Positions 1 to 64,000 of a DNA stretch of 64,000 bases are shown one piece after another. The DNA comes from Planctomycetota bacterium. GTDB taxonomy: Bacteria > Planctomycetota > Planctomycetia > Pirellulales > Pirellulaceae. Position numbers and translations under genes: made by a program. Position 1 is the stretch's first letter. Each line of letters begins with the position of its first letter. The notes under the pieces were generated by a model. It saw only the letters and a list, made by a program, of their open reading frames with translations, was not told where the DNA came from and did no database searches. Where the stretch lies: contig VGZC01000026.1 of NCBI GenBank assembly GCA_016872725.1, forward strand, positions 1 through 64,000. Direction: 5' to 3'.

Positions 1-68
1 GAGGATCCGTCCACGCGCGGACTGGGATTGGGCGGATGCATCGAGCTCGCCCCAGGACCGGCAACGCC

Positions 69-271
69 CCCCACAAACAAGAGCAACGCAACTCACCGAG
101 GGCCTCCAATCGCCGCATTCCGCGCATACTGCGCAGAGGCCTTTCTTCAGGGGCCTGGCCGAAACTGGCGCCCCACAAACAAGAGCAACGCAACTCACCG
201 AGGGCCTCCAATCGCCGCATTCCGCGCATACTGCGCAGAGGCCTTTCTTCAGGGGCCTGGCCGAAACTGGC
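69..271. repeat. 102-bp tandem duplication
   Basis: A 102-bp unit occurs twice in direct succession, at 69-170 and 171-271, with no difference I can see between the copies. Its end word (tggccgaaactggc) is repeated again in shorter pieces up to about 306. The unit is open in several reading frames, but the resulting peptides are low-complexity duplicates and do not look like genes. The whole stretch before metH (1-543) holds no gene I can support. Confidence 0.9.
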
Positions 272-373
272 TGGCCGAAACTGGCGTGGCGTGGCCGAAA
301 CTGGCGATTCCCAGGTTTGCCAAAGCGCCCATTTGCCCTTTTGTTTCAGGTTCTCGCAGATTGCCGATTCCAG

Positions 374-427
374 CGCTTCCAGGGACCTGGTCAACATTGG
401 CGCTTCCAGGGACCTGGTCAACATTGG
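374..427. repeat. 27-bp tandem duplication
   Basis: A 27-bp unit starting cgcttccagggacctgg is present twice (374-400 and 401-427). It is followed by a shorter echo (gtggtcaacattg) at about 432-444. It lies 100 bases downstream of the metH stop codon. No hairpin with a T tract is evident, so I do not call a terminator. Confidence 0.85.
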
Positions 428-543
428 CGACGTGGTCAACATTGTCAACGAGAAACAACGAGCCGTCGATTGGCAATTCACGATCGACAAAGCGAGGCTC
501 GAACCGAAGCGGCTCTATCCTAAAATTTAGCCTGGACAGGGCA

Positions 544-3500
544 CTAGTCCGGCTCGTATCCGAGGATTGGCGCGAGCCATCGCTCGGTTTCTTGGATGGA
601 GAAGCCTTTTCGGCGGGCATAGTCCTCGACTTGGTCGCGGCCGATACGATCCACCGCGAAATACCTCGACTCCGGATGCCCGAAGTACCAACCGCAAACG
701 CTGGCCGCCGGGGTCATCGCGCATGTTTCCGTCAGCGCGACTCGGGCTCGCCGCTCGGCGTCCAGCAATCGGAAGAGGGTTCGCTTCTCCGAATGGTCGG
801 GACAGGCGGGATACCCCGGCGCGGGGCGGATCCCCCGGTATTTCCCCTCGATCAGTTCGTCGTTGGATAGCCGCTCCGAAACGCCGAATCCCCAATCCCG
901 CCGAGCGATCGCGTGCAAATGCTCGGCAAACGCCTCGGCCAGACGATCGGCGAGCGCCTTGACCAGGATTGCGTTGTAGTCGTCGTGCATCGCAGTGAAC
1001 TCGGCGGCCAGGTCGTCGGCGCCGATACCCGCCGTAACGACAAACGCGCCGGCAAAGTCCGTTCGACCACTCGCGCGCGGCGCGATGTAATCGGCCAGAC
1101 TTCGGAAACACGCTTGGCCAGGCCTTTCCCATTGCTGCCGCAACATGGGGCATCGAGCCAATTCGTGGCGGCGATCCTCGTCGGCGAACAAGACGACGTC
1201 GTCGCCGTCGGAAAGGGCCGGCCAGAATCCATATGTTGCATTCGCGCGCAATCGGCCGCCCGCGATGATCCGGTCGAGCAATTCGTTCGCCCGTTCGAAG
1301 AGCTCCCGCGCCACCGACCCAACCGCCGGATCCTCGAAGATCGCCGGGTACTTGCCCTTGAGCTCCCACGCTTGGAAGAACGGAGTCCAATCGACGCGCG
1401 ATCGTATTGTTTCGAGCGGATAGTCAAGCAGCGCGCGGACGCCGAGGAACGACGGCCCGTCGATCGGCGTCGTGGACCAATCGGGCGACCACCGCTTCTC
1501 CCTGGCCACAGGCAGTGGAGCGATCTTGAATTGGCGTTTCTCATACGAGGCGACGAGTTGCTTCTGCAGTTCGCCGTTTTCGCGAAGGAACGCGGGCCGC
1601 ATTCCATCCTTGAGCAAGCGTTCCACGACCTGGACGGCTCGCGACGCGTCGAGCACGTGCACAACGGGTACCCGCGTCGCGGGCGCGATCCGAACGGCCG
1701 TGTGTTTCGCGCTGGTCGTCGCTCCGCCGATCAAGAGCGGAACACGAAGTCCCGCACGCTCGACCTCACGCGCGACATGCACCATTTCATCGAGGCTCGG
1801 CGTGATCAGCCCCGACAGGCCGATTGCGTCGACTTTCTCCTCGCGCGCGACCTCGATAATCCGCTCGCAGGCCGCCATCACACCCAGATCGAGGATCTCG
1901 TAGTCATTGCATCCGAGCACGACGCCGACGATGTTCTTACCGATGTCATGGACATCGCCCTTGACGGTCGCGAGCAGGATCTTGCGTCGTTTTCGCGGTC
2001 CCTCCGAGCTCCCCGCACGCCGTTCGTGCTCCAGATGCGGCAGCAGGAGGGCGACGGCCTTCTTCATGACGCGGGCGGACTTGACGACCTGCGGCAAGAA
2101 CATCTTTCCGGCGCCGAACAGATCGCCGACGGCCGACATGCCGGCCATCAACGGACCCTCGATCACCGACAACGCGTTGCTCCGCCCAACGCGTGATTGC
2201 TCGACGTCCTCCTCGATGAACCGATCCACGCCCTTGACCAGCGCGTGCGCCAACCGTTCATCGACGGGAGCCTGACGCCAGGTGAGGTCCTCGACAACGC
2301 CTCGCCGCTGCTCGTCCTTGATCGTCTCCGCGAATGCCACGAGCCGATCGGTCGCGTCCGGCCGACGATCGAACAGCATATCCTCGACACGTTCGAGCAG
2401 CTCGGCCGGGATGTCCTCGTACACCGCGAGCTGTCCCGCGTTGACGATGCCCATGTCCAATCCGGCACGGATCGCATGATAGAGGAACGCGGCATGGATC
2501 GCCTCGCGGACCGGGTCGTTTCCGCGGAACGAGAATGAGACGTTGCTCACGCCTCCCGAGACTTTCGCACCTGGGCACTCGCGTTTGATGCGACGCGTCG
2601 CTTCGATGAAATTCACCGCGTACCGATTGTGTTCGACGATCCCCGTTCCAACCGTCAGGATATTCGGATCGAAGATGATGTCCTCGGCGGGAAATCCGAC
2701 CTTGCCGGTCAACAAACGGAAAGCCCGCACACAAACGGCGACCTTGTGGTCGATCTCCACCGCCTGGCCGAGCTCGTCGAACGCCATGACGACCACGGCG
2801 GCTCCATAGCATCGGATGAGCCGAGCCCTTTCGAGGAAAGCGGCCTCGCCGTCCTTCAGACTGATTGAATTGACGATCGGTTTTCCTTGAAGGCATTTCA
2901 GTCCGGCCTCGATGATCGTCCACCGGGAACTGTCGATCATCACGGGGACCTTCCCGACATCATGCTCGCCCGCGATCAGATTCAGGAACCGGGTCATCGC
3001 GGCTTCGCCGTGGAGAAGATCATCGTCGACATTGACGTCGATGGCCGCCGCGCCTCCCGCGACCTGTTCCCGCGCGACGTCGACCGCCTCTTCATACTGT
3101 CCGCCTCGGATCAGGCGGGCAAACTTCTTGGAGCCGGTGATGTTCGTCCGCTCGCCGATCATCAGGAAGTTGCTGTCGGGACGCAGAGTCAACGCCTCCG
3201 TACCGCTCAAACAAAGGCACCCGTCCGAAGCAGCCGAGCGTCGGGGGGGACGCATGCCGCGCACGGCGTTGGCGAGCGCCGCGATGTGACCGGGCGTTGT
3301 GCCGCAGCAGCCGCCCAGGATGTTGACCCATCCGCGTTCGGCGAACTCACGCATCGCCTGGGCCATCCGATTCGGGCCGAGCGTGTAATGGCCCATTTCG
3401 TCGGGCATCCCCGCGTTGGGATGGCAACTGACGGGAACGCGGCTCACGCGGGAAAGCTCCTCGACATGCGGGCGCATCAGGTCGGGTCCCAACGAACAGT

Positions 3501-4257
3501 TGACGCCGACGCTGAGCATCGGGAAATGCGAGATGGAAATCCAAAACGCTTCGATCGATTGGCTTGATACGAAGGTGACCCCCGCCGCGTTGAACGAAGC
3601 GGAGATCATGACGGGCAACCACACGCCCCGCGCCGCGCAGACCTCTTCGATCGCGAATAGGCAGGCTTTCAGATTCAGCGTATCGATGGCCGTCTCGGGA
3701 ATGAGGAGATCGACGCCCCCGTCAACAAGGGCCGCGATCTGCCGAGCGTACGACCGCCGCATTCCGTCGAACGTCGCGCTTCGATGCCCGGCGTCCTCGA
3801 CGTCCGTCGAAATCGACGCTTGGCGCGTCGTGGGACCGATCGATCCGGCCACGAAACGCGGCCGATCGGGCGTCCGTTCGTTGAACCGATCCACGGCCTC
3901 CCGAGCACAGCGCACGGCCGCTCCATTGAGCTCCTCGACGAGCGCATCGGGCAAACCGAATTCCCCCATGCCGATCGGGCTCGCGCCGAACGTGTTCGTT
4001 TCGATGATATCCGCGCCCGCCTCGAGGTACCGCTCGTGGATCGACCGGACGTCGTCGGGACGAGTCAGACTCAGGATATCCACGAAATTCGCCAGGTGCC
4101 GATCATGGTTCGCGAACCGTTCCCCGCGGATCTCCGGCTCTCCCAACCCCAGCGCCTGGACCATCGTACCCATCGCGCCGTCCAGCAGCAAAATGCGATG
4201 CTCCAGCAATTCACGCAGCCGATCGGCGCAAGGGGTTGAGCGGACGGGCATTGTCAT
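544..4257 (-). CDS. metH: Cobalamin-dependent methionine synthase MetH
   Basis: This enzyme moves a methyl group from 5-methyltetrahydrofolate to homocysteine through protein-bound methylcobalamin, giving methionine in the cytoplasm. All four modules are visible. The homocysteine/zinc module occupies about residues 15-330, with the zinc cysteines in GVNCS (about 254) and GGCC (about 316-317). The pterin-binding barrel starts at IGERTN (about 367). The B12 module carries DVHDIG (axial His about 771) followed by SGL and GGA motifs. The C-terminal reactivation domain contains [12 protein letters not shown]. The length of 1237 residues matches the usual 1200-1250. The frame is open 38 codons further upstream, but that extension is low-complexity and unlike MetH, so I start at 4257; an alternative ATG lies at 4251. 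No B12 riboswitch was recognised upstream. Confidence 0.95.
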
Positions 4258-4596
4258 CGATCGAGGTCTCGTGTCGTCATGGTTCGGGGACTTCAAAGTC
4301 CCGCAAGTAAGTCCCGCAAGTCTACTTCTCGTGCCGCGATTGGGCGATGCGCCGGCCTGGATCGAAGACATGGCCGCGTCCCATCTTCTCCAGCTTGTCG
4401 ATTCGAACTAACCGGAAGAGGCGTCCCAATGCGCAAAGACTCCCTGATGCTCAAGATCATCACGAACGGAACCGATAATCAGAGCACGGCCTAACACCGG
4501 ATGGGCCGTCGCGCCCCATGGGTTTCGAAACGCGCGACGTTTCGCGGCCGATCCAGGGCGAATGGAACGATCCGACCGGGATCTGGGAGCACCGAC
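4258..4596. other. Divergent intergenic region, possible 21-residue ORF
   Basis: This is the gap between metH and the divergent membrane-protein gene. It contains a 13-bp tandem duplication (agtcccgcaagta) near 4300. A short plus-strand reading frame runs from ATG 4429 to TAA 4494 (21 codons) and has a plausible ribosome site (gaagagg) seven bases upstream. Nothing else supports it as a gene. I see no convincing promoter and no cobalamin or SAM riboswitch core. Confidence 0.3.
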
Positions 4597-5592
4597 ATGT
4601 CGACCGATTCCGCCGTTCGACCCCGCCGCCGTACCGACGGTCCGGCTCGCAACTCGGAAAAGGCGTTTGCCGAAATCCCCATCCTCCTGCGTTTACCCGA
4701 TCTCTATCCGTCCCGCGCCGTGGACGCCGCCATCGCCCGATTATCGACTCCATCGCACGCATCTCCCATGCCCGCGAGCGCCCTTGAATCGCCGTCCGAA
4801 TCGCCGAACGCCCAATGGCAGCGCGTCGACTCCGTTGCCGTATCCAAACCGCCGGCTCCGCCGATCGTCCCATCGCTTCCGGATTGGAGCAGCCGCATCA
4901 TTGTCGCGGGCATCATTGTCACCGCGTTGGTCTGCGCGGTCATGATCCAAACGCGATCCCATCCCGATACCGATTCACCATCCGCCGTCCGCGACACCAC
5001 CGCGCATCATGCGACCGCCGGCAGGTCGGATCGCCCGCCCGGTCTGAACGAATCGGGATCGTCGGACGCCGCGCGAGTCGCCACACGGGACCCGGCCCAT
5101 GCGAACCATGGTCCAAACAACCGTGCCAACAACGGTCCGAATCGCGGGCCGCACGACGGTGCGAACGAATGGAACGCCGGTAACGACCCCGGTTCCTCGG
5201 AACAGGGGCCGAATTCGCCTATTTCCGCGCCGAGTCGCGCGCGGGCCTACCCAGGTATGCCGGCCGAGTTCGAGGAACCGGTCGGCAAGTCGACAAGCGG
5301 TCCGGATTCCCGGCGTGTCGTGACGATTCCCAGCACGGTTCCGTCCTCCGCAAATCCGTCCGAATCGGTCCAATCGCGGGAGGTCGCCCACGATGGGCCA
5401 TCGCGGGACGGGCCATCGCGGGATGGGCCATCGCGGGACGGGCCATCGCGGGACGGGCCATCGCGGGACGGGCCGTCGCCGGACGGAACCGCTCAGACAG
5501 CCGCGGCCTACCCGATCCACGACGCGCCGATCCATGACAAATGGGATGGCCCGGACATGCCGCGCACGGTTCGCGCTCGCCACTCGGAATAG
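4597..5592 (+). CDS. Single-pass membrane protein with GPSRD repeats
   Basis: I do not recognise the family. From the ATG at 4597, preceded by gggag eight bases upstream, the protein has 331 residues. About 90 residues are Pro/Ser/Arg-rich. One hydrophobic segment follows (IIVAGIIVTALVCAVMI, about residues 104-120). The rest is a long polar tail rich in Asn, Gly, Pro and Ser that includes six tandem copies of the pentapeptide GPSRD/GPSPD encoded by a 15-bp array. The tail looks disordered and probably lies outside the membrane. The BY-kinase-like ATPase gene follows 62 bases later on the same strand. A membrane protein beside such an ATPase suggests a partner or adaptor role, but this is inference from position only. 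Confidence 0.75.
   Translation: MSTDSAVRPRRRTDGPARNSEKAFAEIPILLRLPDLYPSRAVDAAIARLSTPSHASPMPASALESPSESPNAQWQRVDSVAVSKPPAPPIVPSLPDWSSRIIVAGIIVTALVCAVMIQTRSHPDTDSPSAVRDTTAHHATAGRSDRPPGLNESGSSDAARVATRDPAHANHGPNNRANNGPNRGPHDGANEWNAGNDPGSSEQGPNSPISAPSRARAYPGMPAEFEEPVGKSTSGPDSRRVVTIPSTVPSSANPSESVQSREVAHDGPSRDGPSRDGPSRDGPSRDGPSRDGPSPDGTAQTAAAYPIHDAPIHDKWDGPDMPRTVRARHSE
5395..5484 (+). repeat. 15-bp tandem array, six units, in frame
   Basis: The unit gggccatcgcgggac is repeated five times (5395-5469, one copy with a single T for C change), plus a diverged sixth copy (5470-5484). It is in frame and adds GPSRD pentapeptides to the C-terminal tail of the membrane protein. Confidence 0.95.
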
Positions 5593-5654
5593 CAAAGCGA
5601 TCGGCTCGACTTTTCTTGAATTGAACATCGGAAGGGCCGCGGGAGTAGAGCGAC

Positions 5655-6884
5655 ATGGAGACGACACGCAACCGAACTTTCCTGCGGGCGTTTGTCCAGG
5701 ACCCCAACGGCTCGTCCGCCGTCCCGGTCCCTCACACGACGTTCGAGCCGCCGCGTCGAGGAACGGGTCCCATCGCGAGCGAGCCGTCGGATACCCGGCC
5801 CCGAACCGCGCCGCGCGTCGCGTTCGATGCGCCGAGCGGTTCGCGGCGTTTGGAAAACGGGACGGACGCGTCCCGGCGCGACGGCATCGCCGTTCCATCG
5901 CCGCACGTCCAGTTCCCGTCGACCGGTCCATTTGCGGCGGGGGCCGGCGTGTCCTCGTCGGTTAACGACGCGGCGTTCGCCGCGTCCTGGTATGAGGAAC
6001 CAACGCTGCTCGTCGGCGCCGCCTTCCCGATTTCAGGGCGGCTCGCCGGCGTTCCGGCCGGTCTTCCGGCCGAGCGCGCGGCTCGCGAAGCGCGCGACGC
6101 CGATCCCGACGAGGATGCGGCTCACGGTGCCGGACTGATCGAAGCACCGGGCACACCCGAATCGATCGCGTGCGGCGATTCGACCGTTCATGACGCATCG
6201 GGCTCGCCCTGCGCAGAACCTCGCGGGTTCGTCGCGAATTGGGAAGTCGATCGATTCCGATGGCCCCGCGATTGCGAACGGCTCCACCAACAAATGACGC
6301 CCGCATTCGACGAAGCGGGAAGTCAGCTCCGCGCGGCGACACTCGACGGCATGCGGCTCCTTGCGGTGACGAGCGGGCTTCGCGGCGAGGGGCGGACGAC
6401 GGTCGCGATGTTGCTTGCCCGCGCCGCGGCACGGGCGGGAGTCCGCGTCGCTCTGATCGACGCCGACGCAAAGAACCCTCGGATCGGGCGCCAATTGCAC
6501 ATCGAACTCGAACACGATTGGCGAGACGCCGCGCGCGGGATCGTGCCCGAGGCCGAAGCGGGGATCGCGTCGCTCGACGAATCGATCGCCGTCTTTCCGC
6601 TGACCGACAACGCTCGCGAGGAATCGGTCTTGCCGAACGACGGCCTCTGGCAGCGGTTTTGGACGGCGCTCGGCGCTTACTTCGATCTGGTCATCCTCGA
6701 CTGTGGGCCGACCGACGATCAGCATCCGTTCCAGGCGTTCCGATCGGCGAACGCCGCCATCGTCGTCCGCGACGCGCGCGCCACGGACGAACCGGGAACG
6801 CGCCGCGTCATCGAACAGCTCGTCGGCGGCTCCATCGAAGCGATCGGCATCATCGACAACTATGTGCGAACCAACGCCGCGTGA
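5655..6884 (+). CDS. BY-kinase/CpsD-like P-loop ATPase without tyrosine tail
   Basis: The last 180 of 409 residues form a MinD/ParA-type ATPase fold as seen in bacterial tyrosine kinases of the CpsD/Wzc group. There is a Walker A segment (SGLRGEGRTT, about 237-247), a Walker A-prime segment (VALIDAD, about 265-271) and a Walker B segment (LVILDCGP, about 345-352). The first 200 residues are Pro/Arg-rich and probably disordered. The C terminus (YVRTNAA) lacks the tyrosine cluster of autophosphorylating BY-kinases, in contrast to the Wzc homologue at 36284. It may therefore be a regulatory or degenerate relative, possibly working with the membrane protein just upstream. Function is inferred from the fold only. 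Confidence 0.8.
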   Translation: METTRNRTFLRAFVQDPNGSSAVPVPHTTFEPPRRGTGPIASEPSDTRPRTAPRVAFDAPSGSRRLENGTDASRRDGIAVPSPHVQFPSTGPFAAGAGVSSSVNDAAFAASWYEEPTLLVGAAFPISGRLAGVPAGLPAERAAREARDADPDEDAAHGAGLIEAPGTPESIACGDSTVHDASGSPCAEPRGFVANWEVDRFRWPRDCERLHQQMTPAFDEAGSQLRAATLDGMRLLAVTSGLRGEGRTTVAMLLARAAARAGVRVALIDADAKNPRIGRQLHIELEHDWRDAARGIVPEAEAGIASLDESIAVFPLTDNAREESVLPNDGLWQRFWTALGAYFDLVILDCGPTDDQHPFQAFRSANAAIVVRDARATDEPGTRRVIEQLVGGSIEAIGIIDNYVRTNAA

Positions 6885-6995
6885 TGCGAGCCGATGCGCA
6901 TCGTCGCGGCAGGGTGGTCGATCCGGGAACGCGCGGGGCGCGAGGCCGAGCGATCGGCGTCGCGGGTTGTTCGCGCGCCCCTTGCCCCGCTCGAC

Positions 6996-8528
6996 TCAGT
7001 CCCTGGGCTTCTTACTGAACACGATCCGGTTGATTGCGTTGAGCAGCGCCTTGATGGTGGCTTCGACGGTGTCGGTCGAAACGCCTCGGCCTCGATAGGT
7101 TTCCCCCTCGTGCTCGATTTCCAGCGTCGCTTCGCCCTGCGCGTCGTGTCCAATCGTCGCGCTCCGCACGCGGAAATCCTTGCAGACCGTCTTGACGCCG
7201 GTGATCTTCTCCGTGGCCCAGAACGCCGCGTCGATCGGACCGTCCCCCATCGACGATTCCTCGACGAACTCCTGACCTCCCCGCGCGAGCGTCAACCGGA
7301 CGCGGGGCGGCGACGCCGTGCTCGACGTCACATGGAACGACACAAGGGCCCATTCCTCGTGCGGAACCGCGCGGATCTCCTGTTCGATAAGCACGGCGAT
7401 GTCGCCGTCGTACACTTCCTTCTTCTTGTCGGCCAAGAGCTTGAATTGCTCGAAGACCGTCTGCAACTGTTCGCCCGTGAGCCGATAGCCCATTGCGCGG
7501 GCTCGGTCGGCGAGCGCCGCGCGGCCGCTGTGCTTGCCGAGCACCAGGTCGGTCTTGGCGAAGCCCACGTCCTCCGGCCGCATGATCTCGTAGGTCGTGC
7601 GTTCCTTGAGCAATCCGTCCTGATGGATGCCCGCTTCGTGCGCGAAGGCGTTACGTCCCACAATCGCCTTGTTGCGCTGGACCTGGAGTCCGGTGATGTT
7701 CGAAACCAGCCGGCTGGTCGGCACGAGCCGCCGCGTGTTGACCCGCGTATCGGCGTGATAGTAATCCGAGCGGGTCTTGAGCGCCATGACGAGTTCCTCG
7801 AGCGAGCAATTGCCGGCCCGTTCGCCGATCCCGTTCACCGTGCACTCGACCTGCCTCGCTCCGTTCTCGACGGCGGCCAAGCTATTGGCGACGGCGAGCC
7901 CGAGATCGTTGTGGCAATGGATGCTCAAGGCCGCGCGATCGATGTTCGGGACCTTGTTCATCAAGAAGGCGACCGTTTCCCCCAACTGTTTCGGCACGGC
8001 GTATCCGACCGTGTCCGGGATGTTGATCGTTGTCGCGCCGGCCTGGATCGCCGCTTCGACAACCTGAGCCAGGAAATCGCGTTCCGTCCTCGCGGCGTCC
8101 TCCGGGGAGAACTCGACGTCGTCGCAATGCGCCACCGCGTGCCGGACCCCGGCGACCGCCCGTTCGATGATTTCCGCCTGTGTCATCTTGAGCTTGAATT
8201 CGCGGTGGATCGCGCTCGTCGCCAGGAAGACGTGGATTCGAGGCGACTCGGCGCACTTCAGGGCCTCCCACGCTCGGTCGATGTCGGCCGTATTGCATCG
8301 AGCCAACCCGCACACGGTCACTCCCCGGATCTGGCCCGCGATTTCCCGCACGGCCTCAAAATCGCCCGGCGACGCGATCGGAAACCCGGCTTCGAGGATA
8401 TCGACCTGGAGGTCGACCAGCGCCTGGGCGATTTCGACCTTCTCCGCCAGATTCATGCTCGCGCCCGGGGATTGCTCCCCATCACGGAGCGTCGTGTCAA
8501 AGATCTTGATCCGCCGAGCTTCGGACAT
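6996..8528 (-). CDS. leuA: 2-isopropylmalate synthase LeuA
   Basis: This enzyme condenses acetyl-CoA with 2-oxoisovalerate, the first committed step of leucine synthesis. The catalytic TIM barrel shows TTLRDGEQ (12-19), the metal-binding HCHND (204-208) and NGIGERAGN (232-240). GLARC near residue 74 is typical of bacterial LeuA. A C-terminal regulatory domain of about 120 residues follows, which in this family binds leucine for feedback inhibition. The length of 510 is normal. The ATG at 8528 is preceded by gggaga. Upstream lies a complete attenuator (leader peptide 8675-8734, terminator 8603-8637), so transcription probably responds to charged tRNA-Leu. leuB is at 12317, not in the same operon. 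Confidence 0.96.
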   Translation of the reverse strand: MSEARRIKIFDTTLRDGEQSPGASMNLAEKVEIAQALVDLQVDILEAGFPIASPGDFEAVREIAGQIRGVTVCGLARCNTADIDRAWEALKCAESPRIHVFLATSAIHREFKLKMTQAEIIERAVAGVRHAVAHCDDVEFSPEDAARTERDFLAQVVEAAIQAGATTINIPDTVGYAVPKQLGETVAFLMNKVPNIDRAALSIHCHNDLGLAVANSLAAVENGARQVECTVNGIGERAGNCSLEELVMALKTRSDYYHADTRVNTRRLVPTSRLVSNITGLQVQRNKAIVGRNAFAHEAGIHQDGLLKERTTYEIMRPEDVGFAKTDLVLGKHSGRAALADRARAMGYRLTGEQLQTVFEQFKLLADKKKEVYDGDIAVLIEQEIRAVPHEEWALVSFHVTSSTASPPRVRLTLARGGQEFVEESSMGDGPIDAAFWATEKITGVKTVCKDFRVRSATIGHDAQGEATLEIEHEGETYRGRGVSTDTVEATIKALLNAINRIVFSKKPRD

Positions 8529-8602
8529 CGGAACTCATCTCCCAAGAACTCAAAAAACAAGGAGGAACCGGGCATGCCGGCACGCGAACACCCACGAACG
8601 CC

Positions 8603-8637
8603 AAAAAAAAACCCCAAAGCCTCGCGGCTTCGGGGTT
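8603..8637 (-). terminator. Intrinsic terminator in the leuA leader
   Basis: Read on the minus strand, this is a 12-bp stem closed by a GCGA tetraloop. The arms are aaccccgaagcc and ggctttggggtt, with one G-U pair. A run of nine T residues follows directly. It lies 75 bases before the leuA start codon and points toward leuA, and no minus-strand gene ends upstream that it could serve. It is therefore best read as the terminator of an attenuator. Confidence 0.9.
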
Positions 8638-8675
8638 GTTCTGGTTGAGCACGGAATCGAAGGCCAAACAACCCC
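8632..8675 (-). promoter_or_regulatory. Antiterminator pairing of the leu attenuator
   Basis: The nine bases ggggttgtt (8675-8667) begin at the last base of the leader-peptide stop codon. They are perfectly complementary to aacaacccc (8640-8632), six bases of which are the ascending arm of the terminator stem. The two pairings exclude each other. A ribosome stalled on the Leu codons would leave the upstream arm free to form the antiterminator, while a ribosome reaching the stop codon would cover it and allow termination. Confidence 0.8.
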
Positions 8676-8734
8676 TACCGCCCGCGGTCGGCGAGCGTAA
8701 GCAATCGGCGAAGGCGTAGGGATTGACGGCGCAT
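8675..8734 (-). CDS. Leucine leader peptide (leuL-like), 19 residues
   Basis: This short frame encodes MRRQSLRLRRLLTLADRGR and ends in TAG. Five of its 19 residues are Leu, encoded by CTA, CTT, TTG, CTT and CTC and clustered at positions 6-14. Its stop codon abuts the antiterminator arm, as expected for ribosome-mediated attenuation. The ATG lies seven bases below the -10 element, so the peptide may be translated from a leaderless transcript; no ribosome-binding site is possible in that space. It is placed like enterobacterial leuL, but I infer similarity of mechanism, not descent. Confidence 0.8.
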   Translation of the reverse strand: MRRQSLRLRRLLTLADRGR

Positions 8735-8740
8735 GGTTGG

Positions 8741-8769
8741 TTTATAATCGGCGCGCGCCCCGGGGTCAA
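8741..8769 (-). promoter_or_regulatory. Sigma-70-type promoter of leuA leader
   Basis: On the minus strand TTGACC (8769-8764) and TATAAA (8746-8741) are separated by exactly 17 bases, each matching five of six consensus positions. The predicted start of transcription, near 8734-8735, coincides with the ATG of the leader peptide. On the opposite strand the same bases also read TATAAT (8743-8748), pointing toward the gene at 8820, but no -35 element is found at a usual distance for that direction. Confidence 0.8.
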
Positions 8770-8819
8770 GCGACAATTCCGTCTGGTGGCTTTCGACCCT
8801 TTCGCGTATTCTCCGGCCC

Positions 8820-9296
8820 ATGATCGATTTCGAGATCCAACGATGCACTCGGCGATGCGCCGCGACGGACCGCGAACTGCGGCCAGGCGAAGCCTTCTAT
8901 TCGGTGCTCACCGCATCCGGTGATCAGGTCGTTCGGACCGACTACTCGCTCGACGGCTGGCCCGGCCCGCCCGCCGACGCGGTGGGATGGTGGCGAAGCC
9001 ACATGCCGTCGTCCGAACCGGCTCGGAAATCGTGGGCGCCCGGCGATGTGATGCTCGACTATTTCCAGCGTCTCCCCGAAGGACCTGATCACGACGACCT
9101 GCGGTATGTGCTCGCCCTGCTCATGACCCGCCGCAAGATCGTGACGCATGAATCGACGGAGCGGGACGAACTGGGCCGCGAACGGATGGTCCTGTATTGC
9201 CCTCGCACGGAGCAGGAGTTCCGGGTGGACGTCGTCATACCGGACGCGCGGCGCGCGTCGCGGATCCAGGACGAATTGGGCCGACTGTTCCAATAG
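8820..9296 (+). CDS. Conserved protein of unknown function
   Basis: I do not recognise a named family. The 158-residue protein has no signal peptide or membrane segment. It opens with a Cys pair (about residues 9 and 13) and ELRPGEAFYSVL, has a Trp-rich middle (GWPGPP, GWWR), and carries helical, charged sequence to the end. I place it among proteins typical of planctomycete-like genomes on general resemblance only. A TATAAT is present at 8743-8748. The next gene begins 13 bases after its stop, so the two are probably co-transcribed. Confidence 0.75.
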   Translation: MIDFEIQRCTRRCAATDRELRPGEAFYSVLTASGDQVVRTDYSLDGWPGPPADAVGWWRSHMPSSEPARKSWAPGDVMLDYFQRLPEGPDHDDLRYVLALLMTRRKIVTHESTERDELGRERMVLYCPRTEQEFRVDVVIPDARRASRIQDELGRLFQ

Positions 9297-9308
9297 TGGG
9301 TGGGTCGC

Positions 9309-10280
9309 ATGGACGCGAATGGCCGGCGCGGCGCGGCGCTTCGAAGGCTCGGCTGGCTCGGCCTCGCCGCCATCCTGATCTCGTCGTCGGGCGCGACGTG
9401 CATGCCTTGGGCGAAGTGGAAGACCGACGAGCGGATACCGATCGCTTTCCAACATACGCCGACGATGGGGGAAGTGATCCAAAAAGTCAACCAGAACACG
9501 GCGTCGATCCGCCAGTTGCAGGCCGACGCGGTCCGGATCGCCGCTCCCGGCGCCCCGTCGCTCAAGGCGACTCTCGCGCTCGAACGGCCCCGCAATCTGC
9601 GGATACGCGGCGAACTGCTGATGTCGCGAGAACTCGACATCGGGAGCAACGACACGGCGTTTTGGATCTGGGGCAAGAATGCGACCGGCGCGCTGCTCCA
9701 CGCGAATCACGACGCATTCGCGATGAGTCCGACGAGCGAGTCGTTGCCGATCGATCCCGACTGGCTGCTCGACGCGCTCGGACTCGCCTCCTTCGATCCG
9801 AACGCCCAGCATTCGGGACCGTACGCGCACGGTCCAGGCTCGATGGAGATCCACAGCCAGTTCGTCAATGCGCGAGGCGAACCGTTGGTCAAAGTGACCG
9901 TCGTGCATTCGGTCTACGGCTGGATCCTGGAACAGCAGGTCCGCGATCGACGCAACCGAGTGATCGCGGCGGCCAAGGCATCGAATCACCGGCATTACCC
10001 CGAGGCCGGCGCGACGCTGCCCGACCTCGTCGAAATCCAGATCGCGCCCGGAAGCCCCGCCGCGATCGACCTGCGCATCGACGTCGGTGGATATCGCATC
10101 AACGAACTCGCGCCCACGCCCGATCTCTTCGCCATACCCGCCTTCGACGACTACCCTCACATCAATCTCGCCGATCCGCGCGCGTACGACCAGTGGCGCG
10201 GACTCACCGGCAACGGTACTCCGACCGCCGCCCGCGACGAAGCCTTTCAGCCGGAATACCGAGGCTATACGAGGAAATAG
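9309..10280 (+). CDS. Exported protein of unknown function, LolA/LppX-like candidate
   Basis: From the ATG at 9309 the protein has 323 residues. The N terminus is a clear export signal: three Arg residues followed by LGWLGLAAILISSSGATC. The Cys is not in a perfect lipobox, so lipidation is uncertain. The mature part contains the phrases SIRQLQADAVRI, LKATLALERPRNLRIRGEL and LDIGSNDTAFWIWG. A pattern of extended strands tracking how much a surface or carrier binds is reminiscent of LolA/LppX-type lipoprotein-carrier folds, but I cannot confirm this. It follows the 158-residue gene closely. Confidence 0.75.
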   Translation: MDANGRRGAALRRLGWLGLAAILISSSGATCMPWAKWKTDERIPIAFQHTPTMGEVIQKVNQNTASIRQLQADAVRIAAPGAPSLKATLALERPRNLRIRGELLMSRELDIGSNDTAFWIWGKNATGALLHANHDAFAMSPTSESLPIDPDWLLDALGLASFDPNAQHSGPYAHGPGSMEIHSQFVNARGEPLVKVTVVHSVYGWILEQQVRDRRNRVIAAAKASNHRHYPEAGATLPDLVEIQIAPGSPAAIDLRIDVGGYRINELAPTPDLFAIPAFDDYPHINLADPRAYDQWRGLTGNGTPTAARDEAFQPEYRGYTRK

Positions 10281-10476
10281 AAGGAAGAAGGCTCGGCTCA
10301 TGCCGCGCCGAAAAACACGGAAGGAACAAAGCCCCCGTCTTCCCGTCATCCTATTCCCCTTGCTTCGGTTCGCGGACACGCATTACGATGGAGGCAGGAG
10401 TGACGTGGACGATTTCGGTAGCGCCGCTGCCGCTCGTCGCATGTCGCCCTTCCGCACCCATTCAAGGTCGTCACGC

Positions 10477-10788
10477 ATGATCCACTATTCCTGCGACCGC
10501 TGTCGAAAGACGATCGACCCGAAAGAAGAAGTCCGTTACGTCGTTCGCGTCGAGGCCCACGCCGCGATCGAGCCGCAAGACGATTTCGCCGACGACACGG
10601 ATCGCGATTACCTGGGCGAAATCCAGGACATGCTCGAAATGGGAAGTTCCGACGACGACGCTTTGGCCGACGACGATGCGCCCGCGCGGAGCGCGACGTT
10701 CGATCTTTGCCCCGCGTGCTTCCAGAAATTCGTGCGGAATCCGCTCGGCTGCGAAACGCACGCCCAGCTCGGCTTCAGTACGAACTGA
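10477..10788 (+). CDS. Small zinc-ribbon-like protein
   Basis: This 103-residue protein starts YSCDRC and ends with LCPACFQKF and a further Cys, giving two CxxC knuckles about 75 residues apart that could hold one zinc ion. The stretch between them is very acidic (runs of Asp around residues 38-68). A start at 10441 would add 12 residues without similarity, so I use the ATG at 10477. No function can be assigned. An acidic, Cys-paired protein of this kind might bind metal or another protein. It lies 196 bases after the exported-protein gene. Confidence 0.7.
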   Translation: MIHYSCDRCRKTIDPKEEVRYVVRVEAHAAIEPQDDFADDTDRDYLGEIQDMLEMGSSDDDALADDDAPARSATFDLCPACFQKFVRNPLGCETHAQLGFSTN

Positions 10789-10859
10789 ACCGCGCGAACG
10801 GAGCCGCACCGGTGATCACGGGCGCGGCGCGTGTGCGCCGTCGAAAAGGCCCGACCGCT

Positions 10860-11942
10860 TCATCGCACGCGAGCCAGCGACGCGAGATCGCGTTTGGCGA
10901 TCGTGTATTCGCGCGCCGCGACCCGCACGGCGTCGGGCAGATACCGCGTGTATTCGGGAATGGGAGCGCCGGGGTTCGCGCGCAGAAGTTCGTCAAGCCA
11001 TCCATCGGGGATCTTGGGCTCGACAACCGTGAAGAGGGCTCCGACCTTGTGCGCGACGGTGGGGAACGACTGCTTCTCGATCTGACGGCGATGGACGGCC
11101 GCGGCTCGACGCATTCTCCATTCCGATTCGGCGAACCGTTCGGCCATCGCTTTGGCCTCCGCATCCCCTTGGCCATACAGGGCCACGGAAAACGTCCGGT
11201 CGCCCAGGACGCCGCGGTCGTCCAGCGACGGCGCCGCGGATCGGCGGTGCCCGATCGCCTGGCACCGTACGACAACGTACTCGCCCCGCCACTCCTTCGG
11301 AACCCGAAGCACGACCGTGAATTCGCGGGCCCCTTCGAGCGAAGCGCGGGGCGTGGGACGCAGTTTGAAGTAGACGCTCGAACGCCGGTTCATCGTCCCC
11401 GACGCGGCGACCGCGTCCATCGGAGGAAGCAGGTCGTACTTGACCGTGTTCATTTCCTTCGTACTGATTCCCGCCGATCCCGTCCCCTTGCCCAGCGGAT
11501 CCCAGTCCCCCGCCACCGATAGGCCGGCGTTCCGCGAGTCCTCCGTCCTACGCTCGACGCCCACGTTTCCGGCAAGCGGTGTTTCGAGCGTGGTTTTCGG
11601 CGCGTAATCAACGATCTCCTCGCCATACGCCCGGCAATCCAATCGATATAGGAACTCGATCAGACCGCGTTCCTCCGTTCGAAGGAGCGTCGATACGGGG
11701 ACGCGCGCTTCCATCAGACGTTCCCGAGGATTGAGCGCAACGAACTCCTCGGTGCTCACGTCGCGGCACGCGATCGATCGCGGCACGTCGAATTCCACCA
11801 AGTCGCCCGCCCATGCCGCAACATGCGATGCGGGCATGCTCACGACCATGCCGAGAACACACCGCGCGGCGCCGGACCGCCAGGCTCCTCGAACTTCCCA
11901 CGTTTTCCGATCCGTTCGTGATTCCGTTTTCTGGGACGACAT
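10860..11942 (-). CDS. Exported protein of unknown function
   Basis: The 360-residue protein begins with basic residues and a hydrophobic stretch (GAARCVLGMVVSMPASHVAAWAGD, about 25-48) that fits a Sec signal with cleavage near AWAG. The mature region contains VEFDVPRSIACRDVSTEEF near its start, a central beta-rich part (LRVPKEWRGEYVVVRCQAIG) and a long helical C-terminal third with many Arg and Glu. It is convergent with the zinc-ribbon gene. I do not recognise the family; periplasmic location is inferred from the signal. Confidence 0.75.
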   Translation of the reverse strand: MSSQKTESRTDRKTWEVRGAWRSGAARCVLGMVVSMPASHVAAWAGDLVEFDVPRSIACRDVSTEEFVALNPRERLMEARVPVSTLLRTEERGLIEFLYRLDCRAYGEEIVDYAPKTTLETPLAGNVGVERRTEDSRNAGLSVAGDWDPLGKGTGSAGISTKEMNTVKYDLLPPMDAVAASGTMNRRSSVYFKLRPTPRASLEGAREFTVVLRVPKEWRGEYVVVRCQAIGHRRSAAPSLDDRGVLGDRTFSVALYGQGDAEAKAMAERFAESEWRMRRAAAVHRRQIEKQSFPTVAHKVGALFTVVEPKIPDGWLDELLRANPGAPIPEYTRYLPDAVRVAAREYTIAKRDLASLARVR

Positions 11943-12316
11943 TCCATACCCTCCTTGCTCGATCGTCCGGCGCGCAGCCCGATTTCGACCCGAACGCGAG
12001 TTCGGGTCGAGCCACCAGGCGATTGGGCGACGGATTTTGCCGGAATGGCCCCGTCATTGGGCAGAGTGGCCCGCGGCACGATCCGATCGTTCCGCGAACC
12101 GAGGCTTCTTCCCGAAGCCGCCTCCTAAGATTGGCTCTCGCATGGGAATCGTAGCCGCCCCCAACTGTCCGGCAAGCGCGGGGCCACGGGGGCCACGGAA
12201 GGAGTTCGTTTGTCCATTCGTCGTTCCGCGTTCGGATCCCTCCCTTTCCCACGCGGGGGCGATGCGGATACGATGGGCCATTCGAATGGGATGGGCTGGA
12301 AAGGTGGAGGATGATC
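11943..12316. other. Intergenic region before leuB
   Basis: A gap of about 370 bases separates the divergent exported-protein gene from leuB. It includes a short ggccacgggggccacggaagg stretch near 12181-12201, resembling the dispersed CACGGAA element seen elsewhere in the window. I find no leader peptide or terminator hairpin comparable with the leuA attenuator, and no promoter that I would call. Confidence 0.5.
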
Positions 12317-13387
12317 GTGAGCAAACCGCTGAGGATCGCCGTCATCGGTGGCGATGGGACCGGACCCGAGGTGACCGCCGAGGCGCTCAAGGTGCTCGAT
12401 GCGGTCTCCCGCAAGGAAGGATTCGCATTCGAGACGACGCCGTTCGATCTCGGCGGGGAACGGTTCCTGCGGACGGGCGAAGTCCTGCCCGAAGGCACCG
12501 TCGAAGGGCTCCGGGCCTATGACGCCGTGTTGCTCGGCGCGATCGGTCATCCCAAGGTCAAACCGGGCATTCTCGAGAAAGGCCTCCTGCTCGAACTTCG
12601 GTTCCGACTCGACCAGTACATCAATCTGCGTCCCGTCAAGCTCTACCCCGGCGTCGAAACGCCGCTCGCCAACAAAGGCCCCGGCGACATCGACTTCGTC
12701 GTCGTGCGGGAGAATACCGAGGACATGTACTGCGGCACGGGCGGTTTCCTCAAGAAGAACACGCCGGATGAAGTCGCCGTTCAATCGGCCGTCTATACGC
12801 GCAAGGGCTGCGAACGGTGCATTCGGTGGGCGTTCGAGTTCACTCGGCGCCGAGCCAACCCGAAGGGCAAGAAGCTCACGCTCGTCGCCAAGACCAATGT
12901 GCTCACCTTCGGCCACGATCTTTGGTGGCGGACGTTCCAGGACGTCGCGCGGGAATACCCCGACGTCCAAACCGACTACAATCATGTCGATGCGTGCTGC
13001 ATGTGGATGGTCAAGTCGCCCGAGTCATACGACGTGATCGTCACGACGAACATGTTCGGCGACATCATCACCGATCTCGGCGCCATGCTCCAAGGCGGGC
13101 TTGGCGTCGCGGCCGGCGCGAACCTCAACCCCGACCCGGGCGGAACAAGCATGTTCGAACCGATGGGCGGCAGCGCGCCGAAGTATACGGGCCAGGGAGT
13201 CATCAATCCGATCGCCGCGATCGGCGCGATCGCCATGCTGCTCGAATTCTCCGGCCAGCCGGCCGCCGGACGGAGGATCCAAGACGCCATCGAACAGGTA
13301 ACGGGTACCCGGATGAAAAGCCAATCCGCCGGCCAGATGGGATTCTCCACGCGCGAAGTGGGCGACCTGGTCGTCGCCGCGCTGTGA
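12317..13387 (+). CDS. leuB: 3-isopropylmalate dehydrogenase LeuB
   Basis: This enzyme oxidises and decarboxylates 3-isopropylmalate with NAD, the third step of leucine synthesis. The family motifs are clear: AVIGGDGTGPEV at the N terminus, LLLELRFRLDQYINLRP with the substrate-binding Arg residues, VVRENTEDMYCG, and the metal-binding NMFGDIITDLGA. The 356 residues fit the usual 350-370. An ATG at 12311 abuts the strong ribosome site aaggtggagg (12301-12310) with no space, so the GTG at 12317, giving about seven bases of spacing, is the better start. Related decarboxylating dehydrogenases (tartrate, homoisocitrate) share the fold, but leuA nearby supports LeuB. Confidence 0.88.
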   Translation: MSKPLRIAVIGGDGTGPEVTAEALKVLDAVSRKEGFAFETTPFDLGGERFLRTGEVLPEGTVEGLRAYDAVLLGAIGHPKVKPGILEKGLLLELRFRLDQYINLRPVKLYPGVETPLANKGPGDIDFVVVRENTEDMYCGTGGFLKKNTPDEVAVQSAVYTRKGCERCIRWAFEFTRRRANPKGKKLTLVAKTNVLTFGHDLWWRTFQDVAREYPDVQTDYNHVDACCMWMVKSPESYDVIVTTNMFGDIITDLGAMLQGGLGVAAGANLNPDPGGTSMFEPMGGSAPKYTGQGVINPIAAIGAIAMLLEFSGQPAAGRRIQDAIEQVTGTRMKSQSAGQMGFSTREVGDLVVAAL

Positions 13388-13464
13388 ATCGGACGATCGG
13401 GTCTTGGTTCGGCAATTCGGCAAGCTGGAAGCTTTCCCCACGGGAGATTCGGAGGGAACGTCCG

Positions 13465-14244
13465 ATGACGATTCTTGAACGGTTCCGGTTGGATGGTCGA
13501 GTCGCGTTGGTGACGGGCGGAAGCAAGGGGATCGGCAAGGCGATTGCCGGCGGGTTCGCCGAGTCCGGTGCGAGGGCCGTATTGATCGCGGCTCGCGACG
13601 CAAGCCAACTCGCCGCTACCGCCGACGAACTACGATCGCGGACCGGCGTCGAGATCCGGTCGCTGGCCGTGGACCTCGCGCGGCGCGAATCGGCGGACGA
13701 GCTTGCCGGATGGGCCCTCGATCAATGCGGCGCCGTCGACATCCTGATCAATAATGCGGGCACCAACCATCCGCAAGAACTTGTCGAAATCACCGATGCG
13801 GTTTGGGACCGGATCGTCGAACTGAATTTCACAAGCTGCATGCGGCTCGCGCGACGCCTCGCACCGCGCATGATCGAACGCCGCTGGGGTCGCATCGTCC
13901 ACGTGTCCTCGGTCATGGCCCTCGCGTCGACCACCGGCCGAGGCGTCTATTCGGGAACCAAGGCCGCGCTCATCGGCATGACCCGCGCCCACGCGCTCGA
14001 ACTCGGCCCGCACGGCATCACCGTCAACTGCATCGCGCCCGGCCCGATCCTGACCGACCTGCCGATGGGCATCCTCACCGAACGGCAGAAAGCCCAGTTC
14101 GCCGAACGGACTGCCGTGAAGCGATGGGGGGACCCCGACGACATCGTCGGCCCCGCGCTGCTGTTCGCGAGCGAAGCGGGACGCAACCTCACCGGCTCCG
14201 TCATCGTTTCCGACGGCGGAGCCACATGCCGTATGTTCGATTAG
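13465..14244 (+). CDS. SDR-family NAD(P)-dependent oxidoreductase
   Basis: This is a classical short-chain dehydrogenase of 259 residues. It has the cofactor motif TGGSKGIG near residue 18, NNAG near 96, a catalytic Ser in VSSVM, and YSGTK carrying the catalytic Tyr and Lys about 12 residues later. The C-terminal GSVIVSDGG is typical of FabG-like and gluconate-5-dehydrogenase-like members. The substrate cannot be read from the sequence. The start ATG has a strong cggaggg nine bases upstream. It lies 77 bases after leuB on the same strand. Its stop codon is followed within six bases by the 15-bp tandem array. Confidence 0.85.
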   Translation: MTILERFRLDGRVALVTGGSKGIGKAIAGGFAESGARAVLIAARDASQLAATADELRSRTGVEIRSLAVDLARRESADELAGWALDQCGAVDILINNAGTNHPQELVEITDAVWDRIVELNFTSCMRLARRLAPRMIERRWGRIVHVSSVMALASTTGRGVYSGTKAALIGMTRAHALELGPHGITVNCIAPGPILTDLPMGILTERQKAQFAERTAVKRWGDPDDIVGPALLFASEAGRNLTGSVIVSDGGATCRMFD

Positions 14245-14250
14245 ATCGGC

Positions 14251-14385
14251 GCTCCTGCGATCAATGCTCCTGCGATCAATGCTCCTGCGATCAATGCTCC
14301 TGCGATCAATGCTCCTGCGATCAATGCTCCTGCGATCAATGCTCCTGCGATCAATGGCCCTGCGATCAATGGCCCTGCGATCAAT
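14251..14385. repeat. 15-bp tandem array, nine units, between convergent genes
   Basis: Seven identical copies of gctcctgcgatcaat (14251-14355) are followed by two copies of ggccctgcgatcaat (14356-14385) and a partial unit. Together they fill almost the whole space between the SDR stop codon and the ferredoxin gene. On the minus strand every unit contains cat-tga in the ferredoxin frame, so the ferredoxin stop codon is the first of nine in-frame copies. Each unit holds one GATC. Confidence 0.95.
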
Positions 14386-14659
14386 GGCCCGCGAGCGGTT
14401 CCTTCTTCTCGGTGATGTTCGGGCACTGGGGCGCCATTTCCGCGTTCAGCGCGGCGAAATCCTTCCACTCCTCGGGCAGATTGTCCTCGTGGAAAATCGC
14501 CTCCACCGGGCACTCGGGCACGCATGCCTCACAGTCGATGCACTCTTCGGGGTGGATGTAGAGAATCTGGTCCCCTTCGTAGAAACACTCGACCGGGCAA
14601 ACCACAACGCAATCGGTGTACTTGCAGGCGAAGCACGGCTGGGCGACCACGTGAGTCAT
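14381..14659 (-). CDS. fdxA: 7Fe-type ferredoxin (FdxA-like)
   Basis: This is a small electron carrier of 92 residues with one [3Fe-4S] and one [4Fe-4S] cluster. The cysteine layout [18 protein letters not shown] followed by [18 protein letters not shown] matches Azotobacter-type ferredoxin I. The later [19 protein letters not shown] also matches that group. In those relatives the chain usually continues 15-20 residues after ITEKK-PL. Here it stops after AGH at the edge of the 15-bp array, so the array may have shortened the tail. The ATG is preceded by taggagcg. It is convergent with the SDR gene. Confidence 0.9.
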
Positions 14660-15175
14660 CGAAAATCGCTCCTACAACAAATGAAATGCGGGTGGGACGC
14701 CACCTCCCAACCGTCGAGTGTCCATGTCACATGTTAGGCATACCCGAACCGAACCCGCTTCGCAATGAGAGCCTTTTTCTCCAGCCATCGATCAGGGATC
14801 GATGGGGTTCGGGGCCGTCCCCGCGAAGTGCTTACCCCCGAAGGAGTTCAGCCCGGATCGGCGATTCGCGGAATGGTAGGGTTCGCTCAGCGCGGTGTCA
14901 AGCGGGGCGTCGGCCCGAAGTCGGTCGGCCGGAACGGTTTCCCTTGCTCCAAATCGCTCGGGCTCCTAGAATCAAGGGCCGATTCCGCCTCCGGGCGCCG
15001 GTCCGATTCGAAGCGGGGACCGACACTAAGAAAGAGGCTTCAGACCAAGACATGAGAATCATCGGCGTGGCCGTCTCGCGGCTTGACCTTCTGTTGCGAA
15101 TCGTCGGTGCCTTCCGAGAGCCGCGAACGCGCGGAATCGGGCAGGTGGTCCGGGATTGCCCATAAGGATTCGACT
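14660..15175. other. Intergenic region between fdxA and the ECF sigma gene
   Basis: About 515 bases separate two divergent genes. Apart from the promoter candidate at 14944-14972 I see only a short palindrome (catgtcacatg) near 14723-14733, upstream of fdxA. A 37-codon frame from ATG 15052 to TAA 15165 ends ten bases before the sigma-factor start; it has no similarity I recognise and could be chance. Confidence 0.45.
14944..14972 (+). promoter_or_regulatory. Candidate promoter for the ECF sigma gene
   Basis: TTGCTC (14944-14949) and TAGAAT (14967-14972) are spaced by 17 bases. The -10 matches the consensus at five positions, the -35 at three. It would give a 5' leader of nearly 200 bases. 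Confidence 0.4.
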
Positions 15176-15748
15176 GTGGCCCTTCATGAAGTCGATCGCG
15201 AACTCCTCCAACGTTGCCTGACCCATCGGCCGGGCGCTTGGGAACGTCTGGTCGATCGATTCCTGGGGCTCGTTTGCCACGTCATCAACCATACGGCTCG
15301 ATGCCGATCGATCCGTCTCTCGTCGCAGGATTTCGATGATCTGGCATCCGAGGTTTTTTTGGCGATCGTCGAGGACGACTACGGCGTGCTGAGACGATTC
15401 CGAGGCGAATCGAGCTTGGCGACCTACCTGACGGTCGTGGCGCGACGGGTCGTCGTGCGTGAGCTGCTTCGAGCCAAGTCGCATGTCCACTTGAGCGAGA
15501 TGGCGGCCGACCTCGCCGTCGATCCCCATGCGTCCGACCTCGAATCGCGCATCAGCGATCGGGAACAAGTGGAGCAGTTGTTGGGTGAACTGGACGGACG
15601 CGAGGCGGATGTCGTCCGCCTGTTCCATCTCGAGGGCAAATCGTACGACGAGATCAGTTCCGAGACGGGCATCCCCACGAACAGCGTCGGCCCCACGCTC
15701 AGCCGCGCCCGCGCCCGCATGCGGGGACAAGTCGTCGAAGAAGGATGA
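15176..15748 (+). CDS. ECF-type RNA polymerase sigma factor
   Basis: The protein of 190 residues has sigma region 2 (about 25-100: FLGLVCHVINHT, DFDDLASEVFLAIVED, FRGESSLATYLTVVARRVV) and region 4 with a helix-turn-helix (LEGKSYDEISSETGIPTNSVGPTLSRARARM, about 150-180). It would direct RNA polymerase to a specific promoter set. The GTG at 15176 is chosen because aagga lies seven bases upstream; an open extension back to 15083 looks non-coding. No anti-sigma factor gene is adjacent. The regulon cannot be guessed from this window. Confidence 0.85.
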   Translation: MALHEVDRELLQRCLTHRPGAWERLVDRFLGLVCHVINHTARCRSIRLSSQDFDDLASEVFLAIVEDDYGVLRRFRGESSLATYLTVVARRVVVRELLRAKSHVHLSEMAADLAVDPHASDLESRISDREQVEQLLGELDGREADVVRLFHLEGKSYDEISSETGIPTNSVGPTLSRARARMRGQVVEEG

Positions 15749-15755
15749 ACGTCCC

Positions 15756-15783
15756 TTGCGGGTCGACATGCGCGGGCTATAAT
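15756..15783 (+). promoter_or_regulatory. Promoter of tRNA-Asp
   Basis: TTGCGG (15756-15761) and a perfect TATAAT (15778-15783) are spaced by 16 bases, with the predicted start near 15790, seven bases before the mature 5' end of the tRNA. Confidence 0.75.
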
Positions 15784-15796
15784 CAAGCGTCCGCGA

Positions 15797-15870
<74 letters not shown>

Positions 15871-15885
15871 CTCGAGTAGTTGACG

Positions 15886-16098
15886 ATGAACGCCGAGACA
15901 ATTCGCGAGTGGTTGAACCGGAGGCCGTTCGAGCCGTTCGAGCTGCGGTTGTCCAACGGCGAAACATACCGGGTACGGCACCCCGAAACGATCGCCATCG
16001 GCAAGACGCGTATCGCGGTCGCCAGCCTCGAAACCGATCAAATCACCCATATCGCGTTGATTCACATCAACAGCATCTCCGCGACCCAGGCCGCCTGA
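15886..16098 (+). CDS. Small conserved protein of unknown function, 70 residues
   Basis: The protein begins MNAETIREWLNRRPFEPFEL and continues with a compact alternation of polar and hydrophobic residues (SNGETYRVRHPETIAIG) that suggests a small beta barrel. I believe short proteins of this pattern recur in planctomycete-like genomes, but I know no function. It starts 15 bases after tRNA-Asp, so it may lie on the same transcript. Its last codons and stop lie inside a 28-bp tandem duplication, so the tail SATQAA may have been altered. Confidence 0.75.
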   Translation: MNAETIREWLNRRPFEPFELRLSNGETYRVRHPETIAIGKTRIAVASLETDQITHIALIHINSISATQAA

Positions 16099-16136
16099 TC
16101 GGCTCGGCGCGACCCAGGCCGCCTGATCGGCTCGGC
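16081..16136. repeat. 28-bp tandem duplication across a stop codon
   Basis: The 28-bp unit starting gcgacccaggccgcctgatc is present twice (16081-16108 and 16109-16136). The first copy contains the TGA stop of the 70-residue protein (16096-16098). Confidence 0.9.
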
Positions 16137-16251
16137 GCGACCCCCCGCAGGCACGCAAGACCGGTCTATTCCGAACCGGATAGGGGCGCGGTCCGGCCGA
16201 TCGACGCCGTTCTCCGCGCGTGCCGCTCATTTTTCATACTAAACTTGGCGC

Positions 16252-16407
16252 ATGGTCGACTACTTCTCCACACTCGCCATCGGTGTCGTGCGGCTCATCA
16301 CCCGGACGCCGCTCAACGTCTCGCGGAACGAGTGGATCATCACAAGTTTCTGCATGGTCCTGATCGGCTTCCTCTGCCTTCGCGGGTTCGGGCGCCGGGA
16401 CTGCTGA
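16252..16407 (+). CDS. Predicted small membrane protein, 51 residues
   Basis: The frame from ATG 16252 to TGA 16407 encodes MVDYFSTLAIGVVRLITRTP and a second hydrophobic stretch, WIITSFCMVLIGFLCLRGF, ending in RRDC. One strong transmembrane segment lies near the C terminus and one amphipathic stretch near the start. No good ribosome site is visible, only tggcgc before the ATG. It lies 18 bases from the end of the convergent ABC-F gene. A real but unknown small protein is likely, not certain. Confidence 0.5.
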   Translation: MVDYFSTLAIGVVRLITRTPLNVSRNEWIITSFCMVLIGFLCLRGFGRRDC

Positions 16408-16425
16408 ACGGTGCCGCGCGCGGGC

Positions 16426-18366
16426 TCAGTTGTTCAGCTCGATCGCCTCCTCCCAGTGTTCGTAGAGCCGCGCCAGGGCCCGTTCCGTCTCGTCCAATTC
16501 GCCCTTCACCTGTTTCACCCGCGTTCCGTCCCGCAAGACGTCCGGTGACGTCAGTTGCTCGTGAAGCTGGACGATCCGCGATTCGACGTCCGCGATCTCC
16601 GCTTCCAGGTCGCCCACCTTCCGGTATGGGAACCGCCGCTTGGGACGCGCGGTCCCGCCCGCTTCGCGCGCCGCGTTTCGGCCGGTCGGCCGCGGGCCCC
16701 GATCCAATGCCTCCTCGCGCGGCTCGGCACCCGCTCGGATCCTCAGATACGTGTCGTAGTCGCCCTCCACGACCCAGGCTCGGTCCGGTTCCAGGACCAA
16801 CAAATGGTCCGCCGCCTGGTTCACGAAATACCGATCGTGGCTGACGAACACCACGGTTCCTTCGAACGAACGAAGGCACTGTTCCAACGCATCGCGAGCC
16901 CACAGGTCCAGGTGGTTCGTCGGTTCATCGAGCACCAGCACATTCGCGTCGAGCGCGGCGAGCCGCGCGAGGGCGACGCGATTCCGCTCGCCGCCGCTGA
17001 GACTTCGCACGGGTTGGTACGCCATGTCGCCCGTGATGCCGAATCGGGCCAACACATCGCGCCGCTCCCGCTCGATGAATTCCTTGTGCGGCGGCCGGAC
17101 CGCGTCCATGACCATCGCCGATTCGTCGTCGAATTCCAGTTGCTGGTCGAAGTATCCGATCCGCACGCCGGCTCCTTGCGACACGTGCCCCGCGTCGGGT
17201 TCGAGCCGGCCGAGCAGGCACCGCAGGAGGGTCGTCTTGCCGATGCCGTTGGGGCCGAGGATCCCCCATTTCTCGCCTCGGAGGATATCGAACGTCACGT
17301 TTTGGAATAGGGGCGACGCGAACGACTTGGCAAGCCGCTCGACACGCAGCACGATGTCGCCCGTCCGCGTCGCCGGGGGGAAACCCATCGCCGGCGCGGC
17401 GATCGCGCGAGGCGGCGCGACCCGCTCGATCCGCTCCAGCTTCTTGCGGCGATCCTCGGCTTGAGCCGACTTCTGACCGTAGTGGTTCCGGCGGATGAAC
17501 TCCTCTAGCTTCCCGATCTCGATCCGCTGCCGCTCGTACGTCCGACGCTCGACCTCGACCCGCTCCTCCTTTTGCCGGCGATAGGCCGAGTAATTCCCCG
17601 CGAACGAGTCGATCCGGCCCCGAAAAAGCTCGAGCGTGCGGGTCGCGACCTTGTCCAGCAGGAACCGGTCGTGGCTGACGACAAGCAGGGTCGCGTTCGA
17701 GTTGACCAAGTAGTCCTCGAGCCACTGCGTCGCTTCGATGTCGAGATGATTGGATGGTTCGTCGAGCAGCAGGATATCGGGTTGTTCGAGCAAGAGCTTC
17801 GCGAGCACGAGCCGGTTGCGCTGCCCGCCGCTCAAATGCTCGACGCGCTGCCCGAACGTCGACCGCATGAAGCCGAGCCCTTCGAGCACGCGTTCGATCT
17901 TGTGGTCGATCTGATACGCGTCTTGATGATGCAGGCGCTGCTGCAGCAGGTCGAATCGCTGACCCAATCGGCGCCGCTCGGATTCGTCGTTCGATTCGGC
18001 CATCGCCGCCGCCACACGCTCCGCTTCCTCCGCCCACCCGAGCGCCTCGGCGAACGCGAGCCGACCCTCTTCCCATACCGTCCGCTCCGCGTCCATCGCC
18101 AAATGCTGGCGCAGGAATCCGAACCGGACACCGCTCGCCAACTGGACCGATCCGGCGTCCGCGTCCTCCTCGCCCGCGAGGATGCGCAGCAACGTCGTCT
18201 TGCCCGCTCCGTTGGGCCCGACCAGCGCCACACGCTCCCCCGCGCGGAGCTCAAACGACACCTCGTCAAGCACCGCCTCGGAAGTCGACGCCGGTTCCGA
18301 GCCGAGCCCCGTTCCCGAACTTGGCCCAGGTCCAAAATGCTTGCGAAGACGAACGACGGAGAGCAT
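16426..18366 (-). CDS. ABC-F family ATPase
   Basis: This soluble protein has two ATP-binding cassettes in one chain and no membrane domain, as in the Uup/EttA/ABC-F translation factors that act on the ribosome. The first Walker A is GPNGAGKTT (50-58) with LSGGQ at 178-182. The second is GPNGIGKTT (371-379) with LSGGE at 456-460. Both have LDEP-(S/T)NHLD. A basic linker (RRKKLERIERV) joins the halves, and a coiled coil occupies the last 70 residues as in Uup-like members. Length is 646. It stands alone on the minus strand; whether it protects ribosomes or handles DNA structures cannot be decided here. Confidence 0.92.
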   Translation of the reverse strand: MLSVVRLRKHFGPGPSSGTGLGSEPASTSEAVLDEVSFELRAGERVALVGPNGAGKTTLLRILAGEEDADAGSVQLASGVRFGFLRQHLAMDAERTVWEEGRLAFAEALGWAEEAERVAAAMAESNDESERRRLGQRFDLLQQRLHHQDAYQIDHKIERVLEGLGFMRSTFGQRVEHLSGGQRNRLVLAKLLLEQPDILLLDEPSNHLDIEATQWLEDYLVNSNATLLVVSHDRFLLDKVATRTLELFRGRIDSFAGNYSAYRRQKEERVEVERRTYERQRIEIGKLEEFIRRNHYGQKSAQAEDRRKKLERIERVAPPRAIAAPAMGFPPATRTGDIVLRVERLAKSFASPLFQNVTFDILRGEKWGILGPNGIGKTTLLRCLLGRLEPDAGHVSQGAGVRIGYFDQQLEFDDESAMVMDAVRPPHKEFIERERRDVLARFGITGDMAYQPVRSLSGGERNRVALARLAALDANVLVLDEPTNHLDLWARDALEQCLRSFEGTVVFVSHDRYFVNQAADHLLVLEPDRAWVVEGDYDTYLRIRAGAEPREEALDRGPRPTGRNAAREAGGTARPKRRFPYRKVGDLEAEIADVESRIVQLHEQLTSPDVLRDGTRVKQVKGELDETERALARLYEHWEEAIELNN

Positions 18367-18410
18367 GGGGGAAGGAAGTATGTATGAATCGGCGAGTCAG
18401 AAAACGGGGG

Positions 18411-18450
18411 CCACGGAAATACACGGAAGGGCACGGAAGGAAGAGGCACG
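18411..18450. repeat. Dispersed CACGGAA intergenic element
   Basis: The sequence ccacggaaatacacggaagg, continued by gcacggaaggaagaggcacg, repeats the core CACGGAA at about 9-11-base intervals. Related copies occur at 21451-21523 (opposite orientation) and 29940-29980, with fragments near 10315 and 12195. Confidence 0.7.
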
Positions 18451-18461
18451 CATCGGGTCGT

Positions 18462-19355
18462 CTACGTTTGGTCGTCTACGTTCGGTCGCGAGCTCCCATC
18501 ATCGTCGTTCCGCTTGCTGTCGGGTTGGGGGGCGGGTTGGGGATGAAGTGGAATCGGACGAAACGGTCTCGATGGGTCGCCGAGCACTCCGGATGGACTT
18601 CCTTTCAGCGCCGCGTTCACCTCACGAATGTACCGGCGTCCCGCGCGCGTGCGAGGCCGGATCACGTTGTAGCGGAAGATGTACCAGAGCGCGGCAAGGC
18701 CGTCCCGCATGCCGATCTTCTTGCCCTCCTCGTACGTCCGACCATGGTACGAAATGGGAACCTCGTACGTGCGGACCCGCGTCTGGCAGACCATCGCCGT
18801 GAACTCGACCTCCAAGCCGAATCGGCGGCTCGTGAGCTCCAACGGCTTCACGACGCACGATCGGAACGCCTTGTAACACGTCTCGATGTCGCTCATGTTC
18901 CGATTCGTCAGCAGGTTCGATAGGAGCGTCAGGAACCGGTTCGCGAGGTAATGGTAGTAATAGAGCACACGCGCTTCGCGGCGGACCAGGAACCGGCTCC
19001 CGTACACCACGTCCGCCCTCCCCTCCAGGATCGGACGCACCACCTCGGGAATCTCAGCCGGATCGTATTCCAGATCCGCGTCCTGGATGATCACGACCGC
19101 GCCGACCGCCTCCTGGATCGCGCGGCGAATAGCGGCCGTCTTGCCGCGATTGCGGTCGAGCCGGACATAACGCACCTTCGGCTCGCGCTCCGCCACGCGG
19201 CGCACGATCGATGCCGTTCCGTCCGACGATCCGTCGTCGACCACCACCACCTCGCGCACAAGCGACCCGAGCCGCAATACCTGTTCGATGACCGAACCGA
19301 TCGTCGCCTCCTCGTTGTACGCCGGGATCAGTACGCTGACCGGCGAGTCGTTCAT
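18462..19355 (-). CDS. Family 2 glycosyltransferase, polyprenyl-phosphate sugar synthase-like
   Basis: The N-terminal 230 residues are a GT2 (GT-A) domain: VSVLIPAYNEEATIG, VVVVDDGSSDGT, NRGKTAAIRRA and the metal-binding QDADLEYDP. This arrangement is that of dolichyl/polyprenyl-phosphate mannose or glucose synthases (DPM1 type), which charge a lipid carrier with a sugar at the cytoplasmic membrane. ETCYKAFR and a YHGRTYEEGKKI motif follow, also typical. The last 50 residues are Pro-rich and probably disordered. I use the ATG at 19355 because the 45 upstream codons resemble no GT2 protein. Its role in the nearby polysaccharide cluster is inferred. Confidence 0.85.
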   Translation of the reverse strand: MNDSPVSVLIPAYNEEATIGSVIEQVLRLGSLVREVVVVDDGSSDGTASIVRRVAEREPKVRYVRLDRNRGKTAAIRRAIQEAVGAVVIIQDADLEYDPAEIPEVVRPILEGRADVVYGSRFLVRREARVLYYYHYLANRFLTLLSNLLTNRNMSDIETCYKAFRSCVVKPLELTSRRFGLEVEFTAMVCQTRVRTYEVPISYHGRTYEEGKKIGMRDGLAALWYIFRYNVIRPRTRAGRRYIREVNAALKGSPSGVLGDPSRPFRPIPLHPQPAPQPDSKRNDDDGSSRPNVDDQT

Positions 19356-19685
19356 GAGGTCCACGTCCTTTCGCGTTCGACCCGCATCCAACCGATTCCT
19401 ATCGCCAACGGCCGCCGATCTCGCCGACCGGCCCGATGGAGTGCTCAACGGGATGGAAGACCGGCACGATCGAAACCGGTCGAATCGCACGCGGACAACC
19501 GATCACGGTCGCCGCCGATGCCGTCAATCCGACGACCGAGTGTCGCGGATCGGATAACCGCCGGCAATCGGCCGGTGCTGGGAAACCCGGATAACAACGA
19601 GCCCGTCGCGATCGGAACGCCGGTTGCTCCCACTGTCCACTCGGTTCCTTCTTCCATCCCGTTCCGTTCGACAAGGAGACCGAAT

Positions 19686-20024
19686 GTGGGAAAGCGACGG
19701 TTGGTAATGGCGACGGCCATGGCGGCGGTGATCGCGTGGTCGGCGAGTGAACTGCGAGCCGATCCTCCGTTCTCGCACGGCGATCGAGGCCGGCATGCCG
19801 GCCACCATCACCATGATAGCTCGTACTGCCCTTGCTGCGACCCCTGTTGCCCGCGCGTCCATTTCCACGCGTATCGGCCGTATGTCGGCCAGAGTTATGG
19901 GTATGTGGGTCCGAGCTACCCGTATGTGGGCGGCTACTACCCGTATGTCCGCTCGCCGTATTACTACTCGGTGCCGGGGCTCCGAGTCCAGGTGCTCGGA
20001 AACGGGTGGATCATCCGGTACTGA
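19686..20024 (+). CDS. Secreted His/Cys/Tyr-rich small protein with YPYV repeats
   Basis: From GTG 19686, with aaggag seven bases upstream, the 112-residue product has a signal peptide (KRRLVMATAMAAVIAWSASELRA). A metal-binding-like patch follows (GRHAGHHHHDSSYCPCCDPCCP) and then a Tyr-rich part with repeats such as SYGYVGPSYPYVGGYYPYV. The nearest ATG (19684) is out of frame. No family is recognised. The His4 and Cys5 cluster suggests metal binding or cross-linking outside the cell, and the Tyr-rich repeats suggest a surface or matrix protein. Both are inference. Confidence 0.75.
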   Translation: MGKRRLVMATAMAAVIAWSASELRADPPFSHGDRGRHAGHHHHDSSYCPCCDPCCPRVHFHAYRPYVGQSYGYVGPSYPYVGGYYPYVRSPYYYSVPGLRVQVLGNGWIIRY

Positions 20025-20092
20025 ACGCGATGAAGCGGGTCCGAACCCGAGGGAGGGTGCGAGTACGAGCCGGACGCCGGCGATCGAGTCGC

Positions 20093-20968
20093 TCAGTAGA
20101 GCTGCTCGCCCGGTTCAAAGCCAAGGCCGCGGATCTCGCTCAGGTCCGCGGCCCCTTTTTGTTCATCGAACAGGTCCTGAGCCAGGGACCGGTGGTAGAG
20201 GAGCACGGCGAGCGTCCGGTCGATCGTCTTCTTGGCTTCGTTCGGCACGCGCTGGTCGACATAGGCTTTCATGGTCTCGTCGAGCGATTCGAGCAGATCC
20301 GTCCGTTCCTTGCGGAAGAGGGCCACGGCGCGGTCGAGGTCGGCGAGCGCGCGGGAGAATTGGCCGAGCCGATAGAGCAGGAACCCGCGCGTGTCCAGAT
20401 ACTGGGCGTTGTCGGATTTGGATTGGGCGATCGCCGCGTTGATGTCGGCGAGTCCTTGTTCGAGTTCGACGTTGGCGAGCGCCCGCATGTAGGCGACGCT
20501 GTTGAGCAGATCCGCGCCGTGGATCGCGCCGGGCGAGGCCTTCGAAAGTTCGGCGATCGCCTTCCAATCGTCGAGCGCGGCTTTCCAGCGCCGCATGCGC
20601 TGGTGGTGTTCTCCGCAAGCCACATAGACGGCGACCCGTTCGATATCGTCCGACGCGCTCAGGGCGGCGTGCAAATCCTGTTCGGCCTCTTCGAACGCGT
20701 TCCGGTCGACGTGGATCGCCGCCCGCAACAAGAGAAAATCGGCCTGGTCGCCGGCCACCGCGAGCGCCCCATCCACGGCATCGAGCGCCTCCGCATACGC
20801 CTTGTTCGCGCGGTGTTCGAACGCGGCGGCGAGGTACCATCGGCCGACCTCGCGCGGAGCTTCCTTCGCGACCACCGGCCCGAAGACCAGAAGGAACGCC
20901 AAGCCGATCACGACACACGCGCTCGGCGACAGCCTGCGGGTCGCGGGCGAATCGGAAGGTTCGCTCAT
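20093..20968 (-). CDS. Membrane-anchored TPR-like protein
   Basis: The 291-residue protein has an N-terminal membrane anchor (SACVVIGLAFLLVFGPVVA, about 15-33) followed by tetratricopeptide-like helix pairs. Examples are YLAAAFEHRANKAYAEALDAVDGAL, LLRAAIHVDRNAFEEAEQDLHAAL, VAYMRALANVELEQGLADINAAI and DTRGFLLYRLGQFSRALADLDRAV. Such repeats bind other proteins, probably in the periplasm. The start at 20968 is taken because the upstream open frame overlaps the neighbouring gene and is not TPR-like. A plus-strand terminator for the convergent gene lies within its 3' end. Confidence 0.8.
   Translation of the reverse strand: MSEPSDSPATRRLSPSACVVIGLAFLLVFGPVVAKEAPREVGRWYLAAAFEHRANKAYAEALDAVDGALAVAGDQADFLLLRAAIHVDRNAFEEAEQDLHAALSASDDIERVAVYVACGEHHQRMRRWKAALDDWKAIAELSKASPGAIHGADLLNSVAYMRALANVELEQGLADINAAIAQSKSDNAQYLDTRGFLLYRLGQFSRALADLDRAVALFRKERTDLLESLDETMKAYVDQRVPNEAKKTIDRTLAVLLYHRSLAQDLFDEQKGAADLSEIRGLGFEPGEQLY
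20125..20160 (+). terminator. Intrinsic terminator inside the convergent TPR gene
   Basis: On the plus strand ggccgcgga (20125-20133) pairs perfectly with tccgcggcc (20145-20153) across an 11-base loop, followed by cc and five T residues. It lies 100 bases after the stop of the secreted Tyr-rich protein gene and overlaps the last codons of the opposing TPR gene. Confidence 0.5.
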
Positions 20969-21027
20969 GCGGCGGCCGTCGTCAACGTGGGAATCGCATC
21001 CAATCGCACATCGCGCACCGAATGGCC

Positions 21028-21351
21028 TTACCAGCCCATGACCATGTTCGATTCGATGACCTTGCGGGCCTGTTCCAGATCGGTGCCCGTTTCGTGCATG
21101 TAGAGCCGGATCGCGTGAACCTTGTCGCCCGACGCCTTGGCCAGGCAATCGCGGGCCGTCGTGCACGGGTCCAGGTTACGCACGATGCCAAGCGCGCCTT
21201 TCGAGATGACCCACGTATCGCGGGGCCGTTTGGTCATTCGAGTGATCTTGTCGTGGGGGTACGCGTCCTTCACCACCGCCGTGGCCGCCTCCTCGCCACT
21301 CGCCCACGTAATGATGATGTGCGCGTCGGTTTCAACCTCGAACAACGGCAT
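21028..21351 (-). CDS. Small conserved protein of unknown function, 107 residues
   Basis: The protein (MPLFEVETDAHIIITWASGE, ending SNMVMGW) has no signal peptide. It contains a compact alpha/beta-looking core with ITRMTKRPRDTWVISKGALG and a helix before the C terminus. The ATG at 21351 has an excellent ribosome site (aaaggag, six bases upstream), so it is well supported as a gene although I cannot name its family. It precedes the TPR gene by 59 bases on the same strand and may be co-expressed with it. Confidence 0.8.
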   Translation of the reverse strand: MPLFEVETDAHIIITWASGEEAATAVVKDAYPHDKITRMTKRPRDTWVISKGALGIVRNLDPCTTARDCLAKASGDKVHAIRLYMHETGTDLEQARKVIESNMVMGW

Positions 21352-21450
21352 ATGCGGCTCCTTTCGGCAAGAGACGACGGAGGCTGTATGGTAACTCAAA
21401 CGAGGAACGAAGAAAAGGAAGCCGAGAGGTCCTGTCCGCCCATTCCGGGT

Positions 21451-21523
21451 CTTTCCGTGTGCTTCCGTGCCCACCGTGTGCTTCCGTGTGCTTCCGTGGC
21501 CACCGAGGAACACGGAACGACAC
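21451..21523. repeat. Dispersed CACGGAA element, inverted copy
   Basis: The word ttccgtgtgcttccgtg (reverse complement of CACGGAAG-CACACGGAA) is repeated several times, ending with a copy in the opposite sense (gaacacggaacgacacggg). It fills most of the gap between two minus-strand genes. Confidence 0.75.
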
Positions 21524-21551
21524 GGGAGCGAGGGCCCAATCCGGCCCGATT

Positions 21552-22616
21552 TCATCCGTCGGACTTCCGCCTTTCTTCCAGGATCTCGCTCAGCGTCCGT
21601 TCGATGTCGTAAGCGTAGCGCCATTCGGGATAGTCGCGTTGGAATCGGCGTGTATCGCTGATGTACCAGATATGGTCGCCCGTCCGGTTCGCGTCGGACC
21701 ACGCGACGTTCATGCGGCGGCCCGTGATCCGCTCGCAGAGCCCGATCGCCTCGATGATCGAGCAGTTGCAGTGCCGGCCGCCGCCCGCGTTGTAGACCAT
21801 CCCCGGTCTGGGGTTCCGCACGTAGTGCCAGAACATGCGGACGAGGTCGCTCGCGTGGATGTTGTCGCGGACCTGTTTGCCCTTGTAGCCCAGCACGGTG
21901 TACTCGGCGCCCGTCACCGCGCACTTCGCCAGATACGACAGGAACCCGTGCAGCTTCGTTCCCGAATGGCCCGGTCCCGTCAAACAGCCTCCTCGGAAGC
22001 AGGCCGTGTTCATGCCGAAATAGCGCCCGTATTCCTGCACCATCGCGTCCGCAGCCAATTTGGAAACGCCGAACAGCGAGTGCGTCGTGTGGTCCACCGA
22101 CATGAACTCGTCGATTCCGTGCGCGAAATAGGCATGCGACGCGTCGATCTCCCACCGCGTCTCCAGCTCGACGAGCGGCAACAGGTTCGGGTTATCCCCG
22201 TAGACCTTGTTGGTCGACGTGAAGACGAATGCGGCCGAGGGCGCGTGTTTGCGGGTCGCTTCGAGAAGGTTGAGCGTTCCGACCGCATTGACCGAGAAAT
22301 CGGCATGCGGGTCCTTCGCCGCCCAGTCGTGCGACGGCTGCGCCGCCGTGTGGATGACGGCCGCGATGTCGGTTCCGAACTCCGCGAAGAGCCGGTCCAC
22401 CCGCTCCTTGTCGCGGATGTCGGCCTGCTCGTGCCGATAATGCGGTACCGACGCGATGAGCGCATCGCGGCTCCATGCCGTCGACGCGTCGTCGCCGAAG
22501 AAGGCGCGCCGCATGTCGTTGTCGATCCCGACCGTCTCGTACGACTCGCCCGCGAAGAACCGAACCGCTTCCGCTCCGATCAATCCGGCCGAGCCGGTAA
22601 CGATGACGATGGCCAT
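21552..22616 (-). CDS. NAD-dependent epimerase/dehydratase (extended SDR)
   Basis: This 354-residue enzyme has the nucleotide motif TGSAGLIG (7-14), IDND (31-34, Asp typical of NAD preference), [12 protein letters not shown] and [10 protein letters not shown]. It resembles nucleotide-sugar epimerases of the CDP-tyvelose/paratose epimerase branch. The usual catalytic YxxxK appears as F182-GVS-K186, so the Tyr is replaced by Phe. I recall relatives with the same LFG-SK motif, so this may be a subfamily feature rather than a loss. The start at 22616 is the first residue of the Rossmann strand. It would supply a modified sugar to the polysaccharide pathway. Confidence 0.82.
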
Positions 22617-22752
22617 GAGGAACCTTGAAGGTCTGGACAGATCCCAGTGGTTCGCGGGGCGAAAGTCGCTGATCGCTCCGAGATCAGCCTGTTCCGTACT
22701 CCGCATCGAGCGCGGGTTCGGTGATTCGCGGAGCGAATCACGACTTCGACGA

Positions 22753-25656
22753 TCAGCGCCCCGTGACCCGCAACCGATCGACGACCGGAATCAACCGGAC
22801 CTTACGGACCAGCGACAGGATTTGGATCGCCTCGTCCTCGCTCGACACCGTCCCCTGCACCACAAGCCGGTCACCCGAACTGATCAGCTCGACGCGCGCG
22901 TCGGGATGCAGGCTGCGGATCGACGCGAGCAGCTTGTCGTACTCGCGGTCCGCCACTCGAGCCTGATCCTCGGGCGATTTTACGGCAATCAGGTAGTTCG
23001 TCGAGGCCTCCCGACTCGGCGCCGGCGCGGCGCCCGACGGCTTCTCTTGCTGCTCCCCGCCCGTGCTTTGGTCTTGGTCTTGGTTCTTGAACCAGACGCG
23101 GACATGCGTTTGGCCGTCCCGCTTGCCGATCAAGGTCAGCTCGAACGGCGAGAATTGCACCGCGTCGCAAATCGTCGGATCGACCGACTCGGCGCGCGCA
23201 ATCTCGAATTCCGAGCGAACCGACATCGATTGACGCACGCCCAAATCCAATTTGCGGTGCGTGATCAACGGTTCCGCCACCGGACGGCTCGGCGCGGGAT
23301 CCGTTCCGCTCGATGCCGGCGACTCCGACGTCGAACCGGCGGGGACGACATCCGCCGAACGAGATGAGGGCGACTCGGATCCCGGAGTGCCGCCGAGCCC
23401 CTTCGAGCCGCGGCTCGGGATGGGAATCGATGCGACGGCCACCGTTTCCCGTCGAGGTTCCGAGGGCCCGCGCACCGCGTCCGCCCTCACGGTCGACGGC
23501 GAAGCCTGAGCCGTTTGAATCGGCCGTTCGCTCGACGGTTGGATCGCGCCGACGTTGGCCTGACCCGCATCGGCCGGCTTGGCGTGCGTCGGCGAATTCG
23601 GCGAGGACTCCCGCACCGCGTCCGCCACGGCGCCGTTCACCGCCGCTCGTTCGGGAACCGACGGCGTACCGATCGCGACTTCGGTCGCTTGAGCCGGGTT
23701 CGCTTGAGCCGGGTTCGCTTGAGCCGGGTTCGCTTGAGCCGCCGCGTTGGTCGGGTCGAACATCCAGCGATCGGATGGTTCGGAGAGGTTGCTTTGAACG
23801 AGCGTGTTGGTTCGCCCGGCATCAACCACGATTTGCATGTCCGGCACTACCGCCGGGACGCTTGACGGACCGCGCGGATCGCGTGGGGCGGCGACCGGTT
23901 GGGTCGCGAGGCTCCGTGGTGCGATTGAAGTCCGAGCAGTTCTTGAATTTGCCGATTCCGGATGGGAGCTCAACGATGTCCCAGGCAGGACGGCGGTCGG
24001 AATGGGACGTTGCGATAGCGATGTCGTTACCGATTGCTTGGCCCGATCGAATGCTCCGAGCGCCCGATCGATCGCGAAAGTATCCTCACCGATTTCCTGG
24101 CCCGGACCATTGGAATGCACGCTAGCGGGAGTCGGTTCAGGACCGTCCGCCGACGTCGCCTTTGATGGGTTTCCCGGAGTTTCGGAGGGCGTGCCCGACA
24201 CGATGGGGGCGAGCGTGGGCTGAGGCCCGCCGACGTGCGCTGCGGTGACGGCGACTCGAGTCGGCTTGGGCCTCGCGCCCGCGGGCTGCCGTTCCGGACT
24301 GCGCGACTCCGTGTCGGAAAGGCTCATCGACATCGTGATCGTCGTGCCTTCCGTGTTCGAATCGGACATCGATCTGGATGTCGAATCCGACGTCGATCCC
24401 ATCGTCGATCCGATCGTCGGTAGGGAAGGTGACACCAAATTCGGTCCGGCCGCTCCCGGCGTCGTCACCGGATTCGACGCGAGTCCGGAAACGTCGCCAA
24501 GCGGTTTTTGCAGGCCTGTCGGATCGACCGGCGCCTCGGCGGGAGTCGGTTCACCCGAAACACGCAAGACACCCGTTCCGATCGAGCCGTCCGAGGACGT
24601 TGGCGTATGCTGCGGTGCGATCGGCGTGTTCATATGCGCGAATTGGTCGAGCACGCGGGGAGGCTGTCTTAGTTGGATTGGCTTGTCAAGAGAGTCCGCG
24701 GAGTCGGAAGCGGCGGTCGGTTCACCGTCGGGCGAGGTGCCCGCCGGCGCGGATGTGGCCACGGCATCGGTCGGCTCGGCGCCCGCATCGGAATAGGGCG
24801 ACGTCGACGACGGTTCTTGGTTTTGGTTTTGGTATTGGTTTTGGTTTTGGTCTTGGTCTTGGTCGGTTGGGGCCGTGTTCCGTGCGGTCGCGTGGGTGTC
24901 CGTCAAGCCGGATTCGCGAGGCAGCCATCCGAGCGCGGACAGGATGTGCCGCTGTTTACGGATTTCCTCGTCGGAAAGCGTGCCCGAGGTTAGCTCGACG
25001 GCCCATTCGCGTTCCCTCGCGTCGCCGAAGAAGATCGCGAGCGCGATCGCGTTTCCGGAAAGCCCGTCGGAAACGCATTCGGCGGTCGCCGTCGCGTTCA
25101 CGGTCGGCGCGGGTATCGCGGGACGATCGTCGGCGAACGTGTCCCGTGATTCGACCTCCGCCGCGGTCGGGATTTCCGTGATTACGTTCGGAAGCAGCGG
25201 CAATTCGGCCGGCGCTCGGTCGTGGTTTGGTTCTTGTTCTTGATCCGATCGCAGATGGAAGCCGCGAAATGTCGACGGCCGTCGATCGGGAACGCGAGCT
25301 GGTTCGCGAACGCGAGCTTGGCCTTGGTGCGCGCGCGAGTTCGGATCGGCGTGCGTCGAGCCGGCGGTGCGGGTCGGCTTTTCATCGTCCCACAAGCGCG
25401 GCGTGTGACGCTGGACGCTGGACGGAGCGGCCGTTTCGACGGGGAGCCGTGTTGCCGCGTCGTGGGACAGCACGCGAGGCACATCGCGGAGTGGTTCGGC
25501 GAAGGCGAAGGGCCCGGAGGCGATGTTCGCGAACGGGCCGGCAACGGCCGCCGCGATCACGCCGGCGGCAACCGAAGCGCGGTGTTGGCGCCAGAGGGTT
25601 TCAATTCGGGCCTTCCAGGTCGGCTTGCGGGAAAACGGACCGCGTTTTCGGTACAT
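22753..25656 (-). CDS. Large disordered protein with secretin/pilus N-terminal and BON-like domains
   Basis: The protein is 967 residues long from the ATG at 25656. A basic N terminus and hydrophobic stretch ([20 protein letters not shown], about 28-47) act as signal or anchor. Some 700 residues of Pro/Ser/Thr/Gln-rich sequence follow, including a DQ/NQ run (encoded by ttggtt-type microrepeats near 24830) and four NPAQA units. About 795-880 resembles the pilus-formation/secretin N-terminal domain ([39 protein letters not shown]). About 899-967 resembles a BON/secretin-associated domain ([19 protein letters not shown]). Such domains sit at the outer membrane in export machines. Its neighbours are polysaccharide genes. 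Confidence 0.8.
23686..23745 (-). repeat. 15-bp tandem array encoding NPAQA units
   Basis: cgcttgagccgggtt occurs three times exactly (23686-23730) with a partial fourth copy, in frame with the 967-residue gene. Confidence 0.92.
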
Positions 25657-25999
25657 CCTGAATATCCCCCCATAGGTCGCCGGTATTGGGCTCCGATTCC
25701 TCGTTCGCGCGGGGCGCCAAGCATGCGGGTGGACGCGCAGCCGCGCGGGCTCGGACACCGGCCTTGATACCAATCGGTACGCCGCCGGGAGGAAGTTTGG
25801 CGAAATGAAGCGGTTGTTCCGATTTTGCGTCCCGACGGTTGGAAGGCAATAGGGCGATTCACGGGTGGAACGGGGGGAGTTGACCACAAATGGCACGAAT
25901 GGCACGAATCGGGGAAACGAGGGCAAGGTCGTGTAGGGATCCGAGTTCATGCCGAACGCGAGGCAGGAACACGGGGCGCGCGGAAGGTGCCTGCCAACG
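25657..25999. other. Intergenic region with a CACGAATGG repeat
   Basis: This gap of 343 bases lies between the NusG-like gene and the 967-residue gene. At about 25887-25915 it holds tandem cacgaatgg units (accacaaatggcacgaatgg and on), a second type of dispersed intergenic word in this window. The open frame running through it from the downstream gene is low-complexity and is not taken as coding. Confidence 0.55.
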
Positions 26000-26560
26000 T
26001 CAGATCTGCTCGAATTCGAGATCGTGGAGCAGCAGCGAAGCGCCTTTTTGGAGGAACTCGACCGAGACCAGCAGGCGCGATGTGCCTTCACGGCGAATCA
26101 CAACACCCTCAATGCCCGATAGCCGGCCGCTCTTCACGCGGACCCGCATCCCCGGCTGAAGCTGGTCCTCGGGCAACAACGGCGCTCCGGCCTCGATAAG
26201 CTGGAAGAACTGGCGAAGATCGCGAGTCAGGCCCGCTCCATCCACGACCTCGACATACCGCGCGACGCAATTGGTCGTCATCGCCTCGTACCGCTGCTCG
26301 TTCGTCCCGTAGACGAATACGTAGCTCGGGAACAACGGAACAAACGAAGTCCGCATGCGCCCGCCGGGCGACTTGTTTCGCCGAGTCAGCACGGGGCCGT
26401 AGAACGGGACTTCCTTCGCCGCCAGACGACGCATCAGGTCCTTTTCGCGTCGAGCCAGCGTGTAGATGGCCCACCAGCACTGATCGGGATCCGTTCCCAG
26501 ATTCTCCAGGTCAAACAAGTTGGCGGGGAAGATGTCCGTTTCGCGTTCCAAGAGCGGCAT
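26000..26560 (-). CDS. Specialised NusG paralogue (RfaH/UpxY/LoaP-like)
   Basis: The 186-residue protein has the NusG N-terminal domain (QCWWAIYTLARREKDLMRRL, FVPLFPSYVFVYG). It also has a C-terminal KOW domain (LQPGMRVRVKSGRLSGIEGVV, LLVSVEFLQKGASLLL). The opening CWWAIYT-AR-EK and LFPSYVF are characteristic of operon-specific NusG relatives that help RNA polymerase read long polysaccharide operons. The ATG at 26560 has gggagg at good spacing. It lies between the Wzz-like gene and the 967-residue gene. By analogy it would act as an antiterminator for the EPS transcripts here; that target is inferred. Confidence 0.88.
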   Translation of the reverse strand: MPLLERETDIFPANLFDLENLGTDPDQCWWAIYTLARREKDLMRRLAAKEVPFYGPVLTRRNKSPGGRMRTSFVPLFPSYVFVYGTNEQRYEAMTTNCVARYVEVVDGAGLTRDLRQFFQLIEAGAPLLPEDQLQPGMRVRVKSGRLSGIEGVVIRREGTSRLLVSVEFLQKGASLLLHDLEFEQI

Positions 26561-26692
26561 GCGTGCCTCCCATCGTCCCAATTCAACTATCGTCTCCACG
26601 CAGTTCCCAGAACTATACCCCATGGATCGGTGGATTTCGGCGGACACGTCATGGTGTGGGTCTTCCGCGGAACCGCCGCCGTGCCCTTCCGA

Positions 26693-28201
26693 TCATTCGG
26701 GTTGTGCCGAAAGCGATCCCGCGTCCGGTTCTCCCGCGCCGGCCATCGAGACACGCACGAGAAGCAGCACAAGGATGCCGACCGCCATTCCGATCGCCGC
26801 GCCGATCGCCGCGTTTTGCACGTCGAGCCACCAGAGCAATGCGGGGATCGATGGAGGCGAAAGCAGTTCGACCTTCGCGGGACCCACGAGGCTTGCCGCT
26901 TCGATCGCTTCGAGTTTCTTCGCGGCGATCTCGAATAGCCACTCGGATCGCGCAAGCCTCGCCTGCTGCCGCAGTGCGGCGAGCTCGGCCTCCTTGGCGG
27001 CGAGCTGTGCGACAACTCGGTTCTTTTCCACGGCCGGATCCACCTTCTCCGGCTTCGGGCGTTCCTCCCGCGCCGGTTCGGCGGGTTCGGTCGCGGGTTC
27101 GGTCGCGGGGTCGGTCGGCGCGGAATCCGGCCCCGCGCTTCCTTCGGCGGGAGCTGCCGATTCGGGAGTCGGAACGGCCGGAGCTGCGCCGGCCGGCGAA
27201 GCGGTCTCCGCGATCTTCTTGCGAAGTTCGACGACTTTGGGGTGGCTCTCGCCGAATTCCCCGAGCAGAATCTGCTCGTCGACCAGCAACGGAATAAGCC
27301 GCTCATTCAGGTCGGTTCGCGACGCGAGCAGTCGCGTCATGATCGCGATCCGTTGGCGGACTTCCTTGACCTTGACATGATCCCTGCCGTGTTCCTTGAG
27401 CAACTGTTGTTGCTGTTGGACGAGCGGCCCCAGGAACTTCTGGGAAAGATCCTGATGCCGATCGTCTTGCGCCACCACCGGTGGTGGCTCGACGGTCTTG
27501 GGCGGCGCCGCCGCGCCGGAGTCGATGAGCGCGGCGGGGAGTTTTTCGAGCGACTCCCAGCGTGCGAGTTCACCTTCGAGCGACGCGACATCTCGAGCGG
27601 CCGTGTAGATCGACGACTCCAATGCGGCAAGCCGCTCGGGCGATTTCCCGTTGCCGCGCGGCTTGGGTGCCGATTCCGATCCTCCGACGTCGCGCTCGAC
27701 GGTCACCTCGGCATTCAGTTGATTGCGAGCACTTTCGAGCTCCCGGATAAAGTCGGGTTGGACGCCGGATTCCAGGGTTCGCATCGACTGCGCGTAGGCG
27801 TCCACCAGCGTGGCGAGCGCGGCCAACGTGCCTTCGCGCGTCCGCCCTCGAAATGCGATGTCGAACGCGCCTTCGCGGGCCGAGGCCGGCGCGACCGACA
27901 CGCGCGATCGCACGACGGCTCGGAGATCGGGAAGATCGGCGAATTCGAAAACGCCTTTGAGCCGTGTGTCGCGGACGGCCGTATCGAGCACCGTATCGCT
28001 TGTGAGGAAGGCTCGGGCCTGGCGGAAATCGGAGGGAGCCGACGCTTCGAAGGTCCGGGCGTCGACCAGGCGTGACGGCACGAAGACCGTCGCGCGCGAT
28101 TCGTAGACGTGACCGACCGCCTTGGACCGCAAATAGCCCACGAGCCCGCCGATCACCACCCATACGAGGAGCAGCGCGTATTGCGTGTAGCGGTTTTGCA
28201 T
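26693..28201 (-). CDS. Wzz-type polysaccharide chain-length determinant
   Basis: This inner-membrane co-polymerase of 502 residues has two membrane segments, one near the N terminus (YALLLVWVVIGGLVGYL, about 8-24) and one near the C terminus (IGAAIGMAVGILVLLLVRV, about 468-486). Between them lies a long periplasmic region rich in coiled coil, interrupted by an acidic Pro/Thr/Glu-rich stretch (about 340-390). There is no kinase domain, so it is the Wzz/CpsC-like half-type, unlike the full Wzc at 36284. The ATG has ggagg upstream. It is the first gene of a minus-strand group with the NusG paralogue. It probably sets polysaccharide length or assembles export. Confidence 0.85.
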   Translation of the reverse strand: MQNRYTQYALLLVWVVIGGLVGYLRSKAVGHVYESRATVFVPSRLVDARTFEASAPSDFRQARAFLTSDTVLDTAVRDTRLKGVFEFADLPDLRAVVRSRVSVAPASAREGAFDIAFRGRTREGTLAALATLVDAYAQSMRTLESGVQPDFIRELESARNQLNAEVTVERDVGGSESAPKPRGNGKSPERLAALESSIYTAARDVASLEGELARWESLEKLPAALIDSGAAAPPKTVEPPPVVAQDDRHQDLSQKFLGPLVQQQQQLLKEHGRDHVKVKEVRQRIAIMTRLLASRTDLNERLIPLLVDEQILLGEFGESHPKVVELRKKIAETASPAGAAPAVPTPESAAPAEGSAGPDSAPTDPATEPATEPAEPAREERPKPEKVDPAVEKNRVVAQLAAKEAELAALRQQARLARSEWLFEIAAKKLEAIEAASLVGPAKVELLSPPSIPALLWWLDVQNAAIGAAIGMAVGILVLLLVRVSMAGAGEPDAGSLSAQPE

Positions 28202-28281
28202 GCGATCGAACCTCCATCACCCGCGCGCCGCGGAATTTGACCTAAGATTGGTGTTGTTCCATTCTAGTTGATTCCGATAAG

Positions 28282-28665
28282 ATGTGGCACCTTTTTGTGA
28301 GTTGCGAGGTCGACGTGGTATCGATTCCCGTGGCGAGTGACCCCATGATTGCAAGGCAGCAGGACGTGGGTGAGTGTTTGCCGCAAACGACGACCGCCTA
28401 TGACCAGTTCACGGAGGATTGTCTCGCCGCGATCGATCTGTGGCTGCGTTGGGACGAACGCAATCGGCATTTGACCGAACGACTATTCGCGGCTCGTGGT
28501 TCGCAGGCCGACGTGGAAGCGTTGCTGGACGAGTGCGACTCGCTTCGGCGCGAGGCGGCCGAGGTTTCGCGCCGCGCCCTCGCAAGGCTCGACGGACCGC
28601 CCGCGACCCGTCCAACGGCCACCGCCCGGTCGGCCTCTTCACCGCACCCGTTCAGCCAGCGGTAG
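28282..28665 (+). CDS. Small helical protein of unknown function
   Basis: The frame encodes up to 127 residues, mostly predicted helix, with conserved-looking DQFTEDCLAAIDLWLRWDERN and a charged C-terminal half ending in a Thr/Ser/Pro-rich tail. The start is uncertain: ATG 28282, GTG 28315 (gagg upstream) and ATG 28345 are all possible. It is divergent from the Wzz-like gene. No family is recognised. Confidence 0.55.
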   Translation: MWHLFVSCEVDVVSIPVASDPMIARQQDVGECLPQTTTAYDQFTEDCLAAIDLWLRWDERNRHLTERLFAARGSQADVEALLDECDSLRREAAEVSRRALARLDGPPATRPTATARSASSPHPFSQR

Positions 28666-28754
28666 TGGACCGGCGTCTTCCGCGCATGCGGTCGCGGGAG
28701 CATGGCCCACGAACGACGCGAACGACGTGAACGACGCGAAAGGGCGCGAGGTCG

Positions 28755-29006
28755 ATGCTTGGGCGGACCCGCCGCCCCAACACGGCCCGGTGGCTGCCAC
28801 GCATGCCGCGTGAGCTCTTTGCCCCACGACCGCTCCTTATCTTCGGCTCGTCGGTTTTGCGTCATTACCTTTCGCTGGCTCAGGTTCACGCGGCACTCGC
28901 CTATTATCATGCGAACCAAGACGGAATGGACGCCCAGATGGAAGCTGACGAGGCTGAGTGCGATCGATTGGAACAAGTGCATCGCGAGTCGGGGAATCAT
29001 GCGTGA
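28755..29006 (+). pseudogene. DUF433-type antitoxin remnant
   Basis: The last 50 residues (LRHYLSLAQVHAALAYYHAN and the acidic tail after it) match the C-terminal half of DUF433 antitoxins, a family whose partner is a DUF5615 PIN-like toxin. The N-terminal DNA-binding half is not recognisable: the first 30 residues of the frame look like unrelated sequence. Its stop overlaps the start of the toxin fragment as GTGA, the coupling expected for a toxin-antitoxin pair. I read it as a truncated antitoxin gene. Confidence 0.6.
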
Positions 29007-29056
29007 CACTTCGGCTTTACTTCGACGAAGACGCCGTTCGCCATGCCCTGGTCGAT
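29003..29056 (+). pseudogene. DUF5615-type toxin remnant (N-terminal 18 residues)
   Basis: From GTG 29003 the frame reads VTLRLYFDEDAVRHALVD, the typical start of a DUF5615 PIN-like RNase toxin with its first acidic residues (DED). After about 29055 the homology stops abruptly and the frame continues as nonsense antiparallel to the carbamoyltransferase sequence. The remaining 80-100 residues, including the other active-site acids, are missing. Confidence 0.6.
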
Positions 29057-29933
29057 GGTCAAGAAGACGGGCATCTCGCGCATCGCGCTCTCCGGCGGCG
29101 TCAATGCCAACGTCAAGCTCAACCAGCGCATCCGGGAAGTCCCGGGTGTGAAGTGCGTGTTTGTCTATCCGAACATGGGAGACGGCGGGTGCGCGACGGG
29201 GGCCGCCATGCTCGCCTGCGGTGCCGCGTCATTCCGCGCCGAACCGATCGACCATGTCTACTATGGGCCCGACTACGCCGATCACGAAATCGAATCCGCG
29301 CTCCGTGACGCGAACTTGGCCTTTGATCGGTCGCCCGACATCGAGGAAACCGTTGCCGATCTGCTCGTCGAGAACCGCATTGTCGGACGGTTTGAAGGAC
29401 GCATGGAATACGGGCCCCGCGCGCTCGGCAATCGGTCCATCCTCTATCCCGCCCAAGATCCGGACGTCAACCAATGGCTGAACCACCAGCTTGGGCGTAC
29501 CGAGTTCATGCCGTTCGCCCCCGCCGCTCTGGCTTCCGAAGCACCACAGCTCTTTAAGAACCTGGATGGGTGTGAAAAGACGGCCGAGTTCATGACCGTC
29601 ACGTTCGACTGCACCGAACGGATGACTCGGCAATGCCCGGCGGCCGTGCACGTCGACCATACGGCTCGCCCGCAGTTGGTCAGCCCGACAACCAACGCGA
29701 GTTTCCACGCCATCCTCGCCGCGTACCATCGTCGCACGGGGATCCCGTCCGTGATCAACACGAGCTTCAACATGCACGAGGAACCGATCGTCTGCTCGCC
29801 CGATGACGCCATCCGCGCGTTCCTACAGGGCCGGATCGACTATTTGGCGATCGGATCCTACCTCGTTCCCCATCCGAAGCTGGAGTCGATCGCGGCCGAG
29901 CGTCTTCGTCCCGCCCAGGCCGTCCCCAGGTAA
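29043..29933 (+). pseudogene. NodU/CmcH carbamoyltransferase, C-terminal half only
   Basis: The 296-residue frame starts in mid-protein at WSMVKKTGISRIALSGGVNAN and continues with NVKLNQRI, PNMGDGG, the family signature YGPRALGNRSIL, EFMPFAPA and NTSFNMHEEPIV. All belong to the second half of carbamoyltransferases that decorate sugars or antibiotics. The normal length is about 570-610 residues, so the N-terminal ASKHA part is absent. There is no ribosome site for the ATG at 29043. The 5' break coincides with the broken DUF5615 gene, so one deletion or recombination probably created both ends. It is likely non-functional. Confidence 0.75.
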
Positions 29934-30234
29934 GCAGATGCCACGGGGTCCACGGAAACACACGGATGGGCACGAGAAGGAGATCCAATCGGCCTTCCGT
30001 AGCCCCTCGTATCCTTCCGTGGCCCCCCGTCATCGATTCACTCATCCCCCATACCTACTTCACCTTGTCGGTCTGGTGCGCCTATTTTGCCCTATTTGCT
30101 CAAATCCCTTGAAATTGCGCCGTCGGTCGAATACAACTGGAATGCGCATGCCGCGCGAAAGGGCTTGGCTTTTCGAACAGCGGGTCGTGTTTCTTCGGTT
30201 GATGGCGGGGGTTACGGGAATCGGGAGAGTTCCG
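29934..30234. other. Intergenic region with CACGGAA element and promoter
   Basis: Just after the carbamoyltransferase fragment, 29940-29980 carries the dispersed element (ccacggaaacacacggatgg and on), with a short inverted piece (ccttccgtggcc) near 30011-30022. The promoter candidate at 30109-30137 follows. Confidence 0.6.
30109..30137 (+). promoter_or_regulatory. Candidate promoter for the EPS export genes
   Basis: TTGAAA (30109-30114) and TACAAC (30132-30137) are spaced by 17 bases; they match the consensus at five and four positions. Predicted start is about 30144, giving a leader of 90 bases before the ATG at 30235. Confidence 0.45.
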
Positions 30235-31671
30235 ATGAGCAGGCGTTGTGGGAAGATGTCGCGCCGTCTCGGTTGGGTGGTGGCCGCGAGCTGGGTGCTC
30301 GGTCGAGCGTCGTGGTCGCTGGCCGAACCGCCGCGCGAGCAACCTTCCGGTCTTGATACGCTTGTCACCGTTCTCAGGGACTCGCTGGCTCAGCCGCCGG
30401 TCGACTTGCCCGCTCCGGCGGAGCGGGACGCCGCTGCGCCGCCCCAGGAGGACCCATCGACTCCCGAATCGAATCAGAATTCGCAAACCAATCTTCGTCC
30501 ACGCATGCCGCGCGTGATGCCCGGCGTTCCGGGCGATTGGCGTGAGGCGGGAAGCGGCGATCAGCTTCTCGGCGATCAGCTTCGATCGCACTGGGTCAGT
30601 CTGACGTCGGACGGCCGCCTGGTTGGCCGAATCTCGGCGCTCGACGCGCGGGGGAAGTCTCAGCCGGCGACCGGACTGCGGCTGCTCTTCCTTCAGAGTG
30701 GACGTGTCGTCACGGGTGCTGAAACGGACACGAACGGCACATTCGAAGTTCCCGGTCTGGCGCCCGGTGTTTATTCGGTGGTCGCGGCCGGCGCATCGGC
30801 GTTCGCCGCCTATTCGGTCGTGGTCCTTCCGTACGCCGAACGAACGGCATCGATCGACCGAAGCGGGGTTCGATATGTATCGACTCAGCCCGTTGTCGAT
30901 ACCGTCGAGTTCGATGTCGCGGCCATTGGGCCGACATTCGCGACGGTGAAGGCCATCTTGAGGCGGTACTATCCGGAAATGCAGGTTTCGGCCGTCGAAC
31001 AGAGCACCTATTCGACTCTCTTGGACCAGGCCGAGGAATCGTCCCGGTCTCGGTATAGCGGCATTCAGGACCTGCTGAGCGCGAACCAAGGGTTCGTGCC
31101 CGCGAGCACGATCAAATCGCACTCGGTGGAGTTGTTGCCCAACGGCGTTTTTCGAGGTCGTATGCACAACATTGATCGAGTCACCGGGCGTCCGGTGTTG
31201 GTCCGGCAGCTCAATGTCTTTGTGATCCAAGACGACCGGGTGGTGGCTCGAGCGGCCGTGGATGCCGCCGGCGTCTTCCAGATCTCGGGGATCGCACCGG
31301 GTTCGTATGGGCTGGTTGCCGCGGGCCAAGACGGTTTTGGAGCGATCGGGGTGCACCTCATTGCGCCTTCAACGACGCAAGCCGACCGTGACGGCGCATG
31401 GTATGTCGCGGCTCTGGCGGGCACTCCTGGGTTCGACATGGGGCTGATCAACGACCCGCGCGATGTTCAGTCGGGTGCTTCGACGAACCCGAACGCTCAA
31501 GGCGCGCCCGGCGGCATGGCGGGCGGCGCGAACGCGGGAGGTGGAGGAGGCGGGGGCGGTGGAGGCGGTGGTGGCGGCGATGCGGGATTCGCGGCCGCGG
31601 CGATCGGTGCCGCACTCGCCGCCGGTGCATTGGCCGACGACGACAACTCCGCAAGCGTTGCCGGGCCGTAA
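30235..31671 (+). CDS. Exported protein with two carboxypeptidase-regulatory-like domains
   Basis: From ATG 30235 (gggag upstream) the product has 478 residues. A signal peptide (RLGWVVAASWVLGRASWSLA) is followed by a Pro-rich linker. Two beta-sandwich repeats follow, each marked by an HWVSL/HSVEL start, RISALDA or RMHNIDR, and a G-F-(E/Q)-(V/I)-(P/S)-G-(L/I)-APG-Y core (FEVPGLAPGVYSVVAAG and FQISGIAPGSYGLVAAG). This is the carboxypeptidase regulatory-like/transthyretin-like fold found in envelope proteins. The C terminus is a run of 14 Gly, an Ala-rich hydrophobic patch and an acidic end. It heads the plus-strand EPS genes; a role at the cell surface is likely. Confidence 0.78.
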   Translation: MSRRCGKMSRRLGWVVAASWVLGRASWSLAEPPREQPSGLDTLVTVLRDSLAQPPVDLPAPAERDAAAPPQEDPSTPESNQNSQTNLRPRMPRVMPGVPGDWREAGSGDQLLGDQLRSHWVSLTSDGRLVGRISALDARGKSQPATGLRLLFLQSGRVVTGAETDTNGTFEVPGLAPGVYSVVAAGASAFAAYSVVVLPYAERTASIDRSGVRYVSTQPVVDTVEFDVAAIGPTFATVKAILRRYYPEMQVSAVEQSTYSTLLDQAEESSRSRYSGIQDLLSANQGFVPASTIKSHSVELLPNGVFRGRMHNIDRVTGRPVLVRQLNVFVIQDDRVVARAAVDAAGVFQISGIAPGSYGLVAAGQDGFGAIGVHLIAPSTTQADRDGAWYVAALAGTPGFDMGLINDPRDVQSGASTNPNAQGAPGGMAGGANAGGGGGGGGGGGGGGDAGFAAAAIGAALAAGALADDDNSASVAGP

Positions 31672-31883
31672 TCGAGCCAGGCTCGCAATCAACTTCGAGC
31701 CCGAGCCCGAACAGTGGGGGGGCGAGCGCGACTTAGGCCCGATTGGGGGGTTGCGCGCCGTAAAATCGAAAACTTCCCTAAATCCGTCATATCGAACTGG
31801 GCGATGAATTAGTCAGGCCGTGGGGTCCGTATTTTTTCGGATCGCCAAGTCGTAACTTGACTTCGTGCACGGAAGCACCGCCC

Positions 31884-32675
31884 ATGCGTCACAATCGAGC
31901 ATCCCGATCCGCCTTCTATGGCTTGCTCCTTGGCACGCTCGCGCTCGGAAGCGGGTGCACGGCCGTGCAAGGGGTCCGCGAATATGTCGCCTACAACGAT
32001 CTCACGAACGACTTCGTGTTGACGTGGCGGAACGGAGCGTGGGCCGGTCAGTCCTGGCAAATGCACAAACACCAGTTCCTCGACCAGCCGTTCCTCGGTT
32101 CTTTCGCGGAGGGGTACCGAGCGGGCTATGTGGATGTGGCGAGCGGCGCGAATGGGTGCACGCCCGCGCTGCCGCCTCGAAAGTACTGGAGCTGGAAGTA
32201 CCAGACCCCGGAAGGGCAAGGCAAGACGGCCGCCTGGTTCGCCGGATATCCGTTCGGCGCGAAGGCGGCCGAAGAGGAATGCGCCGGGCTCTACAGCGAC
32301 ATTCAAGTATCCGAAACGCTGCGCGGCGAATATCGGCTCGGCCACGAACCGCCGTTCAAGTCGCCGCTCTTCTTCCACAACCCCGAGACCTGGTGCCCGC
32401 CGCAACATGTCGTGCCCGAGGGCGGCCCGATCGAGGGTGGTCCGATCGCCGATCCGGCGGCGGGTCCGGTCCCGGCCGCCGCACCCAGCGCTACCAGCGG
32501 CATGGCTCCGCGAACCTCGGTCACCATGCCCGTTTCGTTCGCCTCGCCCCGGGCCAACGCCGGGCCTTTCATGGGAACGGGTGATCTGCACGACAAGTCC
32601 AACGAATTGACTCGATTGCCGTCCGTTGAGCCGTCTGGGAACCCGTATCTCCCCGGCGGCACGGTGCTCAGGTAA
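31884..32675 (+). CDS. Predicted lipoprotein of the EPS locus
   Basis: The ATG at 31884 gives 263 residues. A signal segment (FYGLLLGTLALGSGC) ends in a Cys that fits a relaxed lipobox. The mature part is Trp/Tyr-rich (FVLTWRNGAWAGQSWQMHK, KYWSWKYQTPEG) with a FAEGYRAGYVDVASG motif. The tail is Pro/Gly/Ala-rich. I recognise no named family. It lies between the carboxypeptidase-regulatory-like protein and the Wza homologue, so an outer-membrane role in export is plausible. Confidence 0.7.
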   Translation: MRHNRASRSAFYGLLLGTLALGSGCTAVQGVREYVAYNDLTNDFVLTWRNGAWAGQSWQMHKHQFLDQPFLGSFAEGYRAGYVDVASGANGCTPALPPRKYWSWKYQTPEGQGKTAAWFAGYPFGAKAAEEECAGLYSDIQVSETLRGEYRLGHEPPFKSPLFFHNPETWCPPQHVVPEGGPIEGGPIADPAAGPVPAAAPSATSGMAPRTSVTMPVSFASPRANAGPFMGTGDLHDKSNELTRLPSVEPSGNPYLPGGTVLR

Positions 32676-32762
32676 ACGCATGGTCCCCGCGGTGCGCTAT
32701 CGCAACGGCGCTCGGTCCGATCGACAATCGCCCCCATCCACCGCCTGTCAGGAAGACGCACG

Positions 32763-34175
32763 ATGAGTCGGCCAACAAACGCAAGGAAGCGAGGAATCGC
32801 CATGCATGGGACGCGCCGGCGGCTTTGCCTGGTCATGGTCGTCATGGGGTTCGCGAGCCTCTCGGGCTGCACCTCGATCCTGTCGCCGATCAGCGGCGTG
32901 CCATCGCACCGGCTGCCACCGCAGTTTCTCGCAAAACCTCGCAATAATCTGGTTCCGATCGACATCTCGCGCCTTCGCCAGGAATCGCCGCGCGAATACC
33001 TGCTGGACAAGCGCGATGTGCTCGGCGTCTACATCGAAGGCGTGCTGGGCGATATGGACCAGCTTCCGCCCGTGCAGTTCCCCGAAGCCGGAAGCGATCG
33101 CCCGCCGTCGATCGGGTATCCCGTGCCGGTCCGCGAGGACGGTACGCTCGCCCTCCCGCTTGTGCCAGCGCTAAACGTCCGAGGCTTGACGCTCTCGCAA
33201 GCGCAGGACGCGATCCGAAAAGCGTACACGATCGACCAGGAGATTTTGAGGCCGGGCAAGGACCGGATCATCGTCACGTTGATGCGCGAACGGGCCTACC
33301 GCGTGATCGTCATGCGACAGGACGGAGCCGATCAGGTCCAGCAAGTCGGGCTCGCGGGCGGAGCGGGTTCGGCGGGTCCGCACAGCACGCTCGGAAGTCG
33401 AGGCCAAGTAATCGATCTGCCCGCGTACAAGAACGATGTCCTGCACGCGCTCGCCTTGACCGGCGGTTTGCCCGGCGTCAATGCGAGGAACGAGGTCAAA
33501 GTCCTGCGCAGTTCGCTCATGGATGCTCAGAAGCGTGACGCGTTCGTGCAGCAGTTCTATCTGAAGAGCGGTGATCAGGGTCCGTGCCTTTGTGCTCCAC
33601 CGATTCCCGAGGATCCCGCGATCCTCCGCATTCCCTTGCGGCTTCCGCCGGGTGAAGTGCCCCGTTTCCGCCCCGACGACGTGGTCCTTCAGGACGGCGA
33701 CATCGTGTTGATCGAATCGCGTGAGACCGAGGTGTTTTATACGGGTGGGTTGCTCGGGGCCGGCGAGTTTCCGCTGCCTCGCGACTACGACCTGGACGCG
33801 CTCACCGCGCTCTCGATGGTCGGACCCGGCGTCGGCGCGTCGATGGGGGGCGGATTCGGACGCGGCGGCGGTGGAATGGGTGGCGGTGGAATGGGCGGCG
33901 GTGGAATGGGCGGCGGTGGAATGGGCGGAAACCTCGCGACCGCGATGGGCGGCGCGCCTCCGGGACAGCTCTTCATCCTGCGGAAAACGCCCTGCGGCGG
34001 GCAAGTCATCATCGCCGTCGACATGACACGCGCTTTGCGCGATCTGTCGGCTCGACCGTTGATCCAGCCCGGCGACATGTTGATCTTGCGGTACAAGCCG
34101 GAAGAAGAGATCTTGAACTTCGGGCTCGGTGGGGTCTTCACGTACGGCATCTACCAGGTACTGCGCAACAACTGA
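32763..34175 (+). CDS. Wza-type polysaccharide export lipoprotein
   Basis: This 470-residue outer-membrane export protein has the lipobox LSGC (Cys about 36). The poly-export domain follows (YLLDKRDVLGVYIEGVLGDM, VREDGTLALPLVPALNVRGLTLSQAQDAI). SLBB-like segments come after it (VIDLPAYKNDVLHALALTGG, RPDDVVLQDGDIVLIESRE and LIQPGDMLILRYKP). A Gly/Met-rich insert (GGGGM repeated, about 368-388), encoded by a 15-bp array, interrupts the last SLBB part. It would form the channel through which the polymer leaves the cell. Seven 79-bp repeats begin four bases after its stop. Confidence 0.88.
   Translation: MSRPTNARKRGIAMHGTRRRLCLVMVVMGFASLSGCTSILSPISGVPSHRLPPQFLAKPRNNLVPIDISRLRQESPREYLLDKRDVLGVYIEGVLGDMDQLPPVQFPEAGSDRPPSIGYPVPVREDGTLALPLVPALNVRGLTLSQAQDAIRKAYTIDQEILRPGKDRIIVTLMRERAYRVIVMRQDGADQVQQVGLAGGAGSAGPHSTLGSRGQVIDLPAYKNDVLHALALTGGLPGVNARNEVKVLRSSLMDAQKRDAFVQQFYLKSGDQGPCLCAPPIPEDPAILRIPLRLPPGEVPRFRPDDVVLQDGDIVLIESRETEVFYTGGLLGAGEFPLPRDYDLDALTALSMVGPGVGASMGGGFGRGGGGMGGGGMGGGGMGGGGMGGNLATAMGGAPPGQLFILRKTPCGGQVIIAVDMTRALRDLSARPLIQPGDMLILRYKPEEEILNFGLGGVFTYGIYQVLRNN
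33867..33926 (+). repeat. 15-bp tandem array encoding GGGGM units
   Basis: Four copies of ggcggtggaatgggc (one with a final T) lie in frame inside the Wza-type gene, adding a Gly/Met loop. Confidence 0.92.
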
Positions 34176-34178
34176 GTC

Positions 34179-34730
34179 GTCGCGCGCCTCTCCGAGGCGT
34201 GTAGCGCTGAAAACACGGTTTGCGACAGGGCAACTCGCCCCGGAGGGGCGAGCGACTGTCGCGCGCCTCTCCGAGGCGTGTAGCGCTGAGACCGAGGTTT
34301 GCGACAGGGCAACTCGCCCCGGAGGGGCGAGCGAACGTCGCACGCCTCTCCGAGGCGTGTAGCGCTGAGACCGAGGTTTGCGACAGGGCAACTCGCCCCG
34401 GAGGGGCGAGCGAACGTCGCGCGCCTCTCCGAGGCGCGTAGCGCTGAGAACAAGGTTTGCGACAGGGCAACTCGCCCCGGAGGGGCGAGCGACTGTCGCG
34501 CGCCTCTCCGAGGCGCGTAGCGCTGAAAACACGGTTTGCGACAGGGCAACTCGCCCCGGAAGGGCGAGCGAACGTCGCGCGCCTCTCCGAGGCGTGTAGC
34601 GCTGAGACCGAGGTTTGCGACAGGGCAACTCGCCCCGGAAGGGCGAGCGAACGTCGCGCGCCTCTCCGAGGCGTGTAGCGCTGAGACCGAGGTTTGCGGC
34701 AGGGCAACTCGCCCCGGAGGGGCGAGCGAC
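34179..34730. repeat. 79-bp tandem repeat, seven units, hairpin-rich
   Basis: Units start at 34179, 34258, 34337, 34416, 34495, 34574 and 34653. Each holds two strong palindromes: cgcctc-tcc-gaggcg and ctcgcccc-gga-ggggcgag, an 8-bp stem with a 3-base loop. Units differ at a few sites (aaaacacgg, agaccgagg or agaacaagg; gagggg or gaaggg). There are no unique spacers, so this is not a CRISPR array. The array begins four bases after the Wza-type gene and fills half of the space before exosortase. Confidence 0.95.
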
Positions 34731-35313
34731 GATGAGGCCGCACAATCGCGCCAATCGGGAGTGATTTCCAGCTCTCGGCGACAGGCAATCGTCGCATTCC
34801 TTTACAGGATCGCGGTCCCCCACTAGCCTAGGACATAGGCCGATCGAGAGGTCGGCTGGAGCCTGGGTGCGTGCGGCAAGAACAGCCTACTCCTGCTCGG
34901 TTTGCATCGCCGTCATTTTCGGTATCGCCGAGTACATTTTGGCTAGACGGCGTTCCTTTCCTATGTTCCGGAGCGGTCCAACGGACGTTCCTGGGCTAAG
35001 GTCTGGTATGTCTCGTACGCGCAGGGCTGGGATGATGGCGTGATCATAACCCGACGCGTCAGCGAGCGCCCGAAGACCGAGACCAGCGACCACGCCCCTC
35101 GCTTAGGCGTCGGGTTGCGATAGCCAGCCCTTCCCAAGACATCCAAAACCTCTAGAAAGGGTGCATTCGGTCACCCACAGGAACGGAGTGCGCGCGGGCG
35201 GAGCGACCGGGTTGTGGATTTGGGAAAACCTCCAAAAGGGGTAGCCCAACGCTTGCGATCGGACCGGTCGTCAAATATCATGCATTTTCCTTTCCCCCCA
35301 AAAGTGCAGCACC
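34731..35313. other. Long intergenic region before the exosortase gene
   Basis: About 580 bases follow the 79-bp array with no gene I can support. Frames on the minus strand are short and not protein-like. I searched by eye for c-di-GMP (GEMM) and cobalamin riboswitch cores and saw neither. The only signal is the promoter candidate at 35253-35281. Confidence 0.5.
35253..35281 (+). promoter_or_regulatory. Candidate promoter of the exosortase operon
   Basis: TTGCGA (35253-35258) and TATCAT (35276-35281) are spaced by 17 bases, matching the consensus at four and five positions. Predicted start is near 35288, about 26 bases before the exosortase ATG. Confidence 0.55.
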
Positions 35314-36291
35314 ATGCCTATGGCCGCCGTTGACGAACCCGAAGTAGCGCGGGACGCTCCGTCCGCGCCTGGACTGTCGGGCGCCCATGCGGCACTCGCC
35401 GGCGCGCTGGTGCTCGTCGGGATTTGGGCGTATTCCGGCACGTTCGCATGGCTCTGGCACGCGTGGATGACCGAGCCGGACTACTCGCACGGCGTGCTTG
35501 TACCGCTCTTCGCGCTGACGCTCGCCGCCATGAATCGGGGCAAGGCTCCGGCCTTTGGCCAGTCGAGCGGCGCGTTTGCCGTGGTATGGTTCGCGTTCGC
35601 CGCGTTCTTCATGGTCGCGTCGGCCCTCTTCTTCGTGGACGCGCTGCGCGGCTGGTCGCTCATCGCCTGGCTTTTCGCGATGGGGTTCGCGGTGGGTGGG
35701 CGGAAGTGGATGGCGTGGGCGTGGCGTTACATCGCGTTCCTCATTTTCATGGTGCCGCTCCCCTATCGATTCGAACACGCGCTCAGCTTGCCGCTTCAGA
35801 CGGTCGCCACGAACACAAGCTGTTGGATACTCCAGTCGCTGACGCTTCCCGCGATCGCCGAAGGGCACACGATCTATGTCAACGATGTGCACTTGGAAGT
35901 TGTGCAGGCGTGCAGCGGTCTTCGCATGTTCATGAGCATCATCGCGGTGGCGTTCGCGTTCCTGATGCTCTATCGGCGGCCCTGGTGGTATGCGGTCACC
36001 GTGCTGGTCGCGACGGGTCCGATCGCCATCCTGGCGAACGCGATCCGCATTACCGTGACCGGCATTCTTGGCCAGTTCATTACGTCCAAGGCTGGCCAGA
36101 AGTGGGTGCACGACGGGACGGGATGGATGATGATCCCGGTGGCCATGCTGATGTTCTTTCTGTTGCTCCTGTTCCTGGACAACCTATTTGTGGAAGTCCG
36201 GCCTTTGGATATCCGCGATCCGCTGAAACGGCGGCGGCGCGTGGCGAACCGCGCGGACGAAACCGACGTTGGAGTTGCTGCTGATGCATAG
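35314..36291 (+). CDS. Exosortase (XrtA-like transpeptidase)
   Basis: This integral membrane protein of 325 residues has about eight hydrophobic helices. It carries the exosortase catalytic triad: Cys200 in EVVQACSGLR, Arg245 in ANAIRI and His266 in VHDGTGW. Exosortases cut short C-terminal sorting signals (PEP-CTERM in the best-known type) and hand the protein to a surface anchor, in bacteria that make EPS. The neighbours (Wzc, long TPR protein, EpsI, priming transferase) are those of exosortase EPS loci. The next gene starts inside its last codons. The exact Xrt subtype and its substrate signal cannot be fixed here. Confidence 0.9.
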   Translation: MPMAAVDEPEVARDAPSAPGLSGAHAALAGALVLVGIWAYSGTFAWLWHAWMTEPDYSHGVLVPLFALTLAAMNRGKAPAFGQSSGAFAVVWFAFAAFFMVASALFFVDALRGWSLIAWLFAMGFAVGGRKWMAWAWRYIAFLIFMVPLPYRFEHALSLPLQTVATNTSCWILQSLTLPAIAEGHTIYVNDVHLEVVQACSGLRMFMSIIAVAFAFLMLYRRPWWYAVTVLVATGPIAILANAIRITVTGILGQFITSKAGQKWVHDGTGWMMIPVAMLMFFLLLLFLDNLFVEVRPLDIRDPLKRRRRVANRADETDVGVAADA

Positions 36292-38509
36292 TACCGCACC
36301 GCGAAACGGCCACGCGGCTCCCGCCGCGCCGCACGGCCACGCCGACGTTTCGGCCTGGGCGGGCCTGACGCCCGCGATTGTCCTGCACACTATCCGCCGC
36401 GCGCTATGGTGGGCCGCGCCAACCGGCGTGCTGCTCGCCGGCGCCGCCGTCACGGCCGTCTGGTTCGTCTTCCCGCTCCAGTACCTCGGAAGAGCGTGGG
36501 TTCAATTCCTCTCCAATGCGCCGAGGTTGGCGTTCAATCCGGACAAAGAGTCCGGCGACCTCTACGCGCGGACGCAGGTCGAGTTGATCCGAAGTCCGTT
36601 CGTGCTCCGCGACGTGCTGAGCCAACCCGAAGTGGCGTCGTTGCCGGAGTATCGAGGACTAAGGGACCCGCTTGAATGGCTCACCAAGACCGTCCAGGTT
36701 CAGGCCGTTGGCGGATCTGAGCTCTACACGGTCGGCTTCAAGTGTCCTAGCCGAAACAGCAGCGTGATTCTGGCCAACGCGATCCTCGACAGCTATCTCG
36801 CCAAACAACCTGAATACGTGAATCAGCAGTCCGAAACGACGATCAAGCTGCTCGAGGACGAACTCCAACAGCGCGGTGAGGAACTCAAGCGGCTTCGCGA
36901 GAATATGAAGCAGGTCGCCTCGAACCTTACCCGCAAGGACCCGACCCTGATCGCCAATCCGACCGATGTCAATCTGATCGTGGAGTCGCACGGTCCGATC
37001 GATGAACTCAATTCGCGGCTCACGCAACTGGAAGTCGAACAACAACTGGGTCTGGCCGAGAAAGCCACGCTCACGAAGATGCTCGAAGGGACGACCGAGG
37101 AAACACTCTCCGAGCCGGAGATCATCCAGGCGATCGAGGCGGACGCCGAAGTGACTCGGCTGGCGCATCAACTCAGCAGTCTGGACGGGTCCCGAAAACT
37201 CGGGGAGGAGCGTGGTCTCGGTGCGGACCATCCGCAGATGCAGGCGCTGCGGATCGAGGAGCAGCGGCTCCAGGGCCTTCTTACCGATCGCCGCACGAAG
37301 GCCCGCGAGACGGTTGTCGCCGATCTCGCCGTGCGCAAACGGCAGGCGAACCGCGCGGCGCTCGCGCAAGTCGAACAGAAGGTGACACTCGCCGAAACGT
37401 CGATCAGCATGGTCAACGCTCAGATCGAGCAGGAAAAGGAGCGACTGATCAAGTCGGGCGACCATTCGCTCGAGTTCTCGTTTGCCCGCCAGGAAGTCAT
37501 CCGCTCGCAGGAGGTCTACGACCGCATCGCCGATCGCGTGACCGAGATGAAGACGGAGATGCGGGCCCCGCAGCGTGTGCGCGTCATGCGTCGCGCTTCG
37601 GACGATGCGGTAACGATCGCGTTTCGGCCCTGGATGTTCATGAGCGCGGCGGGTGGAGGCGCGTTCTTGCTGCCTTTCGTCCTCGCCGTTTTCTGGGAGA
37701 ACCGAACACGGCATCTGACGTTTTCGGAGCAGGTGGCCAAGGAGACCCACCTGCCGGTCCTCGCCGAGGTCAGCCGTGTGCCGACTCGGTTGATGTCCGG
37801 TCGGGAACGCAAGTTGGGCCTTCGGCGCGCGATGTTCGAGGAGAGCATCGACCAACTGCGCATATCGCTGCTGCTCTCCGAATCGGCCAAGGACAAACGC
37901 GTGTTCGCGATGGTCAGCGCGGTGAGCGGTGAGGGGAAATCGAGCATCGCGTCGCAGCTCGCGCTCAGCGTCGCCAGGACATCCAATCAGGCGGTCTTGC
38001 TGATTGATGCGGACATGCGTGCTCCCAGCCAGCACCACGTGTTCGGAATCGACTTGACCAACGGGCTCGCGGAAGTGCTCGCGGGCGAATGCAAGGCCGA
38101 GGACGCCATCGTGAAATGGGACGACTACGTCCACGTCTTGCCCGCCGGACAGCTCGCCCAGAACCCGAATACGCTGCTGACCAACGAGCGTATGGCGAAG
38201 CTATTCGACGAGCTTCGCACGATCTACCCATACATTCTGATCGACTGTCCGCCTCTGCTCGCCGCGACCGAGGCGTACGTTGTCGCACGCGAAGCGGACG
38301 GAGCCATGCTCTGCGTGATGCGGGACGTCAGCCGGACGCTGCAGGTGCGCAAGGCGTTCGAGCGGCTACAAAGCGTCGGCGTCGAAACGGTCGGCATGGT
38401 GCTCAGCGGCGTTCCGACGTATGAATACGCGTATCGCTATGGCGGATACTCGCGGTACTACAAGAAGTACTATCGCGATGCGCTCTACGAGAACACTCAG
38501 ACTCAATAG
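36284..38509 (+). CDS. Wzc-type bacterial tyrosine kinase and chain-length regulator
   Basis: The 741-residue inner-membrane protein has a Wzz-like N-terminal half: a first membrane segment near residues 45-65, a periplasmic coiled coil, and a second segment near 450-470. The cytoplasmic BY-kinase domain follows, with Walker A AVSGEGKSS (about 543-553), A-prime VLLIDADMR and Walker B YILIDCPP (about 650). The C terminus ends in a tyrosine cluster (YEYAYRYGGYSRYYKKYY), the autophosphorylation site in this family. The ATG at 36284 (ggag nine bases upstream) overlaps the exosortase stop by eight bases, so translation is coupled. It controls polymer length and export. Confidence 0.92.
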   Translation: MHSTAPRNGHAAPAAPHGHADVSAWAGLTPAIVLHTIRRALWWAAPTGVLLAGAAVTAVWFVFPLQYLGRAWVQFLSNAPRLAFNPDKESGDLYARTQVELIRSPFVLRDVLSQPEVASLPEYRGLRDPLEWLTKTVQVQAVGGSELYTVGFKCPSRNSSVILANAILDSYLAKQPEYVNQQSETTIKLLEDELQQRGEELKRLRENMKQVASNLTRKDPTLIANPTDVNLIVESHGPIDELNSRLTQLEVEQQLGLAEKATLTKMLEGTTEETLSEPEIIQAIEADAEVTRLAHQLSSLDGSRKLGEERGLGADHPQMQALRIEEQRLQGLLTDRRTKARETVVADLAVRKRQANRAALAQVEQKVTLAETSISMVNAQIEQEKERLIKSGDHSLEFSFARQEVIRSQEVYDRIADRVTEMKTEMRAPQRVRVMRRASDDAVTIAFRPWMFMSAAGGGAFLLPFVLAVFWENRTRHLTFSEQVAKETHLPVLAEVSRVPTRLMSGRERKLGLRRAMFEESIDQLRISLLLSESAKDKRVFAMVSAVSGEGKSSIASQLALSVARTSNQAVLLIDADMRAPSQHHVFGIDLTNGLAEVLAGECKAEDAIVKWDDYVHVLPAGQLAQNPNTLLTNERMAKLFDELRTIYPYILIDCPPLLAATEAYVVAREADGAMLCVMRDVSRTLQVRKAFERLQSVGVETVGMVLSGVPTYEYAYRYGGYSRYYKKYYRDALYENTQTQ

Positions 38510-38522
38510 GCCATCACCGCAG

Positions 38523-38587
38523 CCCCCGTCGCCAGACGGGGGCGAATCGTCGAAGAGGTCGGAAGAACCACGCTCTGGCGAGCGTGG
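38523..38587. repeat. Two intergenic hairpins with GCCA/TGGC loops
   Basis: ccccc-gtc pairs with gac-ggggg around a gcca loop (38523-38542), and ccacgctc pairs with gagcgtgg around a tggc loop (38568-38587). Neither is followed by a T tract. A similar one (gccgggg/ccccggc, loop cgcca) lies at 49873-49891. They look like REP-type intergenic elements. Confidence 0.75.
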
Positions 38588-38656
38588 CTACAGCGGGCGT
38601 GGCTACCTGAGAATCCACGCGAGAAGCCGCGGATTTCCCGATAGCGTCGGAATTCC

Positions 38657-41600
38657 ATGCGAGAAAAGAACCGTCCCTATATCCCGGCTGAAAAGGACCG
38701 CGATGCGCTGCATCGCACGATCCGGCCCCGACGGGAACTGAATTGGCCGCTCGCCATCGGAACGCTCATCTCGGCGATCGTCCTCGTCCCCTCGGCGTGG
38801 GGCTGGCATGCCTGGCAGGTCCAGAGACAGGGACGCTACCTGCTCACGCGCTCGAATACGTTCGAGACCGACCAGAAACCGGCCGACGCGCTCCAGATGC
38901 TGCAACGCTACCTCGCGCTCAATCCGGAAGATGTCGGGGCCCGCGTCCGATACACGAAACTGTTTGATTCGGTCGCCAGGTCACCGGGCCAGCAGGCACT
39001 CGCGCTCGAAAACTATGCCCGTATCATCGGCCTGCTTCCCGACGACCTCGAATTGAAGGTCCGTTACGCGGAGCTTTTGCTTGAGCAAGCGTCGCCGGTC
39101 TCCGCCTCGCAAACCGCGGAAGCCGTCTTGGCCAAATCGCCGCGCGACGCGCGCTCGCTCCTTGTCCTTGCCAAGTCGCTGCTGCAACTCGAACAGGCCG
39201 GCGGCCGCACGTCGCCTTCGGCCAAGGTCCGCACCGCGTGCGAGCAGGCGGTCACCGCCAATCCGTCGGACGTGGAACTGGTCATCCGATTCGCGAACTA
39301 TCTGCGCGGCTTCGGCCGTGCGCCGGACCGAAGGCAGCTCGAGCGGTTCGCCGATTCGCTGATCGATCGTTTGGTCGACAACAATGCGAACCAAGTCGCG
39401 GCGCTCGTGGCGCGTTACAACCACCGGCTTCGGTACCACCTTCCGAACGCCGATGTCGACCTCGATCTCGCCCTGAACCGGTTCCCGGACGACGCCGATG
39501 TTCTCGTGCTCCAGGCCGCTCGATTGGGCCAGCAGGGACAAGCGGACGCGGCAATCGCCATGTTCCGTCAAGCCATTTCCAAACAACCCGATTCACGAGC
39601 CGGATACGCGGGCCTCGCGCGACTCCATCGTTCGGCGAAACGCTATCCCGAATCGATCGCCGCGCTGAACGAGGGTCTCGAGGCCATCGACCCCAACGAC
39701 CTCGCGCTATCCATGGAACTTGCCCAGACGCTGATCGAACGAGGTTCGGCGCAGCAGGCTGGTGAGGTGATCAACCGGCTGAACCGGGCGTTTGCGAGCG
39801 TCGCATCGCAAGTCTTGCCCGCCGTGCGGATCGAAGTCGAGATCATCCTTGCCGTCCTGCAAGGCGATTTGGCGAGGTCCGACGGCAAATTGCGCGAGGC
39901 GGTCGGGCATTACGAACATGCCCTGCGCCGGTTCACCGTCACCGGCAACAGTAGCGAGCAATATCAGCAGCAGGTGCAGCTCCTGCGTTTGACGGCCGAG
40001 CTCTATCGCGGATTCCAGGAATACGACAAGACGGCGGCCATCTATCGGCGGCTCGTCGCGCTCGAACCGGCCGAATACGCGTGGCGCATCCAACTGGGCA
40101 TCACGCTCCAACAGGCCGGTCAATGGTCGGACGCGGCCGAGGCGCTCCGTTCGGCCGTGCAGCTCGAAAAATGTCCGCCCCAAGCGTGGTTCGATTTCGC
40201 GAGGGCGAACCTCATCTCCGAACTCGCCAAGCCCGAAGTCGATCGATCATGGTTGCTCTTCGAGGAGGCGTTCGGACACGTTCAAGAGACGTTCGGCGAG
40301 GGGTTCCACGCGAGCCTGTTGCAAGGTCAGTTCCTGCTCGCGAAGGGGGAATTTCCGGCCGGCGTCGAGTCGCTCAAGAAGGCCGAGCAGTATCTGGACA
40401 AGGTGTCCGCGCCGGAACGCATGCTCTTGGCGGAAGTTTACCGCAAGATCGGTCGGGATGCCGACGTCGTGCGGATCGCCGGCGCGGCCCGCGCCGACGA
40501 GGCGGCGAGCTACGAGACCCTGTTGCTGGCGGTCGAAGATCTCTGGCGATCGGGGGCGTTTGACGAGGCTCGCGCGCGGATCGCGAGCGGTCTACAGGAA
40601 TTGTCGTCGCCTCGCGACCGGACGCGGGTCCGTGTCGCCCTCGCGCAGCTTGAATGGGCCAACGGGAACGCGGCGGAAGCCGAACGGCTCATGATCAGCG
40701 CCGCGGAAAACGAGGTGGACGATTTCGGGCCGCTCGAGACGCTCGCCGGGTTCTATCGCGCCCAGAAGCGATGGACCGATCATGCGTCGGTCGTCGAGCG
40801 GTTGCGCAAGCTCGAGGGGCCCGATGGATGCCTATGGCGCGAGGCGGCCGCGCTCCAGCGGCTCGCCGAGGATCCGACCGGCGCGTCGCTCCAGGAGGCG
40901 CAGCGGTTGGTCGAACAAGTCATCGGGCTCCGGCCCGGCTGGTCGCGCACGTACATGCTGCGCGCGGCGCTCGCCGAAGCGCAAGGGCGCAATCGCGAAG
41001 CCACCGACGCGCTCGAAGCGGCACATCGCTATGGAGCCGTCGATCCGGAACTTTTTGAGAAACTGATCCGCCTGCTCACGGCGCAGAACCGGTTGACCGA
41101 AGCGCAGGTCTATGCGGAGAAATACGCGAACCGCTGGCCCTCGCTCCACCGGATCAACTCCAACCAACCGGGAGATGGTGCTCCGACGGGGCCGCAGGCG
41201 ATCGAGGCCGCGCGCAAGACGTTGGCGGAGAACCCGAACGAGTGGCTTGCCCATCAGCGGCTCGGCCAATTGCTGCATTTCGCGGGGCGATTCGACGAAT
41301 CGGCGGCCGTTTATGAAAAGGCGTCCGAGGCCTTTCCCAAAGAGGCCGGCGCGTGGCTCGGCCTCTTCAGCGCGCAATTGGGTGCCGGCAATGCGGCGCG
41401 TGCCGAAGAGGTTTTGAAGCACATCACGACGAGCAACCTGCTTCCCGCCGACCGGCTGCACCTGACGCTCGCCCAAGCGTACGAATTGCTGGGCAAGAAG
41501 GACGAAGGCGAGATGCACTATCTCGAGGCCCTTCGTCAAACGCCCTATGACCGTGTCGCGCTTCGGCTGGCCGTGCGATTCTTCTCGCGGCTTGACAGCG

Positions 41601-42976
41601 ATCGGGCCGAAAAGGCCCTCCAAACGAGTATCGAGCTGACATCGGACAACGCGGGCGCGAAGCGGGCACTCGCGGCCGTCCTCGCCGCGAAGGGCGGCGA
41701 ATCGAATTGGCAGAAGGCGATCGACCTGTTGGCCGAGACGGGCGAGGCACCGACACTCGCGGGTATCGCGAACCTGCGGCTCCAGGCCGTGCTCTACGCG
41801 CGGCGCGGTTCGCTGAGCCACCGCGAGTCGGCCGTCCGGATCCTGGAAAACATCGTGAAGACGCCTTCCCAGGCCACCGCCGGCGATCACCTGCTGCTCT
41901 TCGGCCTCTATCGCGATTTTGGGAAACCCGTCGAGGCGACGAACCACATTCGGGAAGCCGTGCGGCTCGATGCGGCGAACTTGAACCTGAAGGCGGGATT
42001 GATCGAGTATCTACTGGCGACCGATCGCCCCGCCGAGGCGCGTGCGGAGATCGATACGCTCGATGAGACCAGCAAGGCGCTGCCCGGGTCCCTGGCGATG
42101 GCGGCACGGCTAGAGCATGCCGAAGGCCGGCACGATCAGGCGATCGCGACATCCGAACGCATCTTGACGTTGGCGAAAGCCGATGCGGGGCCCGCCGAAC
42201 GCCGCGCGATACGCGAAACGGCCGCATTGACTTTCGAACGGATCGGCGAGTCGGGGCGAGCCGAGGCGCTTTACCGCCAGATCGTGGAGCAGGATCAGGT
42301 CAACAAGCGGGAATTGGTCGCGTTCCTTCTTCGAGCGAACCGTGCGAACGAGGCGATCGCACTCGCGCTCACGCAGGATCCCAAGCAGATCGCGCGCGAG
42401 GATTTCGTGCTCCTCTGTTCGCTGGTTTCATTCGCCGACCCTCTGGCGGAGTACAAGGACCGAGTGAACCAGGTGATTTCGGAGGGGTTGATTCGGTGGG
42501 GTGAGGATCCGACAGTCCTGTTCGCGGTGGCCACGCTCGCGTACATGCGAGGCCAATCGGATCAGGCGATCGCATTGATGGAGCGGCTGCTGAAGATCCG
42601 GCCGGACGATATCGCGGCGATGAACAACATGGCGTTGTTCCTGTCCGAGGCGCCGAACCGGCAGGATCAGGCATTGGCATTGATCGGTCGCGCGATCGAG
42701 ATGGCGGGGCCTCAGCCCAACCTGATGGATACGTTAGGCCTGGTGCAGATGGAGCTTGGGAGGCTGGATCAAGCGGAGCAGTCGTTTGGCGAGGCGATTG
42801 CCCAGGAGCGATCTCCCCATTTCCATTTGCATTTGGCGGAAACGCGTCGCCGGAAAGGCAGTACCGAGCAGGCGGTGAACGACTTCAAAACATCGCAGCA
42901 GCTCGGCATCCAAAAACAGCCGCTCAATCTCAACGACCAGGAGATGTTCCGCACCCTAAGTTCCATTGCACCATAG
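38657..42976 (+). CDS. Very long membrane-anchored TPR protein of the exosortase locus
   Basis: The 1439-residue protein has one N-terminal membrane segment (LAIGTLISAIVLVPSAWGWHA, about 32-52). Some 25-30 tetratricopeptide helix pairs follow along its full length, for example ADALQMLQRYLALNPEDVGAR, YAGLARLHRSAKRYPESIAAL and LMDTLGLVQMELGRLDQAEQ. Long TPR proteins (PrsT in proteobacteria) are standard members of exosortase EPS loci and are thought to organise export in the periplasm. This one is larger than the usual 700-950 residues. Its ATG follows the BY-kinase stop by 147 bases containing hairpins. Its stop lies in a repeated word. Confidence 0.88.
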   Translation: MREKNRPYIPAEKDRDALHRTIRPRRELNWPLAIGTLISAIVLVPSAWGWHAWQVQRQGRYLLTRSNTFETDQKPADALQMLQRYLALNPEDVGARVRYTKLFDSVARSPGQQALALENYARIIGLLPDDLELKVRYAELLLEQASPVSASQTAEAVLAKSPRDARSLLVLAKSLLQLEQAGGRTSPSAKVRTACEQAVTANPSDVELVIRFANYLRGFGRAPDRRQLERFADSLIDRLVDNNANQVAALVARYNHRLRYHLPNADVDLDLALNRFPDDADVLVLQAARLGQQGQADAAIAMFRQAISKQPDSRAGYAGLARLHRSAKRYPESIAALNEGLEAIDPNDLALSMELAQTLIERGSAQQAGEVINRLNRAFASVASQVLPAVRIEVEIILAVLQGDLARSDGKLREAVGHYEHALRRFTVTGNSSEQYQQQVQLLRLTAELYRGFQEYDKTAAIYRRLVALEPAEYAWRIQLGITLQQAGQWSDAAEALRSAVQLEKCPPQAWFDFARANLISELAKPEVDRSWLLFEEAFGHVQETFGEGFHASLLQGQFLLAKGEFPAGVESLKKAEQYLDKVSAPERMLLAEVYRKIGRDADVVRIAGAARADEAASYETLLLAVEDLWRSGAFDEARARIASGLQELSSPRDRTRVRVALAQLEWANGNAAEAERLMISAAENEVDDFGPLETLAGFYRAQKRWTDHASVVERLRKLEGPDGCLWREAAALQRLAEDPTGASLQEAQRLVEQVIGLRPGWSRTYMLRAALAEAQGRNREATDALEAAHRYGAVDPELFEKLIRLLTAQNRLTEAQVYAEKYANRWPSLHRINSNQPGDGAPTGPQAIEAARKTLAENPNEWLAHQRLGQLLHFAGRFDESAAVYEKASEAFPKEAGAWLGLFSAQLGAGNAARAEEVLKHITTSNLLPADRLHLTLAQAYELLGKKDEGEMHYLEALRQTPYDRVALRLAVRFFSRLDSDRAEKALQTSIELTSDNAGAKRALAAVLAAKGGESNWQKAIDLLAETGEAPTLAGIANLRLQAVLYARRGSLSHRESAVRILENIVKTPSQATAGDHLLLFGLYRDFGKPVEATNHIREAVRLDAANLNLKAGLIEYLLATDRPAEARAEIDTLDETSKALPGSLAMAARLEHAEGRHDQAIATSERILTLAKADAGPAERRAIRETAALTFERIGESGRAEALYRQIVEQDQVNKRELVAFLLRANRANEAIALALTQDPKQIAREDFVLLCSLVSFADPLAEYKDRVNQVISEGLIRWGEDPTVLFAVATLAYMRGQSDQAIALMERLLKIRPDDIAAMNNMALFLSEAPNRQDQALALIGRAIEMAGPQPNLMDTLGLVQMELGRLDQAEQSFGEAIAQERSPHFHLHLAETRRRKGSTEQAVNDFKTSQQLGIQKQPLNLNDQEMFRTLSSIAP

Positions 42977-43069
42977 TCGCACGACATAGTCGCACGACGC
43001 TCCGCGTCGTGCTTCCCCTGCAACCAATTCACCCATACGGCCATAGTCGCACGACGCTCCGCGTCGTGC
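42972..43069. repeat. Hairpin repeat catagtcgcacgac, over a stop codon
   Basis: The word atagtcgcacgac occurs at 42973, 42986 and 43043. The latter two continue into a perfect 9-bp hairpin, gcacgacgc-tcc-gcgtcgtgc (42992-43012 and 43049-43069). The first copy supplies the TAG stop of the long TPR gene (42974-42976). Confidence 0.9.
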
Positions 43070-43127
43070 TTCCGCGATAGCACCGTCCTCCATCCCTCGA
43101 CTCAAAATCCATTCCCCTCCCCCGCCC

Positions 43128-43856
43128 ATGTCCCATAAACGACGCGACCATCGACGCATCCAGCGCGTAACCGACGCTCCACCGCCGGCACCCATCACCA
43201 AGGCGACCAAGCCCGCGCTTTGGGTCCTGGCGGTCGGGCTCGCTTTGACGGCGGGCTCGGCAGCCGGATACCGATCGTTATCCAGCAACCGCCTGAACCC
43301 CGGCCCATCCGTTTCGCAGAGCGGCTTGGACGCGATTCCGACCGTATTGGGCGATTGGACGGCGACGCAATCCGAGTCGATCGACGAGCGTGCCCTGGAA
43401 ATGCTCGAGACCAAGACGCACTGGGCCCGCAAGTATTCGAGTACGACCGCCGGTGCCTCGGTCGAAGTCATGGTTCTGGTCGGCCCGTCGGGGCCATTGG
43501 CCGCGCACACGCCCGAGGTATGCTACGGAACGCAGCGGTATGAACTGCTGGAGAACGAGAAGATCGTTAGCGTGCCCCTTGAAGGCGGCGCATCGGCCGA
43601 GTTCCGATTGGTGCAGCTCCAGCCTCGCCAGCCGGGCGTTCCCGAACTCCGGGTCCTCTACGGTTGGAACGACGGGACCGGATGGCGATCGCCGGCATGG
43701 GCGAGGGTCGTCTATGCCAACACCGAGCGGATCATGAAACTCCAAATGGCCATTCCCTCGACCGGTATCGAGGGCGAACCGGACGTCGAGTTCCTGAAAC
43801 AACTGCTACCGCATCTCAACCGGCTGGTGGCTCCGTCCGAGACGCCCGAGACCTAA
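43128..43856 (+). CDS. EpsI/DUF3485 exosortase-associated protein
   Basis: The 242-residue protein has an N-terminal membrane anchor (ALWVLAVGLALTAGSAAGY, about 30-48). A periplasmic DUF3485 domain follows with the hallmark HTPEVCYG (His127, Cys132), an essential-looking pair in the family, and VYANTERIMKLQM near the end. In many genomes EpsI is either fused to or beside exosortase and supports EPS production; its biochemical role is not settled. Here it is separate, 7 kb downstream of exosortase and next to the priming transferase. Confidence 0.88.
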   Translation: MSHKRRDHRRIQRVTDAPPPAPITKATKPALWVLAVGLALTAGSAAGYRSLSSNRLNPGPSVSQSGLDAIPTVLGDWTATQSESIDERALEMLETKTHWARKYSSTTAGASVEVMVLVGPSGPLAAHTPEVCYGTQRYELLENEKIVSVPLEGGASAEFRLVQLQPRQPGVPELRVLYGWNDGTGWRSPAWARVVYANTERIMKLQMAIPSTGIEGEPDVEFLKQLLPHLNRLVAPSETPET

Positions 43857-43918
43857 CGCGAGAACCGAGCTTCCGACCTTTTGTCCCGCGCCGCACCCTG
43901 AGCAACAACCGATTGACG

Positions 43919-44683
43919 ATGACGAGCGCAATCCCCACACAACCCACTGTCAAGCCGCCTCGCCCCGAACGTGGGGCAAGCGTCCCGTTCGCCGAATCAG
44001 AGCAGGCAATCAACCCCGATCGCTGGGCGACACTTCCGAGCACTTACTATCGTTGGAAGCTCCTGCCAGGTCGCATCATTGCCGTGATCATTCTGATCAT
44101 CGTATCGCCACTATTGGCCGCACTGATCGTCGCGATCCGGCTCACGTCGCCAGGTCCGGCGCTCTACCGGCAGACTCGCGTCGGCTTGAACGGAAAGCCG
44201 TTCGCGATCTGCAAACTGCGGACGATGAGGCAAGACGCCGAACGGGGAACAGGCGCCGTCTGGGCGCGAAAAGACGACCCGCGCGTAACTCCCCTGGGTC
44301 GCGTATTGCGCAAACTGCACCTTGACGAACTCCCCCAATTGATCAACGTGATTCGAGGTGAAATGACGCTCGTCGGCCCGCGTCCCGAGCGTCCGGAATT
44401 CGTCGCAGTCCTCGCGCGGGAGGTCCCGGGTTATTTGGATCGTCTTCGAGTTCCCCCCGGCGTGACAGGCCTTGCACAAGTCAATCTCCCGCCCGACGAG
44501 GATATCGAGTCGGTGCGAGGAAAGCTGTCGCTGGACCTGGAGTATATTCGACGCGCGTCGTTTTCGTTGGACATTCGGCTCATGGCGTGCACTCTGCTTC
44601 GGCTCGTAGGCGTTCCCCAGAACGTCGGAACTTGCCTTTGTGGGACACGTTCGAAGGCCTATCAGAGGCCTTCCTCAGTGTGA
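43919..44683 (+). CDS. Priming sugar-1-phosphate transferase (Bac_transf family)
   Basis: This transferase starts the repeat unit by moving a sugar phosphate from a nucleotide to undecaprenyl phosphate. The 254-residue protein has a single hydrophobic hairpin (GRIIAVIILIIVSPLLAALIV, about 45-66) and the catalytic region KLRTMRQDAE, followed by LHLDELPQLINVIRGEM, LVGPRPERPE and PGVTGLAQVN. The start ATG at 43919 lies 62 bases after epsI. This monotopic type is the usual priming enzyme of exosortase EPS loci. It is the last gene before the GC content falls. Confidence 0.9.
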   Translation: MTSAIPTQPTVKPPRPERGASVPFAESEQAINPDRWATLPSTYYRWKLLPGRIIAVIILIIVSPLLAALIVAIRLTSPGPALYRQTRVGLNGKPFAICKLRTMRQDAERGTGAVWARKDDPRVTPLGRVLRKLHLDELPQLINVIRGEMTLVGPRPERPEFVAVLAREVPGYLDRLRVPPGVTGLAQVNLPPDEDIESVRGKLSLDLEYIRRASFSLDIRLMACTLLRLVGVPQNVGTCLCGTRSKAYQRPSSV

Positions 44684-44884
44684 TCCGTCTGACCGGTATC
44701 CACGCTCCCGTTCGCACGAAGAATGGGCACGATACTGCGATCCGTACTGAGACTGCACGTTGCCCAATCATCTAGTCACTCGGAGTCGACGAATCATCGA
44801 CCGTCGCAAACTTGACGTCGATTGAGCAGAATGGGCGATCGGCCGCCAAGATCCCCTCGCGCGCCGCGCAAGTAGACGATTCGC

Positions 44885-46447
44885 ATGGATAGTCACGATT
44901 CTCGGAACCGGTTTGTGCGCGGCGTAGTTGTTGGGTGGATCGCCCACGCATGCGGTATCGCGGTCACATTCTTCACCACTCCAATAGTCGTGCTTGAACT
45001 GGGTGATGTGGCCTATGGAGTCTGGTCCGTTGTCATATCGCTGACCGGCTATTATGCGTTGTTTGACCTTGGGCTCGGAAAGGCGGCGTCGAAGTACGTT
45101 GCCCAGTTTCACGGACAGGAGGATGTCGATTCGATACGCAGAGTGGTCGCGACAACGCAAGTGGCTTACCTTCAATTGTCATTAGTTCTGGCGATTGCCA
45201 CGATTTTCGCTGCTTGGTGCGTTCCCCACATCTTTTCCGTCGATGTTGTTCGAGACCACGAGATTCGATGGGTCGTGCTGCTTGTAGGCCTCCGAATGGC
45301 CTCGATGTTGTTGTCATCTCCGTATAGAGCCGCGATGGAGGGATACCAGCGGTTTGACATTTCAACCGCGATTGCAATCGGATCTCAGACGTGCAGCGCA
45401 GCGCTTGTCGTGGTGGTGTTGCGACTTGGAGGTCGAATCGTTCACCTAGGCGTATCGGCGTGTGTCATCGGCGTGCTGACAGATCTCATCCTCTGGCAGG
45501 TGGCGGTCCACCTTTTAGGCTTGCCGCGATTTCGTCTTTCGGACTCGGACTCCAAGACGAGGAATACGATGCTGGGCTTTGGCGCCCTTACGGTCTTGGC
45601 GAATTGCGCCAGAGGGATGGGGCAAAAGACGAGCATGATTGTTGCTGCGGCATTAGCGGGGCCGACTGTCGTCGCGCATTTCGCCATTGCCGATTCCATC
45701 GTCGATAAGGTGCTTAGACTGGGCAAGCCGATAGCGCAGGCGACGATGCCATCATGCAGCAGGCTTCGTGCTCGAAGCAGGGATGCGGAAATCTGCCGGC
45801 TTGTAGAGATCGCAATGCGAGTTCTTACAGCGATGGGCTTGTCCTTCTCTGTTACCCTATGGCTCTTTGGTCGCGAGTTTGTTGGGCATTGGATCGTGCC
45901 GGAATTCGCGAGCCATTGCGCTCCCTCGATCTTCCTTTTGGCTACATCGCTGATTGCAACCCTGCCAGGAAATGCGGCAATTGAGGTAATGCAGGGTGTA
46001 GGGCATGCCAGGCTATCGGCCATTTGCGGCGTGGCGGAGGCTGCGCTAATGATCTTGCTAAGCGCACTAATGGTGGCATCGCTCGGCTCCGTCGGGCTGG
46101 GAATCGCCGTTCTCATTCCCATCGCGTTGATTCGTGGCGTGGTGCTTCCAATCGTGATGTGCATGGCAATCGGTATGAGTCTTCGTAGGTATGTCACAAA
46201 TGTCGTCGGGGCTGCGCTGTGTGCATCGGCTCCGGGAGTGATTATAGGCCTTTCTATGAAGGCATGCATCGCCACGCCCAATCTGGTTGTTGTGATGTGC
46301 GTGATAGGCATCAACGTCGGCGTGTCCTGTCTGATAGTCGCGTACGTTGGCCTACCGAAGTCCGCTTGGGTGGCATTGATGGCGACAGTAGTGCGAAGGC
46401 GGAAGGGCGCCGCGCTTCGAAAGAATGGCGAATACGTCAGCTCCTGA
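44885..46447 (+). CDS. Wzx-type polysaccharide flippase
   Basis: The 520-residue protein is hydrophobic almost throughout, with 12-14 membrane helices. It carries the usual start of MOP-family flippases (VVVGWIAHACGIAVTFFTTPIVVLEL, then YGVWSVVISLTGYYALFDLGLGKAASKYVA). It would turn lipid-linked repeat units to the periplasmic face for polymerisation. The gene opens the low-GC part of the locus: G+C in sampled lines is about 53 %, against 65 % in the TPR gene. A 200-base gap without recognisable content separates it from the priming transferase. Confidence 0.88.
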   Translation: MDSHDSRNRFVRGVVVGWIAHACGIAVTFFTTPIVVLELGDVAYGVWSVVISLTGYYALFDLGLGKAASKYVAQFHGQEDVDSIRRVVATTQVAYLQLSLVLAIATIFAAWCVPHIFSVDVVRDHEIRWVVLLVGLRMASMLLSSPYRAAMEGYQRFDISTAIAIGSQTCSAALVVVVLRLGGRIVHLGVSACVIGVLTDLILWQVAVHLLGLPRFRLSDSDSKTRNTMLGFGALTVLANCARGMGQKTSMIVAAALAGPTVVAHFAIADSIVDKVLRLGKPIAQATMPSCSRLRARSRDAEICRLVEIAMRVLTAMGLSFSVTLWLFGREFVGHWIVPEFASHCAPSIFLLATSLIATLPGNAAIEVMQGVGHARLSAICGVAEAALMILLSALMVASLGSVGLGIAVLIPIALIRGVVLPIVMCMAIGMSLRRYVTNVVGAALCASAPGVIIGLSMKACIATPNLVVVMCVIGINVGVSCLIVAYVGLPKSAWVALMATVVRRRKGAALRKNGEYVSS

Positions 46448-46823
46448 ATCTGATGGCACGATGTGATCGGCGACGATAGGGCGAAATGCGCGGATAGTCC
46501 TACTGTTGTGAGCCGTTCTGCCGTGAGACGGTGTTGAGGCCAACAGGTGGCGTCGCTCGTGGTGATAGATTCTGGTCATTTGGTTGTGTAAGGGTCGACG
46601 GGTGCAATCGCTGGTGATGCGCTGAGGGTGGTCGCACCCAGACGCGACACGCAGCAGTTGGGCGATGATGTTGCGCGCTTGGGGAAACGTGAGGGGCGGA
46701 CCCATTATTCTTGATCGCCCTTACGCTTCCTACTGCGCGACGACCTTCAGCGTCGCGTGTGTGCGTGACACGGGATTGGCGACGTGCGGTGACTGGCTGT
46801 GCGGTGACAGCACGGAGTAGAGC
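46448..46823. other. Intergenic region without recognised content
   Basis: This gap of 376 bases follows the flippase gene. It contains an imperfect hairpin (cgcgacg ... cgtcgcg, about 46736-46757) and a near-duplicate word, tgcggtgac, at 46786 and 46801. No open frame on either strand looks coding. It may be remnant DNA from exchange of cassette genes. Confidence 0.45.
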
Positions 46824-47714
46824 GTGATGTACGGAAATGCGGCGCGAGATAGCGAGGACGGCGATAGGCTTTGGTCTGTGGTGGCATGTCCTGATTGCTA
46901 CGGAGCGATGATTGCGGCGGAAGGCAAGGTGCATTGCGGCCGTTGCGCAAGGCCATTTCCGATCGGATGGAACGGAGTACCAATATTGCTTGCGAGGGAA
47001 TCGCGGTATTGCTCGAATGAGGCGCGGATCTCCTGTTGGACTCCGCGCAATTCTCCCGCCCGAGACATGGTCAAATGGCGGTCGCGATATTGGTTTCCTA
47101 GAACGACACCGTATGACCTTACGCGTCGCCATCGGGAAGCGGTCATTGCGTCCGCTGGAGCAAATGGAGTTGTTCTTAATCTGGGTTCCGGTAGGCAGCG
47201 GCCCTTGAACTCTCGCCATATTCACCTGGACGTCTGTCCCCATCCAAATTGCACAGTCGTCGCGGACGCACAATTCTTGCCGTTTGCCGCCGAAACGATT
47301 GACGCCGTCTTGTGTGAAAACGTCTTTGAAATGTTACATCCGTTTCTCGCGGCAGCGGAATTGCGCCGGGTCGTAAAGCCGGGCGGACTAGTGTTTGTAT
47401 CGACCGCCTTTGTGTTACCGAAATGTCACGACGACGAGGCGTTCCGATACAGTGCAACTGGATTGCGTCGCGTATTTCACGATTGGGACGTCGTGGCGGC
47501 CGGTTCAGCGGCAGGGCCGTTTAGAGCGTTTGCGAGACTTGCTGAACTCGCTGTTGAGCACATTCTTCCGGGGCGAACGCTGCGGTTCATTGCGCGGTGG
47601 ATTGTCGCGTGGGGGATGCATCCCTGGAAGTACCTGGACCCCTGGATTCTCCGCCGCGACGACGGCGAGAAGGCGGGCACGAGTTGCTTCGTTGTCGTAA
47701 GGAAGGTCACATGA
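46824..47714 (+). CDS. SAM-dependent methyltransferase with N-terminal zinc ribbon
   Basis: The 296-residue protein starts with a Trm112/zinc-ribbon-like motif (CPDCYGAMIAAEGKVHCGRC, about 22-41). A class I methyltransferase domain follows, with VVLNLGSGRQRP (SAM-binding loop, about 115-126), DAVLCENVFEMLHP and RRVVKPGGLVFV. The target is probably a sugar or lipid-linked intermediate, given the neighbours. Its stop overlaps the start of the next methyltransferase (ATGA), so the two are translationally coupled. Confidence 0.82.
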   Translation: MMYGNAARDSEDGDRLWSVVACPDCYGAMIAAEGKVHCGRCARPFPIGWNGVPILLARESRYCSNEARISCWTPRNSPARDMVKWRSRYWFPRTTPYDLTRRHREAVIASAGANGVVLNLGSGRQRPLNSRHIHLDVCPHPNCTVVADAQFLPFAAETIDAVLCENVFEMLHPFLAAAELRRVVKPGGLVFVSTAFVLPKCHDDEAFRYSATGLRRVFHDWDVVAAGSAAGPFRAFARLAELAVEHILPGRTLRFIARWIVAWGMHPWKYLDPWILRRDDGEKAGTSCFVVVRKVT

Positions 47715-48658
47715 AGGCCGTTTGCGAACGGGCGGGCGATTGGTTTTCACGGCGCGTTGGCAGCGTCTGGGACGATGGGCTTTGGGAGTTTTCATCGTTG
47801 CAGGAGAGGGAGAGGCTTGTCGGGGCGGAATATTACCAGAGAGATTTCGAAGGGGAGTTTCAGAACTTTGTACTGCGGCGATATCGCAGGCATAGCCACA
47901 ACATTCAGTCAGAGGTCCTGAATCACCTTGCGGAATAACAAGAAATGCTCGACGCCGTCTCCCAATCTGCGAACCCGTTGCGAATACTCGATGCGGGCTG
48001 TGGAATTGGGACCGAATCGCTTTGTTTCTCCTACTTTGGCGCTGATGTCGTTGGTTGCGATGCAAGGTCGAGGGTCGTGCGGTTTGCTGACCGAAGGCGG
48101 GAGTTCTTCTCCGACCAGTGCGGTAGGTCGCTCGCATGCCGATTTGTGCACGGAAGTGTATTCGAAGCGCTAACGGACGCCGAATTCGACGCCGTATGGA
48201 TCCGGGAGGCGATTTCCCACATCCATCCATTGGAGCGGTTCTTGGAGGATCTGCACGGAACAATGGCGGCAGGTGGGATCGTTGTGATCCGAGAGCACAA
48301 CTCGGCGAATCGCTTTGTGCGATCGACCCTGACTCGACGTTTGAAACAGGTGGACCGCGAACTCGGAAGTGTGTATTGCTATCGTGACGCGGAGTCGGGC
48401 AGGGAATTCGAATTCGCGGACGAGCGCCCATTCTCGCTCGAGAGCATCTCAAGACTCTTGGGGGATTTCGGGTTTGAGGTTCGTGTAGCATTTGGACTAG
48501 GTGCGATTCCCAAGACACTGATATCGCGGTTCTTCATTTTCCGGCCGCTTAGACGCTTTGCCTACCAATGGTTATGGAATGCGGAGCGACGAGTGGGTCG
48601 CCGGCGGGTGGCGTGGCGGTGGGCGAAAGCGATGGTGGTTGTTGCGGTTCGCGTATGA
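47711..48658 (+). pseudogene. Methyltransferase interrupted by an in-frame TAA
   Basis: A single reading frame of 316 codons is split by TAA at 47936-47938 (codon 76). The upstream part (MKAVCERAGDWFSRR ... VLNHLAE) and the downstream part (from ATG 47945; LRILDAGCGIGTESL) read as one continuous methyltransferase: the N-terminal helical lead-in is separated from SAM motif I by only about 15 residues. One base change from CAA to TAA would explain it. The downstream part (237 residues) keeps the SAM fold and could be made by re-initiation, though no ribosome site is clear. A sequencing error is possible. Both outer ends keep coupled ATGA overlaps with the neighbouring genes. Confidence 0.75.
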
Positions 48659-49743
48659 CGCAGAAAGCTATGTCGACAGCATTCGATCTATTCAGGGATG
48701 TGCTCGCCTTCGGCGCAAAATGGTCGGGTCTCAGCGCGGGCGTAAGGATGTGTTCGCCATGCGGACTCTTGGTAGTCTGCTATCACAGCGTTCTTCCGGA
48801 AATACCGACTGACGACACAGGGAGGTTTCGGCATGCTGTGTGTGTGCCCCGGTTTCGCGAGCAGATGGAATTCCTCTCATCGAGATTTCACGTCATTCCG
48901 CCGCGACAGTGTTTGGACGCGATCCAAAGGGAAAGGCGGCTCCCCCGCGGAAGCGCGCTCATCACTTTCGATGATGGATACAAGAACAATATCGTGTATG
49001 CGGCGCCGGAGCTGTCTCGAATGGGAATACCCGCGCTCTTCGCCGTTTCGACGGGATATGTCGGAGGACGTCAGCTCCTTTGGACGCAGGAAGTGTTTGA
49101 GCGCGTCATGCAGTGGGGTGGGCCGGCCATCGCGGTGCCCTGGTCGAAAGGAGAGGTTCCGGTATCTCGTTGCAGCCGGAACCGTTCTGCGCTTGCGCAC
49201 CGTATCAGGCGGTATTGCAAGAGCATTGGGCAGCACGAGCTTTGCGATTATCTTGGGAGAATTCGGGGCGGTGGAGGGCTTGTCGTGGATGGCGGGCTCG
49301 AGGAACTGTACGCGTTCATGGATTGGAGCGATGTGAAGTCGCTCGTCCGTCGTGGTTTCGATGTGGCGTCGCATACTGTGTCGCATCCAATCTTGGCGCG
49401 AATGGAGCCGTGCCAGATTCGGGAAGAGTTGTGCGAGAGCAAGGCGGCAATAGAGCGCCACACAGGGTCGACGTGCTCGTGTATTTGCTATCCAAACGGT
49501 GAATCGCAGGACGTCACTCCAAGAGTTTTGGAGTTGGCGGCAGAAGTGGGGTACGAATTGGGATTTACGACAAGTTCTTGCGCGAATCGCACGGATGTAG
49601 ATCCCCTGGCGATTGGCCGGATCGGCACGTCAAGCCATCAGTCCATGCCCGTTTTTGAATGGCGAGCCAGCGCGTTGGGGGCTTTCTCGCGGGGCCTAGA
49701 GTGCCGCCGCGAAATGAGGGATTCGAGGTCGGGGAGAGGCTGA
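48655..49743 (+). CDS. Polysaccharide deacetylase (NodB homology)
   Basis: The 362-residue protein belongs to the carbohydrate esterase 4 group. The metal and catalytic residues are visible: ITFDDGYKNN (Asp106-Asp107), SHTVSHP (His240 and His244) and CYPNGE. A hydrophobic approach (LLVVCYHSVLP) precedes the barrel. It removes acetyl groups from amino sugars in a polymer or intermediate. The ATG at 48655 overlaps the previous stop codon. No signal peptide is obvious, so the site of action is unsure. Relatives are common in exosortase EPS loci. Confidence 0.88.
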   Translation: MTQKAMSTAFDLFRDVLAFGAKWSGLSAGVRMCSPCGLLVVCYHSVLPEIPTDDTGRFRHAVCVPRFREQMEFLSSRFHVIPPRQCLDAIQRERRLPRGSALITFDDGYKNNIVYAAPELSRMGIPALFAVSTGYVGGRQLLWTQEVFERVMQWGGPAIAVPWSKGEVPVSRCSRNRSALAHRIRRYCKSIGQHELCDYLGRIRGGGGLVVDGGLEELYAFMDWSDVKSLVRRGFDVASHTVSHPILARMEPCQIREELCESKAAIERHTGSTCSCICYPNGESQDVTPRVLELAAEVGYELGFTTSSCANRTDVDPLAIGRIGTSSHQSMPVFEWRASALGAFSRGLECRREMRDSRSGRG

Positions 49744-50048
49744 TTCTGGGGCGAATCGTGGCCGTTCAGGGGCCGCGACGAGATCTGCGGGTCGAATAGC
49801 AGATCGGGACGATTGTCGCCATTGGCGGCGATTCGTTAGGAGGGATAGGCAAGGGGTGAATGCGATTCAAACGCCGGGGCGCCACCCCGGCACCTCAGTT
49901 TGCGCGGAATCGACCCCCTCGCGTCCAGATCCGTTCCCTACGCTCATTGCATGACCTGGAACATTCCAGCGCGGAAAGCCTATGGGTGTCTTCGGTTCTT
50001 GCTCTGGATCTCGATGGCAGTATTGAAGAACGCGAAGTTCGGACTCCG
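49744..50048. other. Intergenic region with a 7-bp hairpin
   Basis: This gap of 305 bases precedes a glycosyltransferase gene. It has a GC hairpin (gccgggg and ccccggc, loop cgcca, 49873-49891) like those at 38523-38587. The open frame upstream of the glycosyltransferase start runs across this hairpin and does not look coding. Confidence 0.5.
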
Positions 50049-51209
50049 ATGGTGAGAATCTCATTTGTTGTGAACGGGTTCGTGGTCGGCGGAATTCAGC
50101 GGTCCGTGGCGCGAATCGTCAATGGACTTGATGTCTCGAGGTTTGAATGTTCAATCATTAGTCTGACCGATGATCTGTCCGCTGCGGGTTGGATCACGAA
50201 TCCCACTGTTCGCGTGGTTACTCTGGGGAAACGAGCCGGAAATGACATAGGAGTCGCCGTGCGACTGGCGCGAGTACTTCGCACTCTGCGACCGCGTATC
50301 GTGCAGTCGCACAACTGGGGAACGCTCGTAGAGACCGTGTGTGCGCGACGAATTGCGGGCGTTCCGGTGCACATCCACGCCGAGCGAGGCACGGTTGGCG
50401 CACACAACTGGTCGCCTGGGTGGCGCACTTCTATTCGCCGGATTGTGATGCGCCTGGCACTGGAGACAGTGGATGTCGCCATGACCAATGCGGAATCCGT
50501 TGCGAAAAGGTTGTGTGAGTGTTGTGGATATTTGCAATCTCGAATGATCGTAATCCCTAATGGGCTGGACGTTCGCACATCAAACGGCGACCACGCGGAA
50601 CGATCGAAGACGCGGCGGACGATTGGCGCTCGCGACGATGACATCGTCGTGGGTAGCATTGGCCGCCTTGATCCGGTAAAGGGCTTCGATATGGCGGTGG
50701 ACGCCGTAAGGATGCTGCGGGCGCATAGGTCGGACGTGCACTTCGTTGTCATTGGAGACGGCCCGATGCGCGAGCAACTATCGGCGAAAGTTCGGGAGGC
50801 CGAGTGCGCCTCGTATGTGCACCTAGTGGGGCACCATGACGACGTAGAAACGTGGTTGCGAGCAATGGACGTCTATGTCAACACGAGTATTAGCGAGGGA
50901 ATGAGTCAGTCCATTCTCGAGGCGATGGCGATTGGGCTTCCGATGATTGTGACTGACGTCGGAGACAATGCTCGCCTGGTAGGCGGTCCAGAACCGTGTG
51001 GGCTTGTCGTGCCACCGAATTGCAAAGGCGTTTTGGCCTGGGCGATGAATTGGGTTGCGGCAAGCGTGAGAGTACGGGAGGAACTGGGCCGGAGCGCGCT
51101 TCGTCGATACCGGGAGAATTACACGGCGTCGCGAATGCTTGAGAGGTTCTCCCATCTTTACGGCGGTTTGGAAGCGGGAATCGCTAGTGGGCCATGTCAG
51201 CAACACTGA
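50049..51209 (+). CDS. GT4-family glycosyltransferase
   Basis: This is a GT-B fold enzyme of 386 residues. The N-terminal domain shows VVNGFVVGGIQRSVARI, the glycine-rich acceptor-side loop. The C-terminal domain has VGSIGRLDPVKGFDMAV, VIGDGPMREQL and the nucleotide-sugar motif SISEGMSQSILEAMAIGLPMIVTDVG. It adds one sugar to the growing repeat unit on the cytoplasmic face. The start at 50049 is set by the first strand of the fold. It overlaps the next gene by 16 bases. Confidence 0.87.
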   Translation: MVRISFVVNGFVVGGIQRSVARIVNGLDVSRFECSIISLTDDLSAAGWITNPTVRVVTLGKRAGNDIGVAVRLARVLRTLRPRIVQSHNWGTLVETVCARRIAGVPVHIHAERGTVGAHNWSPGWRTSIRRIVMRLALETVDVAMTNAESVAKRLCECCGYLQSRMIVIPNGLDVRTSNGDHAERSKTRRTIGARDDDIVVGSIGRLDPVKGFDMAVDAVRMLRAHRSDVHFVVIGDGPMREQLSAKVREAECASYVHLVGHHDDVETWLRAMDVYVNTSISEGMSQSILEAMAIGLPMIVTDVGDNARLVGGPEPCGLVVPPNCKGVLAWAMNWVAASVRVREELGRSALRRYRENYTASRMLERFSHLYGGLEAGIASGPCQQH

Positions 51210-52558
51210 TCGCGTGGCTGGTTCTGATCGCCTGCACGTCGCTGCTCTCGGCGCGACGCTCGGCGTGGGGAATAGTCGTCTATTTTGTTACGTTTTTCGC
51301 AAATCCATCATTCTGGTGGTGGGGCCGTCCCATCGCGGAATATCGATGGAATCTAGTCGGCGGTATCGTTCTCATGATCGCGCTTGTAACGGAGTGGTTC
51401 GCCGGTCGTGCGTCCAAGGCGACGGGGCCTGCGCGGCCTCGGTGGGCGAACTGGATAAGTTTCGGAATGTTGTTGAATGCGACTCTCGTTCACCTGATGA
51501 CCGGGGCAACAAGCGTGAGTGGGGAGGCGTATGGACGATTGGTTAAGTCCATCGGGCTGTTCTGGATGATTGGTGCGGCAATTCGTTCACGGAAAGACCT
51601 TCATCTTGTAACTTTGGCAATTGCGCTGGGAGTCGGCTATATAGGATACGAAGCAACGATAAATGATCGGGGCCGAGTGCGAAGCAATCGTCTCGAGGGG
51701 ATTGGCGCTCCCGGCGCCGCGGACGCAAATCACGCCGCCGCACTGGTCGTTGCTGTCATGCCGATGATCGCGGCGAACGCCATTGAGGGGGGGCGGTGGA
51801 TCAGATGTGCGATGCTCGCGATCGGGCCGCTCGTAATCAACGTCCTGATTCTGTTCAATAGTCGAGGAGGGTTCCTTGCGGCTATTGCCGCCGCTGTTGG
51901 ATTCGTCGCTGTCGCGCCACCGACGGCGAGGCGGGGCGTCATTGCTGTCGTAATCGCGGGCTCTTTTGCCGGATGGATGCTATTGGGCGACGAGCGTATT
52001 GTGAATCGCTTCGTGAGGACTTTTTCGAGCGAGAATGAGTTGGATGCGTCGGCGCTTGGTCGAAAGACGTTTTGGATGGCGGGAATTCGCATGGTCCGTG
52101 ACTATCCGCTCGGCGCCGGTGGGAATGCATTCAAAATGGTGCACGGATTCGACTACATCGCATCGACTGCCAGCGATCCAAGGTTTGTCGTGGCGCGGGC
52201 GGTGCACAACGGATTCATCAATGAGGCATGCGAGTGGGGACTCCAGGGCGCCGCGCTTCGCCTTGTCCTATTGCTGGGTTCAATCGCGTTAATGGTCCGC
52301 GCGACATGGAAGACGCGGTTCCCGGATGGTGCATCCAATATTGCGACCGCGTGCGGGCTCGTCAGCGGCATGGTCGGATTCGTCGTGACCTCCATGTTCG
52401 GTGACGTGTTCGACGCGGAGTGGGGGATTTGGCTTGCGGCGCTCGCATGCGCACACGATCGCGTATCCATGAGATCCGATTCGGAGAATGCAAATCGTGA
52501 GATGCTCGATGAAATGGGCGGAGAAGGTGCAAGGGAATCCGTGGTGACAACAGCGTGA
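51194..52558 (+). CDS. O-antigen ligase/polymerase-like membrane protein
   Basis: The 454-residue protein has about 10-12 membrane helices and one larger periplasmic loop (about 275-335) containing GRKTFWMAGIRMVRDYPLGAGGN and AVHNGFINEACEWG. This is the pattern of the Wzy_C/WaaL family, in which loop His and Arg residues act in joining polymer units. It would be the polymerase or ligase of this locus. Its GTG/ATG start overlaps the upstream glycosyltransferase. Confidence 0.82.
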   Translation: MSATLIAWLVLIACTSLLSARRSAWGIVVYFVTFFANPSFWWWGRPIAEYRWNLVGGIVLMIALVTEWFAGRASKATGPARPRWANWISFGMLLNATLVHLMTGATSVSGEAYGRLVKSIGLFWMIGAAIRSRKDLHLVTLAIALGVGYIGYEATINDRGRVRSNRLEGIGAPGAADANHAAALVVAVMPMIAANAIEGGRWIRCAMLAIGPLVINVLILFNSRGGFLAAIAAAVGFVAVAPPTARRGVIAVVIAGSFAGWMLLGDERIVNRFVRTFSSENELDASALGRKTFWMAGIRMVRDYPLGAGGNAFKMVHGFDYIASTASDPRFVVARAVHNGFINEACEWGLQGAALRLVLLLGSIALMVRATWKTRFPDGASNIATACGLVSGMVGFVVTSMFGDVFDAEWGIWLAALACAHDRVSMRSDSENANREMLDEMGGEGARESVVTTA

Positions 52559-52627
52559 ACATGAAGGTGCGGGGCAGATGAATTCGACCGGGATGGTTCC
52601 CAAGAAACGGCTGGGGGAATAGTCGAA

Positions 52628-53578
52628 GTGAATGTCAAGGGAGAAAGAGAGCAAAGCAGTGTAATTGGAACGGCGGCGATGGGAGAGCGGTCGATCTTCG
52701 TCAAAACGTATGTGCCGGACGGGTGGGATCAGTCGCACGAAACCGTGCCGTTACGTGTCGCAAGGGAAGCGACAGTTATCGCTCGCCTAGGGGGTGTCGG
52801 TGGGCTTCGAGGTCGGCTTGGCGTTCCCCGGCTAGTCGACCACGTGCCGGCACTTGGGACGGTCGCGACGGAGGCGGTTTCAGGTACTACGTTGGACAAG
52901 GTGCTGGCGAGGAATGGCGAGGATTGCCGGAGAGCGGTCTTTCTGGCTGGGAAATGGATTCAGCGATTGCAATCGCTAAGAATTGAATTGGCCGACTATG
53001 CGAGCTACACTGAGATCGATCCCGACGACTTGATCATGTACTGTGATATTCGACTGCGAGCGCTCTCGGAACGTGGGCTGCGCTGGGTGACGCGACGCCG
53101 CACGGCGGCCATCCTGAACACAGTCGACAGCCTGTTGCGTGCTTCATCCGCAACAAGTAGATCGCGCTCATGGTGTCATTGCGACTACTCACCCGGCAAC
53201 ATCATATGGGACGGTTTCAAGTTGACACCCATTGACTTCGGCAATGCGCGAATCGACCTAGAGTTACTCGATGTTGCGACGTTCGTGCATCGTCTCGAAA
53301 TGATCGCCTTGGTGCGCCCTTGGCGATTCTGGCCAGTAAGGAAGTGGGCGGATGCGTTTGTACGGGGTTATGGTCGCCCGAACGTATCGAGCGACCCCGT
53401 ATTTCAGGCGATCGCGATTCGCTTGCTGCTTTGCCGGCTTCTTACAAACGTGCGTCGAGTCGCTCAGAATCGCCGGCAGGCTGGGCATGATTTTTGGATG
53501 AGGGCCTGCCTGAAGAGGAGACTCATAAAGGCAGTCCGTAGTGTTTACGGAGTGTCGCGACAGGAGTTGCCATCTTGA
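52628..53578 (+). CDS. APH-fold kinase-like protein
   Basis: The 316-residue protein has the aminoglycoside phosphotransferase/choline kinase core: a Lys in the N lobe (SIFVKTYVP), the catalytic loop WCHCDYSPGNIIWD (Asp base and Asn) and the metal-binding PIDFGNA. In polysaccharide loci such proteins may phosphorylate a sugar or a lipid-linked unit; the substrate here is unknown. The GTG start at 52628 has only a weak ribosome site. The next gene begins close to its stop. Antibiotic resistance is not implied by the fold alone. Confidence 0.75.
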   Translation: MNVKGEREQSSVIGTAAMGERSIFVKTYVPDGWDQSHETVPLRVAREATVIARLGGVGGLRGRLGVPRLVDHVPALGTVATEAVSGTTLDKVLARNGEDCRRAVFLAGKWIQRLQSLRIELADYASYTEIDPDDLIMYCDIRLRALSERGLRWVTRRRTAAILNTVDSLLRASSATSRSRSWCHCDYSPGNIIWDGFKLTPIDFGNARIDLELLDVATFVHRLEMIALVRPWRFWPVRKWADAFVRGYGRPNVSSDPVFQAIAIRLLLCRLLTNVRRVAQNRRQAGHDFWMRACLKRRLIKAVRSVYGVSRQELPS

Positions 53579-53595
53579 GAGCGAGGGAATCGTAC

Positions 53596-54411
53596 ATGGC
53601 GCATCGCCTTCCCGAAGGGCAGGACGTCCGGAATCGGTACTGGAGTAGTGTTGCGTCGGACTATCGCAGCCACTGGAGCACAACACATGCCGACGGGAAG
53701 CTCTACGCCCGAATTGAGGCCGCGATGCTCTCCGAGTTCATCGGCGCGTCGGAGGGACGGCGCGTACTGGACCTGTGTTGTGGGACGGGGCGAAACTCCG
53801 TCGCGATTGCGATGTCAGGCGCTTCCGTTGTCGGAATTGACGGCGCCGAGGGGATGGTTGAACAGGCGCGGAATGTCGCCCGAGAACGTGACTTAGAGAA
53901 TGTGGAGTTCCTCGTGGGAGATTCGAGGCAGCTGCCGTTCGCGAATGACGAATTTGATGCCGTCGTGGGCACTCGGTTCATGTATATGATGGATCAGGAA
54001 GAGAAGCGGCGGATCATCCAAGAGGCGGCGCGAGTTGTGCGGCCGGGCGGTGCTGTTGTGTTGCATTTCAACGGGTTTCTGTTTGGATTGCGGCACGAAT
54101 TCGGCAATCTTGTGCGTGGTCGTATGTGCCGTATGCGCGACCGATACCTTTGGCCGGGCACCGTGGGACGAATGTTCCAAGGGCTTCGGGTGGAACGCGT
54201 TGTGGGCGTCAAGTTGCCAAATCTCGCGATCTTGGAACGGGCAATAGGGTCGAAGACGGCGTTGCAGGTGAACAGGCTGGCCCGCGTCCCTTTCATACGA
54301 TTCCTGTGCCAGTATATCCTGGTCGTCGCACGAAAGGGAGGCACTCCGTTGCCTGGGATCGCGCCCATAACATCGGAAGAGCGCATGGATTGCGACTCGG
54401 TAAGTTCCTAG
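53596..54411 (+). CDS. Class I SAM-dependent methyltransferase
   Basis: The 271-residue enzyme shows YWSSVASDYRSHW at the N terminus, SAM motif I VLDLCCGTGRNS, VVGIDGAEGMVEQAR (motif II acid), LPFANDEFDAVVG and ARVVRPGGAVVLHF. It is a small-molecule type methyltransferase (Methyltransf_11/25). The ATG at 53596 with aggga seven bases upstream is preferred over a TTG at 53575 that overlaps the preceding stop. The acceptor is probably a sugar or a lipid-linked intermediate. Confidence 0.85.
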   Translation: MAHRLPEGQDVRNRYWSSVASDYRSHWSTTHADGKLYARIEAAMLSEFIGASEGRRVLDLCCGTGRNSVAIAMSGASVVGIDGAEGMVEQARNVARERDLENVEFLVGDSRQLPFANDEFDAVVGTRFMYMMDQEEKRRIIQEAARVVRPGGAVVLHFNGFLFGLRHEFGNLVRGRMCRMRDRYLWPGTVGRMFQGLRVERVVGVKLPNLAILERAIGSKTALQVNRLARVPFIRFLCQYILVVARKGGTPLPGIAPITSEERMDCDSVSS

Positions 54412-54464
54412 ACTGCGGTCTTGATACATTCCCCGGCGAAATTGCGTGATCGGCGATTCCGCGA

Positions 54465-56885
54465 ATGTCGACTCGTAGGCGGCTTCGGAAGATCGCCCGC
54501 ATGTCGCTGAGCGAGGTTGCGTGGCGGATCACCGGTTGGCGGCGCAGGCAGCACGATCGTCGTGAGTTGCGCAGGGCTGGCCGACGCCCGCTCGCTGCGT
54601 TGGGGATGCGGGCGCATTCCGGTGCCGAGAGGCTCGAACTACATGGGCTTGTACCCGGTACGTCGTCGGCCCAAATCGCGTCCCTGCGCGGCATCGCGCG
54701 GGTGGCCATGGCGACGATGGAACGCGAATCGCTCGCCAGTGCGGCGCGCGTACTCGATGGAACGTGGACGCGGCTTGGCTGGACCTTTGACCTGCGGGGG
54801 ACGGTCCCCTGGCATCGCGACCCGAGGACCGGATTCGAATGGAATCAACGTGAGTTCGCCGGTGACATTGACATTCGAACACGATGCGACGAGGTCGACG
54901 TAAAGTACACGTGGGAGATTGGAAGGCATCAGTTCATCGTTGACTTGGCAAAAGCCTGGGCGCTGGGGGGCCACGCGTGTCCTTTGGGAGCCGGTTGCGC
55001 GGCGCGGGCGCGATCACTCGTGCTGGATTGGATTCAGCGGAATCCCGTCAACGCGGGAATTCACTGGACCAGCGCGCTGGAAGTGTCCATTCGGGCCGTA
55101 TCGTGGCTCTGGACGATCGCCTTCTTGGCCGAGTGGGAGGGGTGGGAGAGCGACGATCGGGGCATGATCGCTCAAAGCCTGCGCGATCATGCATCGTATC
55201 TTTCCAGGCACCTTTCGCTATTCTCGAGCCCGTATAACCACCTTATCGGAGAGGCCGTCGGTCTCTATCTCATGGCTCTCGCGCTTCCTTCCTTGGACGC
55301 AGGTGAGCGGTGGAGGCGGCTTGGGCGGGAAATGCTCCTCATTCACGGGCCGCGGCAGTTCTACAAGGACGGTTTCAGTGTGGAACAGTCGACAACATAT
55401 CACTACTTCACATTGGGGTTCCTTGCGATGGCGATCGTCGCTGCAAGGAACCACGGCGAACCACTTCATGAGTTGGAACCGATCGTGCACCGCGCATTCC
55501 GCGCGGGTATCGCGTTTCGGCAGCCGGATGGGCGGTGGCCGAGAATCGGCGACAGCGATTCGGCAAGGGCAATTCCAATTTCCCATGCGGACTTTTTCGA
55601 CTTCACGTCGATATCCCACCTCGGGGCGTTGCTATTTGATGATCCGGAACTCGTTGCTTCCAACGATCCCGGTGAAGAGGCCATTTGGCTACTCGGTGCG
55701 GACGGCCTTGTTCGATGGACTGGGGGGGGGATACAGACCGGTCATCCGGACGATGGCGGCATTGCGACCACCGCGAATGGGCGAGGGCCATTAGGGGCCG
55801 ACGGGCGATGTGCTATACTTGGAGAATCGGGCTATTTCATTGCGAATAGGGGAACGGACTGGCTGCTGCTGGATAGCGGAAGGGTCGCGGAGGGACTTTT
55901 CCCGGACAGTACGCCGTCGGTGGCCCACGGCCATTTGGATACGCTTCAGGTGCTCTATTGGCTGAACGGTTTGCCCGTCGTTCAAGATTGTGGAATCCCC
56001 TTCTACTCCGGTCGGCCCGATTGGATCAGCCATTTTCGTGGGTGCGGCGCACATAACACGATCGCCATCGATGGGACCGGTCCGGCAACGTCGGCCGGGG
56101 CACTCGCGTGGTGCCGGTCGACGGGGACGCCTTCCCTTTACGCCGACTATTCCACGGATGCGTGGTTTGCGTGTGGTCGAGCGAGATGGGGGCGCGGCGT
56201 CGTCATTCAGCGAAACCTATTCTGCATACCCGGCCAAGGGCTATGGATTGCGGATTGGGTCCATTCGCCGCAACTGCGAGGCGCGACGTGGTACTGGCAA
56301 CTTCCGGCTGAAAACGTTCCGACCGGCGGAGACGCGGCGCCCAGTCCGGGCCAGTACGTGTGGGATGATAGAGCCATCATTGTGTGCGCCGTGATGGGCG
56401 CGGACGATGGCAAGTTCCTTTGCGTGGATCCCGGGGGAACGAGCCCGGTATCCCGACTTTCACCATGTTATGGCGAGGTTCGTGCCTCGCGACGCCTTGA
56501 GTTCCGGGTACTGGTACGCAATGAGGTCGTGGTTGCAACATACCTTGGCCGAAAGCGGCCCAAGCCGCCAAATGTGTCTCTTGCGTTTCGGGACGTGAAA
56601 ATAGGATTCCCACTCGGATGTGGGATGTCGGCGGGATCGTCCGAAAGTCCACACGAAGTCGCCAATCGTCATGACGGGCAATCAGCAATGCGTGACCAGT
56701 TCGGATTTCTCGCCGAATATGATCTGCTGCGGTGGACGTGTCACGATGATCGCGGACTCGTCGAATATTCGTGTGCGCCGGATAAGAACTCGAGGATGAT
56801 AGTCACACGGCGCGTTATATCGCGAGGAATACTCTCGAGCGAGAACTTGGATCACAAAGTGAATGCGGTCGACGACGCATCGTGA
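54465..56885 (+). CDS. Heparinase II/III-like protein (alginate-lyase fold)
   Basis: The 806-residue protein matches the heparinase II/III family found in EPS clusters. The N-terminal (alpha/alpha) toroid contains YTWEIGRHQFIVDLAKAW, SSPYNHLIGEAVGLYLMAL, DGFSVEQSTTYHYFTLGF and GRWPRIGDSDSAR. The C-terminal beta-sandwich contains SVAHGHLDTLQVLYWLNG and RGCGAHNTIAIDG, with His residues typical of the catalytic/metal site. It would cleave or edit uronic-acid-containing polymer. I see no signal peptide, although a basic N terminus is present, so its location is open. Confidence 0.85.
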   Translation: MSTRRRLRKIARMSLSEVAWRITGWRRRQHDRRELRRAGRRPLAALGMRAHSGAERLELHGLVPGTSSAQIASLRGIARVAMATMERESLASAARVLDGTWTRLGWTFDLRGTVPWHRDPRTGFEWNQREFAGDIDIRTRCDEVDVKYTWEIGRHQFIVDLAKAWALGGHACPLGAGCAARARSLVLDWIQRNPVNAGIHWTSALEVSIRAVSWLWTIAFLAEWEGWESDDRGMIAQSLRDHASYLSRHLSLFSSPYNHLIGEAVGLYLMALALPSLDAGERWRRLGREMLLIHGPRQFYKDGFSVEQSTTYHYFTLGFLAMAIVAARNHGEPLHELEPIVHRAFRAGIAFRQPDGRWPRIGDSDSARAIPISHADFFDFTSISHLGALLFDDPELVASNDPGEEAIWLLGADGLVRWTGGGIQTGHPDDGGIATTANGRGPLGADGRCAILGESGYFIANRGTDWLLLDSGRVAEGLFPDSTPSVAHGHLDTLQVLYWLNGLPVVQDCGIPFYSGRPDWISHFRGCGAHNTIAIDGTGPATSAGALAWCRSTGTPSLYADYSTDAWFACGRARWGRGVVIQRNLFCIPGQGLWIADWVHSPQLRGATWYWQLPAENVPTGGDAAPSPGQYVWDDRAIIVCAVMGADDGKFLCVDPGGTSPVSRLSPCYGEVRASRRLEFRVLVRNEVVVATYLGRKRPKPPNVSLAFRDVKIGFPLGCGMSAGSSESPHEVANRHDGQSAMRDQFGFLAEYDLLRWTCHDDRGLVEYSCAPDKNSRMIVTRRVISRGILSSENLDHKVNAVDDAS

Positions 56886-56971
56886 TGCGTTTGACTCACG
56901 GCGAAATGCGGGGAGTGTTGCGATCCCGGCGCCACGCAACAGCCTGAATAGGATGAGGTAAAGGGTGAGGT

Positions 56972-58240
56972 GTGAAAACAGGCTCGCGAGTCAAACGTGT
57001 CCTTGTGCTGAGCGCGGGGAGTTTTCCCTCCCGCGTTCAGCCTGTGCACGGAGTGTTCGTGAAGGAACGGTTGAGGTTCGTTCAGCGACTTCCCGGCATC
57101 GAGTTGAGGGTCCTGTCGCCGATTCCGTTGTTCCCGCCATTGCGGATGTTCAAGCGGTGGTATCCCTGGTCGCAGGTGCCTCGCCATGAAGTCGTGGACG
57201 GAATCGAGGTGTTTCGCCCTCGATATCTGGCGATCCCGAAGATCGGCGCGTGCGTCCAACCGCGGCTTATCGAACTGGCGGCTCGCCGCGAAATTCGTCG
57301 GTGGCGCGGAACGTTTCGTTGTGATGTGATCGACTCCCACTTCATCTTCCCGAATGGCGTAGCGGCCGTTCGGCTCGGGAAACGGCTTGGTGTGCCCGTT
57401 GTGAGTACGGGGCGGGGCGCGGACATCGTGTGTTGTCCGGACTACCCGATCATTGGTGCACAGGTGCGTTTTGCATTGCGATGCGCGACTCAACTGATCG
57501 CGGTCAGCCGCGAAATCGCCGACCGTATGGTGGCGTTGGGTGCCGACGAATCGCGAGTCACGGTCATTCCGAACGGCGTTGATTGCGAGCGATTTGGGAT
57601 CGTCGAACGGCGAGAGTCAAGGCGACGGCTGGGATTGGATTCGAAGCGGCCAATCATCCTGGCGGTCGGATATAGGCTTGAACTCAAGGGCTTCCACATT
57701 CTCATCGATGCGATCCCCGCGATTCGGCGTTGGTTTCCCGACGTGCTCGTGGCTATTGTTGGGGGCCAGGCACGTTGGGCGGAAGACTTCCGCCCTGCTC
57801 TCGATGAGCGAATTCGCGTAAATGACGTGATGAACCACGTCTTTCTCGCGGGCACTCGCCCACAAGAGGAGTTGCCGTTTTGGTACAGCGCCGCCAACGT
57901 ATTGGGCATTCTGTCATCTAGAGAAGGGTCTCCCAATGTGCTGATGGAGGCGCTGGCGTGTGGCTTGCCGGCGGTCGCGACAAGGGTCGGGGGCATTCCG
58001 GACGTGTTGGATGGGAATCCGCAATTGGGGATCCTACTGGAGGAACGGAGCGCGCCAGCGGCCGCAAGCGGGTTGATATCGGGCCTCTCGTGTCCGTGGG
58101 ATCCCGTCGCCATTCGGCATTATGCCGAGAATCGCAATTGGATGCGCACCGCTGAGAAGGTGGGCGCTGTGATCGATCTTGCGATCTCGGGGCAAACCCC
58201 GTCTGAATTCGGAGTAGGACGCGGGGCTGCGGCGGAATGA
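56972..58240 (+). CDS. GT4-family glycosyltransferase
   Basis: This is a 422-residue GT-B enzyme. The N domain has VLVLSAGSFPSRVQPVHGVFVKERL, and the C domain has ILAVGYRLELKGFHILIDAI, VAIVGGQARW and the donor-binding SSREGSPNVLMEALACGLPAVATRVGG. IDSHFIFPNG in the middle is common in GT4 enzymes of EPS loci. The GTG at 56972 is preceded by a gagg motif. It follows the heparinase-like gene by 86 bases. Confidence 0.87.
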   Translation: MKTGSRVKRVLVLSAGSFPSRVQPVHGVFVKERLRFVQRLPGIELRVLSPIPLFPPLRMFKRWYPWSQVPRHEVVDGIEVFRPRYLAIPKIGACVQPRLIELAARREIRRWRGTFRCDVIDSHFIFPNGVAAVRLGKRLGVPVVSTGRGADIVCCPDYPIIGAQVRFALRCATQLIAVSREIADRMVALGADESRVTVIPNGVDCERFGIVERRESRRRLGLDSKRPIILAVGYRLELKGFHILIDAIPAIRRWFPDVLVAIVGGQARWAEDFRPALDERIRVNDVMNHVFLAGTRPQEELPFWYSAANVLGILSSREGSPNVLMEALACGLPAVATRVGGIPDVLDGNPQLGILLEERSAPAAASGLISGLSCPWDPVAIRHYAENRNWMRTAEKVGAVIDLAISGQTPSEFGVGRGAAAE

Positions 58241-58344
58241 AATGATGTCGGAACATGAGCGAAGACAGACGTGACCGAGATGAATCGGGCGCCGGCGGCG
58301 CCACGATTCGAAGATCGTAACGATCAAGAGACGAGGAGGCGGCA

Positions 58345-60489
58345 TTGAAGCAGGTGTTCATGAAGAAGAACGCAATGCGGCCAGCGACGGTGTGGACCGA
58401 GGATGTACCGTGTCCAGGCCATTCAACCGGCGACGTGTTGATCTTGAACCGCCATTCGCTCATCAGCGCGGGAACGGAGTCCGCCGCCGTCATCGGCACT
58501 CGGCGCGATATGGTGGCGAAGGCCGTTGGAAGCGCGTCCATTCGGAAAGACGTGGCCGACATGCTATTGCAGGAAGGCGTCATCAAGACGGCTCGACGAG
58601 TGCAATTCGAGATGTCGAAGTGGACGCCCCTTGGGTACAGCGGTGCGGGAGTCGCAATCACCGTTGGGCAAGATGTGACGGGGATTCGCGCCGGCGACAT
58701 TGTCGCGTACGCCGGCCAAAGTCACGCCGAGTGGATCTGCTCGCCAAAGAGGCTCTGCGTGCCCGTTCCCGACGGTGTAACGACACAAGAGGCGGCGTTT
58801 GTCGCGCTGGGGAGCATTGCCCTTCAGTCCGTGCGTCGTGCCGAAGTGCAGGTTGGCGATGTCGTTGCCGTCCTCGGTCTCGGCCTTGTAGGACAACTTG
58901 TGGCGCAGTTGCTGCGAACGGCCGGCGCTCGTGTCATTGCTACGGACGTTCTTCCGGCGCGACTGACGATGGCGGAGTGCGCCGGGGTGGAGTGCGCCCT
59001 GGATGCGAAGTCGGACGTTGCGAAGGAGGTGCTGCGCCGCACGCAGGGAATCGGTGTCGATCGAGTCGTGATTTGCGCAGCGGGGGGCGGAAAGGCGGTT
59101 ATGGACCAGGCGGTGAGGATCGCGCGCGACCGCGCTCGCTTGGTTGTCGTGGGCCAATGCGACATCGATGTTCCTCGTCACGAGTTCTACATGAAGGAAC
59201 TCGACCTAGTCATCAGTCGGTCGTACGGCCCAGGCCGGTACGACGAGCAGTACGAACGCGACGGAACCGACTATCCGATTGGATATGTGCGCTGGACGGA
59301 AGAACGCAATATGGAGGAGTTTCTGCGGTTGATCCACAGGGGCCAAGTAGATGTTCGATCCTTGATAACCCATGAACTACCCGTCGATTCGGCAAGCGAT
59401 GGATATGACCTCATTCTCAACCGCGCCAATGATTGCCTCGGCGTGCTTCTGAAATACGACGCGAACGAGGATGCCAGGGATCGCGTCCGACCTGTCTTGA
59501 CCGGAACGCGGAAAGGAACCGTCGACAAGGAGTGTATTCGGTTAGGCATCGTTGGATGCGGAGCGTTCGCACGCCAAGTCCATTTGCCGAACATTCGAGA
59601 CTGCAAGTCGGCGAGAGTTTATGCGATTGCAGCGTCGTCACCGCAAAACGCAAAGGAGATGGGACTGCGCTACGGCGCATCGATCTGTGCGACGGACGCG
59701 GACGAGATCTTCCGCGACGCCAACGTTGACGCGGTAATGGTGCTTACCCGCGACACGTCACATGCCGGACTCGTGGAACGCGCGCTTGCAATGGGAAAGA
59801 GCGTCTTCTGCGAGAAGCCAATCGCTACGACGGTCGAAGAATGCATGCGTTTGCGAAGAATGGGTCCCACATCACAGGCTGTCTGCATGGTTGGCTTTAA
59901 TCGGCGACTCGCGCCGCTTCTTCGACGCGCCAAGGAAGTGTTGGACAAATGCGCTGGGCCGCGGCTGGTAACCTACCGCGTTAATGCCGGCCGCCAACCT
60001 CCACGAAGTTGGGTGTACGACCCTGCGCACAGCGGTGGACGCATCATCGGCGAAGCGTGTCACTTCGTTGACTTGTTCCGCTGGCTCATCGGCTGCGAAC
60101 CAAAGGAAGTTGTCGCGCGTCCCCTAGGTCGGGCCCGCCCGGATGTCGAACTGGACGACATCTCAGCGACCTTCGCATTCGAGGATGGTTCCTTGGCGAC
60201 GCTTGTCTATACGGCTGCAGGGTCGCCGCGTCTCGGAAAGGAGCGGCTCGAGGCGTTTTGTGACGGCACCGCAATCGTGATGGACGATTTTCGGTCGTTG
60301 TCAATCGACGGCGCGAGGTCGAGTATCGAAAGGGCCAGGAAGATCGACAAGGGTCACCGGGCGGCGTTGGCGAACTTTCTTGACGCCGTTCGCGGTATCG
60401 CTGACCCATTCGTAACACTCGAGGATGGCGTCCTCGCGACCGAGTGGTGTTTGGCCATTCTTGCGTCGGCGCGAAACGGATGCTCCTAA
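58345..60489 (+). CDS. Two-domain oxidoreductase (MDR alcohol dehydrogenase + Gfo/Idh/MocA)
   Basis: Residues 1-390 are a zinc-alcohol-dehydrogenase-like (MDR) domain with GLGLVGQLVAQLLRTAGA as NAD(P) loop. Residues about 405-714 are a Gfo/Idh/MocA domain with LGIVGCGAFARQVHLPNI, a FCEKPIATT motif carrying the catalytic Lys, and GGRIIGEACHFVDLFRWL. Such fusions occur in EPS and O-antigen loci next to heparinase-like genes and probably oxidise or epimerise a sugar unit; the reaction is not known. The TTG at 58345 is the likely start because gaggagg lies five bases upstream; ATG 58360 is the alternative. Confidence 0.87.
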   Translation: MKQVFMKKNAMRPATVWTEDVPCPGHSTGDVLILNRHSLISAGTESAAVIGTRRDMVAKAVGSASIRKDVADMLLQEGVIKTARRVQFEMSKWTPLGYSGAGVAITVGQDVTGIRAGDIVAYAGQSHAEWICSPKRLCVPVPDGVTTQEAAFVALGSIALQSVRRAEVQVGDVVAVLGLGLVGQLVAQLLRTAGARVIATDVLPARLTMAECAGVECALDAKSDVAKEVLRRTQGIGVDRVVICAAGGGKAVMDQAVRIARDRARLVVVGQCDIDVPRHEFYMKELDLVISRSYGPGRYDEQYERDGTDYPIGYVRWTEERNMEEFLRLIHRGQVDVRSLITHELPVDSASDGYDLILNRANDCLGVLLKYDANEDARDRVRPVLTGTRKGTVDKECIRLGIVGCGAFARQVHLPNIRDCKSARVYAIAASSPQNAKEMGLRYGASICATDADEIFRDANVDAVMVLTRDTSHAGLVERALAMGKSVFCEKPIATTVEECMRLRRMGPTSQAVCMVGFNRRLAPLLRRAKEVLDKCAGPRLVTYRVNAGRQPPRSWVYDPAHSGGRIIGEACHFVDLFRWLIGCEPKEVVARPLGRARPDVELDDISATFAFEDGSLATLVYTAAGSPRLGKERLEAFCDGTAIVMDDFRSLSIDGARSSIERARKIDKGHRAALANFLDAVRGIADPFVTLEDGVLATEWCLAILASARNGCS

Positions 60490-60555
60490 GGCTGCGACAG
60501 TACGCCTCAGTCACCACGCTTCGAACCTCATCGCGTTCCATTCCGAGACGTTTCC

Positions 60556-61794
60556 GTGAAGGTCCTCCACATACTGAATCACTCGGTGCCTCATACGGAT
60601 GGCTACTGTATTCGCAGTGCGAATATCGTCAGGTTTCAGAAGGAACTTGGGTGGTATCCGGTGGTTGTGACATCGCCTCGTCACGAACCGATTCCGTCCG
60701 GCGAGGTCGAGGTGATCGATGGCGTGCGATATTATCGTACGCCCAAAGGCGTGATCGGTGTTCGCGCAATTCGTGAGATTCTCGCGATCAGGCGACTGAA
60801 GGCAACGATTACGAGGGCCGTTGAGGCCGAGCGTCCCGACGTCGTCCACTCGCATTCTCCGTGTACGTGGACTTTTGCGGCCGGTGCCGTGGCTCGCCGC
60901 TATTCGATTCCTTTTGTGTATGAGGTGCGCGGAATCTGGGAAGACAGCGCCGTTGATCAGGGGCGGCTCGCGGATGAGCGAAGTTGGCGATACCGTCTGC
61001 GACGATGGCTTGAAACGACGGCAATGAGGCGAGCGAGTCGCGTGGCGACGATTTCGGAGGGACTGGCGACGGAGATTGAGGCGCGGGGCGTCCGCCGACC
61101 TGTCGTCGTTCCAAACGGCGTGGATTCCCTGCGGTTTTGCGATGACGGAACGGTGCAAAGCGGTGGTCGCTCGACGGTCGTCGCGCGAGCGCCGAGAATT
61201 GGCTACATCGGGTCGCTTTACGCATGGGAAGGAGTCGAGGACCTGGTGCGCGCGGCGGGCATTCTGCGCGAGCGAGTGCCAGGTATTCAAATTCACATCA
61301 TCGGTGGAGGAGAGAGACACGACGCGATCGAAAAAATGATCGACGAACTGTCGTTGAAAGATACCGTTCGTTTGATCGGAGCGATTGCGCATGAGAAGAT
61401 CAAGACGGCGTATGACGAACTTGATGTGCTCGTCTATCCTAGACGCGCCAGCCGAGTAACTCAGTTGGTAACGCCGCTAAAACCCCTTGAGGCGATGGCA
61501 TTGGGAAAGGCGATCGTTATTTCCGACGTCGGAGGGCTCCGTGAGTTGTGCCACGTCGATACCGCTGCCGTCTTCTCGGCGGGAGATTCGGTCGATCTCG
61601 CGGCAAAGTGCATTGCTTTGCTGGATCGAGACGACGAGCGGTACGCGATGGGCGTGCGTGCGCGCGAACACGTCCGCCGGAATCGGGATTGGCGTGTCGT
61701 TATTCAGCGGTATCGCGATCTATATGAAGGGGTCGTTGGCGCACGCGAATGGGATGCTGCGCTGCCGGTGAGGAGTACCGTGCGCATCGGGTAA
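60556..61794 (+). CDS. GT4-family glycosyltransferase, exosortase-locus type
   Basis: The 412-residue enzyme starts VKVLHILNHSVPHTDGYCIR, continues RFQKELGWYPVVVTSPRH, and has VVHSHSPC, YEVRGIWEDSAVDQG and PNGVDSLRF. This opening closely matches the glycosyltransferase subtype repeatedly found beside exosortase A systems. The C domain contains IGYIGSLYAWEGVEDLV and KPLEAMALGKAIVISDVGG. It starts at GTG 60556, 66 bases after the two-domain oxidoreductase. Acceptor and donor sugars are unknown. Confidence 0.88.
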   Translation: MKVLHILNHSVPHTDGYCIRSANIVRFQKELGWYPVVVTSPRHEPIPSGEVEVIDGVRYYRTPKGVIGVRAIREILAIRRLKATITRAVEAERPDVVHSHSPCTWTFAAGAVARRYSIPFVYEVRGIWEDSAVDQGRLADERSWRYRLRRWLETTAMRRASRVATISEGLATEIEARGVRRPVVVPNGVDSLRFCDDGTVQSGGRSTVVARAPRIGYIGSLYAWEGVEDLVRAAGILRERVPGIQIHIIGGGERHDAIEKMIDELSLKDTVRLIGAIAHEKIKTAYDELDVLVYPRRASRVTQLVTPLKPLEAMALGKAIVISDVGGLRELCHVDTAAVFSAGDSVDLAAKCIALLDRDDERYAMGVRAREHVRRNRDWRVVIQRYRDLYEGVVGAREWDAALPVRSTVRIG

Positions 61795-61821
61795 TGGGAA
61801 GACGCGGCATCGAGTGCGATA

Positions 61822-62832
61822 ATGACATTGTGTTTGATCGTTACGGTAGACACGGAGGAGGAAGGACTTTGGGGCGGAAGATACCGGACGCAAGGCAACT
61901 CGGTCGAGAACCTCAAAGGACTTGGGGTATTCCAACACCTTTGCGATCGGTTCCATATTCGGCCTACCTACCTGATTACCGCCCCGGTCGTCTCGAATGA
62001 GTATGGTGTCAAGGTCCTGCGATCATTGCAGGAAAGCGGTCGGGCCGAGATCGGCTCCCACGTTCACCCATGGTGCAATCCTCCGATTCGTGAGTTGCGT
62101 TGCCCCCGCGAGTCGTATCTTTGTAATCTCCCCGAGGCGCTTCAGCGTGCGAAGATCGAATGGCTTACGATCGAGATTCAGCGTAGCATTGGACGGAGGC
62201 CTACTTCGTTTCGGGCTGGCAGGTACGGTCTCGACGTCGTCGGCGCGCGCATCCTCGAGGAGTTGGGATACGTGGTGGACTCCAGCGTGATTCCGTTTTT
62301 CGACTATTCTGCGGAGGGTGGGCCGGACTTCAGCAACGCGCCGTTCAAGCCATACGTCATCTCCGACTACAATCTGGGCACGCCCGGCCACAACACGGGA
62401 CTTCTCGAGGTTCCCGTGACCGTTGGGTATAGCCGATCGGGATTTCGATTGGCGAACGTGATTCGTCGCCTTGCGTCTCGCCCTCCGTTTCGACAGCTTC
62501 GATGCGTGGGCGCTCTCGAGCGACTGGGCATTGCGCGGCGGATAAAGCTGAGTCCCGAGCAATCGACTTCCGAGAACATGAATCGACTTGTTGATCGGAT
62601 GATCGCGTTGGGCGCACCCTGCGCCGTAATGATGTTTCACAGCTCGTCGCTAGTTCCGGGAATGTCGCCTTATGTACCGGATGAGCGGGCACTAGAAAAG
62701 TTGCTCCTGAGGATGGAGAATCTGTTCAATCATGTCATGAACGTTCGAAGATGTTACTCGAAAACGATGACGGAATTCGCGCTGTCCGGGAGTGAAGGGG
62801 TCGCGCCCAGTGCGTGCGGTGAAGGAACATAG
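61822..62832 (+). CDS. Polysaccharide deacetylase-like protein (WalW-type)
   Basis: The 336-residue protein starts LIVTVDTEEEGLWGG, with the first metal Asp of the CE4-like barrel. It then shows RPTYLITAPVV, EIGSHVHPW (His-x-His metal pair) and SFRAGRYGLD. MMFHSSSLVPGMSPY lies near the end. This WalW-type arrangement differs from the NodB deacetylase at 48655 and is also typical of exosortase EPS loci. The substrate could be an N-acetylated sugar in the polymer. It starts 27 bases after the glycosyltransferase gene. Confidence 0.84.
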   Translation: MTLCLIVTVDTEEEGLWGGRYRTQGNSVENLKGLGVFQHLCDRFHIRPTYLITAPVVSNEYGVKVLRSLQESGRAEIGSHVHPWCNPPIRELRCPRESYLCNLPEALQRAKIEWLTIEIQRSIGRRPTSFRAGRYGLDVVGARILEELGYVVDSSVIPFFDYSAEGGPDFSNAPFKPYVISDYNLGTPGHNTGLLEVPVTVGYSRSGFRLANVIRRLASRPPFRQLRCVGALERLGIARRIKLSPEQSTSENMNRLVDRMIALGAPCAVMMFHSSSLVPGMSPYVPDERALEKLLLRMENLFNHVMNVRRCYSKTMTEFALSGSEGVAPSACGEGT

Positions 62833-62909
62833 TGGGGACTCGTTCGGTCACACGTGCTTTGTTCCGAATCGGTGCGAGCTCGAGTGACAGGCGAAGGGAC
62901 CGGCGAATC

Positions 62910-64000
62910 ATGCTTGTTTCCGTAATTGTCGGAGCTCGACCGAACTTCATGAAGGTCGCTCCGCTCATTCCCGCGCTGCGAGAACGAGGAATTACTCCTC
63001 GTCTCGTTCACACCGGACAACATTACGACCGTTCGATGAGCGGCGCGTTTTTCGAAGAACTCGCAATCCCGGAGCCCGAAGTAAATTTGGGAATCGGGTC
63101 GGGGTCCCACGTTTTTCAGATCGCGGAGGTGATGCGAAGGCTCGAAGATGAGTTGTCTCGTCACAGGCCCGCGTATGTCATTGTTGTTGGCGATGTCAAT
63201 TCAACAGTCGCCGCTGCAATAGCCGCCAATCGCCTAGGTATTCGGGTCGCGCATGTCGAGGCTGGTCTTCGAAGCGGCGATCGCGGTATGCCCGAGGAAA
63301 TGAACCGAATCATTACCGACGCGATTTCGGACCTGCTCTTGACGTCGGAGCCGGTGGCTGAGCATAACCTGCGGCGTGAGGGGATTCCCGCGGAACGGAT
63401 CCACTTCGTCGGGAATACGATGATCGACACTCTTCGGCGTCACATCGGCCGGGCAATCGAATTGCGGGCGTTTGAGCCGCTTGGATTGCGCCAAGGCGAA
63501 TACGCAGTGTTAACGCTTCATCGGCCCTCGAATGTGGACTTCGCCGATCGATTGGAGTCGATTCTGCGCGCGGTGGCGCACGTTGGGCGATCGACGCCTG
63601 TTGTGTTTCCGCTTCACCCGAGAACGGAGAGTAGGCTTAGGCAATTTGGCCTCGACGGAAGGAGTGATTTGGCAGGGTACGTGGCAATTCGGCCACAGAG
63701 CTATCTGCCGATGCTTAGCCTGATGAACTCCGCGAGGGTCGTATTGACGGACTCGGGTGGGATCCAAGAGGAGACAACCGCATTGGGTGTTCCTTGCCTC
63801 ACGTTGCGTGAGAGTACTGAACGGCCGATCACGACGACACAGGGAACGAATCAACTCGTAGGTTGGCATACCGACTCGATTGTCGCGGCATTTGAAGCGG
63901 TTCGATCCGGGCAATCGCCTCATCACCGCACGCCCGATCTGTGGGATGGTCGATCAGCGGAACGCATAGCGGCCGTCCTCGAAAATGCAACGGCGAATCA
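62910..64000 (+). CDS. wecB: UDP-N-acetylglucosamine 2-epimerase WecB (3' end beyond window)
   Basis: This enzyme converts UDP-GlcNAc to UDP-ManNAc, a precursor for cell-surface polymers. The first 363 codons are present and run off the right edge. Visible motifs are VGARPNFMKVAPL, HTGQHYDRSM, VVGDVNSTVAAA, HVEAGLRSGDRGMPEEMNR, TLHRPSNVD, PLHPRT and DSGGIQEETT, all of the non-hydrolysing bacterial epimerase. About 10-20 residues are missing compared with the usual 370-385. The ATG at 62910 is preceded by gaaggga. It follows the deacetylase by 77 bases. Confidence 0.93.
   Translation, partial: MLVSVIVGARPNFMKVAPLIPALRERGITPRLVHTGQHYDRSMSGAFFEELAIPEPEVNLGIGSGSHVFQIAEVMRRLEDELSRHRPAYVIVVGDVNSTVAAAIAANRLGIRVAHVEAGLRSGDRGMPEEMNRIITDAISDLLLTSEPVAEHNLRREGIPAERIHFVGNTMIDTLRRHIGRAIELRAFEPLGLRQGEYAVLTLHRPSNVDFADRLESILRAVAHVGRSTPVVFPLHPRTESRLRQFGLDGRSDLAGYVAIRPQSYLPMLSLMNSARVVLTDSGGIQEETTALGVPCLTLRESTERPITTTQGTNQLVGWHTDSIVAAFEAVRSGQSPHHRTPDLWDGRSAERIAAVLENATAN

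Follow-up and report, generated by a model that had tools for sequence, protein, structure and literature searches.

Does leuA in a planctomycete lie behind a ribosome-mediated transcription attenuator, and is such a switch a stray case or a feature of the lineage? The question was raised by the region upstream of leuA in a 64,000-nt stretch of DNA (here called the window) on contig C26 of a 5.24 Mb genome that is 96% complete. The original prediction read a leucine attenuator there and called the genome planctomycete-like, an assignment that agrees with the planctomycete name on 77 of 80 LeuA loci (80 listed of 590 matches). When a case in bacilli was described in 2010, its authors knew of earlier demonstrations of leader peptide systems in Proteobacteria and Actinobacteria only (PMC2965389). 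A survey of leader genes near their gene includes planctomycetes, and its main text is without leuA (PMC4833913). No description of a planctomycete leucine attenuator was found among the literature matches listed, from a search that mostly covered papers outside subscription.

Organization of the leuA leader

All parts of the element lie on the minus strand. A -35 box, TTGACC (8764..8769), and a -10 box, TATAAA (8741..8746), are separated by a 17-nt spacer, and 6 nt lie between the end of the -10 box and the leader ATG. The -35 assignment draws on the sequence and on the promoter position test described below. A promoter scan of 6000-10500 called none; the scan accepts only -10 boxes that end in T, and TATAAA ends in A. 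The leader peptide ORF, MRRQSLRLRRLLTLADRGR (8675..8734), has 19 codons and runs from the ATG at 8734 to a TAG at 8677-8675. Codons 6, 8, 11, 12, and 14 encode Leu (CTA, CTT, TTG, CTT, and CTC). A Leu-rich upstream ORF (uORF) occupies this place in most related loci, with enrichment of CTA.

Four arms account for the pairing. Arm 1, CAATCCCTACGCC (8713..8725), lies inside the leader ORF and pairs with arm 2 to form a protector hairpin (1:2). Arm 2, GGCGGTAGGGGTTGTT (8667..8682), spans the TAG stop and has either arm 1 or arm 3 as its partner. Arm 3, AACAACCCCGAAGCC (8626..8640), pairs with arm 2 in the antiterminator or with arm 4 in the terminator. The 9-base segment GGGGTTGTT begins at the G of the leader TAG and is complementary to AACAACCCC at 8640-8632, in the ascending arm of the terminator. 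The 3:4 hairpin (8610..8637), identified from its fold and from covariation, is an intrinsic terminator of 12 bp with a GCGA loop, placed between the leader ORF and the structural gene as expected in an attenuator. It is followed by nine T (8603..8611), the first two of which lie within the stem. The end of the stem is 81 nt from leuA (6996..8528), the putative regulated gene, which was recognized by LeuA homology and encodes a 2-isopropylmalate synthase of 510 aa. Among seven terminator-like sites in 6000-10500, where shuffles expect 3.1, the attenuator hairpin has the most pairs. The promoter (8769-8741), the 19-codon leader with five Leu codons, the antiterminator arm starting at the stop codon, and the GNRA-capped terminator with its T run had all been named in the original prediction, and this anatomy is confirmed in the sequence.

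Upstream of the leader, a gene at 8820-9296 is encoded on the plus strand, divergent from the leader, and was intact, free of internal stops, in 38 of the 41 genomes searched in the family, which indicates that it is a real gene. With a real and divergent neighbor, there is no gene upstream whose transcription the terminator would stop. An antisense ORF (8766-10379) has relatives in 22 of the 41 genomes, mostly interrupted by stops. At an E value of 0.1, Pfam gave no match for 8820-9296, for 9300-10280 (also on the plus strand), or for the antisense ORF. Elsewhere in the window, a tandem repeat at 4501-5592 encodes GPSRD units in one frame, and long ORFs cross it on the opposite strand.

Alternative helices and predicted folds

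The pairing of arm 1 (8725-8713) with arm 2 (8682-8667), a helix overlooked in the original prediction, has a duplex energy of -19.3 kcal/mol and completes the 1:2 / 2:3 / 3:4 logic of an attenuator. The values for arm 2 with arm 3 (8640-8626) and for the 3:4 hairpin are both -22.2 kcal/mol. Nascent RNA extended as far as arm 3 was folded with the 29 nt under a ribosome held unpaired. A ribosome stalled with its A site at codon 6, 11, 12, or 14 yielded the 2:3 antiterminator each time, and RNA without a ribosome formed 1:2. With the ribosome at the stop codon neither helix formed, which leaves 3:4 able to form next. In these predicted folds, 1:2 is thus a protector hairpin giving termination without translation, and 2:3 is an antiterminator that excludes the terminator upon stalling at the control codons; both helices are also backed by the fit of each arm to its own partner, with modest counts for the antiterminator in a fixed register (see below).

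Folding of the alternative structures had been proposed as a check, and its outcome is divided. The nascent RNA switches between 2:3 and 1:2 as expected, but the full-length RNA at equilibrium takes the 3:4 terminator in every state tested, stalled states included. The terminator wins at equilibrium, so the switch must act during RNA synthesis. Attenuators generally depend on such timing.

Conservation of the element in relatives

Loci for comparison came from 60 genomes of the family (30 + 18 loci), a titled set of 80 loci, and 148 genomes covering part of the class (28 + 62 new loci). A strict detector required a uORF of 8-50 codons with at least four Leu in eight codons, followed by a T-tailed hairpin. 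It called 47 of 102 leuA upstream regions (six duplicate loci and two with <400 nt upstream left out), compared to 0/102 reverse complements, 1/510 dinucleotide shuffles, and 0/208 upstream regions of other long ORFs. Terminators of the Isosphaeraceae type, with large loops and broken T tracts, are missed by this detector (1/16 in family f11). A relaxed detector, tuned on these same loci after the Isosphaeraceae-type ones had been read and controlled by reverse complements and shuffles (the other-gene control applies to the strict version only), found a Leu-rich uORF and a terminator before leuA in 142 of 202 unique loci. The corresponding controls gave 1/202 reverse complements and 2/606 shuffles; 14 duplicates among 218 loci and two loci with <350 nt upstream were left out.

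By family code, relaxed calls were made in 45/58 loci of the family of the window (f1), 1/3 of f2, 1/2 of f3, 1/1 of f4, 6/6 of f5, 0/1 of f6, 1/1 of f7, 2/2 of f8, 11/15 of f11, 19/20 of f12, 13/15 of f13, 2/2 of f14, 1/1 of f15, and 3/3 of f16 (f9 and f10 were not represented). Titled loci contributed 36/72, one of them titled Vicinamibacteria. That locus (L107) has a LeuA and an attenuator of planctomycete type although its contig is assigned to another phylum, and is either mis-binned or transferred. The called loci also include L095, from Aquisphaera insulae, a culturable, non-pathogenic planctomycete. In most called loci the T-tailed terminator is separate from the start of leuA. The relaxed detector made no call in 60 of the 202 loci, entire clades among them. 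One f11 locus, L178, has a hairpin of the usual type before leuA without a clear Leu-rich ORF, possibly a decayed leader.

The nearest relative, L003 (LeuA 83% identical), was missed by both detectors and shows the same arms upon reading. Its leader, MAVATTLQLRSMLRGLSRLAW, has the Leu codons CTC, CTA, CTA, CTA, and CTA, and is followed by GGGGTTGTT and by CAACCCCGAG...CTCGGGGTTTTTT. According to the original prediction, a lack of conserved Leu codons and mutually exclusive stems in close relatives would speak against attenuation. The element withstood this comparison in the 142 called loci, in the own-partner fit of 1:2 and 2:3, and in L003.

Leucine codons in the leaders

The leader in the window has 5 Leu among 18 codons (P = 0.017) and 7 Arg among 18 (P = 0.002), both relative to frequencies in 33 long ORFs of the window. 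With Arg enriched as well and a modest Leu content, the window alone could not separate the two amino acids; the related loci do. Across the 142 called leaders, Leu makes up 35% of residues, in keeping with a short leader ORF enriched in codons for what the pathway makes, and the Leu codons of the window are more scattered than in most of these leaders. In 82 loci with a leuA body, CTA accounts for 23.0% of the Leu codons of leaders (132/575) versus 1.6% of those of leuA (48/2,938). CTA and TTA together reach 30.8% in leaders versus 5.1% in leuA (Wilcoxon P = 3e-13). The 142 leaders end in TAG (99), TGA (29), or TAA (14), with a median length of 20 codons and a median gap of 33 nt between leader and hairpin.

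Covariation and fit of the arms to their own partners

In an alignment of 57 loci (56 distinct), the terminator has 10 of 12 pairs changed on both sides, 89.8% of cells paired, and a covariation score above all 500 shuffles, a test that is at least partly circular for 3:4 given that the detector selected on that hairpin. The register of the antiterminator drifts between loci, and counts in a fixed register are modest. One register had 71.7% of cells paired and a score reached by 2/500 shuffles, with its double-changed pairs matched by 354/500; sliding it by -3 gave 32 double-changed cells versus 28. In another fixed register, the covariation score was reached by 48/500 shuffles.

In an alignment-free test, each arm was scored against its own partner and against permuted partners. 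Information on 1:2 and 2:3 is absent from the detector. In 51 strict loci, pairs 1:2, 2:3, and 3:4 beat all 20,000 permutations, and the remaining pairs did not (19,481 for 1:3, 4,771 for 1:4, and 12,284 for 2:4). In 141 loci (1 of 142 dropped), 0/5,000 permutations reached the own-partner fit for 1:2, 2:3, or 3:4, versus 4,070 for 1:3 and 4,120 for 2:4; permutation was within family codes, with the 36 titled loci pooled as one group and thus not within family there. Pair 1:4, outside the model, also leans low in the 141 loci (130/5,000), but not in f1 alone (4,572). The 44 loci of f1 alone gave 0/5,000 for 1:2 and for 2:3.

A Gemmataceae-type set of 17 loci was assembled from 13 loci of f13, which we infer to be Gemmataceae, and L098, L099, L104, and L108 (three of these four titled Gemmataceae). 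When arms were cut by distance from the stop codon, this set gave no 1:2 signal (12,052/20,000) and a weak 2:3 signal (752/20,000). Arms were then anchored on Leu and cut between the final Leu of the stretch with the highest Leu density and the terminator, a definition chosen after the stop-distance result, and the counts became 4/20,000 for 1:2 and 0/20,000 for 2:3, with 1,217 for the control 1:3. Leu-anchored arms gave 0 (1:2) and 1 (2:3) of 20,000 in f12, 33 and 0 in f1, and 256 and 1,544 in Isosphaeraceae-type loci.

Promoter placement

Of 142 loci, 14 have a promoter-like pair (at least 9 of 12) whose end is 5-8 nt upstream of the leader start, where mononucleotide shuffles predict 0.32; some of the 14 are close kin and so not independent. 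Three end 9-26 nt before the start, and from 27 nt onward there is a second, broad cluster. Shine-Dalgarno-like words precede the leader in 1 of the 14 loci of the 5-8 nt type versus 44 of the 128 others. The window belongs to the 5-8 nt type. With the -10 box ending only 6 nt before the ATG, its mRNA should begin at the start codon, and translation of the leader peptide probably uses a leaderless mRNA starting at or next to 8734, a point that the original prediction had overlooked. A precedent is trpL of Sinorhizobium meliloti, whose RNA has the leader ATG at its very 5' end (PMC7298713).

Gene specificity and distribution

The same scan was applied with the fitting amino acid to four other biosynthetic genes, with thresholds, within nine codons, of at least four Leu or six Leu/Ile/Val, three His, or two Trp. 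It gave 0/30 for ilvB (30 of 39 genomes, scanned from the match start), 1/23 for leuC (23 of 31 genomes with a match), 1/30 for trpE (30 of 31 genomes), and 0/30 for hisG (30 loci from 31 genomes). The trpE match resembles a hairpin built of short repeats, and the leuC match resembles what we take to be a PEP-CTERM tail. With 0-1 of 23-30 for these genes, we reject the idea that these genomes use attenuation widely. A LeuA paralogue in the genome of the window has no leader element by the same scan. These results suggest that control of this kind is confined to leuA among the genes tested. LeuC (TIGR00170, 1e-120) was not found in eight of 31 class genomes (G062, G064, G067, G072, G076, G079, G082, and G086), which comprise all seven f13 genomes and the single f15 genome; a different dehydratase subfamily may do the work in them.

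On a FastTree LeuA tree with 128 rows, presence of the element changes at least 9 times, versus 32.3 in label shuffles. For this count, nine loci missed by the relaxed detector were set as present by hand (L003, L011, L015, L019, L022, L024, L064, L066, and L091), and L101 was kept as absent despite a Leu uORF and hairpin there. The element was not called in three clades of the tree, of 17, 7, and 7 rows. The two smaller clades without a detected leader consist of L044, L052, L061, L063, L080, L082, and L097 and of L029, L040, L041, L043, L046, L047, and L077; the third has 17 loci between L069 and L103. The pattern reads as that of an old element lost a few times, on an unrooted tree that cannot prove direction. 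Outside the class but within the phylum, calls were made in 4 of 20 leuA-like loci (20 of 22 genomes with a match). Two loci from another class, L271 and L272 (LeuA 45% identical), have Leu-rich uORFs and GC-rich hairpins before distant leuA-like genes.

Comparison with known systems

At gathering score, Rfam identified only tRNA in the window and likewise no family other than tRNA in 12 related loci. Leu_leader (RF00512) scored 13.9 bits (E value 2.5) at the attenuator, compared to a gathering score of 50. The enterobacterial leuL system shares its parts with the element described here: a Leu-rich leader peptide, alternative arms, an intrinsic terminator, and leuA as the gene. Rare CTA codons are likewise a feature of enterobacterial leuL. 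The two differ in phylum, in the stop codon lying within arm 2, and in a promoter placed here as for leaderless translation.

The LEU element of actinobacteria also has a uORF containing a run of Leu codons upstream of leuA, but it is described as a pseudoknot in which the Leu run and the Shine-Dalgarno box of leuA form the base stem, and classical attenuation was judged unlikely (PMC1262725). The locus here differs in its T-tailed terminator and in an antiterminator over the stop codon. It does not match the LEU element, as judged on a terminator stem placed well before leuA and on the pairing of the Leu region with arm 2 rather than on pseudoknots. S. meliloti trpL is a ribosome-dependent attenuator with RNA starting at the leader ATG, as predicted for our element, for tryptophan and in alphaproteobacteria (PMC7298713); here it is leucine in planctomycetes, leaderless by promoter position in a minority of loci. 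The histidine leader peptides of hisS/hisZ in bacilli likewise lie outside Proteobacteria and Actinobacteria, with another gene and phylum, and neither "planctomyc-" nor "leuA" occurs in the main text describing them (PMC2965389). The planctomycete element is a known mechanism in a new phylum, Gemmataceae-type loci included.

Mechanism and alternative explanations

We consider it very likely, from comparative sequence data, that the element is a ribosome-mediated transcription attenuator of leuA, and the attenuation reading of the original prediction is supported. Several other explanations were weighed. That an ordinary terminator happens to follow a chance ORF is hardly conceivable: the Leu content of the window taken alone reaches only P = 0.017, but the detector calls far exceed their controls, the neighboring gene is divergent, and the arms fit their own partners. 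The detector controls and the divergent neighbor lead us to reject it. A T-box or other metabolite-sensing riboswitch deserves equally little credence. Some Firmicutes control leuA through a T-box, but no Rfam family besides tRNA reached the gathering score in the window or in the 12 related loci, and this explanation too is rejected.

Two further explanations are improbable rather than negligible. The leader and hairpins might act on translation of leuA, on mRNA stability, or via a protein, as proposed for the LEU element, with stalling at Leu codons not being the sensor. The weak and interrupted T tracts of Isosphaeraceae-type loci and the terminator held throughout the full-length equilibrium folds are consistent with this, as is a look-alike leuA leader in Streptomyces coelicolor whose behavior is not that of classical attenuation (PMC1262725). 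It accords poorly with T-tailed terminators set off from the start of leuA in the majority of called loci, with the enrichment of rare CTA in leaders, and with arms 1:2 and 2:3 fitting their own partners. We give similarly low weight to the idea that the regulatory codons in this genome are Arg, or that its peptide is degenerate and the switch decaying. Arg does outnumber Leu in the window leader, where the Leu codons are more dispersed than in most relatives, but the gene is leuA, the nearest relative has five Leu codons, four of them CTA, the arms and promoter of the window are intact, and Leu dominates the 142 leaders.

For the preferred reading, attenuation by a ribosome stalling at Leu codons, we infer the start of transcription, translation of the peptide, and the response to leucine as follows. 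RNA polymerase would start on the A of the leader ATG or immediately next to it, and a ribosome would initiate translation of the leader peptide on the nascent RNA with no Shine-Dalgarno site to guide it. When leucyl-tRNA is ample, the ribosome would reach the TAG and cover arm 2, 3:4 would form, and transcription would end near 8603. When leucyl-tRNA is scarce, the ribosome would stall at Leu codons 6 to 14 and cover arm 1, so that 2:3 could pair before arm 4 is made, the terminator would be pre-empted, and leuA would be transcribed. If no ribosome is present, 1:2 would pair and the terminator would form.

Implications for planctomycetes

Attenuation requires a ribosome close behind RNA polymerase. 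Separated transcription and translation have reportedly been described for Gemmataceae, in a 2014 study. Other work indicates a Gram-negative cell plan for planctomycetes (PMC5394234), by which such a separation is disputed. That the arms of Gemmataceae-type loci fit their own partners would argue that transcription and translation are coupled there, at least at leuA. On balance, we favor, with some reserve, the view that Planctomycetia have an old attenuator dedicated to leuA, leaderless in part of the loci, which would need a ribosome behind the polymerase and would imply coupling at leuA even in Gemmataceae. The findings extend ribosome-mediated attenuation to planctomycetes, where it is no stray case, being found in most class loci examined. 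Coupling of translation to transcription in planctomycetes with deep membrane folds becomes testable, and the element could serve genetic work in the phylum as a native switch predicted to respond to leucine.
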